Assembly: GCA_020072585.1 (NCBI GenBank)
Contig: JAIQGL010000001.1
Location: forward strand, 310,001-374,000
Direction: 5' to 3'
DNA length: 64,000 nt
DNA from: Terriglobia bacterium
GTDB lineage: Bacteria; Acidobacteriota; Terriglobia; Terriglobales; Acidobacteriaceae
Position 1 is the stretch's first letter; each line of letters begins with the position of its first letter. The translations under genes and the position numbers were made by a program. Shown here piece by piece: positions 1-64,000 of the stretch. The notes under the pieces were generated by a model that saw only the letters and a list, made by a program, of their open reading frames with translations, was not told the DNA's origin and did not search any database.

Positions 1-40
1 GCCAGAATACTTGCCGCTGGAAGCAACTGAAAAGCGGTGG

Positions 41-529
41 CTATTTGAACCAGCTTCTGGCCAGTTCCGCCTCTTCATAGATGGAGCGAAGCGCAAGCCG
101 TGTCTCATTGACCAGAAGTGAGCAGCCCACTGCCAGGCCGGTGAAGCCAACGGTACCAGCAACAAAGCTGATCACCACAATGGCTTCAAATAGCCATTTG
201 TACTGCGAGGAAACCACGCTGGCGCCAAGAATGGAAACTACGCTGGCGGCGGCAAAGCAGCCAATGGCCCCATAGAAAAAACTCATCGCCCGCACCAGCA
301 GCGCGCCGCGTTTCTCCAGGCGTCCCAGATGGTTGATCCATAATGCCCTGGTTGCGGCATCAATCTCCGCGCCGTGCAGGTCTTTCACCAGCGTTCTGGT
401 GCGGTCCACTACACGGGCCAGCCGGTTACCGGTACCAAGCGCCAACACGGAGGAGGCATTCGTGAACACAGCGGGAGCGGCGATCAGGGTGAGCACGGCG
501 AAAGGGCTGTCTGCTACTGGCAGGAACAT
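41..529 (-). CDS. DUF2721 family membrane protein
   Basis: A 162-residue protein with three hydrophobic stretches, at about residues 10-35, 78-100 and 110-140. A charged segment with a conserved-looking Arg-Val-Val-Asp-Arg-Thr-Arg run lies after the first helix. This layout (one N-terminal helix, a cytosolic helical linker, two C-terminal helices) is that of the DUF2721 family of inner-membrane proteins, whose function is unknown. The ATG at 529 is the only good start. No strong Shine-Dalgarno is visible, and the gene stands alone, pointing left out of the window edge. Family assignment is from recognition of the sequence pattern; no function is inferred. Confidence 0.75.
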   Translation of the reverse strand: MFLPVADSPFAVLTLIAAPAVFTNASSVLALGTGNRLARVVDRTRTLVKDLHGAEIDAATRALWINHLGRLEKRGALLVRAMSFFYGAIGCFAAASVVSILGASVVSSQYKWLFEAIVVISFVAGTVGFTGLAVGCSLLVNETRLALRSIYEEAELARSWFK

Positions 530-683
530 GATTCAGTAGTATGCAGCTGCACAACGCTCATTGGGAAGAAACAGCCTTGGTTCAGCCATTAGAACGGTTT
601 CAGCCGACTTTTCTTGTTTTCCCTGACACACGGCTACTTAGAGAAGATTCGACAGCCGCCAAACGCACCCTTATCCTTGCTGC

Positions 684-1385
684 ATGGGCTTTGAATCCAT
701 TCGCCTGATCACCTTTGATTGTTACGGGACCCTGATTGATTGGGAGAACGGCATGCTGGCCGCGCTGCGTCCGCTGTTCTCACGCGACGGACGACAAGTC
801 CCTGATACACAGCTACTGGAGGTGTACGGAGATATTGAAGCCGAGATTGAGGCAGGCCCATATTTGCGATACCGCCAGGTGCTGGCGGAGACAGCAAAGC
901 AGATGGGCCGTCATCTGGGAATTGCAATCTCTGCGGATGAAAGCGCAGGCTTTGCCGAGTCGCTGATCCGATGGAGGCCGTTCGCGGATACGGTTCCAGC
1001 GTTGCAAGCCATGGCGCGGAAGTTCCGGCTGGGAATCATTTCTAATGTTGATGACGACCTTTTTGCCGAGACCAGGAAGAAGCTTGCGCCGGTTGAATTT
1101 GATTTCGTTATTACGGCGCAGCAGGTCCAAAGCTATAAGCCTGCGCTCAGGAATTTTGCAGAGGCCATGCGCCGCAGCGGCCTGAGCAAAGACCAGATCC
1201 TGCACGCGGGCCAGAGCCTTTACCATGACGTGGCTCCGGCAAACATGCTGGGGATAAGCAATGTGTGGGTGAACCGGCCGTCGATCAGACCGGGATCAGG
1301 CGCGGCAAAGCCCGGAAAGGCCCAACCGACCTATGAAGTCCATAGTCTTGCCGAGCTTGCTGCGCTTGTCACCTCTGCGCCTTAA
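684..1385 (+). CDS. HAD-superfamily hydrolase, haloacid dehalogenase type II-like
   Basis: A 233-residue HAD protein. Motif I is FDCYGTLIDW near the N-terminus, where the first Asp is the nucleophile and the Asp-to-Tyr spacing is that of 2-haloacid dehalogenases and related phosphatases. Motif II is the Ser in GIISNVDDD at about residue 120. Motif III is the Lys in SYKPAL at about residue 153, and motif IV is an acidic patch in LYHDVAPA. The helical cap lies between motifs I and II, as in subclass I. The substrate cannot be read from sequence; true dehalogenases and small-metabolite phosphatases look alike here. Its stop codon overlaps the stop of the convergent downstream gene by 4 bp. Confidence 0.85.
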   Translation: MGFESIRLITFDCYGTLIDWENGMLAALRPLFSRDGRQVPDTQLLEVYGDIEAEIEAGPYLRYRQVLAETAKQMGRHLGIAISADESAGFAESLIRWRPFADTVPALQAMARKFRLGIISNVDDDLFAETRKKLAPVEFDFVITAQQVQSYKPALRNFAEAMRRSGLSKDQILHAGQSLYHDVAPANMLGISNVWVNRPSIRPGSGAAKPGKAQPTYEVHSLAELAALVTSAP

Positions 1386-1822
1386 GCTGCTTGTTCTTTT
1401 GGAAACAGCATGGGTTCCAGCAATACCTGGCGGGTTTCTTCTGAGGTAAGCCGCTCGTCGGCGGAGTAGAACTCCACCGCTCCCCGGCGAGACTGCCGCA
1501 TGGAGAGCATTCCACCCTCAGGCACACCGCGGCTAAGCTGGTTGATAGCGGAGTAGTTATAGCGGACGTTGCGGTTGTCAAAGTCAGCCGTGAGCGTGAG
1601 TTCCAGCCCAGAGACGGAGTTCCGCACGCGATACGGGTTTTCACCATCTATGGCCAGATCGGCTCCAGAGCGGTGCGTGTTGAACTCGGCCACGTCGGCG
1701 TGCAGCTCCTCACCCAATTTGAGCCAGCGTTCGCGTGCCGCAGAGGCAAACTGGCCTTCGGGATTGGGTTCGTTGACGGATTTCTGAGAGGTTCGGCGAA
1801 GATGTTCCTGTATCCAGCTCAT
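1382..1822 (-). CDS. Small soluble protein of unknown function
   Basis: A 146-residue soluble protein that I do not recognise. It has no signal peptide or membrane segment. The N-terminal half is helical and polar (a RERWLKLGEELHADVAEF stretch). The C-terminal half looks like beta strands with alternating hydrophobic residues, followed by a helix, TSEETRQVLLEPML. Codon usage resembles its neighbours and the frame is open over the whole length, so I take it as a real gene. It is convergent with the HAD gene, sharing 4 bp at the stops, and is divergent from the formate dehydrogenase operon with about 80 bp between, which must hold both promoters. Confidence 0.6.
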   Translation of the reverse strand: MSWIQEHLRRTSQKSVNEPNPEGQFASAARERWLKLGEELHADVAEFNTHRSGADLAIDGENPYRVRNSVSGLELTLTADFDNRNVRYNYSAINQLSRGVPEGGMLSMRQSRRGAVEFYSADERLTSEETRQVLLEPMLFPKEQAA

Positions 1823-1903
1823 GTTTCATGGGATGGTACATCCCGCAAAGCGGATGGCCGAATGGCCGTGAAGGATTAGAATAACCCATGGGAGATTGGT
1901 CTT

Positions 1904-3805
1904 ATGACCGTTCCATCCAAGAGCCGCCTGACCCAGCCACTGGTCCGGCACAATGGCGCCCATCGTGTTGCCTCATGGGATGAGGCGCTGGAGCGCGTAA
2001 CGCAGGCATTCCAGAAATCCATTGCCCGGCGCGACCCGCGGGACTTCGGCATGTTCAGCTGCTCTAAAACCACCAATGAGCTGAACTATACCGCCCAGAA
2101 GTTTGTCCGCACGGTGATGGGGACCAACAATATTGATAGTTGTAACCGAACTTGACATGCTCCCAGCGTCGTCGGTCTGGCGACGGTTTTCGGGGCGGGC
2201 GGCGGCACCAGTTCGTATCGCGAGGCTGAAGAAGCGGACGTGATCCTGCTGTGGGGTTCGAACGCGCGGGAGACGCACCCTATCTTTTTTCATCATGTGC
2301 TCAAGGGCATTCACAACGGTGCGCAGCTTTTTGTGGTGGACCCCCGCCGCACCAGTTCAGCGCAGTGGGCGGACAAGTGGCTCGGACTCGATGTGGGCTC
2401 AGATATCTCCCTGGCCAACGCCATGGCGCGCGAAATCATTGCTTCCGGCCTGGCCCATACAAAATTTATTGAGCACGCTACCAGCGGTTTCGCCGCCTAT
2501 CGGGAGCACGTGGAAAAGTACACGCTGGAGCGAGCGGAACGCGAAACGGGAGTTCCCGCAGAGGCGATCCGTCAGGTTGCACATGCGTATGCTCAGGCTG
2601 GAAGCGCCCAGCTTTGCTGGACCCTTGGCATTACCGAGCACCACAATGCCGTGGACAACGTGCTCGCTTTGATCAATCTGGCTCTGCTTACCGGCCACGT
2701 CGGGCGCTATGGCAGCGGCGTCTGCCCGTTACGCGGCCAGAACAACGTGCAGGGCGGCGGAGATATGGGCGCGATTCCTGACCGGCTGCCCGGGTTCCAG
2801 CATGTTGAAAATGACGAACTGCGGGGAAAGTTCGAGAAAGCCTGGGGTGTGAAGATTCCTCCTAAGCGCGGCTGGCACATCAGCGGTATGTTGGACGCGA
2901 TGGAGCGCGGCGAACTTAAAACGCTTTATTGCCTTGGTGAAAACCCTGCGGATTCTGAAGCTGATCGCCATCGTGCGTTAAAGCTGCTGGGTGGTCTGGA
3001 ATTCATGGTGGTGCAGGACCTCTTCTATACCAAGACAGCGGAACTGGCAGACGTCGTCTTGCCCGCCGCGGCCGGCTGGTGCGAAAGCGAAGGCACTGTA
3101 ACATCGAGCGAGCGCCGCGTGCAGCGTGTCCGTGCCGCTGTTCCACCTCCGCCGGGTGTGCGTGATGACGCGGAAATTATCTTTGATCTGGCACGCCGTT
3201 TGGGCCATGACTGGGGCGCGCCTAATTCAGAGGCCATCTGGAACGAACTGCGCAGTCTCAGCCCGATGAATGCAGGCATGAGTTACGCCCGCCTGGAAGA
3301 GCACGGCGGAATACAGTGGCCTTGTTATGATGAGCAACACCCCGGAGAAATTTTTTTACATGGCCGGCTATGGCAGGAGCCTTTGCTCGGGCCGCGAGCG
3401 CCGTTCAGCGTGGTGGAATTTGAGCCTCCCACAGATATGCTGGATGCACAGTATCCTATCCGGCTGACTACAGGGCGCCGCCTTGATTCATATAACACGG
3501 GCGTCCAGACCGGGCGTTATGCCTCACCACTGCGCGGCCCAGAGACAATCGATCTCGCGCCGGAAGACGGCCGGCAGTACAATCTGCACGAAGGAGAAAG
3601 GGTGCGCGTAACTTCGCGCCGAGGCTCCGTGATGGCGCCAGTTAGATTTGATCCCGGACTGCGACCGGGCCTGGCCTTCCTTACCATGCATTTCCCTGAT
3701 CAGGTTGCCACCAATGACCTGACGATTGACGCCGTTGATCCCAAATCCGGGACGTCAGAATTCAAGGCCACCGCAATCCGAATTGAAAAGTGTACGGAGG
3801 AATAA
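1904..3805 (+). CDS. fdhA: Formate dehydrogenase catalytic (Mo/W-bisMGD) subunit, selenoprotein, lacking its N-terminal Fe-S domain
   Basis: Encodes 633 residues if the in-frame TGA at 2153-2155 is read as selenocysteine (Sec84). The context CNRTUHAPSVVGL matches the active site of formate dehydrogenases, where Sec/Cys followed by His ligates Mo or W and takes the formate hydride. Downstream lie the molybdopterin signatures GSNARETHP, LRGQNNVQGGGDMG and the C-terminal binding domain (TGRRLDSYNTGVQTGRY). The ATG at 1904 has GGGAG about 9 nt upstream. The protein begins directly at SRLTQPLVR, so the usual N-terminal Cys4 [4Fe-4S] domain is absent; that domain is found at the end of the gene at 5698-6663. 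The stop is followed immediately by the next gene. Role: oxidation of formate to CO2 (or the reverse), passing electrons to the diaphorase subunit. A naive reading would call two broken ORFs. Confidence 0.93.
2153..2185 (+). promoter_or_regulatory. Selenocysteine UGA codon with bacterial SECIS hairpin
   Basis: TGA at 2153-2155 lies in frame inside fdhA. A 7-bp stem, 2167-2173 (CGTCGTC) with 2179-2185 (GGCGACG, one G-T pair), closes a GGTCT pentaloop at 2174-2178. The loop begins 18 nt after the UGA. In E. coli fdhF, as I recall it, the SelB-binding GGUCU also begins 18 nt after the UGA and sits in an apical loop. The codons involved still encode the conserved Ser-Val-Val-Gly-Leu, so protein and RNA constraints are both met. 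Function requires selABC and tRNA-Sec, which are not in the window. Confidence 0.93.
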
Positions 3806-5701
3806 TTGGACCTACACCTGACCGGCGCGCGTCCCACGGATGAAGAAAAAGCAGCCGTTGATTTGGAATTGGGGCCGCCGGAATCAGTGTGGGATGGCGG
3901 AACGCGAGGCAATGGGGCTGACAGCAGGTCGGCTTCCGGCGGAAACCAAAAAGCAATTTCGCAGCGCCACTTGTTGCTGCCGGTGCTGCACGCGGTGCAG
4001 AAACGCGTTGGCTGGATCAGCCAGGGCGCCATCAACTATGCAGCACTCCGTCTGGATGTGCCGCCGGCGGAAGTATATGGCGTGGCTTCTTTCTATGGGA
4101 TGTTCTCACTCCAGCCGCGCCCGATGGCCGTGGCCCACGTCTGCGATGACATAGCCTGCATGACGCGTGGCTCAGAGGAACTCTGCGACGAACTTGAAAA
4201 CCGGCTCGGGCCTGAAGGTGTGCCGTGCGCCGGAGGCCGGGCCACATGGTTGCGCAGCAATTGTCTTGGCTTGTGCGAACGCGCTCCCGCTGTCCTGGTT
4301 GCCAGGGCGGGGAAGAAGGCGCAGGAACGCGTGCTCGCGCCGGCCAATCCTGATCGAGTGCAGTCGCTGATCAATGACGCCGCCAATGACGTGATGCCTG
4401 CGGCGCCGGACGTCCTGAATCCGCAGCTTTCTGTCCCGCAGGAAGGATCAAGGAAGCTTGCACTCTTGCGCCGCGTCGGCAAGGTGAATGCGCCGCAACT
4501 GGATGGCTATCAGCGCCTGGGTGGATACGAGGCGTTGCGCAAAGCGATCCAGATGGGACCGGAAGGCGTGCTGAAGGAGATTGCCGCATCCAAGCTGCTG
4601 GGCCGTGGCGGCGCGGCTTTCCCTGCGGCCAAGAAGTGGGAAGCGCTGTACACGCAGCGCGACCGGCTCAAGCAGGACCCGAACCGCAAGCATTACCTCG
4701 TCTGCAATGCTGACGAATCAGAGCCGGGAACTTTCAAAGACCGCCTGGTCATGGAAGGCGATCCGTTCGCAGTGCTGGAAGGCATGACGATTGCCGCACT
4801 GGCCACCGGAGCCGAGCTGGGCTACATCTACCTTCGCGGTGAATATCCGCTGGCGGCGCAGCGCCTGGCGCATGCAATTGAAGCGGCGCGCTGGGAAGGA
4901 TTTCTGGGTGAGAACGTTCTTGGCAGCGGAGCACGCTTTGAGATTGAGTTGCGCCGGGGCGCGGGAGCCTATATCTGCGGTGAAGAGACCGCGCTGTTCA
5001 ATTCGATTGAAGGATATCGCGGCGAGCCTCGCAATAAGCCTCCGTTTCCCACGCAGGCCGGACTTTTCCGCCAGCCAACCGTAGTGAACAATGTTGAAAC
5101 CCTGATCAACGTTCCCATCATCATCAATCAGGGCGGCGCGGCATACGCGAGCGTTGGAACCGAGAACTCAACAGGACCCAGGCTCTTCTGTCTTTGCGGA
5201 CATGTTGAGCGCCCCGGGGTTTATGAAGTGCCCATGGGGGCCACGTTGCGCCAGCTTCTTTCCATGGCGGGAGGAATCGCCGGCACAGGCCGGCTACAGG
5301 CGATATTGCTTGGTGGCGCTGCGGGAACATTTGTTTCGCCCAAGGAGATTGACGTTCCGCTTACGTTTGAAGGGACACGAGCCATCGGCGCCACGTTGGG
5401 TTCGGGCGTGGTGATGCTGTTCGACGACAGCGTTGATCTGAGGCGTATCTTGCTGCGCATCGCAGCATTCTTCCGCCATGAGACCTGTGGACAGTGCGTG
5501 CCCTGCCGCGTGGGCGTGGTCCGCCAGCAGGAAGCGCTGCAGCGTCTGGTGGAGAACCGTCCGCTGGGATCAAAGGCGGATGAGATTGTGATGTTGAGAG
5601 AGATGGCGCAAGCCATGCGGGATGCTTCAATCTGCGGCCTGGGCCAGACTGCCGCCAGCGCCCTGGAGTCGGCGTTGGCCCGTTGGAATTTATTTGCATG
5701 A
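3806..5701 (+). CDS. NAD-linked formate dehydrogenase diaphorase subunit, NuoE-NuoF fusion
   Basis: A 631-residue fusion of a NuoE-like and a NuoF-like domain. The NuoE part (about residues 50-195) carries the thioredoxin-fold [2Fe-2S] ligands Cys113, Cys118, Cys153 and Cys157. The NuoF part (about 215-631) has the FMN/NADH glycine-rich loop GRGGAAFPAAKKW at 266-278 and the [4Fe-4S] ligands Cys561, Cys564, Cys567 and Cys610 (CGQCVPC and ICGLGQ). The role is transfer of electrons between the formate site and NAD+. The start is TTG, with GGAGG 5 nt upstream and directly abutting the fdhA stop, so translation is probably coupled. Fused E-F subunits are also known in other soluble NAD-formate dehydrogenases and bidirectional hydrogenases. 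Residues 1-45 are a poorly structured leader. Confidence 0.92.
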   Translation: MDLHLTGARPTDEEKAAVDLELGPPESVWDGGTRGNGADSRSASGGNQKAISQRHLLLPVLHAVQKRVGWISQGAINYAALRLDVPPAEVYGVASFYGMFSLQPRPMAVAHVCDDIACMTRGSEELCDELENRLGPEGVPCAGGRATWLRSNCLGLCERAPAVLVARAGKKAQERVLAPANPDRVQSLINDAANDVMPAAPDVLNPQLSVPQEGSRKLALLRRVGKVNAPQLDGYQRLGGYEALRKAIQMGPEGVLKEIAASKLLGRGGAAFPAAKKWEALYTQRDRLKQDPNRKHYLVCNADESEPGTFKDRLVMEGDPFAVLEGMTIAALATGAELGYIYLRGEYPLAAQRLAHAIEAARWEGFLGENVLGSGARFEIELRRGAGAYICGEETALFNSIEGYRGEPRNKPPFPTQAGLFRQPTVVNNVETLINVPIIINQGGAAYASVGTENSTGPRLFCLCGHVERPGVYEVPMGATLRQLLSMAGGIAGTGRLQAILLGGAAGTFVSPKEIDVPLTFEGTRAIGATLGSGVVMLFDDSVDLRRILLRIAAFFRHETCGQCVPCRVGVVRQQEALQRLVENRPLGSKADEIVMLREMAQAMRDASICGLGQTAASALESALARWNLFA

Positions 5702-6663
5702 GCACAAAAGAAACCACACCAGCAACATCCAAAGCGGCGCAAGAAGCAGCGCCCACGCCACTCATACCCATCCCGCGCGGGCCGGTGCCGCAAGCGCCGC
5801 CTGAGCGCGAGCGCCGTACGGTGGAGATCACCATCGATGGGCAGCCGGTTTCAGTGCCGGAGGGTTCCACCATTCTTGAAGCCGCGCGCAAGCTCGGGGT
5901 CGACACGCCGACACTCTGTTTCCTTGAGAGCCTCACTCCGGTGAACGTGTGCCGCGTATGCGTGGTGGAGATGGAAGGATCGCGTACGCTTGTGCCGGCC
6001 TGCTCCCGCAAAGTTGAACCTAAAATGGCGATCAAGACGGACTCAGAGCGTGTGCGCCTGTCGCGGCGGATGGTTCTGGAATTTCTGGCATCGTCCGTGG
6101 ATGTCTCCACGGCGCCACAGTTCGCGGGCTACATGGAGCGCTATGGCGCACAGCCCCAGCGCTTTGGCCCCACTGCCGCCACAGTGAAGCAGCCGGTAAA
6201 GATCGATAACGATCTATACGTCCGCGACTACTCAAAATGCATTCTGTGTTACAAATGCGTAGAAGCCTGCGGTGTGGATGCGCAGAACACCTTTGCCATC
6301 GCCGTCTCCGGGCGCGGCTTCTCCGCCAGCATTGCCACTGAGTTTCAAGTCCCGCTGCCTGAGTCTGCTTGCGTCTACTGCGGTAATTGCATCGGCGTTT
6401 GCCCCACCGGCGCGTTGATGTTCAAGAGCGAATATGACATGCGCCAGGCAGGCACGTGGGACGAGCGGGCCCAGTCGCAGACCACAACCATCTGCCCTTA
6501 TTGCGGTGTGGGCTGCAACCTGACGGTGCATGAGCAGGAGGGGCAGATTGTGAAGGTAACTTCGCCGCTTGACCATTCGGTCACGCACGGCAATCTCTGC
6601 ATCAAGGGACGGTTCGGCTGGCAGTTTGTGCAGATAGAACCGGCAGAGAGCAAGACCGAGTAA
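5698..6663 (+). CDS. Formate dehydrogenase Fe-S subunit carrying the displaced MopB [4Fe-4S] domain
   Basis: A 321-residue electron-transfer subunit. After a Pro/Ala-rich leader come a [2Fe-2S] ferredoxin domain (Cys74, 85, 88, 102), then two [4Fe-4S] motifs (Cys181/184/187/191 and Cys225/228/231/235). At the C-terminus is the Cys4 [4Fe-4S] motif of molybdopterin oxidoreductases (Cys266, 269, 273, 301), ending GNLCIKGRFGWQF. In most formate dehydrogenase alpha chains this last motif is directly followed by the Mo domain in one polypeptide; here it ends the protein and the Mo domain is encoded upstream at 1904-3805. The His-Cys3 cluster usual between the ferredoxin and the 4Fe-4S motifs is missing, since residues 125-150 contain no Cys. 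The ATG at 5698 overlaps the previous stop as ATGA; an in-frame TTG at 5683 is less likely. Confidence 0.9.
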   Translation: MSTKETTPATSKAAQEAAPTPLIPIPRGPVPQAPPERERRTVEITIDGQPVSVPEGSTILEAARKLGVDTPTLCFLESLTPVNVCRVCVVEMEGSRTLVPACSRKVEPKMAIKTDSERVRLSRRMVLEFLASSVDVSTAPQFAGYMERYGAQPQRFGPTAATVKQPVKIDNDLYVRDYSKCILCYKCVEACGVDAQNTFAIAVSGRGFSASIATEFQVPLPESACVYCGNCIGVCPTGALMFKSEYDMRQAGTWDERAQSQTTTICPYCGVGCNLTVHEQEGQIVKVTSPLDHSVTHGNLCIKGRFGWQFVQIEPAESKTE

Positions 6664-6963
6664 ACTCCGTCAGGCAACCAAGGACCTCAGCGGCGCCGAT
6701 GCTTGAAGGTATGTCTGCCCTGCACGTATTCAGTAACAGTCGGTCCTCTGCCGTGCAATTTGTATTTGTAGGTAAGCAGTCCTTCCAATCCAACCGGCCC
6801 GCGAGTGGGCGAAGGCGCACCGTAAAGAAGCGTAAAGAAGCCTAGCCAGAACCAGCAATGCTGCATATACTTTTTGCGCTTGAGGGTTCTGTTGCGTGAA
6901 CGGCCCTGATCTGTGTGTCCACAAGCGCTAATTCTTTGACTCCTCACCTGCATGGAGGCTGCC
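6664..6963. other. Intergenic region with a 10-bp tandem repeat
   Basis: About 300 bp without a convincing gene between the formate dehydrogenase operon and the tricorn-like protease. It contains a perfect 10-bp tandem duplication (CGTAAAGAAG at 6821-6830 and 6831-6840). I see no terminator after the operon and no clear promoter. Short open frames here lack family features. Confidence 0.5.
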
Positions 6964-9900
6964 GTGAAAAAATCTGTCTTCGCTCTGTTGCTCCTTTTGA
7001 CCGCCGGGTTCCTGACGAATTTGTGCGCTGCGGAAACAAAGCTGCTGCGTCATCCCAGCTATCACAATGGCAAGGTCGCGTTCAGCTACCTGGGCGATAT
7101 CTGGGTGGCGAATGAGGATGGCAGCAACCCGCAACGTTTGACGGTCCACCGGGCGCGTGACATCTATCCGCGATTTTCTCCGGACGGCAAATGGATCGCA
7201 TTCTCCTCCAACCGCTATGGCAACTATGACGTGTTTGTGATTCCCGCCGACGGCGGCTGGGCCAGACAGCTGACGTTTCATTCAGCAGCGGACCTGGTGG
7301 TGAACTGGACACCTGACAGCAAGAAGATTCTGTTTCAGTCTTCGCGCGGGCTCATGTATCCAGGAATCCCCAACCTCTACGAGGTCTCAATTGACGGCGG
7401 CCTGGAGCGTCCCGTACCCACCGACTGGGGTTATTGGGGCGGCTACTCACCGGATGGAAGCAAGCTGGCCTTCAACCGCCATCCCATGGTCTGGTGGCGG
7501 CAGCACTACCGTGGCAGTTACGCTGCCGATCTGTGGGTGATGGACGTAAAGGCGAAGAAGTATACGCATCTGGCCGATGGCGATTACAAAGGCAACTATT
7601 TCTGGCCGATGTATGCCGCTGACGGCAACATTTACTTTGTCTCAGACCGGCTGAGCGATGAAAGCCATATCAAGCCCGGCAGCCATGAAGTCCTTAAGAG
7701 TGCAAACAATCTGTGGAAGATCCCCGAACACGGCGGACACGCCGTGCAGGTCACGCACCATGAGAGCGGCCGGCTCTTCTTTCCGTCAGTCTCCAGTGAC
7801 GGTAAAACAATTGTCTATGAACAGGATTTCGGCATATGGAAGCTCGACACCAAGACGGGCAAATCAACGCCCATCAAGATCAACATTGTGTCCGACGATA
7901 AGGAGAACACGGTCGAAACCATCACCGTACGCAATGAGACGGAAGGCTACGATCTTTCCCCCAGCAGCAAGCGCGCGGCGGTTTCAGTACACGGAGAAAT
8001 TTTTTCCATCGCTACGGACCGCGGCGACATTCAGCGTGTGACCCAGTCATTCTCACGAGAGAGCGACCCCTCCTGGTCGCCGGACGGGAAATGGATTGCC
8101 TTTGTTTCCGATAAATCCGGACTCGACGAAGTGTGGATGGCCCATGAAGACGGGACCGGCTTGAAGAAACTTTCTGAGGGCGATGGCGAAAAGCAGGCCA
8201 TTCAATGGGCGCCTGACTCAAAGGCCCTGATCTATTCCGCGTCAGACCATAAGCTCTATCGCTATGATCTGGAGGGCGGCAAGAGCACGGTCATCGCCAG
8301 CGGGGCCGCCGGCAACGTGCAGGGTGCGCGTTTCTCTCCTGATGGCAAGTGGGTGGCGTATTCCAAGCTTGATCATGATCTGCGTCCGCACGTGTATGTT
8401 GTGCCTTCCACCGGTGGCAACGAGAGGCATGTGGGCAATGATGACTTGCTCTTCAGTGAGACCAATCCAGTCTGGACGCCGGACGGCAAAAGAATGTTGT
8501 TTCTTGCCGGACTGGCCCAGGCCGGCAGCGCTACACTACGCCGTGCCTTTGTGCAGGTATATAGCGTCTCACTGGCAAAGGAAGAGAAGAACCCCGCTGA
8601 CCGAGGGGTTGACGATGAAGATCAGGCCCAGGCAGCGGAGAAGCTGGACCGCCAGCGCAACGCGCAAGCGCGCGGTGACGCCCCAAAACCTGAGGTGAAG
8701 ATTGAATTTGACGGCATCAACCGCCGCTCGCATCAGGTTACGCACCTGAGCGACAATATCACCACCGTGGCTGTTTCTCCGGATAGCCGGCTCTATGCCT
8801 TTGTGGCCGTCTCTGATCAGGACGGCCGGCCTGTGGCCACGCTGTACACGATTCCGGAAGATGGAACGCAGACGACTACCATCACCGTCAATCGCGGGGG
8901 GCCCGAAGAAGAGGGCGGTGGATTCGGAGGCCGCCAGATCGGTTTGCTCAAGTTCGCCAAAGACGGCCGTTCCATTTTCTTCGTGGGCGCCCAGGGGGGA
9001 CTGTATGCCGTGGAAATCCCGCAGTCGGCGCTGGGGGCCGCGAGTGGACGAGGCGGCGCTGCCGCCGGCGGAGCAGGCCCTGCTGCCGGTGGAGGCCGGT
9101 CCGAACCCCGGCGCATCACCTTCACGGCTCGCGTGGAAGTTGACCATCACGAAGAGTGGAAGCAGGTCTTCAATGAGAGCTGGCGGATTATGAAGCACCG
9201 TTTCTATGATCCGGAAATGCATGGCGTGAACTGGGCCAGCGTGAAGGACGTGTATGGGCCGCTGATGGAATACGTGGATGACCAGGAAGAGATGCACAAC
9301 GTGGTGAGCCAGATGATCGGCGAATTGAACGCTTCCCACACGGGCATCAGCGCTCCGCCAACGCAAGAGGAGCGCGATCGCTCGGCGCAGACGCGCTTCC
9401 CCGGCTTTGAACTGGAGGCCGATCCCTCCGGCTACTACAAGGTCGGGCACATCTATAAGAACGGGCCGGCGGACAAGGACTACGTCAACATCAGCGAAGG
9501 CGAATATGTTCTGGCCATTGATGGCCACGAATTGAAGGCCGGCGACAACTATTGGAAGTACCTGACCGCCGTGCGCGGAGAAAAACTTTATTTCACGGTG
9601 AACTCCAAGCCGGAGTCCGCGGGCGCGCGGCTGGTGAAGGTTCAGCCAATCAACGGCGGCGCATACACCACACTGCAATATGAACGGTGGGTGGAGCAGC
9701 GCCGCGCCATGGTGGAGAAGGCCTCCAAGGGCGAGGTGGGCTACCTGCATATCCGCTCCATGAACGCCGAGTCACTGCGCAAGTTTGAGCGCGACCTGGT
9801 GGAGAACCACGACAAGAAAGCGCTGATCATCGACCAGCGGTTCAATCCCGGCGGCGGCATTGACCAGGAACTGCTGGAGATCCTGAGCCAGCGCCAGTAT

Positions 9901-10317
9901 CAATTCACCAAACAGCGCGATTCGGTGCAGATCACGCGGCCGCAACAGGCCTTCTTCGGGCCGATGGTGGTGATGGAAAATGAGCGCTCTACCAGTGACG
10001 CCGAGGTCTTTCCTGATGGCTTCCGCACGCTGGGCCTGGGCAAAGTGGTGGGCAAGACAACCTATGGTGCTGTGATCGGAACAGGCGCTTTCCGGTTACT
10101 GGATGGATCGTCGATCCGCACGCCCGGGACCGGGCTGTGGAACGTGAAAGGCTACAACCTGGAAAACTACGGCGTGCCGCCTGACGTGGATGTGGACAAT
10201 ACTCCGGAAGACTTTCTGGCCGGACGCGATGCTCAACTGGAGAAAGCGGTTGAGGTGCTGAAAGAAGAGTTAAAAGGGAAGCGGCCAGAGGTGAAGACGG
10301 CTTCGGGCGGAGAATAA
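6964..10317 (+). CDS. Tricorn-like S41 protease with N-terminal beta-propeller and PDZ domain
   Basis: A 1117-residue secreted protease. A signal peptide (residues 1-22, ending in LCAA) is followed by many PD40/WD40-like blades (repeated FSPDGKWIAF-type strands) forming propeller domains over about residues 30-700, with a Gly/Ala-rich linker near 690-720. A tricorn core domain, a PDZ domain (near FPGFELEADPSGYYKVGHIY) and the C-terminal S41 domain follow. The likely nucleophile is Ser1011 in RSTSDAE. Tricorn-type enzymes degrade peptides; bacterial secreted versions are common in Acidobacteria. I chose GTG at 6964 because GGAGG lies 5 nt upstream; the ATG at 6952 is followed by the Shine-Dalgarno itself and would add MEAA before a perfect signal peptide. 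Transcribed alone. Confidence 0.9.
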   Translation: MKKSVFALLLLLTAGFLTNLCAAETKLLRHPSYHNGKVAFSYLGDIWVANEDGSNPQRLTVHRARDIYPRFSPDGKWIAFSSNRYGNYDVFVIPADGGWARQLTFHSAADLVVNWTPDSKKILFQSSRGLMYPGIPNLYEVSIDGGLERPVPTDWGYWGGYSPDGSKLAFNRHPMVWWRQHYRGSYAADLWVMDVKAKKYTHLADGDYKGNYFWPMYAADGNIYFVSDRLSDESHIKPGSHEVLKSANNLWKIPEHGGHAVQVTHHESGRLFFPSVSSDGKTIVYEQDFGIWKLDTKTGKSTPIKINIVSDDKENTVETITVRNETEGYDLSPSSKRAAVSVHGEIFSIATDRGDIQRVTQSFSRESDPSWSPDGKWIAFVSDKSGLDEVWMAHEDGTGLKKLSEGDGEKQAIQWAPDSKALIYSASDHKLYRYDLEGGKSTVIASGAAGNVQGARFSPDGKWVAYSKLDHDLRPHVYVVPSTGGNERHVGNDDLLFSETNPVWTPDGKRMLFLAGLAQAGSATLRRAFVQVYSVSLAKEEKNPADRGVDDEDQAQAAEKLDRQRNAQARGDAPKPEVKIEFDGINRRSHQVTHLSDNITTVAVSPDSRLYAFVAVSDQDGRPVATLYTIPEDGTQTTTITVNRGGPEEEGGGFGGRQIGLLKFAKDGRSIFFVGAQGGLYAVEIPQSALGAASGRGGAAAGGAGPAAGGGRSEPRRITFTARVEVDHHEEWKQVFNESWRIMKHRFYDPEMHGVNWASVKDVYGPLMEYVDDQEEMHNVVSQMIGELNASHTGISAPPTQEERDRSAQTRFPGFELEADPSGYYKVGHIYKNGPADKDYVNISEGEYVLAIDGHELKAGDNYWKYLTAVRGEKLYFTVNSKPESAGARLVKVQPINGGAYTTLQYERWVEQRRAMVEKASKGEVGYLHIRSMNAESLRKFERDLVENHDKKALIIDQRFNPGGGIDQELLEILSQRQYQFTKQRDSVQITRPQQAFFGPMVVMENERSTSDAEVFPDGFRTLGLGKVVGKTTYGAVIGTGAFRLLDGSSIRTPGTGLWNVKGYNLENYGVPPDVDVDNTPEDFLAGRDAQLEKAVEVLKEELKGKRPEVKTASGGE

Positions 10318-10509
10318 CATCAGAGAATCAATGGCTTACCACGGATGAAGATGGATCACGGACCAAAACGGGACGGAAATTGGGTAATCCGTGCCTGAGG
10401 GATTCTGGTGATCGGAAGATCGGCATGGGCTTTTGGCCGCTAAACATCCGCCTCTGCCGTTCGTCCCCAATACGTATCCTCAATCAGCGGCCCTGCTATA
10501 ATTTTGCCT

Positions 10510-11964
10510 ATGAAAACACCACTTATTCAACGCGTAGTCTGTCTATTGATGATCTATGTGTTACTTGTGCCGCAGAGCTGGGCCACCTGCGGAGGAGGCG
10601 GTGGTGGCGGCATGGGTGGAATGGGCGGAGGCTCGTCCTCCAGCTCACAGACCTATCAGGTGCCGTGGAAGGTGATCAAGGCCGAAGAAGGGCCGGTGAA
10701 AGAAGGCCTGGCGGTTTACTGGTTCCCCACAGGCGTAGACGAAGTACAGAGGTCAAGCCTGAGGGAATCGCGCACGCTGCAGCTCTATTCGCAACAGTGC
10801 GTGACGATGGGCATTGTAGACGTGCGTGATCCGATTGGCCAGAAATACGTCCCGGATGGCAAGCTGCCGGTGGCGGTTCTGGTACAAGCCGATGGCACGG
10901 TGGTGAATAAAGTTGCGGACAAGAACGGCAAGCTTTCCGTGGGCGATCTGGAAAAACTGCTGGAAAGCGAGATGAAGAAGCGCGAGTCCGCGGTGAAGGA
11001 AAAGATGGACGACGCCAAGTCCAAGGCCAAGGCAGGCGACAGCAAAACGGCCATTGCCGAGCTGCGCGAGATTGCCGGGCAGAAGTGCATGTTCCCGGGC
11101 AAGGCCAAGGACGCGGTGAAAGAGCTCAAAAAACTGGGCGTCACTGATGTGAACGCCGAGGCGATGCCGGATGGTCCGAATTTTGATCCGGCGCTGAGCG
11201 CGAAGATCCAGAAGACGATGTCCGCGGGGCTGAAGGCAGAGAATGACGCGAAATACACTGAGGCGCAGAAGATCTACACGGCTGCGCACAACCTTGATCC
11301 GAATGATCCCACGCCGCTGCGCTATCTGGGTGAGTTGTACCGGCACCACACGGGCGAGTGGGACAAGGCACGGGTAACGTTCAATCAGATCCTGGCCATG
11401 CCGGCTGATCCTCTTTCCCGCGCGGTGGCGCTGCATGGGCTGGGCAAGATGACGATCCATGAAGGCGATTTCAAAAAAGGTCTGTCACTGATGGAGGCAT
11501 CCACGCAGGAATTTCCGCTGGCGCTGGCGTACAGGAACCTGGCGGTTTACTGGAACTCAGAAGGCGATAAAGTCAAGGCAGACCAGTACACGCGGCTGGC
11601 TCTGTCTTTGGATCCGAAAGAGCCCTTTAACCTGATCTTTGCCGCAGCCTTTATGGCCGGCAATGGACATGGCGATGAAGCCCTGAAAATCGCCAAAGAG
11701 AACGAACCGATTCTTTGCGCTTCCTACAACCTGGCCGCGATCTACGCGCAGCTGGGGCAAAAAGACAAAGCCCTGGCGTTGCTGAAGCGGCATTTCTTTG
11801 AGTATGAGCGGTACCAGTCCGTGCGCAGCAAGGAGATGATGGAAGCCCGCGTGGACGCAGTGTTTGCCTCTCTTTATAAAGACCCCGCGTTTGTGGCCCT
11901 AACGAGCGGGGCGGATGGCAGGCTGCCTCTGCCCGCCATGGGCAGTAAGCCGGCAGGAAACTAA
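10510..11964 (+). CDS. Secreted TPR protein with thioredoxin-like N-terminal region
   Basis: A 484-residue exported protein. It has a signal peptide (about 1-24), then a very Gly-rich segment (GGGGGGGMGGMGGGSSSSS) probably acting as a flexible linker. Residues 55-150 resemble a thioredoxin-fold domain without a CxxC pair. A Lys-rich helical linker follows, then several TPR-like helix pairs from about residue 230 to 460 (AKYTEAQKIYTAAHNLDPND, WDKARVTFNQILAMPADP). TPR proteins of this type serve as periplasmic assembly platforms; the partner is unknown. The ATG at 10510 is preferred over a TTG two codons earlier. An intrinsic terminator follows at 11989. Confidence 0.75.
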   Translation: MKTPLIQRVVCLLMIYVLLVPQSWATCGGGGGGGMGGMGGGSSSSSQTYQVPWKVIKAEEGPVKEGLAVYWFPTGVDEVQRSSLRESRTLQLYSQQCVTMGIVDVRDPIGQKYVPDGKLPVAVLVQADGTVVNKVADKNGKLSVGDLEKLLESEMKKRESAVKEKMDDAKSKAKAGDSKTAIAELREIAGQKCMFPGKAKDAVKELKKLGVTDVNAEAMPDGPNFDPALSAKIQKTMSAGLKAENDAKYTEAQKIYTAAHNLDPNDPTPLRYLGELYRHHTGEWDKARVTFNQILAMPADPLSRAVALHGLGKMTIHEGDFKKGLSLMEASTQEFPLALAYRNLAVYWNSEGDKVKADQYTRLALSLDPKEPFNLIFAAAFMAGNGHGDEALKIAKENEPILCASYNLAAIYAQLGQKDKALALLKRHFFEYERYQSVRSKEMMEARVDAVFASLYKDPAFVALTSGADGRLPLPAMGSKPAGN

Positions 11965-11988
11965 ATCGATAACACATTGCATTTTAGA

Positions 11989-12022
11989 GGGCGCAGACAG
12001 CACGAACTGCGCCCTTTTGATT
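11989..12022 (+). terminator. Intrinsic terminator after the TPR gene
   Basis: A perfect 8-bp GC-rich stem, GGGCGCAG (11989-11996) with CTGCGCCC (12007-12014), is followed by TTTTGATTTTT. It lies 25 bp after the TPR gene stop. Confidence 0.85.
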
Positions 12023-12168
12023 TTTCTCCTGGTTCTTGAGCTGCTCTTTGAGTACAAATCCTCCTATTTTGATGGTTCCATTTTGGGAATGGGAACACTT
12101 ACGTAATGTCGTTTTTGGTCTGCGTATTTTGCTAAAGTAGGCATGTTTACAGTCGATATCTGGTAAGT

Positions 12169-12663
12169 ATGAAACCTCTCACGATCCTTGTAGCTGAAGA
12201 TGAGTTGCTCACCCGGATGATATTGGAACGCTCCGTAGTGCAATGGGGTTATCAGTTGATATCCGCCGTGGATGGCGAGCGCGCACTTGAAGTGCTGCGG
12301 ACGCGCAAGGTGGATGTGTGCATCCTGGACTGGGAAATGCCCGGCGTGACCGGCGTGGATATCTGCAGGTGGCTCAGGGCAAACTCCACCGGTGCAATTC
12401 CTTACATGATCCTGGTCACTGGAAGAAATCAGCCGACGGAAATCCAGGCAGGCTATGAAGCAGGCGCGGACGATTACCTTACCAAACCTTGTGATTTGAA
12501 ATATCTGCGGCGCCGGATTGCAACGGTCGCGGAAAAGATGCGCCGCCAGGAACAGTGGCTGGACCAGGCCAACAGTGAGAGCGCAGAGCAACCGGGATTC
12601 ACCAGCTTGAATCCGCTGGACATTTATCTCTCTGATCTGCGTCTGATGCGCCGCAAAACATAG
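12169..12663 (+). CDS. Response regulator receiver protein
   Basis: A 164-residue CheY-type receiver (about residues 4-125). The acidic pair is Glu10-Asp11, the phospho-acceptor is Asp54 in CILDWEMPG, and the conserved Lys is in YLTKP. A 40-residue C-terminal extension is helical and charged and shows no DNA-binding domain. It therefore acts by protein-protein interaction or as a phosphate sink. No kinase is adjacent, so it is an orphan; the only histidine kinase in the window is in the gas-vesicle cluster 22 kb away. It is transcribed alone, after an intrinsic terminator. Confidence 0.88.
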   Translation: MKPLTILVAEDELLTRMILERSVVQWGYQLISAVDGERALEVLRTRKVDVCILDWEMPGVTGVDICRWLRANSTGAIPYMILVTGRNQPTEIQAGYEAGADDYLTKPCDLKYLRRRIATVAEKMRRQEQWLDQANSESAEQPGFTSLNPLDIYLSDLRLMRRKT

Positions 12664-12687
12664 TTTCCGGAAGTTATGGGCGCTCTG

Positions 12688-12731
12688 GACAATCGTTATT
12701 TTAGACGATCATTATTTAGACCATCGTTGAC
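12688..12731. repeat. Three imperfect 15-16 bp tandem units at the 3' end of a truncated gene
   Basis: Three units of the form GAC-N-ATC-R-TTATTTA start at 12688, 12704 and 12719, with a period of 15-16 bp. The stop codon of the minus-strand hydroxyacyl-CoA dehydrogenase fragment (12696-12698) lies inside them, and the last residues of that protein are encoded by the repeat. Confidence 0.7.
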
Positions 12732-13277
12732 CACAACAACTTCCTTTCCCATTCGGCGTCCGACCTCTGTGCCGGCCGCAATGGTTTCGTCGTCAGTCTC
12801 CAGGGCGCGCATCAGCTCCAACCGCTTCATCTGGTGGACAGGATGCGTAAAGCGCATGCCGAGAATTTTTTTGGCGCGATAGGTCACGGACGCAATCTCA
12901 GTCACGCTCAGCGAGCGTGTGTTCGACGCCAGAATGGTTGTAGGTTTGCAGATCTTATCCAGCAGCGTGAAAATTTCGATCTTTGATTCCATCTCTTCTG
13001 GAACAGACTCAATCACCAGATCCGCTTCGCGAGCAGCCTGCTCAACTGTCGAGGCATATTCCAGACGGCTGAACGCTATTTCGGCTTCCGGTTTGCTTAC
13101 CGCGCCCAGTTCCGCCGCTTTGGCCAGATGATCGCGCATCTCCGCCGCCGCGGTGCGCAAGCTGGAGGGAAGAATGTCTTCCAGGATCGTGCGGTATCCG
13201 CCCATGGCTGACGCAAAGGCTATTCCGCGGCCAAGAGCTCCGGCGCCGATGACCGCAATGGTCAGGATTTCAGCCAT
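12696..13277 (-). pseudogene. 3-hydroxyacyl-CoA dehydrogenase, NAD-binding domain only (truncated)
   Basis: 193 residues that match the Rossmann domain of 3-hydroxybutyryl/3-hydroxyacyl-CoA dehydrogenase. The dinucleotide loop is VIGAGALGRGIA, and the motifs DLVIESVPE, ASNTRSLSVTEIA and GMRFTHPVHQMK (with the catalytic-type His) are present. The family is normally about 280 residues or more and continues after EVVVVND with PGF and a helical C-terminal domain. Here the frame ends eight residues later, in short repeats, so the dimerisation/substrate domain is lost. I call it a truncated gene, although a stand-alone NAD-binding protein cannot be excluded. The start at 13277 (MAEILTIAV) is chosen over an upstream in-frame start because it fits the family N-terminus. 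Confidence 0.7.
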
Positions 13278-13306
13278 GGATTTTTCGCCCTTGAGCCGTT
13301 TGACCA

Positions 13307-13336
13307 ATCAATCTAGGATTTATCAATCTAGGATTT
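13307..13336. repeat. Perfect 15-bp tandem duplication over a stop codon
   Basis: ATCAATCTAGGATTT occurs twice head to tail, at 13307-13321 and 13322-13336. The downstream copy contains the stop codon of the minus-strand gene at 13328, so the last codons and stop of that gene have been duplicated into its 3' untranslated region. Confidence 0.9.
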
Positions 13337-13510
13337 ATCCAGGGCTTCCAGCGTCTTTATGATACTTGGGTCTGAGTTCCGCATATAATCGGCCAGCCGC
13401 TTGCGTTCTTCCGCAGTCATGCTGGTAATTCCAACCTGGATGCGCCGCACCGTGGCGGCAATGTCATCCACATAATTCATCATTCGAATCAGTTCACCGG
13501 TCGCTGGCAT
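13328..13510 (-). CDS. Small protein of unknown function
   Basis: A 60-residue protein starting MPATGELIRMMNYVDDIA. It is mostly helical, and the middle (MTAEERKRLADYMRN) resembles a short helix-turn-helix-like amphipathic pair, but I recognise no family. AAGGAG lies 11 nt upstream of the ATG at 13510; a start 10 codons earlier at 13540 is possible. It is on the same strand as, and just upstream of, the truncated hydroxyacyl-CoA dehydrogenase. Coding bias and length make it plausible but not certain. Confidence 0.5.
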   Translation of the reverse strand: MPATGELIRMMNYVDDIAATVRRIQVGITSMTAEERKRLADYMRNSDPSIIKTLEALDKS

Positions 13511-13677
13511 GTTCGAGGTAGCTCCTTTTTCTCCAAACAACTATTTTCAACTCTTCCGGCCAAATTAGCAAAGTCTGCCCTTGGCAAAGTCTCTCGGGTC
13601 TTCCACTTGCTGGATTTCTGCATCCAAGGGAATGAGGTATTCTGTCTCAAAATACTGCTTTTGCTGATTTTTGTCCT

Positions 13678-16600
13678 ATGCGAGCCAATCCAGCGGTTTT
13701 GACCCCAGAATCGAGCGGTATTTCGGAGTGCCTGGACCGGCTGTCGTCAGAGAAGCGCGGGGCCCGGCCGCTCGCCACCTACCGGTTGCAGTTCAATGCC
13801 GGATTTCGTTTTGAAAACGCGCGGCGGCTGGTTGGATATCTCCATGCGCTAGGCATTTCTCACATCTATTCTTCGCCAATTCTCAAGGCGCGCGCCGGCA
13901 GCTTGCACGGCTATGACATCATGGACCACAACCAGCTGAATCCTGAGGTCGGTAGTTATGAGGAGCTGAAAGACCTGGTCCATGAATTAAAAAATTACGG
14001 TATGGGGCAGGTGCTGGATTTTGTGCCTAACCACATGGGGATTGGTCCGGGAAGCAATCCGTGGTGGTGGGACGTTCTGGCGAACGGCCGCGCATCAGAA
14101 TTCGCGGAGTTCTTTGATCTCGATTGGGACCCGGTGAAGCCGGAGCTGCGCAACAAGTTGCTGCTGCCTATTCTGGGCGACCAATATGGCGCCGAGCTTG
14201 AGGCAGGCCGCATCAGGCTGGTGGCTGACGAAAATGGATTTCACATAGAGTACTTTGACAAACTGCTGCCGCTCGATCCGCAAACCATCCCCATGATTTT
14301 TGAGCCACTGGGAAATGACGTGCCGCAGGAGTTGCGCACTCTGCTTTCCGGGTTGCGGAACCTGCCATCGCATAGCACGACTGACGGTGACCTGGTGCGC
14401 CAGCGCCGTCGCGCCATACCTTCATTGAGCGTGGCGCTCAAGGACTTGCTGGAAAAATCTCCTGAGGCGCAGAGCGCCGCAGAAAAGGCGGTGAGCCAGA
14501 TCAACGGCCAGGGCGGAAATCCGCACAGCTTTGACTCTATTCATCGCATCCTGGAAGCGCAGGTCTACCGGCTGGCAAACTGGCGGGTCTCCGGCGAAGA
14601 GATCAATTACCGGCGGTTCTTTGACGTGAACGAGCTCATTGGTCTCAGCATGGAAAATCCCCGGGTATTTGCCGCTACGCATCAACTCTTACGGCACCTG
14701 CTGGCGGATGACATGATCCAGGGGCTGCGCATTGACCACTGTGACGGTCTGCTGAACCCGCGGCAGTACATGATACGTTTGCAAATGCTGTATGCCGCCA
14801 GCCAATGCTCCGGCGCGGCGCCGCGCGCTCCGCTGGCGGAAAACGGGATAGAGCTCGGCATACAGCAGGCCTTCGGCGAGCACGATTGGATGAACCACCG
14901 CGCTCTGCTTTACACGGTGGTGGAAAAAATCCTGGAGCCGGGGGAAGACCTGCCCCGCGAATGGCCGGTGGATGGAACATCAGGCTATGACTTCACCACG
15001 CTGGTCAACGGGTTGTTTATTGATCGCAGCAATGAACGCACCTTCACCAACTTTTACCATCGCTTTACTGGCGCGGCGCATGACGTTGAAAGCGTGATCT
15101 ACAACAGCAAAAAACTGATCATGCATGCTTCCCTGGCCAGTGAAGTCAACGTGCTCGCGCACACGCTGGACGCTATTTCCGTAACCGACCGCTATGCGCG
15201 AGACTTCACCCGCAAGGCGTTGCGCGATGTGATTCGCGAGACCATTGCCTGTTTCCCCGTGTATCGAACTTATATAGATGAGCGCGGAGAGATGACAGCA
15301 GGCGACCGTGCTCACATCCATACAGCCATCGTCAGGGCCAAGCGCCGTAATCCTGACAAAGCGCCGGCCAGCTTTGATTTTTTGCGTGACATTCTGCTGC
15401 TCACGCGCAAGGACCCATCCGAGGACCACTCTGATCTGTACCGCAGAAAACTTCATTTCACCCTCAAGTTCCAGCAACTCACCGGGCCTGTCATGGCCAA
15501 GGGCATGGAGGACACCGCCTGCTACGTCTATAACCGCTTTCTTGCCGTGAATGAAGTGGGTGGCTCGCCGCGCCAGTTTGGCATTACCCATGACGAGTTT
15601 CATTCCGCCAGCCTCAAGCGCGCGGAGCGTTGGCCCTATTCCATGCTGGCCACCTCCACGCATGACACCAAGCGCAGTGAAGATGTGCGCGCCCGGCTGG
15701 ACGTGCTTTCAGAAATGCCCAAGAACTGGACCGCGCAAGCCCTTAAATGGCGCAAGACAAATCGCGCGCGCAAGCGCATGCTGCCGGATGGCCGCCAGGT
15801 CCCCGACTGTAATGAGGAATACTTCCTCTATCAGACATTGATCGGCTCATGGCCCTTCGAGTGCGGTACTGAGTCTGCGCGAGCAGAGTACACCGAGAGG
15901 ATCCAGCAATATATGACCAAGGCCGTTCATGAGGCCAAGGTAAACCTGAGCTGGATCAGTGACGATCCGGCTTACGTGGAAGCGTTGCGGCAATTCATCG
16001 AGAAAATACTGCTGCCGGTGACTGTTGACCGCGCAAATATTTTTCTGGAACAAGTGCAGGCTTTCATGCCTGCCATCTCATTCTTTGGCGCCATCAATTC
16101 GCTGGCGCAGCGCCTGCTCATGCTCACCTCACCCGGCAATCCAGATATTTATCAGGGGACGGAGCTCTGGGACTTTAGCCTGGTTGATCCCGATAATCGC
16201 CGTCCGGTGGACTTTGAATTGCGGCAGCAAATGCTCAGTGAGCTGGACCGTAAAGCGGAAAGCGGCAATTTGCCGGGTTTGTGCGCCGAGCTGCTGAAAC
16301 ACTATCAGGACGGACGGATCAAAATGTGGACCACGATGCAGGCCCTGCGTTTGCGCCGCGACCGGCGTGACCTATTTCATCTTGGCCGCTATCTGCCGCT
16401 GCATGCTACCGGGCCGAAACACCAGCATGCAGTGACTTTTGCACGCGAGCACAGAAACCAGGTCTTGATCGTGGCTGTGCCTCGCCTGAGTTACACCTTG
16501 GCTGGGGGAGCCATTCGTCCCCCACTCGGCGGGCTGTGGGAAGCCACGGAGCTACCCGTGCCGCCGCACACGGCGGAGTTTCTGGAAAATGTTTTTACCG

Positions 16601-16689
16601 GAGAAAAAATCAGGGTCAGCGCACAACGCACGCTGCTATGCAGCGAAATCTTCGCGCACTTCCCCGTAGCTCTGCTGGTCAACACGTAA
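13678..16689 (+). CDS. treY: Malto-oligosyltrehalose synthase
   Basis: A 1003-residue GH13 enzyme that isomerises the reducing-end alpha-1,4 bond of malto-oligosaccharides to alpha,alpha-1,1, the first step of the TreY/TreZ trehalose pathway. Visible signatures are TYRLQFNAGFRFENA and SHIYSSPILKARAGSLHGYD at the N-terminus, DFVPNHMG near residue 114, GLRIDHCDGL near 351, EWPVDGTSGYDF near 430 (a TreY hallmark) and STHDTKRSEDVRARL near 660. The length is within the family range. No Shine-Dalgarno is obvious before the ATG at 13678. No treZ or treX is next to it; malQ lies convergent and overlaps the last 54 bp. It probably serves trehalose synthesis from glycogen-type glucans under osmotic or desiccation stress. 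Confidence 0.96.
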   Translation: MRANPAVLTPESSGISECLDRLSSEKRGARPLATYRLQFNAGFRFENARRLVGYLHALGISHIYSSPILKARAGSLHGYDIMDHNQLNPEVGSYEELKDLVHELKNYGMGQVLDFVPNHMGIGPGSNPWWWDVLANGRASEFAEFFDLDWDPVKPELRNKLLLPILGDQYGAELEAGRIRLVADENGFHIEYFDKLLPLDPQTIPMIFEPLGNDVPQELRTLLSGLRNLPSHSTTDGDLVRQRRRAIPSLSVALKDLLEKSPEAQSAAEKAVSQINGQGGNPHSFDSIHRILEAQVYRLANWRVSGEEINYRRFFDVNELIGLSMENPRVFAATHQLLRHLLADDMIQGLRIDHCDGLLNPRQYMIRLQMLYAASQCSGAAPRAPLAENGIELGIQQAFGEHDWMNHRALLYTVVEKILEPGEDLPREWPVDGTSGYDFTTLVNGLFIDRSNERTFTNFYHRFTGAAHDVESVIYNSKKLIMHASLASEVNVLAHTLDAISVTDRYARDFTRKALRDVIRETIACFPVYRTYIDERGEMTAGDRAHIHTAIVRAKRRNPDKAPASFDFLRDILLLTRKDPSEDHSDLYRRKLHFTLKFQQLTGPVMAKGMEDTACYVYNRFLAVNEVGGSPRQFGITHDEFHSASLKRAERWPYSMLATSTHDTKRSEDVRARLDVLSEMPKNWTAQALKWRKTNRARKRMLPDGRQVPDCNEEYFLYQTLIGSWPFECGTESARAEYTERIQQYMTKAVHEAKVNLSWISDDPAYVEALRQFIEKILLPVTVDRANIFLEQVQAFMPAISFFGAINSLAQRLLMLTSPGNPDIYQGTELWDFSLVDPDNRRPVDFELRQQMLSELDRKAESGNLPGLCAELLKHYQDGRIKMWTTMQALRLRRDRRDLFHLGRYLPLHATGPKHQHAVTFAREHRNQVLIVAVPRLSYTLAGGAIRPPLGGLWEATELPVPPHTAEFLENVFTGEKIRVSAQRTLLCSEIFAHFPVALLVNT

Positions 16690-18183
16690 TGCCTGCTGCG
16701 TGCGGTCACAGACGGATGAGAGTGCGGCGATCTTTTCCGCCAGCTGGTTCGTGAGCGCGTCCGGGGCAAAGCGCCAGCCCCAGTTGCCATTGGTCAGGGA
16801 GGGCGTGTTCATGCGGGCCTCACTGCCCAGCCCCAGAAAGTCCTGGAGCGGCACAATCGCCAGCCTGGCCACCGACGAAAATGCTGCACGGATAAAGGCC
16901 CAGTGAATTCCGTCGCGAGCCTCGCCAAAATAAGTTGCCGCGTAGCTTTTCTCTTCCGCTCCGGCAGAGGATTCCCACCATCCCAGCGTCGTGTCATTGT
17001 CATGTGTTCCGGTATAGACAACGCAGTTCGGCTCAAAGTTTTGCGGCAGGTAAATGTGCGCGCCCGGATCGCCAAAGCCGAATTGCAGTATCTTCATGCC
17101 CGGCATGCCCAGCCGTTCGCGCAGCGCATGGACTTCTTCAGTGATCAGCCCAAGGTCTTCCGCGATGAAAGGCAGATCGCCCAGGCTGGCCTGGAGGGCC
17201 TGAAACAGGTCATCGCGCGGCCCCGGCACCCACTTGCCGTGTACCGCGGTAGGCTCGTTGGCCGGAATCTCCCAGAAGCTCTCAAAGCCGCGAAAGTGAT
17301 CAAGCCGAACAATGTCGCACGTTTCCAGCGTGTGCTTCATGCGCTGGATCCACCAGTCATATCCGCGCGCCTTGCAAACGTCCCAGCGGTACAGCGGGTT
17401 ACCCCAGCGCTGCCCTGTCTCACTGAATGCGTCCGGCGGCACGCCGGCAACCACCGTGGGCTGCAGATCAGCGTCAAGAAAAAAGAGATCGGGGTTGCGC
17501 CAGACGTCAGCGCAGTCATAGTTCACGAAAATGGCAACGTCACCCACGATTCTGACGCTACGCTGCCGGCAGTATTGCCGCAATGACTGCCATTGCTCGA
17601 AAAAGGCGAACTGAATCACCCTTTCAACTTCGAGTTCGCGTTGGCGATCCACTCCAAACTTGTGCAGGCCTTCTGCTTCCCGTCTCGCCAGCTCTTTGGG
17701 CCATGAGCTCCAGGTTGCTCCGTTGTGGGTCTGGCGTATTACATCAAAAAGCACAAAGTCTTCCAGCCACCAGGCATGGTCGCGCTTGAACGCGGCAAAA
17801 CGGGCAAGATCGCCATTGCTACGGTCAAGGAAGTTTTGTGCGGCACGTTGCAGCAGCGGCATCTTATATGCCTTCACTGCTTCGAAATCGATTGTGGTCC
17901 GCGGCGGAGGCTGGTTCCTGATCTTTTCTTTTTCCAGCCAGCCGCGCTCAGCCAGCCGTTCCAGGCTGATCAGCAGCGGGTTACCGGCAAAAGCGGAAAT
18001 AGCCGAGTAAGGAGAATTTCCCAGTCCGGGCGGTGAGAGCGGAAGCACCTGCCAGAGTCCCAGGCCGGAAGAGGCCAGGAAATCCACGAACGCATAAGCC
18101 TGCGGCCCAAGGTCGCCGATACCACCCAGCGAAGGCAGTGACGTGGGATGCAGCAATACTCCGGCCGATCGCTGGGACAACAT
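16636..18183 (-). CDS. malQ: 4-alpha-glucanotransferase (amylomaltase)
   Basis: A 515-residue GH77 disproportionating enzyme that moves alpha-1,4-glucan segments between chains. Landmarks are LHPTSLPSLGGIGDLG at the N-terminus, GDVAIFVNYDCADVW, VRLDHFRGFESFWEIPA (catalytic Asp nucleophile), PFIAEDLG (acid/base Glu) and YTGTHDNDTTLGWW. The length is normal for the short bacterial type. It lies 17 bp after the ppiD stop on the same strand, so it may be cotranscribed with ppiD. Its last 54 bp overlap the end of convergent treY; both C-termini look genuine. With treY it suggests a glucan remodelling function. Confidence 0.95.
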   Translation of the reverse strand: MLSQRSAGVLLHPTSLPSLGGIGDLGPQAYAFVDFLASSGLGLWQVLPLSPPGLGNSPYSAISAFAGNPLLISLERLAERGWLEKEKIRNQPPPRTTIDFEAVKAYKMPLLQRAAQNFLDRSNGDLARFAAFKRDHAWWLEDFVLFDVIRQTHNGATWSSWPKELARREAEGLHKFGVDRQRELEVERVIQFAFFEQWQSLRQYCRQRSVRIVGDVAIFVNYDCADVWRNPDLFFLDADLQPTVVAGVPPDAFSETGQRWGNPLYRWDVCKARGYDWWIQRMKHTLETCDIVRLDHFRGFESFWEIPANEPTAVHGKWVPGPRDDLFQALQASLGDLPFIAEDLGLITEEVHALRERLGMPGMKILQFGFGDPGAHIYLPQNFEPNCVVYTGTHDNDTTLGWWESSAGAEEKSYAATYFGEARDGIHWAFIRAAFSSVARLAIVPLQDFLGLGSEARMNTPSLTNGNWGWRFAPDALTNQLAEKIAALSSVCDRTQQALRVDQQSYGEVREDFAA

Positions 18184-18200
18184 ATTCTTATGATGCAGAC

Positions 18201-20162
18201 TTAACTGCGGGATTTGGCCAGGCTGTCCATCTCAGCCTTATTGATCTTTACCTTGCCTTCTTTTTCAAGTCGCGCACCCAGATCATTCAGGAACAGGGTG
18301 ATGACTTCCTGGCGCTTCTCTGAGGCCAGCCGCTCCCTGAGTTGATCGCGTTGCTGGGCAAACCCGGGCTCAGCGGTGGAAGGCTCTTGCCGTTCCACAA
18401 TCTGCAGGACCGCCGCGCTTCCCCCGACATTCAAAGGACCGCTGATTTCCCCTGCCTTCATCGTAAAAGCAACGCTCGCGGGACCACCCATGTTCCCGAT
18501 GTCCGGCACCTGCTGCGTCCGGGAGACAACGTCACTGGTTTTCACAGTGGCGCCGGCCTCTTTCGCGGCCTTGCTCAGATCATGCTCAGCGTGGGCGCGG
18601 TCGGCCATCTCCTGCGCCTTGCGCCGAAGGATGTCATTGGCGCGCTGGGATTTGAATTCATTCGCTACACGGTCTTTGATTTCTTCAAATGCAGGTGTGC
18701 GCGCCGGTTCAACTTTGGTGACTTCAAAAACCACGGTGCTCTGCTGCGTCCGGGCGGCCTGTGGGCCGGCCTTATCCGCAGTGGTAAATACAGCGTCCAT
18801 CAATGGAGGTTGGGGGCCGATTCCCGGCAACGCATCATTCCGGCCAACCATGTTGCTCTGCACAACCTGTGCGCCATATTGGCTTGCGGCCTTTTCCAGC
18901 CCTTGTTTCTGGGCCATTGTCTCGGCATCAGTAGCAGTCTTGTTTATCTGGGCTTTGATCTTGTCCTGTTTAATGCCATCTTCGATCTGAGACTTTACTT
19001 CCGCCATTGGTTTCAGGTGGGCGTCTTCTTTCTCTTCAGTCTGGATGATATGGAAACCGGATGGCGTCTGCACCAGATCGCTGATCTGGCCTTTGCTCTG
19101 GGAAAACGCAACATTTTCAAATGCCTGTGGCGTCTGGCCTTTCACTATCCAGCCCCCGGCTATTTCTCCGCCCGTGTCCTTGCTTCCGGGGTCCTGAGAG
19201 TATTTCTTTGCCAGTGCGGCAAAATCTCCACCGGCTTTTACCTGTTTCAGCACGTCCTGCGCTTTAGCGCGCGCGTCATCCACGCCTTTCTGGTCCACCT
19301 TGCCATCAGTCCCCGTAATGGGAGTATTTATCTGTATGTGACGGACCTTGACCCGTTCCGGAACACGAAAGGCGTTTTGGTTCGCGCTGTACGCGCGCTG
19401 GATCTCAACCGGGTCCACGGTCACCTTGTCGGCAATATTTTTGTCAGTCACGACAAAATATTTGATCTGCCGTTTTTCCGGGACAGAGTTGGTATAACGC
19501 GCCAGGTTGACATCAAAGAACGCCTTCAACTCCGTGTCGGTTGGGTTGACGCTTTTCTTCACGTCATCGAGTTTAAGTACCGCGTATTGAAACTTTACTT
19601 TGGTGTTCTGGTCTTTGTAGGCTTTCTCCACGTCGGAGTCCGCTACTTCAGCGTTGGCACCAATCACAACAAAGAGCTTCCGCTGTAGCAGATCGAGCCT
19701 CATATCGCGCTCAAAGTTCTCCACTGTGGTGCCGCCCTGAATCAACATCTGCTTGTATTTGTCCGCTCCAATCCACTTTCCGCCGGGAAAGAACGCCTGC
19801 TTATAGGCGCCGTACTGCAATTCGTCGCGGAACTCCTGGTCAGAAACCTTCAGGCCCATGCGCTCGCTCTCATAGAAGACCTCAGCCTGCTGGATCAGCT
19901 GCTTGACCGCCTGTTGCCGCAGCATAGGCATATAGAAATCAGGGATCTGGTTCCCTCGTGCCTGCGCCTGTACCATCCGGTTGACATCGTCGCGGTGAAT
20001 CTCCCGGCCCGCGACCGTGGCCACCACGCCGGTTTCACTGGCAGCGGTATCACCCATGAACCCGGGTATGAGATAGAGCACCATACTGGCGGCAAGAATC
20101 AAAAGGAACCCGGCGAGGATGTATTTTGCGGCTCGATTGCCGCTCTGCAAGAACTTAATCAT
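18201..20162 (-). CDS. ppiD: PpiD-type membrane-anchored peptidyl-prolyl isomerase
   Basis: A 653-residue periplasmic folding factor. It has a short cytosolic N-terminus and one transmembrane helix (about residues 13-34, YILAGFLLILAASMVLYLIPG). A SurA_N-like chaperone region follows (TVAGREIHRDDVNRMVQAQ onward). A parvulin rotamase domain starts near VKVRHIQINTP and includes FAALAKKYSQDPGSKDTGGE and PSGFHIIQTEEK. A second, degenerate parvulin-like domain lies in the C-terminal third. This is the architecture of PpiD, which sits near the Sec translocon and helps newly exported proteins fold. ATG at 20162; 17 bp upstream of malQ on the same strand. Confidence 0.88.
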   Translation of the reverse strand: MIKFLQSGNRAAKYILAGFLLILAASMVLYLIPGFMGDTAASETGVVATVAGREIHRDDVNRMVQAQARGNQIPDFYMPMLRQQAVKQLIQQAEVFYESERMGLKVSDQEFRDELQYGAYKQAFFPGGKWIGADKYKQMLIQGGTTVENFERDMRLDLLQRKLFVVIGANAEVADSDVEKAYKDQNTKVKFQYAVLKLDDVKKSVNPTDTELKAFFDVNLARYTNSVPEKRQIKYFVVTDKNIADKVTVDPVEIQRAYSANQNAFRVPERVKVRHIQINTPITGTDGKVDQKGVDDARAKAQDVLKQVKAGGDFAALAKKYSQDPGSKDTGGEIAGGWIVKGQTPQAFENVAFSQSKGQISDLVQTPSGFHIIQTEEKEDAHLKPMAEVKSQIEDGIKQDKIKAQINKTATDAETMAQKQGLEKAASQYGAQVVQSNMVGRNDALPGIGPQPPLMDAVFTTADKAGPQAARTQQSTVVFEVTKVEPARTPAFEEIKDRVANEFKSQRANDILRRKAQEMADRAHAEHDLSKAAKEAGATVKTSDVVSRTQQVPDIGNMGGPASVAFTMKAGEISGPLNVGGSAAVLQIVERQEPSTAEPGFAQQRDQLRERLASEKRQEVITLFLNDLGARLEKEGKVKINKAEMDSLAKSRS

Positions 20163-20499
20163 GGATGGAGAGCTCCAGGGAAATGATGGATTGCGATTTT
20201 CTATTATAAATGCCGCAGCCGTTTAACAAAACTTTACCCTGCAAACGATGGCCCGGCGTGCCAACTGGAGCATCACACATTCGGCACCCCAAAAACAGGC
20301 TTAGAACGGGCTGATACCAAGGTAAGTAGCGCTTCCCAGTTCATTACGCAACAAGTTGGCTATTTTGGTGTTACACCTTGTTTGTACGGCCATTTTTCTG
20401 GTTGAAGTCGCCAGACGCTATAGCGGCTGCTCTGGCCGGTTATTTTTTCGGTTTGTCATGATCCGGTTTGTCATAATCAGATAAGCGCGAGGTAGAAGC
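20163..20499. other. Divergent intergenic region with an orphan terminator-like hairpin and a direct repeat
   Basis: 337 bp between divergent ppiD and the repeat lipoprotein. GCCAGA (20410-20415) can pair with TCTGGC (20431-20436), followed by a T-run at 20443-20448, resembling a weak intrinsic terminator or attenuator on the + strand. Just after it, CGGTTTGTCATRAT occurs twice with 15-bp spacing (20449-20462, 20464-20477). No gene is supported in this stretch. Confidence 0.5.
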
Positions 20500-21954
20500 A
20501 TGCCGGCAAACAAGCGTTTTCTTCTTTTTATTGCCACTACAATCACCCTTGTTGCAGTAGCAGGTTGCGGGGGCGGCAATCATCTCAGCTTCCCGCCGCC
20601 ACAAGGGGGATTCACCAACGCAAATCTCAGCGGACCATTTGCGTTCTCATACATTGGTTCTGACGCAGGCGGCTTCCTGGCCGTGGCCGGCAGCTTTCAA
20701 GCCGATGGCAATGGCCATATCACTTCAGGCACCCAGGACATCAACAGCGGATCAGGCATCTTCACCAATGTGGCCATCAGCGGTACGTATACTGTGCGCG
20801 CTGATGGCCGGGGTTCCGCTACACTCAACTCAACCGCGGGAAACACCACGATTGATTTTGTCCTTGTGGCCAGCGGGCATGCTCTGGTTACCCGATTTGA
20901 CAGCAAAGCTGCCGGCAGCGGCACCATTGACCAGCAGACAGCCTCCGCTTTTTCTAATGCGGCCCTGGCCGGATCTTTTGCTTTTAGCTTGGCGGGAATT
21001 GACGCAATCGGGAATCCATTGGGTGTAGCAGGGAATTTCACTTCCGACGCCACGGGAAATATCACCAGCGGCGTGGACGACTCCAACGACAACGGCGGAA
21101 TTATCTTGAATGATCCCTTGACCGGATCGATTCCCGTAGCTGCATCCGGCCGGGGTACAGCCACGCTCAACACCATCCGCGGTACTCTTAGCTTTGCCTA
21201 TTACGTAGTGGATGCCACTCATCTGAAGATTGTTGAAACTGACACATCTCTGGCGCTGGGTGGCGAAGCGTTCCGCCAAACCGGACCATTCTCCAATGCC
21301 TCAGTCTCCGGACCATTCGCCTTCACCATCGCCGGGGCGGACTTGCTCTCCGGCGGCCCGTTTGCCGCAGGCGGCGTATTGACCTCCAACGGCGCCGGCA
21401 TCGTTACCAGCGGGACTGAAGATTTCAACGACGCAGGCCTTATCACCACCAACGTTGGATTTACGGGCAGCTACACCATGGCCGCCAACGGACGTGGGAC
21501 ATTGACCCTCACCACCACTGCGGGAACTTTTACCTTCGTGATTTATCCTTCCGCGGGTGGCGTGCTGGCGCTTGAAACTGATATTGGTTTCCTGACGACG
21601 GGCACCGCTTTGCAGCAGACCGGCACTTTTTCCAACGCAACTCTCACGGGAATTTACGGTATGAACTTCACCGGCGCTACTACCAGCGGAGAATTGGATT
21701 CCATTGCGCAATTCACAGCCGATGGGGCGAGCAAGGTAACCGGAATTATTGACCTCAACAATACCGGCGGCATCACCTTTGGCCAGCCACTCTCCGGGAC
21801 ATTTAATGTTGCCGCCAGCGGCCGCGCGACCCTGGTCTTGCAGACCCCGCTGGGAACACAAAACCTTGTTGTCTATCTGGCGAACGGCAACCGCGCACTT
21901 TTTATTGAGCTGGACGCGGGTCTGGTTGCAGCTGGAGACATCCGGCACCAATAG
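20500..21954 (+). CDS. Lipoprotein of four tandem beta-rich repeats
   Basis: A 484-residue protein with a lipoprotein signal (lipobox VAVAGC, Cys at about residue 23). The mature part consists of four repeats of about 110-115 residues. Each begins FSNAxLxGxFAF and contains an ADGxGxITSGxxDxN motif, then ADGRGTxTL and a V-rich strand, ending near ETDxxxxxxGxxxxQ. Repeats of this kind are frequent in acidobacterial genomes, with no known activity; a surface-exposed beta structure is likely. The ATG at 20500 follows GAGGTAGAAGC. Two terminators separate it from the next, convergent gene. The repeats are more diverged at DNA than at protein level, so they look old. Confidence 0.8.
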   Translation: MPANKRFLLFIATTITLVAVAGCGGGNHLSFPPPQGGFTNANLSGPFAFSYIGSDAGGFLAVAGSFQADGNGHITSGTQDINSGSGIFTNVAISGTYTVRADGRGSATLNSTAGNTTIDFVLVASGHALVTRFDSKAAGSGTIDQQTASAFSNAALAGSFAFSLAGIDAIGNPLGVAGNFTSDATGNITSGVDDSNDNGGIILNDPLTGSIPVAASGRGTATLNTIRGTLSFAYYVVDATHLKIVETDTSLALGGEAFRQTGPFSNASVSGPFAFTIAGADLLSGGPFAAGGVLTSNGAGIVTSGTEDFNDAGLITTNVGFTGSYTMAANGRGTLTLTTTAGTFTFVIYPSAGGVLALETDIGFLTTGTALQQTGTFSNATLTGIYGMNFTGATTSGELDSIAQFTADGASKVTGIIDLNNTGGITFGQPLSGTFNVAASGRATLVLQTPLGTQNLVVYLANGNRALFIELDAGLVAAGDIRHQ

Positions 21955-21974
21955 GTTTCCAGTACACTCAGCAT

Positions 21975-22004
21975 AAGGGCGGCAGAAATGCCGCTCTTAT
22001 TTTA
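21975..22004 (+). terminator. Intrinsic terminator after the repeat lipoprotein
   Basis: A 10-bp stem, AAGGGCGGCA (21975-21984) with TGCCGCTCTT (21989-21998, one G-T pair), closed by a GAAA tetraloop and followed by ATTTTATC. It is 21 bp after the stop codon. Confidence 0.88.
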
Positions 22005-22040
22005 TCTCTTTACTGTAGAGACCATCTCCACAGCAAACAA

Positions 22041-22073
22041 AAAGGCGGAACGCCTGCCGCACGTTCCGCCTTT
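22041..22073 (-). terminator. Intrinsic terminator for the Arg-Asp repeat gene
   Basis: A perfect 12-bp inverted repeat, AAAGGCGGAACG (22041-22052) and CGTTCCGCCTTT (22062-22073). On the minus strand it is followed by a T-rich tract (TTTGTTTG), placing it correctly for the gene ending at 22105. Confidence 0.85.
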
Positions 22074-22104
22074 GGACTCTCCAAGAGAGAGCTAACGCCA
22101 ATTC

Positions 22105-22434
22105 TTAGTAGACCCAGCCGCGTCCATTCCAACGGAGCCACCGATGTCCGTCCCAACGGCGGTTGTCGCGATCATAGCGGCCGTCATGATCGAATCTGCG
22201 GTCATGGTCGCGATCGTAGTATCTGCGGTCATCGCGGTCGTGATCGCGATAGGATCCGCGGCCTCTGTCCCGATCTCGGTCTCGATCGCGATTCCGGTCA
22301 TGGTTCCTGTCTCGATCTCGATCGCGGTCACGCTCCCGGTAGGCCACATCCTGTTGCACAACCTGTGCTGAAGCCAAAGCCGAACCACCGGTAATAAGCG
22401 CCGCGCCAACCAACAAAATTCGTAAACGATTCAT
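22105..22434 (-). CDS. Secreted Arg-Asp-repeat low-complexity protein
   Basis: A 109-residue protein with a signal peptide (MNRLRILLVGAALITGG, cleavage after ALASA). A long low-complexity tract built of Arg-Asp dipeptides with His, Tyr and Asn insertions follows, and the protein ends in an aromatic tail, RWLRWNGRGWVY. The Arg/Asp alternation gives a zwitterionic, probably disordered chain. No enzymatic motif is present. The ATG at 22434 has GGAGG 5 nt upstream; the ATG one codon earlier is too close to it. At the DNA level the tract is rich in GATCGC-type repeats. The gene has its own terminator. The function is unknown; related short secreted RD-rich proteins are, from memory, seen in Acidobacteria and Proteobacteria. 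Confidence 0.7.
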   Translation of the reverse strand: MNRLRILLVGAALITGGSALASAQVVQQDVAYRERDRDRDRDRNHDRNRDRDRDRDRGRGSYRDHDRDDRRYYDRDHDRRFDHDGRYDRDNRRWDGHRWLRWNGRGWVY

Positions 22435-22670
22435 CATTTCCTCCCTTTTAGCCAGGCCCACTTTGTCCCACGTCGATTCAGGTCTTAGCTTTTTCTTCTA
22501 AGAGTTAGAACCCTGAAGCAAGGGCATGGTTCTCAAATCCCTGTAACGAAACAATTGGTTTTGTAAAGGAGAGACACTGGTTAGAGACAGATAAAATTCT
22601 TTGAATTTTGTTGTTCCGCGCCGTGCGGCGAAGGTGTCTCAACACTCAAGTTCAAGAAAAGAGGCGCCCT

Positions 22671-22961
22671 TTGCCGCAAATTCCTCCAGTAATCCCCTCT
22701 GAACGTCTTCTCCAAGCGCTCAGCCAATGTGGCAACCAGTTGGATGCGTGGCTTGCCCAGTCGCAGGCAAACGCACGCCTGTTTATTGAAGACCCTGATG
22801 CGGCCATGCAGGCCGCCAATCCTCTTCTGGATCTGGATTTGGACGACATGCTTGAACTGGAAGCGGTTTTGAGCGGGCTCGCGCGCAAGCTTGATCTGCC
22901 TCTGCAATCCAGGAAACGTATCAATGACCGGCGCAGCCCGTTGCATTTGCATACTTTTTGA
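22671..22961 (+). CDS. Hypothetical protein, 96 residues
   Basis: A plausible soluble protein with two amphipathic helices, SERLLQALSQCGNQLDAWLAQ and an acidic LLDLDLDDMLELEAVLSGLARKLDLP. I recognise no family. The TTG at 22671 has GAGGCG 5 nt upstream; an in-frame start at 22608 would add an unlikely basic leader. The opposite strand is also open here, but its translation is Cys/Arg-rich and less protein-like. It is convergent with the exporter operon ending at 23047. Confidence 0.45.
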   Translation: MPQIPPVIPSERLLQALSQCGNQLDAWLAQSQANARLFIEDPDAAMQAANPLLDLDLDDMLELEAVLSGLARKLDLPLQSRKRINDRRSPLHLHTF

Positions 22962-22990
22962 AACTCGCGGCGACTAAGCAGGCAAACAAA

Positions 22991-23021
22991 ATGGCCCGGC
23001 TTTGTTGAAAGACCGGGCCAT
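22991..23021 (-). terminator. Intrinsic terminator of the MacAB-like operon
   Basis: A perfect 9-bp stem, ATGGCCCGG (22991-22999) and CCGGGCCAT (23013-23021). On the minus strand it is followed by TTTTGTTTG. It lies 26 bp after the permease stop. Confidence 0.85.
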
Positions 23022-23046
23022 CCGTTATTGAGTAAGGGGGGTCGTC

Positions 23047-24261
23047 CTACTCAAACCGTAAAGCTTCTATAGGATCCAGCATGGCTGCTTTCCGCGCCGG
23101 ATAGAACCCAAAGAAGATTCCTACCGCCATGGAGAACACCACCGCCGCTCCCACCGCGATGGGCGCAATGAGGATGCTCCAGCCCAGCACTTTGGTGATG
23201 GTGATGGAAGCCGCGATTCCAAACAGAATTCCCATCACGCCTCCGGTCAGGCTCAGCACCACTGACTCGCTGAGGAACTGCCGCAACACATCAGACTCGG
23301 TTGCGCCGATGGCGATGCGGATTCCGATTTCCCGCGTCCGCTCCGTGACGGAGACCAGCATGATGTTCATGATTCCAATTCCTCCGACGATCAGCGACAC
23401 GCCGGCAATCGAGGCGAGCAGCAGAGTCATTACCTTGGAAGACTCGTCTGCCAGTTGGGCCACGTCGGCCAGATTGCGCACGCTGAAGTCATCATCCTGC
23501 CCTGGGCGGATGCGATGCCGGTCACGCAGCAGTGAAGTGATCTGCGCCTGCGCCGCATAGCTGGCCTCTTGTGACGTGGCAGAGACCATGATGTTTTGCA
23601 GCCAGTCCTGACCGGTGATTTTTTTCTGGAGCGTAGTAATGGGAACAAAGACGCCGTCATCCTGGTCCTGGCCCATGCCGGACTGTCCCTTGGCCTGTAG
23701 CACGCCTACCACCAGAAATGGAAGGTTGCCGATGCGAACCGTTTTTCCCGTGGAATCCGCGCGTCCAAACAGATTTTGCTGTACGGTTGCGCCCAGCACC
23801 ACCACATTGGCCGCGCGCGTCACATCGTCCTGCGTGAAGTTGACGCCGCGGTCAAAGCTCCAGTTTCTGATGTCAAAGTACTGCGGCTCGGTGCCGGTAA
23901 TGCGGGTGCTCCAGTTCTGATTGTCGGCGACGATCAGCCCACTTGCGCCTGAACTGGGAGCGGCCAGAGCCGCGGTGGGCACCTGCTGCACGATTGCCTT
24001 CATATCGTCATATATCAGCGTTTTCGTGGCGCCTCCGCCAAGCCGTACGCCGCCCTTGTTCACGCTGCCTGAGCTGATGAACAGAAGATCGGTGCCCATG
24101 GATGCAATCTGGCGCTGCACCTGCTCCTGCGCTCCCTGGCCCAGTCCAACCGTCGCGATCACCGCTCCCACGCCAATCACAATGCCCAGCATGGTCAGCA
24201 GGGAACGCATCTTGTTCCGCGTTAGTGCTCGAATCGCTATTCGTAAAATCGCTATGAAATC
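23047..24261 (-). CDS. MacB-type ABC transporter permease
   Basis: A 404-residue integral membrane protein. It has an N-terminal transmembrane helix (MLGIVIGVGAVIATVGLG), a large periplasmic MacB_PCD domain (about residues 45-280) and a C-terminal FtsX domain with three helices (SLIVGGIGIMNIMLVSVTERTREIGIR is the FtsX signature, followed by two more helices). It ends with the typical RKAAMLDPIEALRFE. MacB-type permeases work as mechanotransmission devices with a periplasmic adaptor and outer-membrane channel. Here the ATPase is encoded separately upstream. I start at the ATG at 24261 (MDFIAILRIAIRAL, with GGGGG 4 nt upstream); a longer frame to 24333 looks non-coding. Last gene of a three-gene operon. 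Confidence 0.9.
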   Translation of the reverse strand, partial: DFIAILRIAIRALTRNKMRSLLTMLGIVIGVGAVIATVGLGQGAQEQVQRQIASMGTDLLFISSGSVNKGGVRLGGGATKTLIYDDMKAIVQQVPTAALAAPSSGASGLIVADNQNWSTRITGTEPQYFDIRNWSFDRGVNFTQDDVTRAANVVVLGATVQQNLFGRADSTGKTVRIGNLPFLVVGVLQAKGQSGMGQDQDDGVFVPITTLQKKITGQDWLQNIMVSATSQEASYAAQAQITSLLRDRHRIRPGQDDDFSVRNLADVAQLADESSKVMTLLLASIAGVSLIVGGIGIMNIMLVSVTERTREIGIRIAIGATESDVLRQFLSESVVLSLTGGVMGILFGIAASITITKVLGWSILIAPIAVGAAVVFSMAVGIFFGFYPARKAAMLDPIEALRFE

Positions 24262-24446
24262 CATAAAACCCCCGGTAAAACAATTGCCAAAATTGCCATG
24301 ACTGCCAAAAATCTCCGGAATTGAGAAACCCAAAAGCTTGAAACCAAAATCTTTGAAACACAGAGGAACGGAGGAAGCGGAGGAGAAATAGAACGCCCGG
24401 CTTTTCCGATCACCAGATCACCCGATCACGTGCGATTACCCGATCT

Positions 24447-25253
24447 CTAATCCTCATCCACCGTGGGCATGCTCTTCAGCACTTCAGCCGCCCGCGGATG
24501 ATTGCTCACCGGATCATCGTGCCGGATCTTGCCGTCGCGGAACACAACGGTCCGTTTCGCAAATTGCGCGATGTCCGGCTCGTGCGTGACCAGCACAATC
24601 GTGAGCCCGCTGTCATTCAGGTCCTGGAAGATCTGCATGATCTCAACCGAGGTCCTGCTGTCCAGGTTGCCTGTTGGTTCGTCCGCCAGCAGAATCGCCG
24701 GCTTGTTTACCAGGGCGCGCGCAATCGCCACGCGCTGCTGCTGCCCGCCGGAAAGCTGTGACGGAAAATGGCCCATCCGGTCCCCCAGCCCTACCAGTTC
24801 CAGCACTTCCTTTGACCGCGCCTGGCGCATGGATTTTTCTGTTTGCGCGTACAGCGTGGGCAGCTCCACATTTTCCAGCGCCGTGGTGCGCGAGAGCAGA
24901 TTGAATCCCTGGAACACAAATCCCAATTTGCGGTTGCGGATCGCCGCCAGTTGCTTTTTGTCCAGGCTGGAAACGTCCGTGCCTTCCAGGATGTATTTGC
25001 CGCTGGTGGGCTTATCCAGGCAGCCCAGTATATTCATGAAGGTCGATTTACCGCTGCCGCTGGAGCCCATGATCGCTACAAACTCGCCCGGCTCGATCTT
25101 CATGTCCACGCCGCGCAGCGCGTGTACCTTGGTTTCACCCAGATCGTAGGACTTGTGCACGTCCTGCACCTGGATTACCGCACTGCCATTCGCCGGGCGT
25201 TCCGGTTTCATCATCACATCTGCATTCAGTTCGTTTTGTACCAGCGTTGCCAT
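24447..25253 (-). CDS. ABC transporter ATPase, MacB/LolD-type
   Basis: A 268-residue ATPase. Walker A is GSSGSGKST, the Q-loop is in VFQGFNLL, the signature is LSGGQQQRVAIARAL, and Walker B with the D-loop is ILLADEPTGNLDS; the switch His is in LVTHEPD. The N-terminal 25 residues precede the domain and the C-terminal 20 are an extra tail. It forms the motor of the exporter with the MacB-type permease 185 bp downstream and the adaptor upstream. The intervening DNA contains a degenerate dispersed-repeat phrase near 24354. Confidence 0.92.
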   Translation of the reverse strand: MATLVQNELNADVMMKPERPANGSAVIQVQDVHKSYDLGETKVHALRGVDMKIEPGEFVAIMGSSGSGKSTFMNILGCLDKPTSGKYILEGTDVSSLDKKQLAAIRNRKLGFVFQGFNLLSRTTALENVELPTLYAQTEKSMRQARSKEVLELVGLGDRMGHFPSQLSGGQQQRVAIARALVNKPAILLADEPTGNLDSRTSVEIMQIFQDLNDSGLTIVLVTHEPDIAQFAKRTVVFRDGKIRHDDPVSNHPRAAEVLKSMPTVDED

Positions 25254-25299
25254 AAATGCCTCATTAACTTTCTGTCCGGCCGATAAGCCATTCCACTTT

Positions 25300-25329
25300 G
25301 GAGAACAGCTTTTTGATGTGCTGTTCTCC
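25300..25329. repeat. Perfect 10-bp inverted repeat between adaptor and ATPase genes
   Basis: GGAGAACAGC (25300-25309) and GCTGTTCTCC (25320-25329) with a 10-nt T-rich spacer. It is followed on the + strand by GTGTCTCTGTGTCTCCGTGG, part of a dispersed intergenic phrase. In the operon mRNA it lies between the adaptor stop and the ATPase start, so it could stabilise or partly terminate the message. Confidence 0.7.
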
Positions 25330-25354
25330 GTGTCTCTGTGTCTCCGTGGTGGAT

Positions 25355-26695
25355 TTACCGTCCGCCTCTGCCGCCACCCGCACCGCGAGGCGCGCCCATT
25401 CCCGGAGCCGCCATGGTTGCGCCGGCGCTCTTGTTTGCGCTCGCCGAGCCGGTAATCAGCTGGTCCTGTGGATTCAGTGAGCCTTTCATCACCTGCGCGA
25501 CCTCGGTCGTGGTGTGGTCAGTGATGCCCAGCTTGACTTGTACTGGCTCCACCGACTTGTCCGCGTTCAGCTTCCAGACGACTGCAATAGTGGCCTGCTG
25601 TCCATAAGCTTGTTGCGTCCCCTTTCCGCCTTTGCGTCCCGCGCCGGCCGTCCCGATGCCGGCTTTCTGATACAGAGCAGTGATCTGGTCAGCCGTCAGG
25701 TCTGGAGTAAAGCGCAACGCTCCGTTCGGGACCTTGACCACATCATTGGCCTCGGCCACAGGCACGGTCACGTAAGCGGTCATGCCGGGAAACAACTTCA
25801 TCTCCGGATTATCAAAGTCGACGATGGTCGTGTATGTCACCACGTTCTGCACGGTGGTGGCGTTCAACCGCACCGCGGAAACCTTCCCTTTGAATGAATC
25901 CTTGGGGAACGCATCCACCTTGAACGTTACATCCTGTCCCGGATGAATCGTGCCCACGTCACTTTCATCGGTGCTCACGTAGACCTGCATCTTGGTCAGG
26001 TCTTGCGCGATGGTGAAGAGCGTAGGCGCCTGGAGTGACGCAGCCACGGTCTGGCCAACGTCAACGCTGCGGGCAATCACCGTGCCGTCAATGGGAGAGC
26101 GGATGGTGGAGTGATCGAGATTCGTTTGCGCCACCGTCACCGCGGCTGCTTTCTGCTGGGCCTGTGCGCTGGCCTGCGTGACCTGCGCTTTGGCTGCTCC
26201 CACGGCGGCGTCCGCGCTCTGCGAGGTTGCGCGCGCGGTATCCAGTTGCTGCGTTGGGACTATGCCTTCCTGCGCCAGCGTGGTGTAACGGGTGAGATCG
26301 AGCTTCGCCTGGGCCGCCGCCGCAACGGCTTTATCCAGATTGGCTTTTGACGCGACGAGGTTTGCCTGCGCGTCCGCCAGATCGGCCTTCGCCTGCAACA
26401 GCGCTCCCTGGAACAAGGAAGGATCAATCTGCGCGACCACCTGGTTCTTCTTCACGTGCGAGTTGAAGTCGGCAAACAGCGTCTGGATGGTCCCGGATAC
26501 CTGCGAGCCAACCTGCACGGTCGTGACCGCATTGATGGTCCCCGTGGCCTGCACCACGTTCTGTATGTCGCCCTTTTGCACCTTCTCAGTGAGATACTGC
26601 GGCGCTTTCTTGCTTTCAACGCTGAAAGCCGTAAGCAATCCAATGGCGGCCAGCAGTACGCCAATCATCGTCCATTTACTTTTCAAGAATTTCAT
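25355..26695 (-). CDS. MacA-like periplasmic adaptor (RND/HlyD family)
   Basis: A 446-residue membrane-fusion protein. An N-terminal anchor helix (MIGVLLAAIGLLTAFSV) is followed by a barrel-sandwich lipoyl-like half (GTINAVTTVQVGSQVSGTI), a long Ala/Gln-rich coiled-coil hairpin (about residues 95-200), the second lipoyl half (IDGTVIARSVDVGQTV), beta-barrel and membrane-proximal domains. A Gly/Arg-rich C-terminal tail (GRGGR end) is unusual. It links the MacB-type permease to an outer-membrane channel; no TolC homologue is in the window. The ATG at 26695 has GGGGG 6 nt upstream. First gene of the operon with the ATPase and permease; the cargo is unknown. Confidence 0.9.
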   Translation of the reverse strand: MKFLKSKWTMIGVLLAAIGLLTAFSVESKKAPQYLTEKVQKGDIQNVVQATGTINAVTTVQVGSQVSGTIQTLFADFNSHVKKNQVVAQIDPSLFQGALLQAKADLADAQANLVASKANLDKAVAAAAQAKLDLTRYTTLAQEGIVPTQQLDTARATSQSADAAVGAAKAQVTQASAQAQQKAAAVTVAQTNLDHSTIRSPIDGTVIARSVDVGQTVAASLQAPTLFTIAQDLTKMQVYVSTDESDVGTIHPGQDVTFKVDAFPKDSFKGKVSAVRLNATTVQNVVTYTTIVDFDNPEMKLFPGMTAYVTVPVAEANDVVKVPNGALRFTPDLTADQITALYQKAGIGTAGAGRKGGKGTQQAYGQQATIAVVWKLNADKSVEPVQVKLGITDHTTTEVAQVMKGSLNPQDQLITGSASANKSAGATMAAPGMGAPRGAGGGRGGR

Positions 26696-26701
26696 CGTCA
26701 A

Positions 26702-27160
26702 CCCCCGAGAGACCTGCCAAGCACTGCCAAACTGCGGTTGCGGCCTCTGTAGGCTTAAACACTGAATTGCGCGCCTCAGCGTAAATACCGGGTAAGGCAG
26801 GGGATAAGAATTGTCAGGGTGGTTCGTTGGTAGTGTGCGGAATAGGTGGAGGGAGTTAACAGAACTTTACTCTTGCCGATGACTGAGGGCTGGGTAGGGA
26901 TTTTGTAGAAGAGAGAGATGGTGATATTTAGGAAAGCCATCTTCCTAATATCTCGTCAGAGGGGCGGTGTACTTCCCACGCTGTTCGGGCATAGTCCGCA
27001 TAAAGGATAACCATGAGTCAAATTGGACGCCTTATTGGGAGAACTCCCTGTGGCTGCATGGTAAAGGACGCTCCCTCGGGGTCCTTCGACTTCGCGCCCG
27101 TCGTTTACGCAGGGAAGAGATACTTGATGGCGCTCCGCTCAGGATGACAGATTAAAACAG
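26702..27160. other. Gene-free region with hairpin and dispersed-repeat phrase
   Basis: About 460 bp with no supported gene. A near-perfect hairpin with one bulge pairs GATATTTAGGAA (26923-26934) with TTCCTAATATC (26942-26952). Near 27078-27147 the text GGGTCCTTCGACTTCGCG ... CGCTCAGGATGACAG resembles a phrase that I recall as a dispersed intergenic repeat in acidobacterial and other genomes. The promoter of the adaptor operon must lie near 26700-26800, but I cannot place it with confidence. Confidence 0.5.
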
Positions 27161-27538
27161 TTACGGCCTTCTTGCCGGCGCCGGACCGGGGTCGAGTATT
27201 TCCGGCTCAAGTATCTCCGGCTTGGTTGACCGTGTTTCTGGCCGTATTTCTTTTTGCGCCTGTGTTCGCGTTACGAAGAAGACTGCCGCCGTCCATGTGG
27301 GGAACAGGTCCAGACCGGGTACGAGTTCCGCCGCCAGCGTGGGCAGAAATGCCCAATGCCAGCCGAGGATTCGCGAAAGGATGGCAGCCGTTGCCAGATC
27401 CAGCACGGTATCCGCCGGCGAGAGTGCGCCTTCAGCGAACAGGGGCAGTCCAACGATCTGGATTGCGTCCGCGATGATGGCCACAAACCACGCTTTGCGG
27501 TGCTCCGGCGACTTAACGACTTTCAGAAAGTCAAACAT
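27161..27538 (-). CDS. Small membrane protein of unknown function
   Basis: A 125-residue protein beginning MFDFLKVVKSPEHRKAWFVA. Hydrophobic segments at about residues 17-35 and 50-75 (ILGWHWAFLPTLAAELV) suggest two or three membrane helices. A polar, Pro/Glu-rich C-terminal tail follows (repeated KPEILEPEILDPG). I recognise no named family; similar small membrane proteins occur as hypothetical proteins in Acidobacteria. The ATG at 27538 is preferred to an upstream in-frame start at 27568. It lies downstream of pgeF on the same strand, about 100 bp away. Confidence 0.6.
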   Translation of the reverse strand: MFDFLKVVKSPEHRKAWFVAIIADAIQIVGLPLFAEGALSPADTVLDLATAAILSRILGWHWAFLPTLAAELVPGLDLFPTWTAAVFFVTRTQAQKEIRPETRSTKPEILEPEILDPGPAPARRP

Positions 27539-27638
27539 AAGAAAACCCTGCTTAAAACAAGGATACATCGATGCGGTGACTCCAGAGCCGGAAGTTGCCT
27601 AGCGTCCTGGCGATCACCCTATCCTTATTTTCTTTAAC

Positions 27639-28583
27639 TCATTTGATGCCCACCACGGCCATTTGGCGTCCGGTTTTTCCACTTTCCTTGCGATGAGAGA
27701 AGAACTTGCGCGGGCTGCAAACGGTACAGTCCTTGAGCGCCGTAATGTTTGCCGCAGGCACGCCCACGGCGAGCAACTGGCGGCGGTTGGCCTCGCGCAG
27801 GTCAAGATGGAGTTTGATGCACTGGTCGCCATGGCCGGGCGCGCGCTGGTTCATAAAGAGCATCGGATATTTCTCGCGCACCGGATCCGACTCCTGCACG
27901 CTGTGAAAGAGCTCACCGGCATAACTGAATTGTGAGTGAAAGGCCTCCTCCACCTCCTCACCCACTGCAAAGCTACAGCTCTGGATTCCCGGCCCGATCA
28001 CGGCGTAAATATCTTCCGGTCGCGTGCCAAACTCCAGACGCATGATACCTGCACCTTTTTCCACGATGCGCTTGACCGTGCCGCGCCATCCGGCATGGAA
28101 TGCGCCGACGGCTTTGTTTTTAGCGTCGACCAGCAGCACCGGGAAGCAATCGGCCGTGAGGATGCCCAGAGCGATGCCTCTCAAATCGGTGACCAGCCCG
28201 TCACCGAAGAATTTTTCCGGCTTGCGCGAGCGCACCACGTGGACCAGGTCAGAATGTATCTGGCGCAGCGTGACGAGCGGCCAGGGTTTATTTATAGAAG
28301 CCTTGTTGATGGAAGCCTTGTTTCTGGTGGCAGCTCCCACGGCGAGCAGCATCGTGGCCCGGTTGCTCTCCACGCGTTCGCGCTGGTCGTCTTTGGTAAA
28401 ACCCAGATTGAGGCTGTGTCCGCCGTACGCCGTAGTCAGGCCGCCAGCGCGCGTACTAAAACCGTGGATCAGCCAGGGAATACGTACAAGGCCGGATGCG
28501 CGCAGAATTTGCGGTCGAGTTGCTGTGCGCGAGTTTGATGTGCGACGTTGAGTGAGAGTTGCCACACATTCATTCTCACACAT
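27639..28583 (-). CDS. pgeF: Multicopper-oxidase-fold purine nucleosidase/phosphorylase (YfiH/PgeF family)
   Basis: A 314-residue member of the laccase-domain YfiH/PgeF family. Characteristic motifs are HGFSTRAGGL, SLNLGFTKDD, LRQIHSD, GILTADCFPVLLVD (Cys ligand), AFHAGWRGT (His ligand), IGPGIQSCSFAVG and the C-terminal CSPRKFFSHRKE. Family members were long called polyphenol oxidases. Several act as purine nucleoside phosphorylases/adenosine deaminases, and PgeF in E. coli is linked to peptidoglycan precursor editing. An odd feature is a five-residue tandem duplication ASINKASINK from a 15-bp DNA repeat. The exact start is unclear: tandem ATG/GTG codons lie in a duplicated 14-bp sequence with no Shine-Dalgarno. 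Confidence 0.9.
   Translation of the reverse strand: MCENECVATLTQRRTSNSRTATRPQILRASGLVRIPWLIHGFSTRAGGLTTAYGGHSLNLGFTKDDQRERVESNRATMLLAVGAATRNKASINKASINKPWPLVTLRQIHSDLVHVVRSRKPEKFFGDGLVTDLRGIALGILTADCFPVLLVDAKNKAVGAFHAGWRGTVKRIVEKGAGIMRLEFGTRPEDIYAVIGPGIQSCSFAVGEEVEEAFHSQFSYAGELFHSVQESDPVREKYPMLFMNQRAPGHGDQCIKLHLDLREANRRQLLAVGVPAANITALKDCTVCSPRKFFSHRKESGKTGRQMAVVGIK
28296..28322. repeat. 15-bp-period tandem repeat inside pgeF
   Basis: GAAGCCTTGTT recurs with a 15-bp period (28297-28307 and 28312-28322), giving the in-frame duplicated peptide ASINK-ASINK. This is a whole-codon expansion that keeps the frame. Confidence 0.8.
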
Positions 28584-28590
28584 TCATTCT
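28563..28590. repeat. Perfect 14-bp tandem repeat at the pgeF start
   Basis: CACACATTCATTCT occurs twice head to tail (28563-28576, 28577-28590) at the 5' end of pgeF, in the divergent region shared with the endonuclease/exonuclease/phosphatase gene. It duplicates a potential start codon. Confidence 0.9.
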
Positions 28591-28683
28591 AATAGTGAAT
28601 GCCGGCGCAGCGAACTTTTGACGGGGACAACGCTTTGCCGCGAGCAATCACAGGGTTTATCCTGCAAGCAAGCGGTTCCGTTG

Positions 28684-29424
28684 ATGAGAGACCAACCCCG
28701 ATTTCGTGTGGCCACCTATAACACGCATAAATGCCGCGGCATGGATGGGCGCATCCGTCCGGCCAGGGTGGCGGAAGTGTTGAACGAGCTTGACGCGGAC
28801 ATCATCGCGCTGCAAGAGGTAGTGAGCCTCAAGGGCGGGCGCAAAGAGCAGAACCAGGCGCAATATCTGGCGGACACATTCGGCTATCACTATCGCATTG
28901 GAGAGACGCGCAAACTGCGCGGCGCCGCATATGGGAACGTGGTGCTCAGCCGCTTTCCCATAAAAGAAGTGACTGTCTATGATTTGACGGCCTCTACACG
29001 CGAAGCCCGGGGCTGCATCCGCTGTGACCTGGAGGTTGCGCCGGGCAAGATTGTTCATTTGTTCAACGTGCACCTGGGCACGGGGTATATGGAGCGGCGC
29101 AAGCAGTCCCGTCTGCTGATGAGCCGCGAGGTCCTGCTCTCTCCCAGCCTGAAGCACCCGCGTCTGGTGATTGGCGATTTCAACGAATGGACGCGCGGCC
29201 TGGTTTCAAAAACGCTGCAACATTCGTTTGAGAGCGTGGATATTCAGCTGCACCTGAACCGCAAGCGCACATACCCCGGCGTGCTTCCCATCATGCATCT
29301 GGACCACATGTATTTTGACCGGGAGCTGGTCCTGGAAGAGTTTGTGCTGCACCGTAGCCGAATGGCCCTGGTGGCGTCAGACCATCTGCCGCTGGTGGCG
29401 GAGTTTGGCCTGGTTGGAAGGTAA
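28684..29424 (+). CDS. Endonuclease/exonuclease/phosphatase family protein
   Basis: A 246-residue EEP-fold phosphodiesterase. The N-terminal VATYNTHKC (Asn metal/phosphate ligand), the metal Glu in DIIALQEV, HLFNVHLG, the catalytic Asp-Phe-Asn in VIGDFNEW and the C-terminal SDHLPLVAEF (Asp-His pair) are all present, so it should be active. Substrates in this superfamily range from DNA to inositol phosphates and phospholipids and cannot be told apart here. The ATG at 28684 is chosen; the in-frame extension to 28552 reads unlike protein. It is divergent from pgeF and about 180 bp upstream of the gas-vesicle cluster on the same strand. Confidence 0.87.
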   Translation: MRDQPRFRVATYNTHKCRGMDGRIRPARVAEVLNELDADIIALQEVVSLKGGRKEQNQAQYLADTFGYHYRIGETRKLRGAAYGNVVLSRFPIKEVTVYDLTASTREARGCIRCDLEVAPGKIVHLFNVHLGTGYMERRKQSRLLMSREVLLSPSLKHPRLVIGDFNEWTRGLVSKTLQHSFESVDIQLHLNRKRTYPGVLPIMHLDHMYFDRELVLEEFVLHRSRMALVASDHLPLVAEFGLVGR

Positions 29425-29605
29425 AAAAGTTCCTGGCACGAATGGGACACAGAGGACGCTGATCGAAGCGCATGGTTGAGCGCAGTTGGGCAGTAATCCG
29501 ACATGATTTTTCGGATCAGAGCTATCAGTGTTGATCCGTGGCAAGAAGTTTCTGTTTGTGGCGAATGGGACTTCTTCTGCAGCGTTCTCCACGTACAATC
29601 TCTTT

Positions 29606-31546
29606 GTGGCCAAGCTGACCTTTGTGGTGGGAAAAGGCGGAGTAGGAAAGACGACCGTCTCCTGCGCTCTGGCGCTGCATCTGGCTGCGCAGCATCCCGG
29701 CACATCGACGCTGCTTATGTCTACCGATCCCGCGCACTCGGTGGCGGACATGCTGGAGACGGAGAGCCATCCTGTCCCGCGCCGCCTGGCCGGCATCAAA
29801 GAAAAGCTCTTGATCTGGCAAGTCGACAGCGAGCGGGAGTTCAAGAAGTTCCTGGAGAGCAATCGCGAAGGCATCCTCAACATTGTTGAAAACGGCACGT
29901 TCTTCAACCGGGAAGAGATTGCGCCGCTGCTGGATACAACGCTGCCGGGCATGTCAGAGGTCGCCGGGCTGCTGGCGCTCCGGGAAATGCTGGAGAGCGG
30001 CAAGCATGATCACATCGTGGTGGATACAGCTCCATTTGGCCACACACTTCGCCTGTTCGAACTGCCCGGGCACTTTCAACGTTTTTTGAACTTTCTTGAG
30101 GTTGCATCCAGCCGTGACGCGTTGCTGGCCCAGCGCTTCGGCGGGCGTGCCGCGGGCCCAGCTCACGGCTTTCTTGAGGATTGGCAGGCCACGGTGCGAC
30201 AGGTGAAAGAAGCCTTCGGCGCCGGGCAGGCGGATGTTTTGCTGGTGACTTCGCCTGAGACTTTCTCCTTGAATGAAGCGGTGCGTTGCATGCAAGCCTT
30301 GCAGGAGTCAGCGCACGATATGCACGTGAGCGGCATTGTTCTGAACCGTGTTGTGATGGACGCGGCAGGTTGTTCGCGGTGCCGTTATCGCGTGCGTATG
30401 GGAAGAGAAGCTGTCCAGTTTCTGAAGCGCAATTTTCCGCGCGTGCCCAGGCTGATTGGCCCAGATCCCGGAAATCCGGTGCTGGGCGCAGTTCGGCTGC
30501 GGCGATTTGGAGCCGCGGTTTTTGCCGGACGACGGACGAACCTTTCCACACATGCGCCCAAGGGGCCAAAGCATACAATGAAGTTCACCAGAAGCGAATG
30601 GCCCGTGCCTGAGACAAGGCTTTCCTTCACTCTGGGCAAAGGCGGCGTGGGCAAGACTACCATCACGGCCGCGCTGGCTTATCGTTCACGGGCATTACGC
30701 AAGGACGTTCATGCAACGGTGTGTTCCACTGATCCTGCGCCATCGCTCGACGATATTTTCCAGAAGAAGATAGACGATCATCTGGTGCATGTGTTTGGCG
30801 ATCCTGGGCTGGGCGCTATGGAAATGGATTCTGTCTTTGAGTTTCGCCGCTGGGCAGCCCGCATCAAGCAGCAGCTTTCTGCCAGCACCCACATGGAATC
30901 CGGCGGGCTGCATGTTGATCTTACCTTCGAGAAAGAAGTGTTCGCGGCGCTGATGGAAGTGGTGCCCCCCGGAGTCGACGAAGTCTTTGCCGTTTTCCGC
31001 ATTCTGGACCTGCTGGAAGCAAAGCCGGGCATGGTGTTCATTGACATGGCGCCCACGGGACATGCGTTGGAATTGCTGCGCATGCCGGAGCGCATTCTGC
31101 TGTGGTCACGGCTTTTATTGAAAAGCCTGGCGTCGCACCGTACACTAGCCCTCGCGCAGGATGTTGCGGTGGAGTTGGCTGGATTAGGACAGCGGGTGCG
31201 CAAATTACTGGAGATCATGCGTAAACCCAGGGAAAGCCGGGCCTGGGCGGTGATGCTGCCGGAACCGGTGCCTGACCGCCAGACGCAACGCCTGCTGGCG
31301 GCGATGAACGAATTGGGGATCGCCGTGGATTCCTTGTTTGTAAACCGCGTTCTGGTGGAGCCTGAGTCTGGTTGCAGGCGCTGCCGCCGGGCCAGGCGGT
31401 GGCAAATGGACACGCTGCAGACGCTGCAACAGAAGTACGGCGCGCATCGCTTGTATCTGGTGCGCGATTTTCCTGAAGAAATTGCAGGGGCGCAGAAGAT
31501 GAAGAGATTTACCGGCGAATTATGGCAAATCCAGTCAGAAGACTAG
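29606..31546 (+). CDS. Tandem Get3/ArsA-like ATPase at the head of the gas-vesicle cluster
   Basis: 646 residues forming two fused Get3/ArsA-type halves. Half 1 has the deviant Walker A GKGGVGKTT near residue 9, STDPAHSVADM (switch I), VVDTAPFGHTLRL (switch II) and a CxxC (GCSRCR) near 255. Half 2 repeats these as GKGGVGKTT near 344, STDPAPSLDD, IDMAPTGHALELL and GCRRCR near 589, followed by the Get3-like QKYG...DFPEEIAGAQ. CxxC after a VNR/VNQ strand is the zinc-binding dimer motif of eukaryotic Get3. Get3 carries hydrophobic membrane proteins; ArsA drives arsenite export, but no ars gene is near. The GTG at 29606 fits the family N-terminus. TACAAT (29594-29599) ends 6 nt before it, so the mRNA may be leaderless; a TTG at 29528 is the alternative. 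It overlaps the next gene by 25 bp. A chaperone role for Gvp proteins is inference. Confidence 0.85.
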   Translation: MAKLTFVVGKGGVGKTTVSCALALHLAAQHPGTSTLLMSTDPAHSVADMLETESHPVPRRLAGIKEKLLIWQVDSEREFKKFLESNREGILNIVENGTFFNREEIAPLLDTTLPGMSEVAGLLALREMLESGKHDHIVVDTAPFGHTLRLFELPGHFQRFLNFLEVASSRDALLAQRFGGRAAGPAHGFLEDWQATVRQVKEAFGAGQADVLLVTSPETFSLNEAVRCMQALQESAHDMHVSGIVLNRVVMDAAGCSRCRYRVRMGREAVQFLKRNFPRVPRLIGPDPGNPVLGAVRLRRFGAAVFAGRRTNLSTHAPKGPKHTMKFTRSEWPVPETRLSFTLGKGGVGKTTITAALAYRSRALRKDVHATVCSTDPAPSLDDIFQKKIDDHLVHVFGDPGLGAMEMDSVFEFRRWAARIKQQLSASTHMESGGLHVDLTFEKEVFAALMEVVPPGVDEVFAVFRILDLLEAKPGMVFIDMAPTGHALELLRMPERILLWSRLLLKSLASHRTLALAQDVAVELAGLGQRVRKLLEIMRKPRESRAWAVMLPEPVPDRQTQRLLAAMNELGIAVDSLFVNRVLVEPESGCRRCRRARRWQMDTLQTLQQKYGAHRLYLVRDFPEEIAGAQKMKRFTGELWQIQSED

Positions 31547-32319
31547 CAGGGGCGGGCGCGCTCTATCTCTATGGGATCTCGCGCGGTCCTGGTGTCAGTG
31601 GTCCGAAGCCGCTTCCTCCAAAATTTTCCCCAACTCTGGCAAAGATCAGCAGCGCGGGGATTGATGGCGTGCACACTGTGCAGGCGCTGCCGTGCGGAGA
31701 GTTTATCTGCTGGGTGTGTGAGGTGGACCAGGCGGGTTTTGCGCAGGCCATGGAGCATAACATGGAAAACCTGGAATGGCTGGCGCTGCATGGCGTGCGG
31801 CACCAGCAGGTGGTGGGTGAAGTGGCGGCACAAACGGCGATCGTCCCCGCCAGGTTTGGCACAATTTTTTCCGGTGAGCCCGCGCTTGTGAAGGACGTAC
31901 TGGGCCGGAAGGCATCGCTCAACAAGGTCTTTGCCCGCGTTACCGGTGGCGATGAGTGGGGCGTGAAAGTATTTGCGGAACATGCAGAGCCCGTGGCAGC
32001 GCCCATTGAAGCTCGGTCCGGTAAGGAGTATCTGCAACAAAAAGCCGCCCGGATGAAAAAGCGCCCGGAGCGCAATGATCAGGAGCTGCGCGAACTGGCC
32101 ACGGCGCTGGAAAAGATCGCAACGGATTCCGCTCCCAGCGGCAAGGTGAGCGGAGCGCAACCGAGCCTGCTCTGGCAGGCCACCTTCCTGGTACCGCGCA
32201 CGAAACGCAAGCAGTGGGACCAGACGCTCAGGAATTTTGTGGAGAAGTGGGAAGGGAAGCGGCGCATCGAAGTCAATGGACCGTGGCCGCCATACTCGTT
32301 TGTCTCTGATGCCGACTGA
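31522..32319 (+). CDS. gvpL: Gas vesicle protein, GvpL/GvpF family (copy 1)
   Basis: A 265-residue GvpL/F protein. It has an N-terminal ferredoxin-like domain (LYLYGISRG at the start), a central region with IVPARFGTIFSG (the PxxFGxxF family motif), a helical stretch with a Lys-rich coiled coil (KEYLQQKAARMKKRPERNDQ, split here at the family KxYL motif) and the terminal NGPWPPYSFV motif shared by the family. GvpF and GvpL are accessory proteins that bind GvpA and are needed in vesicle assembly, at the cytosolic face of the growing shell. The ATG at 31522 lies inside the end of the ATPase gene, and the gene's end overlaps gvpS; both point to a tight operon. It is the most diverged of the three copies at its N-terminus. 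Confidence 0.88.
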   Translation: MANPVRRLAGAGALYLYGISRGPGVSGPKPLPPKFSPTLAKISSAGIDGVHTVQALPCGEFICWVCEVDQAGFAQAMEHNMENLEWLALHGVRHQQVVGEVAAQTAIVPARFGTIFSGEPALVKDVLGRKASLNKVFARVTGGDEWGVKVFAEHAEPVAAPIEARSGKEYLQQKAARMKKRPERNDQELRELATALEKIATDSAPSGKVSGAQPSLLWQATFLVPRTKRKQWDQTLRNFVEKWEGKRRIEVNGPWPPYSFVSDAD

Positions 32320-32536
32320 TTTTGAATCCGTTGAACTGCTGGGAGGCGGAGAAGAAGATATTTCTCTGCTGGAAATCCTGGACCACGTCTTGAACTCCGG
32401 GGTAGTGATCCATGGATCGCTGGTGATATCACTTGCGGGAGTGGACCTGGTGTATCTGGGGCTCAACGTGGTGCTCACTTCAGTGGAAACGGCCCTCAGG
32501 AATCTACAGGCAGAGGAGAAGCGGAGGCTGAAGTGA
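32309..32536 (+). CDS. gvpS: Gas vesicle protein GvpS (GvpA-related minor protein)
   Basis: A 75-residue member of the GvpA superfamily. The core SLLEILDHVLNSGVVIHG is followed by SLAGVDLVYLGL and then LTSVETAL. The AGVDLVYL signature separates GvpS/GvpM-type minor proteins from GvpA itself, which has VGIxLxTVEARVV at this point. Such proteins are thought to help initiate the vesicle. The ATG at 32309 overlaps the end of the previous gene by 11 bp, and the stop overlaps the next GTG as GTGA. A longer in-frame reading from 32237 is discarded because it would lie wholly within gvpL. Confidence 0.88.
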   Translation: MPTDFESVELLGGGEEDISLLEILDHVLNSGVVIHGSLVISLAGVDLVYLGLNVVLTSVETALRNLQAEEKRRLK

Positions 32537-33207
32537 GCCGCGTTCTCGCCTATTGCGCCTTCCAGTACGGACCGCAGATTTCCGTGCCCTCAATGGGCGT
32601 GAAATCAGCTCCAGTGCATGTAGCTGCCTGCGCCGCTCTCAGGCTGCTTTGGTCGGAAGTGGAGTGGCCCTTCAATCCGGCGGACATGCAGAAAAATGCG
32701 GTGGAGTTTCATGGCGTTATTCATCACGTCTTCAACCAGACGGCGGTCATACCATTCCGGCTGCTCTCAGTCTTTGAGGATGAAACGGCCCTGAACGCTT
32801 TTGCCGCTGAACATCAAGAGCGTTTCCTTGGCGATCTGGAACGGTTAAAACACTTTGTACAGATGGAGTTCGTTGTTTATCCGGCGCCGGGGCGCAAACC
32901 AGAGGATAAAAGCTCCGGTACAGCATACCTGGAGCAGAAAGCCGGGCTGTTGCGCACAATCGAACAGCAGGTGCAAGATGTGCGTGCAATATTGGGAGAG
33001 ATGAGTCACCAAGTCGTGGTGCGGGAAGCCAGGAGCGGGCACCGGGTTTTTGTACTGGTGGAACGCGGCAGAGAAGAGGCGTTCCGTGCTGCGGTGAAGG
33101 GAATTGCGGTGCCGGAGGCGCTCTCGCGGCGGACAAGCGGCCCATGGCCGGCGGCGGAATTTCTCAGCGAGTCGCTCAAGACCCCGCAGATTGCAGGCGC
33201 GAGATGA
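32533..33207 (+). CDS. gvpL: Gas vesicle protein, GvpL/GvpF family (copy 2)
   Basis: A 224-residue GvpL/F protein. VIPFRLLSVFEDE is its version of the family PxxFGTxF motif, followed by the KPEDKSSGTAYLEQKAGLL segment (the family YLxxK helix). A C-terminal half follows with VFVLVERGREEAFRAAV and SGPWPAAEFLSE, a variant of the GPWPPYxF ending in which the PPY is lost. It is shorter than the other two copies. It starts with GTG at 32533 overlapping the gvpS stop, and its TGA overlaps the gvpK ATG. Several non-identical GvpF/L paralogues per cluster are normal, and are believed to occupy different positions in the assembly complex. Confidence 0.85.
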   Translation: MSRVLAYCAFQYGPQISVPSMGVKSAPVHVAACAALRLLWSEVEWPFNPADMQKNAVEFHGVIHHVFNQTAVIPFRLLSVFEDETALNAFAAEHQERFLGDLERLKHFVQMEFVVYPAPGRKPEDKSSGTAYLEQKAGLLRTIEQQVQDVRAILGEMSHQVVVREARSGHRVFVLVERGREEAFRAAVKGIAVPEALSRRTSGPWPAAEFLSESLKTPQIAGAR

Positions 33208-33563
33208 CCGAGCTGCGCAAGATCACTCCGGAAGAGATTGCGGCGGCGGTCTCTGAGATGAACCGCGAGCTGAAAGCCGTGGGCGAGGGCGCCCTTGACC
33301 GGATTGATTGCTCGCCGGAGAACATTGAGCAAGGGCTGGCGCGGCTGGTGCTTAGCCTGGTGGAGCTGTTACGGCGGTTGTTAGAGCGCCAGGCTATCCG
33401 GCGCATGGAAGGTGGTTCCCTGGGTGAAGCCAAAGTGGAAGAGATGGGGCAGGCTCTGATGCGACTGGAGGTCAAAGTCAACGAGATTGCTGCGGCTTTT
33501 GGGTTGAAACCGGAAGAGCTGAACCTGGAACTGGGGCCGCTGGGGAACTTGCTGGATAAGTAG
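33204..33563 (+). CDS. gvpK: Gas vesicle protein GvpK
   Basis: A 119-residue helical protein matching GvpK: RIDCSPENIEQGLARLVLSLVELLRRLLERQAIRRM, then LGEAKVEEMGQALMRLE and LKPEELNLELGPLGNLL, the characteristic end of the family. GvpK is a conserved accessory protein of unknown precise role in shell assembly. The ATG at 33204 overlaps the preceding stop as ATGA. It closes the first overlapping block of the cluster; 250 bp with a candidate promoter follow before gvpJ. Confidence 0.92.
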   Translation: MTELRKITPEEIAAAVSEMNRELKAVGEGALDRIDCSPENIEQGLARLVLSLVELLRRLLERQAIRRMEGGSLGEAKVEEMGQALMRLEVKVNEIAAAFGLKPEELNLELGPLGNLLDK

Positions 33564-33714
33564 GCATCTTTTGCTTGCTGATGCTGCTGTCTCGCGACAA
33601 GATATTGGCTTGGCAGCCAACCTCTTTGCAGGGCCTGTGCATCAGAAAAACCAATCGTCAGCATCTCCCCCTTTCCGGAAATTTTTATGAGCTGACAAAT
33701 TACGGCTGCAAAGG

Positions 33715-33743
33715 TTGACAGTTTGTGGTGGGCTGGATAGGAT
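33715..33743 (+). promoter_or_regulatory. Candidate sigma-70-type promoter for gvpJ-gvpA
   Basis: TTGACA (33715-33720), a perfect -35, is followed after 17 bp by TAGGAT (33738-33743), a 4/6 match to the -10 box. Transcription would begin near 33750, about 60 nt before the gvpJ ATG. It lies in the only sizeable gap (33564-33812) of the upstream half of the cluster, just before the genes for the major shell proteins. Confidence 0.6.
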
Positions 33744-33812
33744 GCGGTGACGTGGGGTTGCGCGGATTCACTTCTGTCCCCAGGCGATCTCTTCTGTATT
33801 TTCCTGATTATT

Positions 33813-34133
33813 ATGCAAAGAGTTCCTACGGTTTCCGGAACAGCCAATCTGCTGGACATTCTCGATAGAGTTCTCGACAAAGGGCTCGTGATCGCGGGTG
33901 ACATCCGCGTCTCCCTGGCCAATGTGGAGTTGCTGACGATTCGCATTCGTTTGCTTATCTGCTCTGTTGATAAAGCTGAATCCATCGGTCTCAACTGGTG
34001 GAAATATGATCCCAATCTTACCGCTCCGGCGCCCCAGCCTGTAGTGCGCCGGACTCAATTACCCGGTGCGCCACCGGGCTCGCAGGCGCCACGACGAAGC
34101 AAGCCTGCGGCCCGCGTAAAACGGGCGAAGTGA
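33813..34133 (+). CDS. gvpJ: Gas vesicle protein GvpJ (GvpA-related)
   Basis: A 106-residue GvpA-superfamily protein. [51 protein letters not shown] matches, in pieces, the GvpJ pattern (ELLTIxIRLL and DKA-x-x-x-G-x-x-WW). A basic Pro/Arg-rich tail of about 40 residues follows. GvpJ is a minor shell or nucleation protein. The ATG at 33813 lacks a clear Shine-Dalgarno; an in-frame GTG at 33747 would add an unlikely hydrophobic leader. It lies just upstream of gvpA and probably shares its transcript. Confidence 0.88.
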   Translation: MQRVPTVSGTANLLDILDRVLDKGLVIAGDIRVSLANVELLTIRIRLLICSVDKAESIGLNWWKYDPNLTAPAPQPVVRRTQLPGAPPGSQAPRRSKPAARVKRAK

Positions 34134-34143
34134 TCGATTCTAA

Positions 34144-34158
34144 GAAGGAGGCCTTCGA
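34144..34158 (+). promoter_or_regulatory. Strong gvpA Shine-Dalgarno inside a small hairpin
   Basis: AAGGAGG (34145-34151) is a near-ideal ribosome binding site 7 nt before the gvpA ATG. GAAGG (34144-34148) can pair with CCTTC (34152-34156) around an AGG loop, so part of the site may be masked. The strength suits an abundant structural protein. Confidence 0.65.
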
Positions 34159-34458
34159 ATGGCCGTTGAGAGAGTTTCTGGCGGATCAAGCTTAATCGAT
34201 GTCCTGGATCGAGTACTCGACAAAGGAATCGTCATCGATGCCTGGGTCCGCATTTCATTGGTCGGTATTGATTTGATCACCGTCGAGGCCCGCGTTGTCG
34301 TGGCCTCTATCGATACCTATCTCAAATATGCCGACGCCGTCGGTCTTACTGGTCTGGTTTCCCGTCCCACCCTCAGTGAAGGCGATAGTGAAGGTGGAGA
34401 AGGCAAACCTATTGAGGTCAGGCCGCGAACGTCACGTACACCCCGCCGGCGGCGGTAA
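34159..34458 (+). CDS. gvpA: Major gas vesicle structural protein GvpA
   Basis: 99 residues. The core (about 8-65) is the classic GvpA fold: [55 protein letters not shown]. This is helix 1, a beta hairpin that polymerises into the shell ribs, and helix 2. The tail of about 35 residues is longer than usual, acidic first ([10 protein letters not shown]) and then strongly basic ([12 protein letters not shown]). GvpA self-assembles into the gas-permeable, water-excluding shell. The ribosome binding site is the strongest in the cluster. The histidine kinase begins 21 bp downstream. A single gvpA copy is present in the window. Confidence 0.95.
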
Positions 34459-34479
34459 GGCTAGGTCTTGGGGTCACGC

Positions 34480-36597
34480 ATGGCTACGGCCGAAATTCGG
34501 TTTCAGCCCGGTCGCGCAAGCGGGCGGCGTGCGACGCAGCCTCGCCGTCCGGCGGTGCTTCGTTTACTTCAGGCAGAGCGTTCGGAAGAAATATTCCCAC
34601 TGTTGCTGGAGGAGATCATCGCTCTGGGCAACCCGCGTGCCCTTATTGTTGACGTGAATCTTGACAGCGGCGAGGTCATGCCCGCCGCTGCGCTCAAATG
34701 GCCGCGTCCGCAGATGGAGAAATTTACCAGTGCGCTCTGGATGCAGGAGCATCCTCTGATCGCAGCGTTACATTCTGCACGCCCTGAAGTACTCCGGAAG
34801 AGCAACCTGCACAACAAGCCTTTGTACGTTCATCCTATTCTTTACTCCAATCGCAACCTGTGCTGGGAGGCCGACCGCATTCGTACCGCCAGTTGCCTGG
34901 CCGTACAAAACTCCCGCCGCGAGAAGCGCGTCCGGCTGGAAGACCAGGTTTGTGCCACCTGTGAGATGCGGGCGTACGCCGCGGCCGTGGTGGTGGAGCT
35001 GCCCAAGAACTATTCGGAGCAGAGTGTAGCTGAACTGGGCGAGCTGATTGATCTCGCCAACCGCTATCTCTCGCGGCTTTTCAAGGTAGAACATTATTAC
35101 AACCGCATGCGTGATATGGAAATCACCATCGCGCAGATGGGAACGGTCATGCAGAGCATGGCCGATCCGGTTATTCTTACTGACACGCAGCATCGTGTGA
35201 TCATGCAGAACAAGGCGGCCGAGCGTTTCTTCCGCGTCCCGGACGAAATGACGGAAGGCCTGGTGCGCGCCGTGGAATTCAACAATCTGCTTTTTTCCGC
35301 TGCGCTCTCTTCCATGCTGGTTTCCGGCAGTGACTCGCATCGCGACCTCACTCTGGTCGATGCCATCGAAGGCGAGGAGATGCTCTTTGAAGCCGTTTCC
35401 GCCCCTACCTATGGTCCTGACGGGATTCAGCTCGGCACCGTCACCGTGATGCGTGACGTGACTGATCTCCGCCGCGCCGACCAGGAGCTGCGCCTCAACT
35501 ACGAACGGCTGAGTGACGCCGAAGAGGTCGTCCGCCAGGACCGTGACCGCCTGAATCTCATCATCGAAAACGTCGGCGACCCCATTGTGGTGTGCGACGG
35601 CAAAGCCAAGATCGTGCTCGTGGACCCTCTGGCCCAGGAATTGTTCGGCACCGAGACTGATGTGGTGCGCGACACCGTCCAATTCCAGAACCAGACCAAG
35701 CTCACGGCCTACATTGATGCGTTCACCGCTTCCTTTGCCGACCGTGAGACCGCCCCGTTGCGCCTGTACAATCCCGCGCTCCGGCAGGAAATTGAGTATG
35801 ACGCCCGCTCCGGCAAGATCTTTGGCGAGCGCGGCCAAGTGGCTTACACCGTGACCGTGCTGCGCGATCTAACGGCCTTGCGCAAGATGGAGCAGCTCAA
35901 GGTGGAGCGGCGCATGCTCGAAATTGAAAAATTCGCCGCCACCGGCAGGCTGGCCGCAACCATTGCCCATGAGGTCAACAACCCCATGGAGGCCATCAAG
36001 AACGCAATTTACCTGCTGGCCAGCGCGATCCCGGAAAATGCCGTTCCCGTGTACAGCATCTTAAAGTCGGAAACCGAGCGGGTGGCGCGCATTGTCCGCC
36101 AGATGCTGGGGCTCTATCGCAACACGGAGCAGGTCAAGCCAGTCAACGTGAACACTATTATCGAAGACACGCTTTTGCTGCTGAACCGGCAGCTCCAGCG
36201 CGCCAACGTGGAAGTGCAGACCGAATTGGAAGCGCTGCCCGATGCTCTGATTGCCGCTGACCAGATCCGCCAGGTGTTCTCCAACCTGGTCATCAATGCC
36301 CGGGACGCCATGCCGAATGGCGGCAAGCTGCGCATACGCAGCCGCCACATTCCCGGTTATGACGATCTGCACGGCTGGGTGCGCATCTTGATTGCCGATA
36401 CAGGGTCCGGAATTCCATTGGAGATGATTCGCTCCATCTTTGAACCGTTTGTTACCACCAAGGGCGAAAGGGGTACCGGGCTGGGGCTTTGGATCGTTAA
36501 AGGAATTATCCAGAACCATGCCGGCAAGCTCTCAGTGAAGAGCAGGATAGGGCGCGGCACCACTTTTAAGATCGATTTGCCAGTCGTAAAATTGTGA
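34480..36597 (+). CDS. Sensor histidine kinase with Cys-bearing N-terminal domain and PAS domains, inside the gvp cluster
   Basis: 705 residues with no transmembrane segment, so cytosolic. The N-terminal domain (about 1-215) contains four cysteines, Cys128, Cys139, Cys158 and Cys161 (C-x10-C-x18-C-x2-C), able in principle to bind a metal or Fe-S cluster or to respond to redox state. Two PAS domains follow (about 220-345 and 360-470). The HisKA domain has the phospho-acceptor His497 in IAHEVNNPMEAIKN. The HATPase has NLVINARDAMP (N box), ADTGSGIP (G1) and GERGTGLGLWIVKG (G2). It is a complete kinase. The receiver gene downstream overlaps it (GTGA), so they form a pair. The ATG at 34480 is preferred, with GGGG upstream. 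A regulatory role over vesicle genes is inferred from position only. Confidence 0.92.
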   Translation: MATAEIRFQPGRASGRRATQPRRPAVLRLLQAERSEEIFPLLLEEIIALGNPRALIVDVNLDSGEVMPAAALKWPRPQMEKFTSALWMQEHPLIAALHSARPEVLRKSNLHNKPLYVHPILYSNRNLCWEADRIRTASCLAVQNSRREKRVRLEDQVCATCEMRAYAAAVVVELPKNYSEQSVAELGELIDLANRYLSRLFKVEHYYNRMRDMEITIAQMGTVMQSMADPVILTDTQHRVIMQNKAAERFFRVPDEMTEGLVRAVEFNNLLFSAALSSMLVSGSDSHRDLTLVDAIEGEEMLFEAVSAPTYGPDGIQLGTVTVMRDVTDLRRADQELRLNYERLSDAEEVVRQDRDRLNLIIENVGDPIVVCDGKAKIVLVDPLAQELFGTETDVVRDTVQFQNQTKLTAYIDAFTASFADRETAPLRLYNPALRQEIEYDARSGKIFGERGQVAYTVTVLRDLTALRKMEQLKVERRMLEIEKFAATGRLAATIAHEVNNPMEAIKNAIYLLASAIPENAVPVYSILKSETERVARIVRQMLGLYRNTEQVKPVNVNTIIEDTLLLLNRQLQRANVEVQTELEALPDALIAADQIRQVFSNLVINARDAMPNGGKLRIRSRHIPGYDDLHGWVRILIADTGSGIPLEMIRSIFEPFVTTKGERGTGLGLWIVKGIIQNHAGKLSVKSRIGRGTTFKIDLPVVKL

Positions 36598-37025
36598 GTT
36601 CAGAGGGAAAATATCGAGTGTTGGTGGTGGACGATGAAGCTGCTGTCCTGCTTACGTACCGGCTTATTCTGGAACGGCAAGGCTATGAAGTGGTGGCCTG
36701 CGGCACGTCCGTACAGGCCATTGAAGCCATCGGCAAGCAGCAGTTTGATGTGGTCTTGTGCGACTATTCGCTGGAAGAGCAGCACACGGGTTTTGAGGTA
36801 ATCTCAGCGGCCAGGCTGCGCGATACGGATGTGCCTGCGGCACTGCTTACTGGGTATGCCACCAAGGAAACGGCAGATGAAGCAGCCAGCCAGGGCATCG
36901 GCGTGATGTTCAAGCCGATTGAGATTGAAGAATTTCTGGCGACAACTTCCAACATGCTAAGGAAAAACCATGAGCCCAAGCAAGAAGGCGAAAAAGACGA
37001 CCGCGGTCCGCAAAACGTCCGCTAA
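36594..37025 (+). CDS. Stand-alone response regulator receiver in the gvp cluster
   Basis: A 143-residue receiver domain. VLVVDDEAAV carries the acidic pair, Asp57 in VVLCDYSL is the phospho-acceptor, LLTGYA holds the conserved Thr and MFKPIE the conserved Lys. After the receiver only a 25-residue charged tail remains, so there is no DNA-binding output; it must act through a partner. The GTG start at 36594 overlaps the kinase stop. Its last 56 bp overlap the start of gvpF in another frame, an unusually long overlap for this cluster. It is the cognate regulator of the kinase by position. Confidence 0.9.
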   Translation: MSSEGKYRVLVVDDEAAVLLTYRLILERQGYEVVACGTSVQAIEAIGKQQFDVVLCDYSLEEQHTGFEVISAARLRDTDVPAALLTGYATKETADEAASQGIGVMFKPIEIEEFLATTSNMLRKNHEPKQEGEKDDRGPQNVR

Positions 37026-37869
37026 GGCTGAACCGGCCACCGCGGTGCTTGATCTGGTAACTCCACCGGGGCCCGCAAAGGTTGAGTCTCCCAGAAGCGG
37101 ACAGCAACAGGAAGGCCGCTATGTTTATGGCGTGATTGAATCGCGCACGCCTGTCGGCTTCGGCCGCAGCAGCATTGGCGGCGTGAATGAAGACGTCTAC
37201 ACCGTGCATTACGGTGATATTGCCGCCGTGGTCAGCCGCACGCCTGTTTTTATCTTTGATCCTACACGTGACAACGCTCTGGCCCATGAACACGTGATTG
37301 AATCAGTGATGAAGAATTACACCATCATTCCCATGAGCTTTGGCACGGTCTTTCGCACGGACGACGATATCCGCGAAGTGCTCAAGAGCATTTACTCATC
37401 GCTTAAGGACGTGCTCAAGCAGATGACCGGCAAGCTTGAGTTCGGACTGAAAGTTACCTGGGACCGCGACCGCATCATTGAAGAGCTGCAGCGCGAGCAC
37501 GATGAAATCCACCGCTTCCATCTGGAACTTACGCGCAAACACCTGCAATCCACGTACTTTGCCCGCATGCAGCTTGGCCGCATGATCGATAAAGCGCTGG
37601 CTGAACTTGCCGCCAATTACGTCCGTGAAATTTATGACGGTCTGCGCGCGGTCTGTGTCGCCTCACGTGACAATAAGCCCATTGGCGATAAAATGATCAT
37701 GAATGCCGCCTTCCTGATCCAGAAGGCGCGCGAAGCTGAGTTTGATGCCGCCGTGAATCGCGTTGCCCAGAAATACGGTGACCGTCTCAACTTTAAATAT
37801 ACCGGCCCGTGGCCGCCTTACAATTTCGTGAACATTCGCCTCAAGCTGGAGCGCGGCGGACAAGGGTAA
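36970..37869 (+). CDS. gvpF: Gas vesicle protein GvpF (GvpL/F family, copy 3)
   Basis: 299 residues, the most canonical GvpF/L here. A Lys/Ala-rich leader of about 45 residues is followed by RYVYGVIESR, IAAVVSRTPVFIF, LAHEHVIESVMKNYTIIPMS and FGTVFRTDDDIREVL. A long helical region and the terminal YTGPWPPYNFVNIRLKL follow. It forms part of the soluble accessory complex with GvpA. The ATG at 36970, with AAGGAAA 6 nt upstream, lies 56 bp inside the receiver gene. The leader residues are encoded largely in the overlap, which may explain their odd composition. A gap of 184 bp follows before gvpG. Confidence 0.92.
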   Translation: MSPSKKAKKTTAVRKTSAKAEPATAVLDLVTPPGPAKVESPRSGQQQEGRYVYGVIESRTPVGFGRSSIGGVNEDVYTVHYGDIAAVVSRTPVFIFDPTRDNALAHEHVIESVMKNYTIIPMSFGTVFRTDDDIREVLKSIYSSLKDVLKQMTGKLEFGLKVTWDRDRIIEELQREHDEIHRFHLELTRKHLQSTYFARMQLGRMIDKALAELAANYVREIYDGLRAVCVASRDNKPIGDKMIMNAAFLIQKAREAEFDAAVNRVAQKYGDRLNFKYTGPWPPYNFVNIRLKLERGGQG

Positions 37870-38053
37870 AACTGAAAGGGATAGAAAAAATTAAAGGTGA
37901 AAGAGCGGTCCCTTCAGGGCCGCGTAAGAGATTCACAGACGCGTTGCAAAATCAGTCCACTCTGAGGCGAGCGAATGCGAAGCCGTAAGGGTGGGTAGGC
38001 AATCAAGTCAGCTCGAGTCCCGTGGGGGCGATACATCTCCGGAGGAAACATAA

Positions 38054-38389
38054 ATGCTCCTAATTGACGATCTCCTCTTTGCGCCCTTCTCCGGCTGGAA
38101 CTTCATCATGCGCACTCTGCTCAAGGTTGCTGAAGAGCAGTGGACAGACGATGCACCTCTCAAAGAACAGCTGCTGGCTCTCCAGGTGCAGATTGAAGAC
38201 GGTTCCATTACTGAAGAGCAATATCTTGAGGCTGAAGCCGCTATCCTGCGAGAGATCCGCGAAGTGCAGCGGCGCAAAATCGAACTGGCTGGCGGCGATC
38301 CTGACGCTTTTGAAAGCGGCATCTCAGGCTCCGCTCTCCAGGAAGGCTCCGGCGCGTCCATCACCTGGGACCCCAGCAATGAGGAATAG
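38054..38389 (+). CDS. gvpG: Gas vesicle protein GvpG
   Basis: 111 residues matching GvpG: LLIDDLLFAPFSGWNFI at the N-terminus, then LKEQLLALQVQIEDGSITEEQYLEAEAAILREIREVQRR, the charged helical hairpin of the family (quoted here as the ITEEQYLEAEAAIL signature), and an acidic tail. GvpG is a small accessory protein needed for vesicle formation and often encoded next to gvpF, as here. GGAGG at 38040-38044 precedes the ATG. It is the last gene of the cluster; an intrinsic terminator lies 160 bp downstream. Confidence 0.9.
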   Translation: MLLIDDLLFAPFSGWNFIMRTLLKVAEEQWTDDAPLKEQLLALQVQIEDGSITEEQYLEAEAAILREIREVQRRKIELAGGDPDAFESGISGSALQEGSGASITWDPSNEE

Positions 38390-38551
38390 ACCTGCCATCG
38401 CAGCTATGATCCTTGGGTAAAACAGCTTCTTTATCTCGCTCGCGCCGAAGCCGATCAGAAAAATGGCCATCAGCGGGGAAAACATCCAGTTTGAGCAACT
38501 GCTCCTTTGCGCCTGATGCCAGGCCGTATGCAGAAAAATTTCAGCCAAAGA

Positions 38552-38582
38552 AAAAGCCCGGCGCGTACAGCACCGGGCTTTT
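38552..38582. terminator. Bidirectional intrinsic terminator between gvp cluster and TonB receptor
   Basis: A perfect 10-bp stem, AAAAGCCCGG (38552-38561) and CCGGGCTTTT (38573-38582), with T-rich flanks on both sides, serves both the gvp cluster (+) and the convergent receptor gene (-). Confidence 0.9.
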
Positions 38583-38601
38583 GTTTCAAGGTTAAGTTGC
38601 T

Positions 38602-41600
38602 TTAGAAAGTGAACCGGGCTCCGAACTCGCCCGTAAACGCCCGCGGCAAGTAGGTGCTGGTCGGGTTGATGAATCCAACCGCCTTCTTGAAAGTCGCGGT
38701 GTCATTGGACGACGTTCCGAAGTTGTTGCCATAGTTGGCATGGTTGGTCAGGTTAAACGCCTGGAAGAGCAGCTGGAGGTTGCGTCCTTCACCCAGCTTT
38801 ATGTTCTTGCTGACACGTGAATCCAGGTTGAAGTATGGATTACCGCGCAGCGAGTTGTAAGGAACTACGTGGCAGTTGCCAGAGTAGTAGCACTGCACTG
38901 CAGCCAGCTTACCCGCGCTGGTGGTCGGGAATGGCGCCAGGTTATTCGGAGCGCTGTTCGTTACTACAAGGGCTGCCGCCATACTGCCGCCACCGAGGTT
39001 GAGCATGTTGCTGCCGGCGTCAGCGAGGAAGGGCCGGGCCGAGCCCGCCTGCATAATGGGTGAAACTTCAATCCCATACGGCAGGTGCGCGGTGGCGGCC
39101 AGCGTGAGGTGATGCCGTTCATCATTGAACGCAGGCCCGAACTCATTCGAGTTGAGCGGTTGCTGCGGGTCGCGTGGATAGTACCGGAACGAACCACCGT
39201 CCTGGCTATAACCGACGGAACGGGAGAGCGTGTAGTTGGTCATCAGGTCCAGCTTGTGGAAGCCGCGCTGGCGATAGCTGATGTTCAAGCCGTCATAACG
39301 CGAACGTCCACCTGCCGTTTCGTCGCGAACGCTGCCCAGCACAGGTACACCCGCCGCTGTGAACGCGGCATCCAACGGACGGAAAAAGCCGCCAGGGAGG
39401 TTGTTTCTGCTGAGTGTTGTGATGTTATTCGGCGTAACGGGGATAACCGGATCAAGGTTGATGGTTTTGTTCTCGTGCAATCCGAGCACGTGCACGTACT
39501 CAGCCTCGAACACGGACTTCGGGTTGATCGCCCAGGTGTATCCGCCGTTAAACTCTTCGGTCACCGGTGTGCGGTAATTCGGGTCCATGATGCGGCCGAT
39601 GGATCCGGGAGTCAGATCGTGAGAGGGAGCCGGGATCGTCGGTAGTGGATCCACACCAAACCGCCAGCTGCTCAACGGAATCGCCGTTCCAGGCACCAGA
39701 TCGGAGCCGCTGATGCCAAACGCGGTCTGGAAGATTGTGTCGTTGGCCTGTTGCTCCATGAACAACGGGATGTTCTGGAACGTGTTGTCAAAGTACATGC
39801 CAAAGCCGGCACGAATAATGTGGTTGCCGTGACCGGTCAGGTCATAAGCCAGGCCGACGCGCGGGCTGAACCCCTTGCTGTAGTCAGTCGCCTTTTTCGC
39901 AACCAGGGCCGCCGCCAACGGATTGAACGCAGCAGCTTTCTGGAGTTCCTGGAAAGTACGGCTGTCGCTAATCTTTGAGCCGCCGACAAAGTCGAAGTCC
40001 TTGTCATAGCGCAGGCCCAGGTTCACGCTCAGGCGTGGGCTGAATTTCCAGTCATCCTGGAAGTACAACCCAAGCTGCTTTGCGTCCTTGATCAGGAACG
40101 TTGGGTCGCCAATAGCGATGCTCATGCCGGCGCCCGTGTTGTTGCCGGAAACGAGCCCAGGCGTTGCAAATCCCTGCGGGAAGGCAGCCGGGCCGCAGCC
40201 GGGAGTTGCGGCGTCCTGCCCAACACCCAGAATGCAGGTTGGGTTCGCGCCAAAGTCGATTTCCAGCGTCGGGTTGAATTCGAAGAATCCGCCCATCAGC
40301 GGTGTCCAGATGTAGTCGATGCCGGTCCTCAGCGTGTGGCGGCCAATCGTCTTACTCAAGTCGTCCTTGAACTGCCACTTGCGCTGGATGGACTGCTGGG
40401 GAACGTTCGTGTTGGTGCCGAACTGGGCATCAGGGAAGGTAATGAGCGGTGTCCTGGTCTTGCTGTCAATCAGGTTGTTCCAATACTGCCATCCCAGTGT
40501 CAACTGGTTGATCACGGTGGGCGAGAACGCCGAGTTGAAAGTGAGGTTGGCAACTTGCAGGTGATTGAACGTGAAATTGCCTTCCGTCAGGTCCATCGTG
40601 CCGTCGCTCTGGTCATTCAGGCTGTCGTTTGCCTGCGTGGAGACGGAGAAGTAAGCTGAATGCTTGCTGTTGAACGTGTAATCCATGCGCCCATTGATGC
40701 GGTTTTCATAGAATGGCCGCGGAATGATGCTGGCTGGCTGCGCGCCCAGCGCTGTGACCAGGTTGAGCTGGGTAAGGGCGCTCGGTTGTTCTGCAAGCGA
40801 TGTCTGCTCACGCTGACGTTCCATGGCAAAGAAGACAAACAGCTTGTCTTTCTTCACGGGTCCGCCAACGGATCCGCCAAACCACTGGCGCGAATACGGT
40901 CCATTCACAGAGACGGTCGTGTTATTGGCGGGGTCAGGCAGTTTCTGGTCCGCATTGAATTGCTGCTCGCGGAAGTTCGCAAATGCTGAACCGTGCCAGT
41001 TGTTTGTTCCTGACTTTGTAATCACATTGATGGCGGCGCCTGCAGAGCGGCCATTGACCGCGGAGAACCGCTGCGTTGAAATCTGGAACTCCTGCACTGC
41101 TTCCGCCGGAAGCTGCATGACGGGCCCGCCAACGGTGTTGTCCTTGTTGTCAACGCCATTAACGGTCACGTTAACGTTGCGTCCGCCCTGCCCGTTCACT
41201 GACAGGATGGCATACCGGTTCTTGGTTGGATCGTATGAATCCGCCGACTTTACTCCGGGCGAAAGATATGCCAGATCGGCGATGTCACGGCCGATCAGCG
41301 GCAAATTGGTGATCTGCTCAGGCGTGATGTTTGTGCTCACATCAGTTTTTGCCACATCCACCAGTGCTTGCCCGGCAGCCACTTCCACCGTCTCACTTAC
41401 CGCGCCCGGCTTCAGCGCGAAATTCTGCGTTGCTGTCCTGCCGATCAGGACTTCCACTGCTTTAGCTTCGCCGATCGCGAATCCCGATGCCTTCGCCTTG
41501 ATCGTGTACATACCGGCCGTTAGCAGGTCAAAGCGATATTCGCCTGCATCATTGGTCGTAGTGGTCCGGGTTGCGCCCGTCGCATCGTTGACGATTGTTA

Positions 41601-41745
41601 CCTCAGCAGACTTGATCGCGGCCTGTGTCTTATCCGTGACTGTCCCTTGCAAGCTGGCTGTCGCTGTGGCCTGGCCGAAGAGGCTGGCAGTACTCAGCAG
41701 CAAGCACCCGATGATCGCAATGAATGTCCATCGTTTGGTACTCAT
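38602..41745 (-). CDS. TonB-dependent receptor with N-terminal carboxypeptidase-regulatory-like domain
   Basis: A 1047-residue outer-membrane protein. The signal peptide (1-25) is followed by a CarboxypepD_reg-like Ig domain (ASLQGTVTDKTQAAIKSAEV, EYRFDLLTAGMYTIKAKASGF), then a plug domain (NLPLIGRDIADLAYLSPGV, NVTVNGVDNKDNTVGG) and a large beta barrel ending in a terminal Phe (GEFGARFTF), as expected for Bam-dependent insertion. This is the Oar/SusC-like type that is highly expanded in Acidobacteria and probably imports oligosaccharides or other large nutrients; the ligand cannot be deduced. GGAGAGAGA lies upstream of the ATG at 41745. Single gene; no SusD partner is seen. Confidence 0.93.
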   Translation of the reverse strand: MSTKRWTFIAIIGCLLLSTASLFGQATATASLQGTVTDKTQAAIKSAEVTIVNDATGATRTTTTNDAGEYRFDLLTAGMYTIKAKASGFAIGEAKAVEVLIGRTATQNFALKPGAVSETVEVAAGQALVDVAKTDVSTNITPEQITNLPLIGRDIADLAYLSPGVKSADSYDPTKNRYAILSVNGQGGRNVNVTVNGVDNKDNTVGGPVMQLPAEAVQEFQISTQRFSAVNGRSAGAAINVITKSGTNNWHGSAFANFREQQFNADQKLPDPANNTTVSVNGPYSRQWFGGSVGGPVKKDKLFVFFAMERQREQTSLAEQPSALTQLNLVTALGAQPASIIPRPFYENRINGRMDYTFNSKHSAYFSVSTQANDSLNDQSDGTMDLTEGNFTFNHLQVANLTFNSAFSPTVINQLTLGWQYWNNLIDSKTRTPLITFPDAQFGTNTNVPQQSIQRKWQFKDDLSKTIGRHTLRTGIDYIWTPLMGGFFEFNPTLEIDFGANPTCILGVGQDAATPGCGPAAFPQGFATPGLVSGNNTGAGMSIAIGDPTFLIKDAKQLGLYFQDDWKFSPRLSVNLGLRYDKDFDFVGGSKISDSRTFQELQKAAAFNPLAAALVAKKATDYSKGFSPRVGLAYDLTGHGNHIIRAGFGMYFDNTFQNIPLFMEQQANDTIFQTAFGISGSDLVPGTAIPLSSWRFGVDPLPTIPAPSHDLTPGSIGRIMDPNYRTPVTEEFNGGYTWAINPKSVFEAEYVHVLGLHENKTINLDPVIPVTPNNITTLSRNNLPGGFFRPLDAAFTAAGVPVLGSVRDETAGGRSRYDGLNISYRQRGFHKLDLMTNYTLSRSVGYSQDGGSFRYYPRDPQQPLNSNEFGPAFNDERHHLTLAATAHLPYGIEVSPIMQAGSARPFLADAGSNMLNLGGGSMAAALVVTNSAPNNLAPFPTTSAGKLAAVQCYYSGNCHVVPYNSLRGNPYFNLDSRVSKNIKLGEGRNLQLLFQAFNLTNHANYGNNFGTSSNDTATFKKAVGFINPTSTYLPRAFTGEFGARFTF

Positions 41746-42232
41746 TTTGTGTCTCTCTCCTTGGAAATTTGGGGATTATTGGCACTTTTTTCCCTCTTGT
41801 GCCTTTAGTGCAAAATATCTTTAGAAAACACTAGAGCTCTGCTGCTTTACAAAACAGCAAGGCTGTTACCAAACGATTCAACGCTTCTACCTTGCGTCCT
41901 GAGACTCTGGTACATCTCACCCCAGACTCAAAAATACATAAAATTGATAACAAAAATTCTTAATTGGTAATCAAATATCAAGCAGTATTAGATAATTTGT
42001 ATATTTTATCTAGCAAGCCACGTGCTCCTATCAGGTGTTTGCTGCTGAATTGTGAGTTGGATCTCCTAATCGCCGACTGCATAATTGAAGCAGCCATACA
42101 CCTTGATTCCAAGTTTTGTATTCCATATATGATTTTCCATGTTTATGAGCGGCGGTTGGCCGGTTTCGTAGATGATAGGCTCGGTCAGCAAATTGGGTTA
42201 AACGGCAGAATTGGCGGGTCTAACTCGTACCC
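41746..42232. other. AT-rich gene-free region
   Basis: Nearly 490 bp upstream of the receptor gene. From about 41930 to 42130 it is clearly more AT-rich than the rest of the window. It should carry the receptor promoter. An open frame from 41964 on the + strand has no recognisable features and unusual composition, so I do not call a gene. No repeats or hairpins of note. Confidence 0.5.
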
Positions 42233-42685
42233 TCATACCGCAATCCATTGCTCCCAGCTCACGACTCCCATCTCCGGTTTCGGCTCACCCTCAAGCATTG
42301 CCAGAAATTCCAGCAGATTCCCGTCAGGGTCGTGGAAATAGAGCGATGCTGCCGGCATCCATGCCAGTACGACGGGGTTTTCCGCAGGATTACCCTCAAA
42401 ATCAAGAGGCGCAATAGCTGCCTTGCGAAGTTCCTGCGCAGCTCGTAGCAAATCATCCAGACTTACGCGGAATGCCAGATGCAAGCTCTGCCGCAGAGGC
42501 AGAGTTCCTACCTCCCACAGTCCCAGCATCGAGGTGCCACGTCCTCCAATCCAGTAAAACGCCACTCTTTGTTCCGGGAAAAACTGTGCCAGCTCCAACC
42601 CCAGTGCTTCGCCATAGAAAGCCATGGCGCGGGGTAGGTCGCTAACGGTCAGATGGCCTTCAAATAGAGCATGGATGGGAATCAA
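42233..42685 (-). CDS. VOC-family (glyoxalase/bleomycin-resistance fold) protein
   Basis: 150 residues with paired beta-alpha-beta-beta-beta modules. HLTVSDLPRAMAFYGEALGLEL is the first module with a metal-type His, and LHLAFRVSLDDLLRAAQ plus SLYFHDPDGNLLEFLA form the second, with the His and the Glu in the usual metal positions. It is probably a dioxygenase-like or isomerase-like metalloenzyme or a drug-binding protein; the substrate is unknown. It starts with TTG at 42685 (GGAGGAA about 11 nt upstream). Divergent from mqnE. Confidence 0.85.
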   Translation of the reverse strand: MIPIHALFEGHLTVSDLPRAMAFYGEALGLELAQFFPEQRVAFYWIGGRGTSMLGLWEVGTLPLRQSLHLAFRVSLDDLLRAAQELRKAAIAPLDFEGNPAENPVVLAWMPAASLYFHDPDGNLLEFLAMLEGEPKPEMGVVSWEQWIAV

Positions 42686-42792
42686 ATCGCTGTTCCTCCA
42701 ATCGCTTCAACTAAACAGCTCCTGGCAAGTGGTTCTGGAGCCTGGCGAGATAATTGAAGCCTGGTTCACAACAAGGTATTATTTCACTAACC

Positions 42793-43941
42793 ATGGCCAC
42801 AAGCGTTTCCGCTCAATCACCGCATGCATTCCAGACGGACGACGTCGGCCTGCAGCCCATTGCCGCCAAAGTGTTTGCCCGCGAGCGTCTCAATTTTGAT
42901 GATGCAGTCACGCTCTACCGCTCGGCTGACATTCTAGCCATTGGCTGGCTGGCCAATCATGTTCGTGAGCGCATGCATGGGAACGTGGCTTATTTCAATG
43001 TCAACCGGCATATCAATCCCACCAACGTTTGTGTTGCCGCCTGCCGTCTGTGCGCTTTTGGACGCAAGAAGGACGCACCCGGGGCCTATACCATGGCGCT
43101 GGAAGAGGCCTTCCATACCGCAGCCTCAGGATATTCCGAGGCGATTACCGAATTTCATATTGTCGGCGGCCTGCACCCGGATCTGCCCTTCCAGTATTAC
43201 CTCGATCTGATTTCAGGATTGAAAGCCCGTTTCCCCCAGGTGCATCTCAAAGCGTTGACCATGGTTGAGATCGCTTTTCTGGCCAAGCGCGCCAAGCTCT
43301 CGATTGAAGAGACGCTGCGGCAGCTCAAGAGCGCTGGTCTGGATTCACTGCCCGGCGGCGGTGCGGAGATATTCAATGATCGCGTGCGTCGCGTGATCTG
43401 TGACCACAAAATCGACGGCGACCAATGGCTTGATACCGCGCGTACCGCACACCGCATCGGCCTCAAATCAAACGCGACCATGCTGTATGGCCATATCGAG
43501 AACGAAGAAGACCGTGCCGACCATCTCATACGTCTGCGCACCCTCCAGGATGAGACCCACGGCTTTCAGACGTTTATTCCACTGGCCTTTCACCCAGCAA
43601 ATACGCCCCTGAGCCATTTGTTCGTGACTACGGGGATGCTTGATATCAAGCAAATCGCCATCAGCCGCCTGGTACTGGATAATTTTCCCCACATCAAGGC
43701 TTACTGGCAGATGCTCTCGCCCAAGATCGCGCAGATTTCCCTGCGCTTCGGCGCCGACGATATTGATGGCACCGTAATCGAAGAGAAGATTTACCACGAC
43801 GCCGGCGCCACCACGCCGCAGGGCATGGTCCGCAAGGAACTGGAGCGCCTGATCCGTGAAGCCGGACGCGAACCCGTGGAGCGCGATACGATGTACCGCC
43901 CGGTAACGCGCACAGAGACGTCGTTCACCATCTCTGTATAA
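42793..43941 (+). CDS. mqnE: Aminofutalosine synthase (radical SAM)
   Basis: A 382-residue radical SAM enzyme of the futalosine menaquinone pathway. It adds the product of MqnA (1-carboxyvinyloxybenzoate) to adenosine via SAM chemistry. The cluster ligands are Cys80, Cys84 and Cys87 in NVCVAACRLCAFGR. FHIVGGLHPDLPFQYYLD and LKALTMVEIAFLAKR are typical of MqnE rather than MqnC, and LDSLPGGGAEIF is shared by the pair. The ATG at 42793 is chosen over a TTG at 42754. No other mqn gene is in the window. It implies menaquinone as respiratory quinone made without chorismate-to-isochorismate (Men) enzymes. Confidence 0.93.
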   Translation: MATSVSAQSPHAFQTDDVGLQPIAAKVFARERLNFDDAVTLYRSADILAIGWLANHVRERMHGNVAYFNVNRHINPTNVCVAACRLCAFGRKKDAPGAYTMALEEAFHTAASGYSEAITEFHIVGGLHPDLPFQYYLDLISGLKARFPQVHLKALTMVEIAFLAKRAKLSIEETLRQLKSAGLDSLPGGGAEIFNDRVRRVICDHKIDGDQWLDTARTAHRIGLKSNATMLYGHIENEEDRADHLIRLRTLQDETHGFQTFIPLAFHPANTPLSHLFVTTGMLDIKQIAISRLVLDNFPHIKAYWQMLSPKIAQISLRFGADDIDGTVIEEKIYHDAGATTPQGMVRKELERLIREAGREPVERDTMYRPVTRTETSFTISV

Positions 43942-43946
43942 GAACC

Positions 43947-44127
43947 GAGCCGCGAATCTCGCGAATGAACACGAATCAAAGAATGAGACAGGTGGGCGCA
44001 CTTTCCCTACTCATCGCGGTTCCTCATTTTGCAAAGCGATACGCCAATCTGGGTGTGCCGCAAAGATCCGCGGTAGTTTCGCTCCCAATCTTAATTCGCG
44101 TGCTTCGCGTTCATTCGCGGCTGAATC
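43947..44127. repeat. Inverted pair of degenerate dispersed-repeat copies
   Basis: The left arm (43947-43977) contains AGCCGCGAAT and GCGAATGAACACGAAT. The right arm (44094-44127), read on the minus strand, contains CAGCCGCGAATGAACGCGAA. The two arms flank about 115 bp of unremarkable DNA between mqnE and purB. They look like two opposed, decayed copies of one intergenic repeat. Confidence 0.65.
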
Positions 44128-44146
44128 TTCCTGCACCCATCTGCGA

Positions 44147-45448
44147 CTAACTTTCCTTCCCAAATACCCTTTTAAATATCTTCCCCACGTTTCTTAACTG
44201 CCGCTCAATGGAGAAGGCCTGTTCGATCTGCTTCGCCGGCACGCGCGATGTAATCTCCTGATCGCCCATCACCAACTCGCGGAAATTCAGATCTTCTTTC
44301 CACGCGCGCATGGCGTGTTTTTGGACCAGCCGGTATGCGTCTTCCCGCGCCATGCCATGTTCGGAAAGATCAAGCAGCAGTTGACCGCTGAATACCAGAC
44401 CGCCTGTCGATTCCAGGTTCTTCAACATGCGATTGGGATAAACCATAAGCGTATCGATCAGATGGATAGTCTTTGCCAGCAGATAGTCCACCAGGATCGT
44501 TGAGTCAGGCAGGATCACGCGCTCCACTGAAGAGTGAGAAATATCGCGCTCGTGCCACAGCGCTACGTTCTCAAACGCCGCTTGCGCATTGGCCCGCACC
44601 ACACGCGCCAGGCCGCTGATCTGCTCGCAGGTAATGGGGTTCCGCTTATGCGGCATGGCGGAGGAGCCTTTTTGCTTTTCGCTGAAATATTCTTCGGCTT
44701 CGCGGACCTCGGTCCGTTGCAGGTGGCGGACCTCAGTCGCGATCTTGTCCAGCGTGGAAGCAATCGTGGCCAGTGTGGCCACATAGTAGGCATGGCGGTC
44801 GCGCTGGATCACCTGCGTCGATACCGGCGCGGCGGCCAGTCCCAGCCGCTCGCAAATTTTTTCTTCAAACTCAGGCTCCAGGTGCGCAAACGTTCCTACC
44901 GCGCCGGAGAGCTTGCCCACGCGCATCTCTTCCACTGAGCGGCGGAAGCGTTCAATATTGCGCACAATCTCGGCATACCAGTTGGCCAGCTTCAGACCAA
45001 ACGTGGTTGGTTCTGCGTGTATGCCGTGGGTCCTGCCAATTGTCGGCGTGTGTTCAAACTCATGCGCACGGCGGGCCAGCACCTCTTTCAATTTTTCCAG
45101 GTCATCGGCGATGATCTGTGACGCTTCTTTAATCTGCAGCGCCTGGGCCGTATCTACCACGTCATTCGAGGTGAGTCCATAATGCAGCCAGCGCGCCTCC
45201 GGACCAACTTTTTCCGCCACCGCCGTGGTGAAAGCAATCACGTCATGCTTCACCTCGGCCTCAATTTCATGGATGCGCTTCAGGTCAAAGTCCCCGCGCT
45301 CGGCAATGGCCCGGGCGGCATTCTCCGGGACAATGCCCGCGTCCGCCAGTGTGAGGCTGGAGGCAGCTTCTACTTTTAACCAGCAACGGAACTTGTTTTC
45401 GTCACTCCAGATCCGGCCCATCTCCGGGCGGGTATACCGTGGGATCAA
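44147..45448 (-). CDS. purB: Adenylosuccinate lyase
   Basis: A 433-residue purine biosynthesis enzyme that cleaves SAICAR and adenylosuccinate, releasing fumarate. The N-terminus IPRYTRPEMGRIWSDENKF, HYGLTSNDVVDTAQ, TIGRTHGIHAEPTTFGLK (catalytic His region) and the superfamily signature GSSAMPHKRNPI are intact, and the length is normal. The start is TTG, with AAGGAGA 5 nt upstream, and it gives the expected family N-terminus. Single gene; no other pur genes nearby. Confidence 0.96.
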   Translation of the reverse strand: MIPRYTRPEMGRIWSDENKFRCWLKVEAASSLTLADAGIVPENAARAIAERGDFDLKRIHEIEAEVKHDVIAFTTAVAEKVGPEARWLHYGLTSNDVVDTAQALQIKEASQIIADDLEKLKEVLARRAHEFEHTPTIGRTHGIHAEPTTFGLKLANWYAEIVRNIERFRRSVEEMRVGKLSGAVGTFAHLEPEFEEKICERLGLAAAPVSTQVIQRDRHAYYVATLATIASTLDKIATEVRHLQRTEVREAEEYFSEKQKGSSAMPHKRNPITCEQISGLARVVRANAQAAFENVALWHERDISHSSVERVILPDSTILVDYLLAKTIHLIDTLMVYPNRMLKNLESTGGLVFSGQLLLDLSEHGMAREDAYRLVQKHAMRAWKEDLNFRELVMGDQEITSRVPAKQIEQAFSIERQLRNVGKIFKRVFGKES

Positions 45449-45578
45449 AGATTCTCCTTAAGGCTTCTTGTCAAACAGCCACTCTGATAATAAACTCTGT
45501 AACCCTTTTCCCGCCAACACCGGCGCAAGCTTTGTCCACCTAAGTTGGGACTAATTTCTTGTTCCGGCAAGACCGATA

Positions 45579-45598
45579 TTTACAATTGTTTACAATTC
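45579..45598. promoter_or_regulatory. Tandem TTTACAATT repeat upstream of marR, possible operator
   Basis: TTTACAATTG (45579-45588) followed directly by TTTACAATTC (45589-45598) contains the palindrome ACAATTGT at the junction. It lies about 105 bp before the MarR-family start and about 130 bp from purB, in the divergent region. A MarR operator is expected to be a palindrome of about 16-20 bp, so this is a candidate site. Confidence 0.4.
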
Positions 45599-45704
45599 AG
45601 AACGGGCAAAATGAAGAGGCCTTCCTGTCAGGTTTTGGTATTGCGGCAAGAAGGCCAGGCTCGAAGTTAGCAGATGTTGAAATTATATCGTGGAGCGATG
45701 TAAA

Positions 45705-46199
45705 ATGCCAAAAGGAAAAAACGTGCGTCCTTTAAGCGAACCGGAGTACCTGGCGCTGGGTGAGTTCCGTTATCAGTTACGCCGGTTTCTTCGTCATATG
45801 GAGGAAGCCACTCGTTTGCTGGGTGCCAATCCTCAACAGTATCAATTAGTTCTGGCGATCAAGGGGCTGCCCAGGGACGTTGTCCCCACCATCAGCCAGC
45901 TGGCGGAAAGAATGCAGCTGAACCACAACAGCATGGTTGAGCTGGTTGACCGGTGTGAAGAGAACAACCTGCTTCGTCGTACTCGCTCTGCCAGTGACCG
46001 GAGACAGGTAACGCTCTCCATTACTCCGGATGGCGAGGCGCTCCTGCGTAAGCTCGGAGTCGCTGCCCGGCTGGAGTTGAGCGACTCCGGGCCCATTCTG
46101 GTGGACGCTATTCAACGGCTGACCGGCGAATCTTATACCGGCACGGACACTACGGCGCTACCAAGGACGCGAACAAGAACAAAGAAAGCAGGTCCATGA
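45705..46199 (+). CDS. MarR-family transcriptional regulator
   Basis: 164 residues with a winged helix-turn-helix. VPTISQLAERMQLNHNSMVELVDRCEENNLLRRT is the recognition region (helix-turn-helix core ISQLAERMQLNHNSMVELVD), followed by the wing RSASDRRQVTLSITPDGEALL. The basic C-terminal tail ends TRTRTKKAGP. MarR proteins usually respond to small aromatic or oxidative ligands and often control an adjacent transporter. Here the last 4 bp overlap the CLC gene start (ATGA), so regulator and channel are cotranscribed. ATG at 45705; an in-frame GTG five codons earlier is possible. Confidence 0.88.
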   Translation: MPKGKNVRPLSEPEYLALGEFRYQLRRFLRHMEEATRLLGANPQQYQLVLAIKGLPRDVVPTISQLAERMQLNHNSMVELVDRCEENNLLRRTRSASDRRQVTLSITPDGEALLRKLGVAARLELSDSGPILVDAIQRLTGESYTGTDTTALPRTRTRTKKAGP

Positions 46200-48079
46200 G
46201 CGAAACTACCCCGGTACCCCAATCTGCCGCACCCCACCTGATAGCTCCAGTCGAGATTCTAAGAGACTTCACCACAACCTGGCGGGTATTGCCGATTTCA
46301 GGCCTCGCCCTGATGATTGGCGTGGTGTCGGCCTATGTGGCCGTGGCCCTTCTCAAACTGATTAATTTTTGTACTAACATCTTTTTCTTTCATCGCTTGA
46401 GTTCGGCTCCCGCTTTGCCTGGCGAGGCTCATCTGGGTCTTTGGGTAGTCTGTGTGCCTGTAATTGGCGGCCTTATCGTGGGGATGATTGCGCGTTTCGG
46501 CTCGGACAAGATTCGTGGGCACGGCATCCCGGAAGCGATTGAAGCCATTCTCCTTCGCGGCGCCAAGGTTGAACCGCGACTGGCCGTGCTCAAACCTATT
46601 TCCACCGCGATCTCCATCGGTTCTGGTGGCCCGTTCGGCGCGGAAGGCCCCATCATCATGACTGGCGGGGCGTTTGGGTCGCTCATTGCCCAATTTTTTC
46701 ATCTCACGTCAGCAGAGCGAAAGACGCTTCTGGTGGCTGGCGCCGCTGCCGGCATGTCCGCGACTTTCGCCGCGCCGTTTGCCTCGATCATGCTGGCAAT
46801 CGAGTTGTTGCTGTTTGAATGGAAGCCGCGCAGCTTCATTCCGGTTGCGTTGGCCAGCATCACTGCCGCAGCCGCCCGTGTGCATTTGCTTGGGGCGGGT
46901 CCCGTCTTTCCGGCGCCGGCCCATGACGTTGTGTGGGCGCCCGCGATTCTCTTCGGCTGCCTGCTCGCCGGATTGCTGAGCGGCTGTCTTTCCGCTCTGC
47001 TTACACAACTGGTCTATGCCTTTGAAGATGCCTTTTTTCATCTCAAAAGGGTCCACTGGATGTGGTGGCCGGCGATTGGCGGTTTGGGCATCGGAATTGG
47101 CGGATTTTTCTATCCTCGTGCGCTGGGCGTAGGCTATGACGTGATCCAGCAGCTTTTGCAGGGAAACGCCACCATCAAATTGATACTGGGAGTCCTGCTG
47201 GTCAAATGCCTGATCTGGAGTTTTTCATTGGGCTCAGGTACCTCCGGTGGTGTGCTTGCCCCGCTGCTTATGATGGGCGGCGCTCTCGGCGCGGTGGATG
47301 CGCTCTTTCTCCCGCACCAGGGCCCGGGTTTCTGGCCTCTCATCAGCATGGGAGCCATGCTGGCAGGAACAATGCGTTCGCCTCTTACAGGCGTTATTTT
47401 TGCTTTCGAGCTTACAGGAGACTATCACTCGATTCTGCCTTTGCTGATCGCCTGTGTTACCGCGCATTCCTTTACCGTGTTGACTATGGCGCGGTCCATT
47501 CTTACGGAAAAAATCAGTCGCCGCGGCCATCATCTTTCGCGCGAATATGTGGTTGATCCTCTTGAGGCATTGGCTGTGGAGGATGTAATGCGCACCAACG
47601 TGACCGCTTTTCCGGCGGAAACTACCCTTGCTGAGTTGGAGAGGGTTCTCGCTCACAATGACAATCCGCGTGGCCAGCGCGTATATCCGGTCATCGACGC
47701 AACCCAGCACGTGCTGGGCGTGTTAACCCGCCACGATATCCAGAATACTATCGATAAACTGCGCGACGGCAAGGCCGGGAACGTACGGCTCTCAGACATG
47801 CTGGCGAAACCACCCGTGGTTGCTTATCCTGACGAGCCTTTGCGTCTGGTGGTGAACCGTATGGCGGCCACGGGACTCACGCGCTTTCCCGTTGTGCGGC
47901 AAAACGGCGGCCAGGAATTGCTGGGACTGATCAGCCTGCAGGATATGCTCAAGGCGCGGGAGCTTTCTGTGGCAGAAGAACATCATCGAGAACGCGTGCT
48001 CCGGCTTCGGGTCCCACCGTCGCTGCGCTGGCACAGCCGGCGCAACGGTGCTTCCACTGAGGACCCGAGGCGTACATGA
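46196..48079 (+). CDS. CLC-type chloride channel/antiporter with C-terminal CBS pair
   Basis: A 627-residue membrane protein with about ten helices. The chloride-site motifs are GSGGPFGAEGP (near residue 143; the Glu is the gate, and the usual Arg of GREGP is Ala) and GSGTSGGVLAP (near 349). After residue 440 come two CBS domains (VEDVMRTNVTAFPAETTLAELERVL in part, and SDMLAKPPVVAYPDEPL) that often bind nucleotides and tune transport. CLC proteins are Cl- channels or Cl-/H+ exchangers; bacterial ones can serve extreme acid resistance. The coupled MarR gene suggests induction by a small-molecule stress signal. The ATG overlaps the marR stop. Confidence 0.93.
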   Translation: MSETTPVPQSAAPHLIAPVEILRDFTTTWRVLPISGLALMIGVVSAYVAVALLKLINFCTNIFFFHRLSSAPALPGEAHLGLWVVCVPVIGGLIVGMIARFGSDKIRGHGIPEAIEAILLRGAKVEPRLAVLKPISTAISIGSGGPFGAEGPIIMTGGAFGSLIAQFFHLTSAERKTLLVAGAAAGMSATFAAPFASIMLAIELLLFEWKPRSFIPVALASITAAAARVHLLGAGPVFPAPAHDVVWAPAILFGCLLAGLLSGCLSALLTQLVYAFEDAFFHLKRVHWMWWPAIGGLGIGIGGFFYPRALGVGYDVIQQLLQGNATIKLILGVLLVKCLIWSFSLGSGTSGGVLAPLLMMGGALGAVDALFLPHQGPGFWPLISMGAMLAGTMRSPLTGVIFAFELTGDYHSILPLLIACVTAHSFTVLTMARSILTEKISRRGHHLSREYVVDPLEALAVEDVMRTNVTAFPAETTLAELERVLAHNDNPRGQRVYPVIDATQHVLGVLTRHDIQNTIDKLRDGKAGNVRLSDMLAKPPVVAYPDEPLRLVVNRMAATGLTRFPVVRQNGGQELLGLISLQDMLKARELSVAEEHHRERVLRLRVPPSLRWHSRRNGASTEDPRRT

Positions 48080-48108
48080 GCTGAAGCGGCGGATCTTCAG
48101 CGAATGAC

Positions 48109-48366
48109 CTAGGGCTGGGCAATGCCCAGAAGCTCCGCCATCTCTTCGTATTTGAAGCCCTCACTGGGGCTATAAGGCTGCACCCACGTGCCATCGATCA
48201 CGAATTGGGGAATCGCGCGCTTGCCGGTCTGCCGGAATACTTCTTCCGCCGCTTCTGGCGTTTCCTCAATATTGATTTCCTGATAAGTGACTTTATTCTG
48301 GTCAAGCCAGCGCTTGGCGACCCGGCAGTCACCACACCACGGAGAGGTATAGACAATAAGTTTCAT
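48109..48366 (-). CDS. Glutaredoxin-like protein with CGDC active site
   Basis: An 85-residue glutaredoxin/mycoredoxin-like protein. The active site is Cys11-Gly-Asp-Cys14 in SPWCGDCRVAKRWL, with the cis-Pro in AIPQFVIDG and helices that complete the fold. It probably reduces protein or small-thiol disulfides in the cytosol. The ATG at 48366 gives the standard MKLIVYTSPWC start. It is convergent with the CLC gene (29 bp between stops). Confidence 0.88.
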   Translation of the reverse strand: MKLIVYTSPWCGDCRVAKRWLDQNKVTYQEINIEETPEAAEEVFRQTGKRAIPQFVIDGTWVQPYSPSEGFKYEEMAELLGIAQP

Positions 48367-48667
48367 CTTGGATTCTGCAATATTAGATGATCCGCGGTAT
48401 GCCGAGATGCAGAAATCGCCACCCTGCGGCACTGCTTCCAGTACTCATCAGCTCTCCCAGCACTGCCAGCCACAATGGCACTGCGTTTCCGCGGGGCCAT
48501 GGGAGACTTGATTTTCTTCACGGCACTGTAATTCGAGTGTGACTGTAGTTCCAGCCACTTTGTGGTTTCTTTTTCCTGAGTCGTCTCAATGTCTGAGATG
48601 ATCCAATGTTGCGAAGTAATTGCGCAATAATGTTTGCAAAATAATTGCTGGAAACTGGAGGAGACAC
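48367..48667. other. Divergent intergenic region
   Basis: About 300 bp between the divergent glutaredoxin-like and DinB-like genes. A minus-strand open frame (48363-48695) ends in an ATGA overlap with the glutaredoxin start but has no family features. I see no clear promoter boxes, repeats or hairpins. Confidence 0.4.
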
Positions 48668-49177
48668 GTGCAAGAGACCGTGCAGGAATATACAAAACGT
48701 CTGTTGAGTTATGCCGAGGGTAAAGATCCTATGCGTCTGCAGCAGACCGCACCCAAAAAGCTGGCTTCTCTAATCAAGGGAAAAACTAAAAAACAACTTG
48801 CGCGCCGCCCCGCGCCAGACAAGTGGTCGATTGCCGAGATTCTCGCCCATCTGGCGGACGCGGAACTGGCTATCGCCTGGCGTCTTCGCCAGGTACTGAG
48901 CAACAATGCTATTCCCTTGCAGGCGTATGACCAGGACCTTTGGGCCAGGACGTTTGATTACGCCCGCCGCGATCCCAGGGTATCGCTGGCCACCTTCCGC
49001 ACGCTGCGGGAAGCGAATCTGGCGTTGCTGAAATCGGTCCCGCGAAAGCTGTGGGACAATTACGGAGTCCACTCGGAGCGTGGCAATGAGAGTGTGAACC
49101 ACGTTGTCCGGATGGTCTCCGGGCACGACCTGAACCATCTGCAGCAGGTGGAAGGAATTTTGAAAGGCAAGCGCTAA
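48668..49177 (+). CDS. DinB-like four-helix protein
   Basis: 169 residues with the DinB/YfiT-like four-helix-bundle pattern. KWSIAEILAHLADAELAIAWRLR includes a metal-type His on helix 2, and VNHVVRMVSGHDLNHLQQVEGIL provides two more His residues near the C-terminus, the usual three-His metal site. Such proteins include thiol-dependent transferases, but most are of unknown function. The GTG at 48668 is chosen because GGAGGAG lies just upstream. Terminator downstream at 49210. Confidence 0.82.
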   Translation: MQETVQEYTKRLLSYAEGKDPMRLQQTAPKKLASLIKGKTKKQLARRPAPDKWSIAEILAHLADAELAIAWRLRQVLSNNAIPLQAYDQDLWARTFDYARRDPRVSLATFRTLREANLALLKSVPRKLWDNYGVHSERGNESVNHVVRMVSGHDLNHLQQVEGILKGKR

Positions 49178-49209
49178 GCGCAGCGAAAGACTTCGACTGA
49201 GGAAAGCAG

Positions 49210-49235
49210 GGGCCGTCAAAAAATCTTGACGGCCC
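49210..49235. terminator. Bidirectional intrinsic terminator
   Basis: A perfect 10-bp stem, GGGCCGTCAA (49210-49219) and TTGACGGCCC (49226-49235), lies between the convergent DinB-like and FKBP genes. T-rich flanks follow on both strands at short distance. Confidence 0.8.
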
Positions 49236-49244
49236 TTAACGTTT

Positions 49245-50141
49245 TTATTTCGGTGTTGGAGCAGCAGCCGGAGTCTTTTCCGGGGCAGCGGACGGGGCCG
49301 GAGCCTTGTCAGGGGCCGGTGTCTTGTCCTTGATGGAGAGCAGCTCTACCTCAAAGATCAGAGTGGAATTGGGGCCAATGGGGCCGCCCGGAGTGCCTCG
49401 TGGGCCGTAGGCCAGATCTGACGGGATAAACAGTTGCCACTTGGAGCCGACCGGCATCAATTGCAGGGCCTCAGTCCACCCCTTGATAACGCCGCCTACA
49501 GGGAACGTTGCCGGTTCGCCACGTTTGTAGGAGCTGTCAAATTCTGTGCCGTTGATCAGGGTGCCTTTGTAGTTGCAGACCACGCTGTCCTCGGCGGTCG
49601 GCTTGGCTCCTGTGCCTGCCTTAAGAATCTTGTATTGCAGTCCGCTGGGCAGCGTAACCACGCCCTCTTTGCCTTTATTCGCTGCCAGAAACGCATCGCC
49701 TTCTTTCTTGCCGGCTTCGCCTTCTTGTTTGGCCTTTTCCTGTTGCTTGGCCTGCATCTCGCTCTGGAGTTGCATCAGGGCGGCCCGCGCCTCCTCTTCC
49801 GTCAGCAGCGTTTTACTGCCGGCCAGTGCGTCCTTCATGCCCTGGATAAGCGCGGCGCTGTCCACATCAATGCCCTGCTTGTGGAGACCCGTGCCCCAGT
49901 TCATGCCGATCGCGTAACTCGATTTCTGTTTCGGGGTAGTGAGGGCGGTAACGCTTCCTGGTTTTACCACGGTGGCTCCGGTCTTCGTCCCGGTGGACGA
50001 TGTTGTTTTAGCTGCCGGAGTGGCTGATTTCTTTGCCGGCGGGGTTTGTGTCTTGGCCGGGGACGTCTGCGCCAAAGCATTGCCCAGCAGTACCACCCCT
50101 GCGACCAGGAAGGTTTGTAGAACGATCAAAGGTTTTTTCAT
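49245..50141 (-). CDS. Secreted FKBP-type peptidyl-prolyl cis-trans isomerase
   Basis: 298 residues. A signal peptide (1-25), a Thr/Pro/Lys-rich linker (30-65), then an FKBP_N dimerisation domain (SSYAIGMNWGTGLHKQGIDVD, with a Gln/Lys-rich helix), and the FKBP catalytic domain from about residue 165 (GLQYKILKAGTG, FDSSYKRGEPATFPVG, VIKGWTEALQLMPVG, FIPSDLAYG, STLIFEVELLSI). An Ala/Pro/Lys tail ends the protein. It is a Mip/FkpA-like periplasmic folding catalyst. ATG at 50141. Confidence 0.92.
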   Translation of the reverse strand: MKKPLIVLQTFLVAGVVLLGNALAQTSPAKTQTPPAKKSATPAAKTTSSTGTKTGATVVKPGSVTALTTPKQKSSYAIGMNWGTGLHKQGIDVDSAALIQGMKDALAGSKTLLTEEEARAALMQLQSEMQAKQQEKAKQEGEAGKKEGDAFLAANKGKEGVVTLPSGLQYKILKAGTGAKPTAEDSVVCNYKGTLINGTEFDSSYKRGEPATFPVGGVIKGWTEALQLMPVGSKWQLFIPSDLAYGPRGTPGGPIGPNSTLIFEVELLSIKDKTPAPDKAPAPSAAPEKTPAAAPTPK

Positions 50142-50240
50142 GGCTCTATTGTCACACTGGCTCAAAAACTGCGCAAATCAGGGGTGCCAACAGTTTTTGA
50201 CTGACCGGTGTTCAAAATGAATGTTGCCGCCAAAAGCAAA

Positions 50241-50265
50241 ACCCGCCGACCTAGTGTCGGCGGGT
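50241..50265 (-). terminator. Intrinsic terminator downstream of clpC
   Basis: A perfect 10-bp stem, ACCCGCCGAC (50241-50250) and GTCGGCGGGT (50256-50265), with a CTAGT loop. On the minus strand it is followed by TTTGCTTTTGG. It lies about 65 bp after the clpC stop. Confidence 0.82.
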
Positions 50266-50328
50266 TCTGGCTATTTGCCTGGTTCCTTCGCTTGCGCTCA
50301 GGATTTCGCCTGCGCAAAGCGGCTCAAG

Positions 50329-52785
50329 CTAATTGCTGTAAAGCAGCACGCCATCTGTCTTTTCGGCGCCCTCGCCCACTTGGCGATAGAACAGCCGGTC
50401 GCTTTCAAGGTAGACCTCAATAAACGCTGGACGCGTCGTGATGGTCCCCTGGATCAGCGCCTCAGACAGCGGGTCTTCAATGTACCGCTGCAAGGCCCTG
50501 CGTAAAGGACGCGCGCCGTAACTGCGGTCGACCAGCGTCTTTTCCAGGATCCACTTCTTCGCTTCCTCGTTCACGGTGATGGTGATGTGCCGCTGTGCCA
50601 GGTTTCCGTTGAGCTGCTGTACCAGCAGTTCAAGGATCTGGATCAGGTCGGCATCGGTCAGCGCCTGGAAGAGAATCACTTCGTCCAGACGGTTCAGGAA
50701 TTCAGGATTGAAGGTCTTCTTCACTTCCTGCTTTACCAACTCCTCAACCTTTTCATTGACCGATTCTTCCTTGTCGATCTGGAAGCCGAGGCCTTTGCGC
50801 TTCATCAGGTGGCGCGCGCCAATGTTCGAGGTCATCACGATGATGACATTCTTGAAATCAACCGTGTTGCCCAAACCGTCCGTGAGCTGTCCGTCTTCGA
50901 GCACCTGCAACAGGATATTGAACACATCCGGGTGCGCTTTCTCGATTTCATCCAGCAGCACGACTGAGTATGGCGAACGTTTTACGCGTTCGGTCAGCTG
51001 GCCGCCTTCTTCGTATCCCACGTATCCTGGAGGCGAGCCGATCAGCTTGCTGACCGAATGCTTCTCCATGAACTCTGACATATCGAAGCGGATCAGAGAT
51101 TTCTCGCTGCCAAACAGGAAGTGCGCCAGCGTGCGGGCGACTTCGGTCTTGCCTACGCCGGTCGGTCCCAGGAACAGGAACGAACCGATGGGGCGGTGCG
51201 GAGATTTCAAACCGGCACGCGAGCGGCGGATCGAACGGGCCAGGGCGCTGATGGCCTTGTCCTGCGAGATCACGCGCTTGTGCAGCTCTTCTTCCACACG
51301 GAGCAGCTTCTGTGTCTCTTCTTCCTTGATGGAGGTCACGGGCACGCCGGTCCAGCGGCTTACCACTTCCTCAATGTCCTCGCGGTTTACAACGCCGGTG
51401 GAGGATTCATCCAGGTGATATTTCTCGCGCAGGGCACGCAGGTTCTCGCGCTCCTTGCGCTCTTCGTCGGAATAGAAGCGCGCCTTTTCGAACTCGTGGT
51501 TCGCAATGGCATTCTCCATCCGGTGAACAATGAACTTAATCCGCTTCTGGACTTCCGTGATCTCGTCCGGCAGCGAGGTCTGGCGCAGCTTAACGCGCGC
51601 CCCGGCCTCATCCATCAGGTCAATCGCCTTGTCCGGCAGGAAGCGGTCTGGAATATAGCGGTTGGAGTGGTACACCGCGTACTGGATTGCTTCATCGGTA
51701 TAACTCACCGCGTGGAATTTCTCGTAACGTTCCTTGATTCCGTAGATGATCTTGACCGCCTGCTCTTCACCCGGCGGCGGCACTTTCACGGCCTGGAAGC
51801 GCCGTTCCAGGGAGCGGTCTTTCTCAATCGATTTGCGGTACTCACCCGGCGTGGTTGCGCCGATGCACTGAATTTCACCGCGGGAAAGAGCGGGCTTAAG
51901 GATGTTTGCGGCGTCCAGCGATCCTTCCGCTGAACCAGCGCCCACCAGCGTGTGCAGCTCATCGATAAAGATAATGCTGTTCTGGCTCTCCATCAGTTCT
52001 TTCATGATGGTTTTCAGACGCTCTTCAAATTGTCCGCGATACTTGGTTCCGGCAACGATCAGCGAAAGATCGAGGCCCAGGATCCGTTTGTCCGCCAGGA
52101 ATGACGGTACGTCGCCGTCGGCGATGCGCTGCGCCAGGCCTTCCACGATCGCGGTCTTGCCTACGCCCGGTTCGCCGATCAGCACCGGATTGTTCTTGGT
52201 GCGGCGGCACAGAATCTGGATTACACGTTCAACTTCGCCTTCACGGCCGACGAGGGGATCAAGCTGGTTGTCCATGGCGGCCTGGGTCAGGTCGCGCGAG
52301 AATTCCGCCAGCAGGGAAGATTCACGGTTGGAACCGCGCTGGGGTTGGGCCTTTTCCTGTGTGCTGCGCGCCAGCTCTTCACGGATGGCGCTTAGGCGCA
52401 GGCCCCGCTCATGCAGGATTTCAGCGGCAAAGCACTTCTCTTCACGCAACAGTCCCAGCAGCAGGTGCTCGGTGCCGATGTGCTTATGGCTGAGGCGTTC
52501 CGCTTCCTCGGCTGCATAAGCCAATACCCGTTTGCATTCATTGCTTAAAGGCAGGTCCACTGACGTGGAGACCTTTTCCCGAATCGTGGTGTGCCCTTCA
52601 ATCTGCTTACGGATGGACTCAACCGACGCATGAGAGCGCAGAAAGCGGTTGGTTAACGCCTTGTCTTCACGCAATAAGCCCAGCAGCAAGTGCTCCGTCT
52701 CTATGTACGGAGAGCCAAACTGGCTGGCCTCGTATCTTGCAAAGAAGATTACGCGCCTGGCTTTCTCTGTATACCGCTCAAACAT
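50329..52785 (-). CDS. clpC: ClpC-type AAA+ ATP-dependent protease chaperone
   Basis: 818 residues with the ClpC architecture. Two N-terminal Clp_N repeats (1-145; [18 protein letters not shown]), then AAA-1 with Walker A GEPGVGKT and Walker [10 protein letters not shown], a middle domain with a UVR-like segment ([14 protein letters not shown]), and AAA-2 with GPTGVGKT and [16 protein letters not shown]. It unfolds substrates for ClpP. A ClpP-binding loop, GLGFQ in the [13 protein letters not shown] stretch, is visible. The length is standard. ATG at 52785. It lies 205 bp downstream of lolD on the same strand. The CtsR/McsAB partners seen in Firmicutes are not in the window. Confidence 0.95.
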
Positions 52786-52989
52786 ATTCCCCTCACCCAG
52801 ATGCTCCCAGTCACCTCTGCCGGAAACATCTTCTCTCTCTCTGGCTGCGATCCTCTACCTCTCCAGAAAGAAGCCTTTCTGTCCTGCCAGCGCCCTCCAT
52901 CACAAGGGGCTCCACTGCTGCGCCGGACAAACCTACCATCTGCCTTACTGGCAGATAAAAACCCAGAAACTCATCCCTCGCCCTTTTCG

Positions 52990-53712
52990 CTAATTCAGCG
53001 AAGCGGGCGACACTTCCTCAGCCATGCCGTGATGCAGCCGCAATACGCGGTCACAACGCCGGGCAAACTCAAGGTTGTGGGTGACGATGAGGGAAGTGAG
53101 CCGGTACTCTCGATGAAGTCTCTGCACCAAGGCAAATACCATTTCCGCGGTCCGGTTATCTAAATCGCCGGTCGGCTCGTCTGCCATCAGGATCTCAGGT
53201 CCTGTTACCAGCGCCCTGGCCAGGGCCACCCGTTGTTGCTCACCGCCGGAAAGTTCTCCTGCACGATGATGACTCCGGCTCTCTAATCCAACTTCCCGCA
53301 ACCACCCCGCAGCTTGTTTCATGGCCGTTGGGTAGGCGGTACCTTGTATCAGGAGCGGCATGGCAACATTCTCCTGCGCCGTAAATTCCGGCAGCAGGTA
53401 GTGAAACTGCCATACAATGCCGATTCTGCGATTGCGAAAATCCGCGGCAGCATCGTCTGTTAGTTTCGCTACGGGAATCTGGGCGCAGTATACGTCACCT
53501 GCGGAAGCACGATCAAGAGCACCGAGGATGTGCAACAAACTGCTCTTGCCTGCACCAGATTCACCCACAATGGCAAGCATTTCCCCCTTCCTCACCTGGA
53601 AGGACAAGTTTTCAAAGAGCACTAAATCTGTCTGACCCGACTTATATACCTTCTTAAGTCCGCTCACACGAACAATTTCAGGCGGCAGATCACGTTGTTC
53701 TATTGGATGCAC
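52990..53712 (-). CDS. lolD: Lipoprotein-releasing ABC ATPase
   Basis: 240 residues. Walker A is GESGAGKSS, the Q-loop is IVWQFHYLLPEF, the signature is LSGGEQQRVALARAL, Walker B is ILMADEPTGDLD and the switch His is in IVTHN. The VWQFHxLLPEFTAxENV motif is typical of LolD. It energises transfer of lipoproteins from the inner membrane to a carrier, together with the LolC/E permease encoded upstream. The start is GTG at 53712. Confidence 0.92.
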   Translation of the reverse strand: MHPIEQRDLPPEIVRVSGLKKVYKSGQTDLVLFENLSFQVRKGEMLAIVGESGAGKSSLLHILGALDRASAGDVYCAQIPVAKLTDDAAADFRNRRIGIVWQFHYLLPEFTAQENVAMPLLIQGTAYPTAMKQAAGWLREVGLESRSHHRAGELSGGEQQRVALARALVTGPEILMADEPTGDLDNRTAEMVFALVQRLHREYRLTSLIVTHNLEFARRCDRVLRLHHGMAEEVSPASLN

Positions 53713-53783
53713 CAGCCCGCCTCAATGGTGCAGCTATCTACCTTCGCCTGCATTTTCAGTGCCTTTCCCATCGCATGGACCCC

Positions 53784-53945
53784 TTACTTATTAGAACCCC
53801 TGTGACCAAGGTAAATCTCTAAAATTTCTCCCTCGAAACTTCTTGGGATTTCATTAAACTTCTTAATTCTTCTTACGAAAAACTCCAAGCCCTTCAACAT
53901 CTTCCACCGGCAGGCACCACGAAAGCAATGGGGTTTTTCACTCAT
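53784..53945 (-). CDS. Possible small protein between lolC and lolD
   Basis: A 53-residue frame starting MSEKPHCFRGACRWKM and ending in a basic/aromatic stretch (IYLGHRGSNK). Its ATG overlaps the lolC stop by 8 bp (ATGAGTGA), a layout typical of translational coupling. I recognise no family, and the sequence could be chance; the 225-bp gap between lolC and lolD is otherwise unexplained. Confidence 0.28.
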   Translation of the reverse strand: MSEKPHCFRGACRWKMLKGLEFFVRRIKKFNEIPRSFEGEILEIYLGHRGSNK

Positions 53946-55197
53946 AGCGTAACGCTTCGGCCGGCAAAACGCGCGCGGCCGACCAGGAGGGATACAGTGT
54001 GGCAACAAAAGAGATAAGCAGCGCCACGGCCGCAATCAGCACGCCATCCAGTATCCGCGGGGCAAAGGGCAGATAATCAATGGAATAGACCTCTGACGAT
54101 AACGCCACAAAATGGTATCTGGCCCCGGCAATCGCAACCCCGTAGCCCAGAATCAGTCCAGCCACAGTCCCTATTACCCCGATGAGCACTCCCTGGAACA
54201 TGAAGATAGCTCGGATTTGCCCCTTTTTTGCGCCCATGGAAATGAGTACGGCGATGTCCTTTGTTTTCTCCATCACCATCATGATCAGGGAAATCAATAT
54301 GTTCAGAGCGGCGACAAAAACGATCAGCCCGATGGTTAAAAATGTCACTACCCGCTCCAGCCGCAGGGCACGGAACAAGGCCCGGTTTTCTTCCATCCAA
54401 TTCTTGGCCGCAAACCCTGGTCCAGCGGCCTTTTCCAGATCCTTTCCCACTTCTTCTGCTTTATACAGATCGTCAATCTTGAACTCAATGACCGATATCA
54501 CACTGTCTGGAAGGCTAAACAGGCGTTGTGCGTCAGAGAGGCGGATGAAGCCCCAGGCGCTGTCATAGTTATAGAAACCGGAGCGGAAAATCCCAACAAC
54601 CCTGAATTGCTGGTATCTCGGCATCATCCCAAGTGGTGAAAGCTCGCCTTGCGGGCTGATAACCATAATGGTGGATCCCACCGTTGCGCCGATTGTCTCC
54701 GCTAAGTCCTTTCCTAGCACTACGGGGGGCAAGCTTTTGCCAGCCTTGCAGGCTTCATCTGCCTCTGCGCAAGGCTCCAATGGAGCCGCGGAACCGAGCT
54801 TTATGGATTTCAGTAGTTCACTTACCCGATTTTCATATTCGGGAATAACGCCCTTTAAAAGCGCTCCGCTGGCTCTTGCCGCTCTGGATGCCAGAACCTG
54901 TCCATACATCGCTGGCGCTACGCCGATCACACGAGGCTGCTTCTCCAGCCGCGTCATCAAGGCACGCCAGTTTTCAATGCCGTCATTTTGTACCCGCACC
55001 AGATTGATGTGGGATTGTGAGCCGAGTAACTGGTCCTGAAGGTCTTTCTGGAAGCCGGCGTTGATGGACAAGGCTATTACCAATGAAGCCACTCCAGCCG
55101 TCACGCCGATGACTGAGATCACCGTGATCACGCCGATCACCGCCTGCCGCCGTTTGGCACGCAGGTAACGTGCGGCAACAAAGAGTTCAAATCTCAC
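53938..55197 (-). CDS. Lipoprotein-releasing system permease (LolC/LolE family)
   Basis: 419 residues. The N-terminal FVAARYLRAKRRQ and first helix (GVITVISVIGVTAGVASLVIAL), a large periplasmic MacB_PCD-like domain (50-265), then an FtsX domain with three helices (FVAALNILISLIMMVMEKTKDIAVL is the LolC/E signature region). It ends SWSAARVLPAEALRYE. It extracts lipoproteins from the inner membrane with LolD. Only one permease is encoded, so it probably acts as a homodimer (LolF-like). The start is GTG at 55197. Confidence 0.92.
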   Translation of the reverse strand: MRFELFVAARYLRAKRRQAVIGVITVISVIGVTAGVASLVIALSINAGFQKDLQDQLLGSQSHINLVRVQNDGIENWRALMTRLEKQPRVIGVAPAMYGQVLASRAARASGALLKGVIPEYENRVSELLKSIKLGSAAPLEPCAEADEACKAGKSLPPVVLGKDLAETIGATVGSTIMVISPQGELSPLGMMPRYQQFRVVGIFRSGFYNYDSAWGFIRLSDAQRLFSLPDSVISVIEFKIDDLYKAEEVGKDLEKAAGPGFAAKNWMEENRALFRALRLERVVTFLTIGLIVFVAALNILISLIMMVMEKTKDIAVLISMGAKKGQIRAIFMFQGVLIGVIGTVAGLILGYGVAIAGARYHFVALSSEVYSIDYLPFAPRILDGVLIAAVALLISFVATLYPSWSAARVLPAEALRYE

Positions 55198-55246
55198 TCT
55201 ATCTCCAGAGACAGCTGCCCGGCCCTTTTCATACGGTTACCCTTGT

Positions 55247-55843
55247 TCATACAGACGCCCTCTGAAATGGCAATGGGACAATGGGCACGCGGGCCTTGTA
55301 CTCGCGAAAGCTCTGTCCAAAGCGTTTTTCCAATTCCTGCTCCTCTATCCAGATCATCAGAGGAAACGTGAAGAGAGCGCTGACTGCCAGAAACAGGTAA
55401 CTCACCATCAGGCCGCTGCCAATGGCCCAGCCGGCAAGATTTAAAAGGTGCGCGATGTAGATGGGATGGCGCATGCGCGCGTGCAAACCCGTGGTGACCA
55501 ATTCCTGCGCGTGCTCCCGTGGACGCAACTCCGCTTCACCACTGAGTTTGTGGCCGCCAAAGCCGGAACGGATACCAGCGTAGGTGCGTATCCCCAGCCA
55601 GAACGGAAGAACGGCCGGCGCCCACATCCACGGAGAAGAATAAAGCTGCACCGTGTGCCAGGGCCAGGTGATCCACGCGAGCACAAAAATGATCAGCGCC
55701 CAGATTGGCAGCAAGAGCCAATACGGTGACCGGCGCATGTTCCGCCACGAATCGGCAAAAGGGTGGATAGCAAACCAGAAAAGAGGAATGCTGCCGTAGA
55801 GCACACTCACCATCCATGGAATGTGCAGCAGCTTTGCCTCCAT
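55247..55843 (-). CDS. Isoprenylcysteine carboxyl methyltransferase-like membrane protein
   Basis: 198 residues with about five hydrophobic segments. The C-terminal half has the ICMT/PEMT pattern: LVTTGLHARMRHPIYIAHLL (SAM-binding HP motif), a hydrophobic helical hairpin, then EEQELEKRFGQSFREYKARV. Bacterial members methylate unknown small or lipid substrates. ATG at 55843 (MEAKLLHIPW). The gene lies 49 bp upstream of the lolC-like gene on the same strand, so it may be the first gene of that operon. Confidence 0.82.
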   Translation of the reverse strand: MEAKLLHIPWMVSVLYGSIPLFWFAIHPFADSWRNMRRSPYWLLLPIWALIIFVLAWITWPWHTVQLYSSPWMWAPAVLPFWLGIRTYAGIRSGFGGHKLSGEAELRPREHAQELVTTGLHARMRHPIYIAHLLNLAGWAIGSGLMVSYLFLAVSALFTFPLMIWIEEQELEKRFGQSFREYKARVPIVPLPFQRASV

Positions 55844-55902
55844 ATTTGAATTGTAGCAGTGTACTGAATGCAGCACATGTCCCAATAATGGAACCGCCAG
55901 CT

Positions 55903-56030
55903 AGATCGTCATTCCGAAGGCCGTAAAACGAGCGCACGGTTCATTAAGTGCGCGAGTCGGGGCCCCGGCACGTGGTTTTGGCGTGTTGGGATGAGAGTAG
56001 ACCTAAGGGCCCTTGTGTTTGACGAGTGAA
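55903..56030. repeat. Palindrome-rich intergenic segment, possible dispersed element
   Basis: GCGCAC (55932-55937) pairs with GTGCGC (55948-55953). It is followed by the palindromes CGGGGCCCCG and AAGGGCCCTT. The composition differs from the coding DNA around it and recalls GC-rich repetitive intergenic elements in Acidobacteria. No gene is visible. Confidence 0.4.
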
Positions 56031-56071
56031 GAAGGGGCAATTAGCTTTGAAGGTTCTACTGCTCAAATTTC

Positions 56072-56830
56072 ATGATCCGGCCAAAACGCAGAAAACAACT
56101 TCCATTACAACCGGTCATCCGCTGCGTGATCTTTGACCTGGATGACACGCTCTATGACTGCTTTGGACAGCGCGTGCGCGTGGCCCATCGCTTCGCCGCG
56201 CAGGCCATGGTTGAGGCTGGTCTCAAGGCCGATGCGGAAGCCGTGTATCGCGTCCGCATGCGCGCCTTCCGCCAGGACCCCATGCTCCGCCACATCGATG
56301 CCGAGGTCTCGCGCCACTTCCGTGCTGAAGATCCTGAGGCCGTCAGCCGCGCCGCGCGCGAAGCCTATTTCAATTGTCCTGTCGGCAAACTCAAGCTGTT
56401 TACCGGATCATTGCCGCTACTGCGCTTTCTGGCAAAACGCGGTGTAAGGAATTTCATCGTCAGCTTCGGCGAGCCCGCGACCCAGCACGCAAAAGTGAAA
56501 GCGCTGGGTCTGGACTGCGAGCCCTCCATCGAAAAGATTTATTATGCCGATCGCGGCAACGTGCTTACCAAAGAAGCTGCTTTCCACAGGATCCAGAAAA
56601 AGACCCGGCTGAAATCCCAGGAGATCCTGGTAGTCGGCGACCGCCCCTCGCGCGAGATCCGTGCCGGCAGGGATCTGGGCATGCACACCGTTCGCCTGCG
56701 TCACGGTGAGTTCAAAGCGCAAATGCCTGCGGGACCGGAAGAAGAGCCGGATTATGTGGTGGCAAGCATTGCTGCTATCCGCACACTGCCGTTCGCCTGG
56801 GGAGATGCAGAATTTTATCGTGGAGTTTGA
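56072..56830 (+). CDS. HAD-superfamily hydrolase
   Basis: 252 residues. A basic N-terminal leader is followed by the HAD motif I FDLDDTLYD (both Asp residues present), a helical cap, motif II Ser in IVSFGEPA, motif III Lys in VLTKEAAF, and motif IV GDRPSREIRAGRDLGM. All catalytic residues are in place, so it should be a phosphatase. It is closest in feel to pyrimidine-5'-nucleotidase-like or REG-2-like HADs, but the substrate is not readable. ATG at 56072. It is convergent with the aspartic protease. Confidence 0.87.
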   Translation: MIRPKRRKQLPLQPVIRCVIFDLDDTLYDCFGQRVRVAHRFAAQAMVEAGLKADAEAVYRVRMRAFRQDPMLRHIDAEVSRHFRAEDPEAVSRAAREAYFNCPVGKLKLFTGSLPLLRFLAKRGVRNFIVSFGEPATQHAKVKALGLDCEPSIEKIYYADRGNVLTKEAAFHRIQKKTRLKSQEILVVGDRPSREIRAGRDLGMHTVRLRHGEFKAQMPAGPEEEPDYVVASIAAIRTLPFAWGDAEFYRGV

Positions 56831-56872
56831 GGTGACGCACTCCTCATTGGCTCGTCCTGTTTGGGGCGCCCT

Positions 56873-57775
56873 TTAATTGCCCGCCTTCGGCTCTCGAATG
56901 TCGAATCTCGGATTGAATATTACAAAACCCTCCCGATTGTTGACATAGAGAGCGCGAAACAGGATTGTAGGCAGCAGGCCGTCTTCGGGGCGCGACTCGC
57001 CGGCGCCCGGAGACAAGAGAGCCAGCTTGATATCGTGGAAATGTTGATCGCCGATCGTGAGAGAGTGAATGCGCAGCATCGCGACTTCCAGAGAATCGCT
57101 CCGGGAATTGACGAGCGAAGAGTTTCCGCCGAGTTGCGAGGGGCTCAGCTGCTCCATTTTGCGAAAGAGTACCAGATCGCTGCTCCCGGAATCGAGCAGT
57201 AGATGCGCCTTGGCAATGCCCAGGGACGGCATTTCCGCCTGAATCACCATCCTGCTGCCGGTTGCTTCAAGAGGCACGCGCTTTCCTATTGTGGAATCGC
57301 GCAACTCGTTTTGTGACTCAAGGTGCAGAAGCCGCCGGCGGTAATCAAGCGCGTAATTGAAATGCGAGAGGAAATTCTGTCCGAGAATGCCGCGAAGGTG
57401 CGGATCCAGTTTGCGCAGTTCCGGCATGTCTTCAACAAGGACCTCCACGTCAGATACCGCAGCCGAGCCTAAGGCGACCCTGCGCAGTGAGCTCCTTACC
57501 AGGACCTGTTTGCCGACAGGCGTGGTCAAGGTCATGCGATCCAATGGCGCCAGCGACAATAGTGAAGCAAGTCTCGGATCCACAAGAGTGGTATCCGTTC
57601 CGGTGTCGAGAATGAAATCGAATGGGCCAAGGTCGTTCATCTGAAGCGACACGACGGTGAAGGTATCGTGCACCAACCGAAACTGCTCTTGCTGCTGGGC
57701 GCTTGCCGCCGGACAGGCAGCTGCGACGCTAACGTAAAATAAAACCTTCAGTCCAAAGTAGTGTGTTTTTGTCAT
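56873..57775 (-). CDS. Secreted retropepsin-like aspartic protease
   Basis: 300 residues with a signal peptide (ending SAQ near residue 27) and two aspartic protease half-sites: FILDTGTDTT near residue 55 and LLLDSGSSDLV near 190, each with a following hydrophobic-Gly element (GILGQNFLS after the first). Both Asp-Thr/Ser-Gly triads are intact, so a single chain should form a complete pepsin/retropepsin-like site. It acts outside the cytosol on unknown substrates. Start ATG 57775. The Shine-Dalgarno GGGAGG is 5 nt upstream but lies within a perfect 11-bp hairpin, so translation may be controlled. Divergent from the winged-helix/PD40 regulator. Confidence 0.85.
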   Translation of the reverse strand: MTKTHYFGLKVLFYVSVAAACPAASAQQQEQFRLVHDTFTVVSLQMNDLGPFDFILDTGTDTTLVDPRLASLLSLAPLDRMTLTTPVGKQVLVRSSLRRVALGSAAVSDVEVLVEDMPELRKLDPHLRGILGQNFLSHFNYALDYRRRLLHLESQNELRDSTIGKRVPLEATGSRMVIQAEMPSLGIAKAHLLLDSGSSDLVLFRKMEQLSPSQLGGNSSLVNSRSDSLEVAMLRIHSLTIGDQHFHDIKLALLSPGAGESRPEDGLLPTILFRALYVNNREGFVIFNPRFDIREPKAGN

Positions 57776-57776
57776 C

Positions 57777-57802
57777 AAGTCCTCCCTGTTTAGGGAGGAC
57801 TT
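57777..57802 (-). promoter_or_regulatory. Perfect 11-bp hairpin sequestering the protease Shine-Dalgarno
   Basis: In the minus-strand mRNA, AAGTCCTCCCT (57802-57792) pairs completely with AGGGAGGACTT (57787-57777) around an AAAC loop. The 3' arm contains the ribosome binding site AGGGAGGA, and its last base is one nucleotide from the ATG at 57775. It is not followed by a T-run in either direction, so a terminator is unlikely. Confidence 0.82.
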
Positions 57803-57869
57803 TAGGTTTCAGCCGTCTGGAGAGTAATGAGGTCGAGTTGATCTTTCGGCAAGGTTCGATGATGGAGTT

Positions 57870-60044
57870 GTGAGGGCAGACGTGGCAGAGCGTTATAGCT
57901 TCGACGATGTGGAAATTGACCCGAGCGAGTTTCGGGTGGTCAAGTCTGGCCAGGCTGTACCGGTGGAGCCTAAGGCGTTGCAGGTATTGGTTTTCATGGT
58001 CGAGAACCGGGGCCGTCTGATAGAGAAGGGCGAACTTCTCAACGCTGTCTGGAAGGATGCCTTTGTTACGGAAAATGTTCTCAGCCGCGCAGTCGCCCAG
58101 TTGCGCAAGGGGCTGGCCGACGATCCGAAAGATGCCCGTTACATTGAGACAGTCCCAACGCGCGGCTATCGTTTTATCGCGGATGTCGAGGTCCGGGACG
58201 ATCAGATTCAGCCCCAGGCCGCTGCGCCCACGGTTGCTGCTCCGACGATTGTGCCCAAGCCACAAAGGAAGACCCGGGCCTGGGTGGTGGTTTCTGCCTT
58301 GGCGGGAGTGATCCTGATCGCCGCGCTTGTGCTGGTGCTTCGCCGGCAGCGCACGGCAGAGCATCTCGAGGTGTTGAACTCTAACCAGATAACCACGTCG
58401 AGCGGACTGTCTATGTATCCCTCATTCTCGCCTGACGGCAACGCCATGGCTTACTCGGCGGACCGCGGCAAAGGATTTGAACTTTTCGTTCGCCAGCTTG
58501 CTCCCGGGGGTCGGGAGGTACAGATCACTACCGACGGTGGCCAGAATATGCAGCCAGCGTGGTCCCCGGACGGGCAGTTCATCGCGTACCATTCCTACCG
58601 AAGCGGCGGCATCTGGATCGTGCCGGCTTTGGGTGGCAGCTCGCGACGGATCTGCGAGTTCGGCTCCCATCCCGCGTGGTCGCGCGACGGCGCATGGATT
58701 GCTTTTCAGTCCGCGCCAAGCACTGACCTGAGCGCCGATAGCAGCGGAGTTTTCCCTCCTTCCACGATCTGGCAGGTTCGCTCTGACGGACGTGACGCAA
58801 CCCAGATCACACATCCCGGCGTGCCGGAAGGCGGACACGGAGCGCCGTCGTGGTCGCCCGATGGCAAGCACCTTGTGTTTGTATCCGTGATACTCGGCCG
58901 TTCGAGCGTATGGGCCACTGACACGCAAGGCTCGCCTCCTGTGCGCCTGTCGCCGGATGCTCTCGGCAATTATGATCCCATCTATTCACTGGACGGTAAG
59001 AGTGTTCTCTATGGCGCCGTGACCCCTACGGCGAACTATGGATTGTGGCAGGTCAGAATCTCTCCCGAGACCTCCATTCCGCTCGAAGAGCCGGTGCAGA
59101 TCGTGAACTCTGGCGGAGTTCGCATCAAGAATCTGGCCCTCTCCAGAGACGGTAAAAAGCTTCTCTATTCCGCCGTTAGCCTCACCAGCAGCCTGCAATC
59201 CTTGCCGCTCTCCCCCTCGGGAGAGCCTTCTGGCCCGCCCGTCGCGCTCAGCAGCGATGTTGGCTGCCGGGCATTCGGTCCCGTATTTTCGCCGGACGGC
59301 GCGCGCATCGCATTTTCCTCCTGCCGCGGTCTCGCTGGAGCCATTCCACGGGTTTGGCTGGTGAATGCTGACGGAACTGACAAGCAGCCACTCACCCTTG
59401 GCCCAACATCTTCCGGGGTCCCCAGATGGTTTCCCGATGGACGCAGGATCCTGTTCCTGCATGGCCATTGGAAACCCAGCGGCTTATACGCGATCGATCT
59501 GCAAACGCGCCAGGAGAGCCAGTTGGCATCCATTGACCGCGACTTAGAAGCCTTTGATCTTTCGCCCGATGGCAAACTGGTCATATTCAATTCAACCACT
59601 GCCGGAATCGTCAATCTGTGGCGATTGAACCTGGAGGATGGAAAGACCTCGCAGTTCACCTTCGATAAGGAGCTGCTTGGATTTCCGTCGTGGTCGCCGA
59701 ACGGAGAATTCATTGCCGCGGAAATGCAGCGCGGCCCCGATACCAATATCGTGATCGTGCCAAAATCCGGCGGGCCTTTGACTCAGGTCACATTCGATCA
59801 CGCACTCAACTGGCCGCACAGCTGGTCTCCGGACGGAGATCGCATCATTTTTGCCAAACGCGAATCCACCGGATTCTGGAATGTGTGGTCAGTCTCAAAG
59901 TCCACGTTGAAGCAAAGGCAGCTGACTCACTATGAAAACCTCAATGCCTTTGTCCGGTATCCCACCATCTCCCCGCGAGGCAACCAGATCGTCTACGAAT
60001 CTACGGAATCAACCGGGAATATCTGGATGATCGAATTCAAATGA
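57870..60044 (+). CDS. Winged-helix (Trans_reg_C) regulator fused to PD40 beta-propeller
   Basis: 724 residues. A cytosolic OmpR/CadC-type winged-helix domain (about 8-105; VEPKALQVLVFMVEN, LRKGLADDPKDARYIETVPTRGYRF in part) is followed by a Pro/Ala linker and one transmembrane helix (about 132-155). A large periplasmic TolB-like propeller with repeated FSPDGxxxAY blades follows. This CadC-like layout, in which a membrane-bound DNA-binding domain senses through an extracytoplasmic propeller, is very common in Acidobacteria. GTG start at 57870. It is divergent from the secreted protease, which is a candidate target. Confidence 0.88.
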   Translation: MRADVAERYSFDDVEIDPSEFRVVKSGQAVPVEPKALQVLVFMVENRGRLIEKGELLNAVWKDAFVTENVLSRAVAQLRKGLADDPKDARYIETVPTRGYRFIADVEVRDDQIQPQAAAPTVAAPTIVPKPQRKTRAWVVVSALAGVILIAALVLVLRRQRTAEHLEVLNSNQITTSSGLSMYPSFSPDGNAMAYSADRGKGFELFVRQLAPGGREVQITTDGGQNMQPAWSPDGQFIAYHSYRSGGIWIVPALGGSSRRICEFGSHPAWSRDGAWIAFQSAPSTDLSADSSGVFPPSTIWQVRSDGRDATQITHPGVPEGGHGAPSWSPDGKHLVFVSVILGRSSVWATDTQGSPPVRLSPDALGNYDPIYSLDGKSVLYGAVTPTANYGLWQVRISPETSIPLEEPVQIVNSGGVRIKNLALSRDGKKLLYSAVSLTSSLQSLPLSPSGEPSGPPVALSSDVGCRAFGPVFSPDGARIAFSSCRGLAGAIPRVWLVNADGTDKQPLTLGPTSSGVPRWFPDGRRILFLHGHWKPSGLYAIDLQTRQESQLASIDRDLEAFDLSPDGKLVIFNSTTAGIVNLWRLNLEDGKTSQFTFDKELLGFPSWSPNGEFIAAEMQRGPDTNIVIVPKSGGPLTQVTFDHALNWPHSWSPDGDRIIFAKRESTGFWNVWSVSKSTLKQRQLTHYENLNAFVRYPTISPRGNQIVYESTESTGNIWMIEFK

Positions 60045-60206
60045 AGCTGATTTAAGATCCTGACACTAAGATTTTCGCGGCGAGATAAGAATTCAATACA
60101 GAGCAGCATGTTGGCTGCATAGGTAGATGGCGATGCGCACGGCCGCGATGAGAGAGAATCGATCAATCTTCCAGGGACCCAGTGTGCTGTGTCCCAAATG
60201 CAGCCG

Positions 60207-62018
60207 CTAGTGGCCGGACGCAACTCCGGGTTTGTTCCTTGCCTGCTCGATGCACCAGTCAACGTGCCATGCCAGCACTTCCAGCGGCATGGGCCCGCTG
60301 CCCAGGACCCAGTCATGAAATTCGCGAATATCGAATTTCTTTTCCAGCTCGTTTTTAGCTCTCTCGCGCAGCCGCAAGATCTCCCCACTGCCCACTCTGT
60401 AAGCCAGTGCCTGCGCCGGCGTGCCTAGCGAATAACGGAGGGATTCACTTTCAATTTGAGTTTCAGATTCCAGTTCATGCTGCCGCATGTATTCCTTTGC
60501 CTTGGCGCGGCTCCAGCGCATGGCATGCATTCCAGTATCTACTACCAGCCGGACGGCTTGATGCATATCTTGCGCCAGAAGAGCGTAGCGGTCATAGTCG
60601 TCGCGGTACGCCCCCATTTCAACTCCCAGCCATGAACTGTAGTCGGCCCAGCCTTCGCTATAGGCAGGGATGATCGTGTGCCGGTGCATTTCAGGCAACG
60701 CGTGGTTTTCCGCCGTTAAATTCAGCTGGAAATGATGTCCTGGAACCAGTTCATGCAAGATTAGCGGTCCAGCCTTGAACATTGACCGCTCGGTCAGGTG
60801 CGATCCGTTAAAAAAGTAAATGCCCACGGGCTGGCCTGGTGAAGGCTCCGCGTAATAGCCGAAAGTCATTGCTCCTTCCAATGATGCATCCAGCCTTCTT
60901 ACGTCATAGGTGGCTTTGGGCACGTGCAGGAAGTAAGAACTAACCTTCGGCTCCACGCGGTGCACGTATGACATGAGGCGCTCTCGCACCTCTTCCTGAC
61001 TCTTCGCCATAAAGCGAGGGTCGGTTTGCAGAAGCCGATGGAATTCCTCGCGGCTGCCTTTGAATCCGATCTTGTTGCGAAGAGCAGTCATTTCCTCTTC
61101 CAGGTGCGCCACGCCTTCCACGCCAATCCGGTGCAGTTCTTCCGGTGTAACGTTCAGCGTTGTGTACGCGCGCACCAGGAAGCGGTAATACTCCTGTCCC
61201 AGGGGATACTGCCAGAGCCCAACGCCCTCTGGAGCGTGGCTGGCGTACTCACCGGATATATAGGCGACCAGCGTTTCAAACTCTGGGTTGATTCGCGCCT
61301 TGATGATCTGCTTCACCTTTTCCTGGAAAGTCGACGCCAGCGCAGGATCGATGGAAGCGAGCCGTTCCTGACCAACGAACAGGGGACTTTTGTCAGGCTC
61401 CTTCAGGTAGAAGGAGAAAAGCGCCTTTGCGCCTGGAATGCCGTCTTTGGGCAGGACGAAACCGCGCCGTACCTGCTCTTGCAGCGTCTTGCGGGTCCGG
61501 GCGATGAATGCCGGATACTGGTCCAACAGGCCCAGGTAGTGCTCCAGATCACTTGCGTTGCGGAATTGCTGGTCATCCAGGATCCGCTGTACCACAGGAA
61601 CCACTGATGAGTACGCGGTGACGTTAATCTCAATCCAGTAATATCTTGCGAACTCCTGGTCCAGGCCCGCTTGCCAGCGCAGGATCTTCAGGGTGAGCTG
61701 CTCATCGTGCGTCAGCTCAGCCGGTTTTACTTTTTTTAGTTCGGTCAGAATGTGAGCGGCAAATGCGCCGTCGGCTTTTGCGTTCGCTTCAGAAAGATCG
61801 GGCAGTTCATTCATCGGCGCCCCAGACCGGAAGCGCTCAAAGAAATTGTGGGTGAGCGTGTAATGCGAATACTCGTTAGCGATTTGTGTCAGAAATGCCG
61901 AGCTTTGCTTGGATGATGTGTCCTTGTGCGGAGCCTGGGCTTGCCCCAGAACCAAAGCCGGAGCAGCAAGAATGCCGGCGAAAAGTATCAGGCCGGAAAG
62001 TAATGCGCGTTGTCTCAT
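60207..62018 (-). CDS. DUF885-family secreted metallopeptidase-like protein
   Basis: 603 residues with a signal peptide (1-25). It is mainly helical. The key motif is ILHELVPGHHFQ near residue 425, an HExxPGHH zinc site, followed about 35 residues later by EGWADYSSWLG with a third ligand Glu, as in the gluzincin-like DUF885 family. It is probably a periplasmic peptidase; the substrate is unknown. ATG at 62018. Single gene, about 160 bp after the convergent regulator. Confidence 0.88.
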   Translation of the reverse strand: MRQRALLSGLILFAGILAAPALVLGQAQAPHKDTSSKQSSAFLTQIANEYSHYTLTHNFFERFRSGAPMNELPDLSEANAKADGAFAAHILTELKKVKPAELTHDEQLTLKILRWQAGLDQEFARYYWIEINVTAYSSVVPVVQRILDDQQFRNASDLEHYLGLLDQYPAFIARTRKTLQEQVRRGFVLPKDGIPGAKALFSFYLKEPDKSPLFVGQERLASIDPALASTFQEKVKQIIKARINPEFETLVAYISGEYASHAPEGVGLWQYPLGQEYYRFLVRAYTTLNVTPEELHRIGVEGVAHLEEEMTALRNKIGFKGSREEFHRLLQTDPRFMAKSQEEVRERLMSYVHRVEPKVSSYFLHVPKATYDVRRLDASLEGAMTFGYYAEPSPGQPVGIYFFNGSHLTERSMFKAGPLILHELVPGHHFQLNLTAENHALPEMHRHTIIPAYSEGWADYSSWLGVEMGAYRDDYDRYALLAQDMHQAVRLVVDTGMHAMRWSRAKAKEYMRQHELESETQIESESLRYSLGTPAQALAYRVGSGEILRLRERAKNELEKKFDIREFHDWVLGSGPMPLEVLAWHVDWCIEQARNKPGVASGH

Positions 62019-62154
62019 CCAATCGTCTCCGCAAGCTGCATTGTGAAAGCGATTATATGCGCCTCTGATTTAAATTCATGGGGTTTGTGCAGGTTTCGTT
62101 TCCAGTCTCAACGCGCTATGATCGAGCTTGCGGGATACGATTGGTGATCTTAGG

Positions 62155-62904
62155 ATGCCGTTTATAAAAGAGGAATTTTCAGAAGGCGAACCGCAGACAA
62201 GTTTACCGCCCGCAGATGCGGACCTCAGGATTTCAGAAGTCTTTGAGAGCGTGCAAGGTGAAGGAGTGAATATCGGCACTCCTTCAATATTTCTGCGGCT
62301 CGCCCTCTGCAATCTTCGTTGCTCCTGGTGTGACACAAAATATACGTGGGATTGGGAACAATATAAATTTGAAGATGAGGTCCGCGTCATCTCACAGAAG
62401 GACCTGCTCCGGCTCATGCGTGAGAGGCGATCAAGAAATGTCGTGATTACGGGCGGTGAACCCCTATTGCAACAACGGCAGCTGGTTGCCGTCCTCAGAA
62501 ACCTTGCGCCCGAGTATACGTTTGAGGTGGAGACAGCCGGAACGATTGTCCCCTCTGACGATATGGTCGAACTCATCAAGACCTGGAATGTATCGCCTAA
62601 GCTTGCCAATTCTGGTAATCCACTTCAGGCGAGACATCGGACCCTGCCGCTCACGCGGTTTGCTCAATTGGAAAATGCTTTTTTTAAGTTTGTCATTCAG
62701 GCAGAAAATGACATCCATGAGGTCCTTGATCTGGTGAACGAGTTCCATATTCCGGCCGCACGGGTCTTACTTATGCCTGAAGCCACCGATCCAGCTGTGC
62801 TTGACAAAAAGTCTGACTGGCTCGCGCAGCTGTGCATACAGCATCAATTCCGTCTGGGTTACCGGCTTCATGTAGCGCTGTGGGGCAACAAACGCGGTGT
62901 TTGA
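62155..62904 (+). CDS. queE: 7-carboxy-7-deazaguanine synthase (radical SAM)
   Basis: 249 residues. ISEVFESVQGEG at the start, the radical SAM Cys triad in LALCNLRCSWCDTKYTW (C-x3-C-x2-C) and the SAM-binding VITGGEPLLQQ, with VETAGTIVP, are diagnostic for QueE. It converts carboxy-tetrahydropterin to carboxy-deazaguanine on the route to queuosine. The other que genes are not in the window. ATG at 62155; an upstream in-frame TTG (62128) is less likely. The stop lies 16 bp from the stop of the convergent gene. Confidence 0.93.
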   Translation: MPFIKEEFSEGEPQTSLPPADADLRISEVFESVQGEGVNIGTPSIFLRLALCNLRCSWCDTKYTWDWEQYKFEDEVRVISQKDLLRLMRERRSRNVVITGGEPLLQQRQLVAVLRNLAPEYTFEVETAGTIVPSDDMVELIKTWNVSPKLANSGNPLQARHRTLPLTRFAQLENAFFKFVIQAENDIHEVLDLVNEFHIPAARVLLMPEATDPAVLDKKSDWLAQLCIQHQFRLGYRLHVALWGNKRGV

Positions 62905-62920
62905 TCGTCAACCAGCGTAA

Positions 62921-64000
62921 CTACTTTGTCACAACCTTCGCCGTTGCCATATTTTCCGCCCGATCATAAACCCGCACCACTACCACATGCTCTGCTGCCA
63001 GGGCAGCAGGCGCGGGAGCAGCGTTGGACTTGCCTTTCTTGCGCTTCTGGTCGGCGGGTTCCTCCGGCGTAGCCGGAGCATTGCCCAGCAGAACGGTGAA
63101 ATCATAATTTTCAATCCTGGCATCGGTCAGCGCGCCTACCGGCTCCACATATTGCCAATCACCGGCGTCAATTGAATACTCAGCCCGCTTGATCGGTGAT
63201 GCATCGTCAGCGGCATGGAAGGTGACGTGCAAATCCTGACCTTCCAGACGCGCGGCCAGATTCTCAATCCGGGGGGCGGTATTGTCTACCTCAAAACGCA
63301 GGCTCGCTTTTTCGTCAGAGAGAACGTCTTCAGGGCTGTGCGATGGCGCATCGCTGGCAACGACCTTTACGGTATAGCCGCCATCGGGCAGCAGACCAGA
63401 CTCAAAGGAATAGAACTTATCGGTCAATCCGGACTTCAGCAGCTTCCACTCGCGCTCATTGTCGCCGCGATAATAAACCGAGTAGACAAGGTTGTCGTCA
63501 TTCTCGTCATGGGCTCCCCAGCGGACGGCAATAAACCCACGGTCTTTGTTGGCTGTCGGCGGATTTTCCATTCGAGTGCCGCTGAACTGCTGGGGCGGCG
63601 GCCCCAGGTTGATAGTGACGGTCTCTGGGCCGGAGACGTGCGGCTGGGGCTGGAAGCGTGCCCCCACCTGGGCCACCACATCATCCACCACTGGCGCTAC
63701 ATTCTTTGAGAGATAGTTCATCGCCACTTCATCGATCATTGTGGGCGGGTTTGCCGGCTTGAGCACAGCGCGCCACTGAATGAAGCGTGCGGCCGGAACA
63801 TCCGTGCGAGCGTCCTTGGCCAGGTCAATGCGCACCCATGGGCTCCAGTTGCGGTCTGGATTGTCCACGTTGCCGCTGCGGGCAAAGAGCTCAAAGTTGC
63901 CGCGCCCACGGACCTCCGCGCGCCCCCAGCGGGAGAATATTTGGGCGTCCTTCACGTCACTTTCAAAGGTGCCTTCCATCTCCGTGTTGTTGTTCATCAG
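62921..64000 (-). CDS. C-terminal part of a large protein with fibronectin-like modules (incomplete at window edge)
   Basis: At least 359 codons, still open at base 64000, so the start lies outside the window. Visible parts are GTFESDVKDAQIFSRWGRAEVRG, RNWSPWVRIDLAKDA and FIQWRAVLKP (a jelly-roll-like module, quoted in short pieces), a Pro-rich linker, then fibronectin type III-like strands (VRWGAHDENDDNLVYSVYYR and DGGYTVKVVASDAP). A Lys/Ala/Pro-rich insertion and a last strand, HVVVVRVYDRAENMATA, follow. In acidobacterial homologues that I recall, an N-terminal beta-propeller precedes this. It is probably exported. Function unknown. Confidence 0.7.
   Translation of the reverse strand: MMNNNTEMEGTFESDVKDAQIFSRWGRAEVRGRGNFELFARSGNVDNPDRNWSPWVRIDLAKDARTDVPAARFIQWRAVLKPANPPTMIDEVAMNYLSKNVAPVVDDVVAQVGARFQPQPHVSGPETVTINLGPPPQQFSGTRMENPPTANKDRGFIAVRWGAHDENDDNLVYSVYYRGDNEREWKLLKSGLTDKFYSFESGLLPDGGYTVKVVASDAPSHSPEDVLSDEKASLRFEVDNTAPRIENLAARLEGQDLHVTFHAADDASPIKRAEYSIDAGDWQYVEPVGALTDARIENYDFTVLLGNAPATPEEPADQKRKKGKSNAAPAPAALAAEHVVVVRVYDRAENMATAKVVTK

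Follow-up and report, generated by a model that had tools for sequence, protein, structure and literature searches.

A candidate gas-vesicle cluster type lacking GvpN, with a Get3-like ATPase and its own histidine kinase, in an acidobacterium

A gas-vesicle gene cluster that includes the genes for an ATPase, a histidine kinase (HK) and a response-regulator receiver is present in the window, which is the whole stretch of acidobacterial DNA that was analysed (64,000 nucleotides, contig JAIQGL010000001.1, positions 310,001 to 374,000 of the forward strand). As far as gene content tells, it is a little-described type of gas-vesicle cluster, which is devoid of GvpN but equipped with a Get3-like ATPase and a kinase of its own.

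Genes and transcription units of the cluster

The cluster extends from 29606 to 38582, in the order ATPase, gvpF/L, gvpA paralogue, gvpF/L, gvpK, gvpJ, gvpA, HK, receiver, gvpF/L, gvpG and terminator, and every named gene is present with a match above the curated profile cut-offs:

29606..31546, + strand: tandem two-half Get3/ArsA-family ATPase, 646 aa (PF02374, 308 bits; CxxC in each half)
31522..32319, + strand: gvpF/L paralogue 1, FL1 (PF06386, 134.5 bits)
32312..32536, + strand: gvpA-type paralogue A1, gvpS/M-like (PF00741, 54.8 bits; ATG 32312 is the proposed start)
32533..33207, + strand: gvpF/L paralogue 2, FL2 (PF06386, 83.5 bits)
33204..33563, + strand: gvpK (PF05121, 111.5 bits; ATG 33204 proposed, frame open from 33144)
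33715..33743, + strand: sigma-70-like promoter in the gvpK–gvpJ gap (TTGACA-17-TAGGAT, 10/12)
33813..34133, + strand: gvpJ (PF00741, 63 bits; ATG 33813 chosen by conservation of the start region)
34159..34458, + strand: gvpA, main shell protein (PF00741, 62 bits; NF006874, 114.5 bits)
34480..36597, + strand: soluble HK with GAF, PAS, PAS, HisKA and HATPase (start 34480 proposed, frame open from 34468)
34861..34962, + strand: four-cysteine segment of GAF, C-x10-C-x18-CxxC (from the alignment of HKs of the order)
35281..35307, + strand: PAS-1 motif NNLLFSAAL (from the same alignment)
36594..37025, + strand: single-domain response-regulator receiver (PF00072, 64.9 bits)
36970..37869, + strand: gvpF/L paralogue 3, FL3, gvpF-like (PF06386, 252.6 bits)
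38054..38389, + strand: gvpG (PF05120, 50.7 bits versus cut-off 30.6)
38552..38582, + strand: terminator hairpin (-21.5 kcal/mol, z -4.0)

The profile matches bore out the gene calls of an earlier note on this DNA (gvpL, gvpS, gvpL, gvpK, gvpJ, gvpA, gvpF and gvpG). The limits that it gave also hold: the GTG start at 29606 agrees with the beginnings of the ATPase orthologues, and the hairpin at the distal end, described as a strong terminator, was confirmed, as none of 200 shuffles was equally stable. The proteins expected of a gas-vesicle cluster, namely GvpA with GvpA-type paralogues, GvpF/L, GvpK and GvpG, are all encoded, and the main GvpA passes the NCBI structural GvpA model NF006874 (114.5 versus 100). 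The gvp cluster in a soil-type acidobacterium, whose genome belongs to the same genus as genome G119, is thus genuine. What did not hold is the claim that gene overlaps make the cluster one unit, because gvpK and the proposed gvpJ start are separated by a 249-bp gap, which contains a promoter with both hexamers identical across the window and 3 of 3 aligned congeners, and because FL3 and gvpG lie 184 bp apart. The cluster probably consists of two transcription units, the second of which would start from the promoter in the gvpK–gvpJ gap.

The Get3/ArsA-family ATPase

The tandem Get3-like ATPase of the earlier note proved to be of the Get3/ArsA family, but it is one gene encoding two ATPase halves. 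It passes TIGR00345 (308.8 bits, cut-off 135), which is a joint TRC40/GET3/ArsA model, so that the match does not separate Get3 from ArsA; it does not reach the cut-off of the arsenical-pump ArsA equivalog TIGR04291 (146 versus 650 bits). The best sequence match is Chlamydomonas ArsA1 (5zme). The structure model has a pLDDT of 87. By fold, the protein comes closest to arsenite-pump ArsA (the tandem proteins with solved structures), and its separate halves come closest to Get3.

Like Get3/TRC40, tandem ArsA and ArsA1, the protein has two P-loop halves. Both contain a CxxC of the Get3/TRC40 type, the first aligning with that of 3zq6 and the second with that of 3ug6 (archaeal Get3/TRC40), whereas no CxxC stands at the aligned place in ArsA of E. 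coli or in the first of the two ArsA1 halves. Across 34 sequences this motif is invariant in the first half and nearly so in the second, and both are kept in near and far homologues. The arsenite-binding cysteines of E. coli ArsA are 113, 172 and 422; in phmmer local alignments, the residues opposite 113 and 422 are not cysteines (for 422, in an alignment to the first half), and 172 is not covered. Unlike Get3/TRC40, tandem ArsA and ArsA1, the ATPase described here belongs to gvp loci.

Comparative genomics, suggested earlier as a check, revealed that the ATPase is indeed kept alongside gvp genes. However, it is also present in GvpN clusters of the same order, and hence is not simply a stand-in for GvpN. 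Moreover, the link between ArsA and gvp was published in 2010, with 'Acidobacteria bacterium Ellin345' among the examples (Castillo & Saier, PMC2963123, in extract), so it is no peculiarity of this host. In the same extract, the acidobacterial cluster likewise combines a two-half ArsA homologue (~640 aa) with genes of the gvpL/F, J, K and M types, and differs in that only two L/F genes and single copies of J, K and M are listed for it. The term histidine kinase is absent from the text of that paper, its extract does not present GvpN absence as a cluster type, and no mention of an HK–gvp link was found in the excerpts of gas-vesicle literature surveyed. Thus, the earlier idea of a variant system with its own sensor and targeting ATPase stands as to the conservation of both with gvp genes, but the ATPase is not special to this host.

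The kinase, the receiver and the absence of GvpN

In the window's own genome, the best match to the GvpN model TIGR02640 scored 34.8 bits versus a cut-off of 266.8, an absence that was not remarked in the earlier note. According to a review, GvpN occurs in all gas-vesicle clusters and is essential for vesicle growth (PMC10903477). As the cryptic cluster of Streptomyces coelicolor is also without gvpN (PMC4982088, in extract), the window cluster was filed as a variant. In Serratia, the loss of GvpN halts growth at small bicones (same extract), and by analogy the window locus may yield few or abortive vesicles. It is unlikely that the cluster, like that of S. coelicolor, no longer makes gas-filled vesicles and has another role: the missing GvpN and the eroded gvp clusters of several relatives speak for it, but GvpA passes the structural model and is highly constrained, with dN/dS of 0.02 in one pair and 0.05 in another (in most pairs analysed, dS approached or exceeded 1, and FL2 rows with L079, whose FL2 is on L080, had picked a different ORF and were left out).

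The kinase is soluble (peak 19-residue hydropathy 1.31) and comprises a GAF domain with four cysteines, two PAS domains and a kinase core. The GAF fold was assigned by a structure model; HisKA and HATPase matched at 30 and 89 bits, and the H, N, G1 and G2 boxes are kept in the 12 aligned rows listed. The receiver protein, of 143 aa, is a receiver domain only, with no DNA-binding output. With HisKA, HATPase and receiver domains all found, the two form a predicted two-component pair, the kinase of which is conserved alongside gvp genes as had been proposed. In the alignment of the order, the four positions are Cys in 39, 38, 39 and 39 of 39 rows, and the PAS-1 motif occurs in 37 of 39. The four cysteines are absent from 28 aligned distant HK homologues, so that a four-cysteine input is not general; the kinase cores of near and far HKs differ as well.

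Of 50 genomes of the order that were positive for gvpA, HK without GvpN was found in 40 (38 of 48, plus the window's genome and G260), GvpN without HK in 9, neither in one and both in none; nor did HK and GvpN ever occur together in one fetched stretch. HKs were counted with a PAS-1 model, the scores of which were bimodal (at least 109 versus at most 30), or by alignment search. GvpN was counted with TIGR02640 in the order, the window's genome and 28 distant genomes, and with a single-sequence home-made model, within fetched stretches, in Myxococcota. G189 was rejected as HK-positive, since this call came from a contaminated model trained on any kinase above 60 bits. At least two other cluster genes accompanied HK at 62 of 63 loci; these had been located with two peptide patterns, of which one was the PAS-1 motif, and motif counts were therefore restricted to a set chosen by GvpA-domain match. 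In 96 of 103 HK stretches, the distance from the end of an upstream gvpA-type ORF to HK was at most 1.2 kb; many of the stretches duplicate the same genomes (loci L100–L133 and L161 largely duplicate genomes of L038–L097).

Distant HK homologues were found in gvp loci of Rokubacteria, Myxococcota, one Planctomycetota and other Acidobacteriota. Their gene order is circularly permuted relative to the window, and the order J-A-HK-(receiver)-FL3-G is preserved across phyla, with the receiver in the same position. A receiver separates HK from FL3 in 26 of 36 stretches of the order and in 18 of 23 distant ones scored (L054 included), and is thus not universal there. In the FL3 tree, a 100% branch has the HK clusters on one side, with L048, L063 and L071, which have no GvpN, placed by hand in the GvpN-type group.

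Compared with the GvpN clusters of Anabaena, Bacillus megaterium, Halobacterium and Serratia, the window cluster has GvpA, GvpJ/S-type, GvpF/L, GvpK and GvpG in common, but lacks GvpN and contains the interleaved HK and receiver. Signalling genes lie within the gvp locus of Serratia too (gvrA, gvrB and gvrC), but GvrA is an NtrC-like regulator, whereas the window encodes a cytosolic kinase and a receiver without output. The pair could be an ordinary transcriptional switch, in which the receiver passes its phosphate on to an NtrC-type activator of the sigma-54 kind, encoded elsewhere, that turns on gvp promoters. We consider this somewhat unlikely. The kinase core is nearest to the models of AtoS (251 bits), PnpS and ZraS, albeit under the cut-off of each. 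The partners of AtoS and ZraS are NtrC-type regulators. In support of the same view, three loci of Myxococcota (L143, L147 and L155) have ORFs of 467–479 aa with a receiver match ~2–3 kb upstream of gvpJ, and Serratia gvpA1 is under the control of GvrA (PMC4982088, in extract). However, the receiver has no output domain, the gvpK–gvpJ promoter is sigma-70-like, and the window has no excess of sigma-54-like sites over chance (19 found versus 28.6 expected).

Relatives without shell genes and the proposed mechanism

Five relatives without shell genes retain FL2, HK and receiver, although one HK is a kinase core only and one receiver is interrupted. The earlier note had named, as evidence against the association, relatives with the ATPase and kinase but no gvp genes, or with gvp genes consistently without them. 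The former was found in part, as kinase and receiver with one gvpF/L; as to the latter, GvpN-type clusters of the same order have no such HK. The shell-less carriers are not one clade (AU p 6e-6). The PAS-1 motif is present in 1 of 4 of their HKs, the fifth having no PAS, and the four cysteines persist wherever GAF remains. At the level of sequence, the PAS-1 motif tracks shell genes and is changed or gone in most of the relatives that lack them. The persistence of the trio without shell genes, together with an HK dN/dS well under 1 between two of these relatives (0.12, with the above reservation on dS), would fit a separate signalling system that is merely located in the cluster and dispensable for vesicles. 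This is quite improbable, given that the HK position behind gvpA is conserved across phyla, that the PAS-1 motif erodes in relatives without the shell, and that HK and GvpN are mutually exclusive.

The explanation that we favour, with a confidence slightly short of even, is a variant gas-vesicle lineage without GvpN, in which assembly would be governed by a dedicated two-component pair that does not bind DNA. The ATPase would shield and deliver hydrophobic GvpA-type subunits, in the manner of Get3 with tail anchors. The four-cysteine GAF of HK would take a chemical cue (metal or Fe-S; redox or oxygen), to be integrated with a vesicle-linked cue taken by PAS-1. The target of the phosphorylated receiver would be a protein and not DNA, with a GvpF/L such as FL2 the likeliest candidate, and this step would license or stop vesicle assembly. 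The proposal draws on the HK–GvpN exclusion, the HK in 40 of 50 genomes, the other cluster genes at 62 of 63 HK loci, the gvpA-type ORF close upstream of HK, the conserved order, the FL3 branch, the trio kept without shell and the low dN/dS of its HK, the PAS-1 motif tracking the shell and the CxxC conserved in both ATPase halves. It is weakened by the arrest at small bicones in Serratia without GvpN, by G126, which retains HK but not FL2, by the non-universal receiver, by distant HKs without the cysteines and with differing cores, and by the ATPase, which also occurs in GvpN clusters and has arsenite-pump ArsA as its top folds.

A bolder and doubtful extension is that GvpF/L, the four-cysteine GAF kinase and the receiver make up an independent signalling module. 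In vesicle-bearing bacteria, PAS-1 would monitor the state of the vesicle, or that of a shell precursor, and replace GvpN in gating assembly, and the trio would outlive shell loss with PAS-1 decayed. If true, this would make GvpF/L proteins two-component partners, beyond their role as shell chaperones. The lineage also supplies a gene set, possibly under signal control, for the engineering of gas vesicles, and amounts to a natural experiment that may reveal which part of HK watches the vesicle. With a multi-phylum lineage that has the kinase and no GvpN, the roles of GvpN and of the unexplained ArsA/Get3 partner become directly testable.

Gene order and transcription units

In this acidobacterial host, open reading frames and profile scans gave the + strand order tandem ATPase, FL1, A1, FL2, gvpK, gvpJ, gvpA, HK, REC, FL3, gvpG, in which FL1 to FL3 are GvpF/L paralogues, A1 is a gvpA-type paralogue, HK is a soluble GAF-PAS-PAS histidine kinase and REC is an output-less receiver. 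This bears out the genes named in the earlier note, which had described gvp genes interleaved with a tandem Get3-like ATPase and a kinase/receiver pair; the strong terminator it placed at the cluster end was found as a strong hairpin 3' of the last gene, gvpG. Its treatment of the cluster as one unit probably has to be revised, since the gvpK-gvpJ gap contains a sigma-70-like promoter, the hexamers of which match exactly between the window and three aligned congeners. Judging from these sequences, the cluster is probably transcribed as two units, ATPase-FL1-A1-FL2-K and J-A-HK-REC-FL3-G.

A fourth GvpA-domain match in the window's genome is weak (28.5 bits, L004, G000:C3:217456-217554, a 124-aa frame), with no gvp neighbours seen by eye across 3.1 kb, and may be chance or a remnant.

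The tandem ATPase

The 646-aa ATPase scored far above the cut-off of the joint TRC40/GET3/ArsA model and below that of the arsenical-pump equivalog model. A CxxC motif is kept in each half and aligns with that of archaeal Get3/TRC40, and the best PDB sequence match was Chlamydomonas ArsA1. The best fold matches of the predicted model (pLDDT 87) were tandem ArsA proteins, with a query TM of 0.71 against the closed ArsA of Leptospirillum, while its single halves matched Get3. As the model matches tandem ArsA best and Get3 half by half, the predicted fold alone does not favour Get3 over ArsA. We infer that the ATPase would shield hydrophobic clients. Castillo and Saier (PMC2963123) had already described ArsA homologues with two halves in 2010; their gvp clusters came from four phyla, with an acidobacterium among the hosts.

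In the order Terriglobales, an alignment match at E 1e-40 or better was obtained in 48/50 gvpA-positive genomes (all except G126 and G145); the matches in 24 gvpA-negative genomes were all at or below 263 bits.

Two kinds of cluster and distant relatives

The GvpA domain was present in 50 of the 397 sampled genomes of the order, the window's included. Kind I clusters have the gene order of the window; kind II clusters have the ATPase and GvpN, the usual assembly ATPase (TIGR02640), and no window-type HK. When a model of PAS-1, the first PAS domain of HK, was applied to fetched regions of 48 of the 49 other gvpA-positive genomes, HK occurred without GvpN in 38/48 and GvpN without HK in 9/48; none of the 48 had both in these regions, and G189, a remnant cluster, had neither. 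With the window's genome and G260, scored by HK alignment search, the HK total was 40/50. TIGR02640 was above cut-off in 9/49 gvpA-positive genomes of the order and gave no match above cut-off in the window's genome. Two genomes (G317 and G370) each carry a kind I cluster plus fragments resembling kind II; no GvpN was found in either. In one kind II cluster (L059:3-7613), Hsp20-like, CDC48-like AAA and zinc-finger-like ORFs, recognized by eye, adjoin the gvp genes and GvpN.

Scanning genome contigs with the HK N-terminal alignment yielded 63 loci. The distant ones among them, with 27-51% identity across the best segment, belong to Rokubacteria, Myxococcota, one Planctomycetota, records titled Deltaproteobacteria, and Acidobacteriota, group 6 among the latter. 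At least two other cluster genes accompanied HK in 62/63; the exception is L162, a stretch of 10,975 bases that has HK at its left edge and shows only FL3 and a receiver besides. Distant loci with enough sequence run J-A-HK-(REC)-FL3-G-ATPase-FL1-A1-FL2-K, so that the window's order is circularly permuted and the joint falls at the K-J gap. A Rokubacteria cluster has a second kinase-like ORF of 520 aa between FL3 and gvpG (L157:12922-14484).

GvpN was above cut-off in 2/28 genomes of distant loci, both times on contigs other than that of HK. One of the two is L163, a complete GvpN-type cluster; the other is L164, where a contig end shows GvpN together with two gvpF/L genes. Among Myxococcota, 13/282 genomes had the GvpA domain, and their fetched stretches showed HK without GvpN in 2/13 (one being the centre genome, G406, itself) and GvpN without HK in 11/13, an ATPase being seen in 3 of those 11. 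The FL3 tree, built by a quick method, placed all 51 HK-cluster rows on one side of a 100% branch, with long branches in the GvpN group leaving the remaining topology unsure; in the ATPase tree, the near-HK, far-HK and GvpN groups came apart.

L163, L164 and L173, the last from a genome whose GvpN is on another contig, bear a receiver and a kinase different from the window-type HK, so gvp loci have acquired kinases on more than one occasion. At L163:6170-8067 and L164:2698-4796, both GvpN-type loci, the receiver accompanies a different PAS-PAS kinase outside the PAS-1 motif family. Among the titles and abstract openings listed from a mainly open-access literature, none linked gvp loci of acidobacteria, rokubacteria or myxobacteria with a conserved histidine kinase.

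The kinase without shell genes

The HK alignment search of the 397 genomes matched 44, of which 40 had the GvpA domain and four (G041, G187, G158 and G042) did not. FL2, HK and REC are the only cluster genes left at the loci of these four; the receiver is interrupted in G187 (L184), and the PAS domains are gone from HK in G042. In a fifth shell-less genome, G343, FL2, an HK reduced to the kinase core, and REC each overlap the next. None of the five has GvpK, and their GvpF/L genes are FL2 and one distant stand-alone copy, no more. All 3/3 sampled gvpA-negative genomes of the window's genus keep the trio. A counter-example is G126, with HK, REC, FL1 and a gvpA and without FL2; G383 keeps HK, with gvpJ and gvpA both missing.

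A single clade for the four longer shell-less HKs was rejected (AU p 6e-6), so the shell genes were probably lost more than once. For the congeneric pair L183 and L184, dN/dS came to 0.12 (HK), 0.30 (FL2) and 0.18 (REC, 76 codons). Pairs that carry vesicle genes gave 0.06-0.08 for HK (three pairs) and 0.15 for FL2 (one pair), which points to constraint on the trio that persists without the shell, somewhat relaxed.

Outside its gvp cluster, the window's genome has a further, stand-alone GvpF/L gene (G000:C6:39603-40307; L189:5583-6311), and such a gene was present in 12/12 genomes searched, whether or not they carry vesicle genes. A regulator (NtrC-type, by eye) adjoins it, with a homologue beside the stand-alone gene in 7/12 fetched stretches; a TraR/DksA-like gene (by eye) lies beside it in 10/12.

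The input domains of HK were compared between 39 HKs picked by GvpA-domain match and the shell-less HKs. The PAS-1 motif NN[LM]LFSAAL was present in 37/39 of the former, the other two differing by one residue, and in 1/4 shell-less HKs, a fifth being without any PAS; four cysteines in a segment of the GAF domain were retained in 4/4 shell-less HKs that still have GAF. Because the motif is mostly lost without the shell while the cysteines stay, we infer that PAS-1 would be tied to the vesicle and GAF to a chemical cue.
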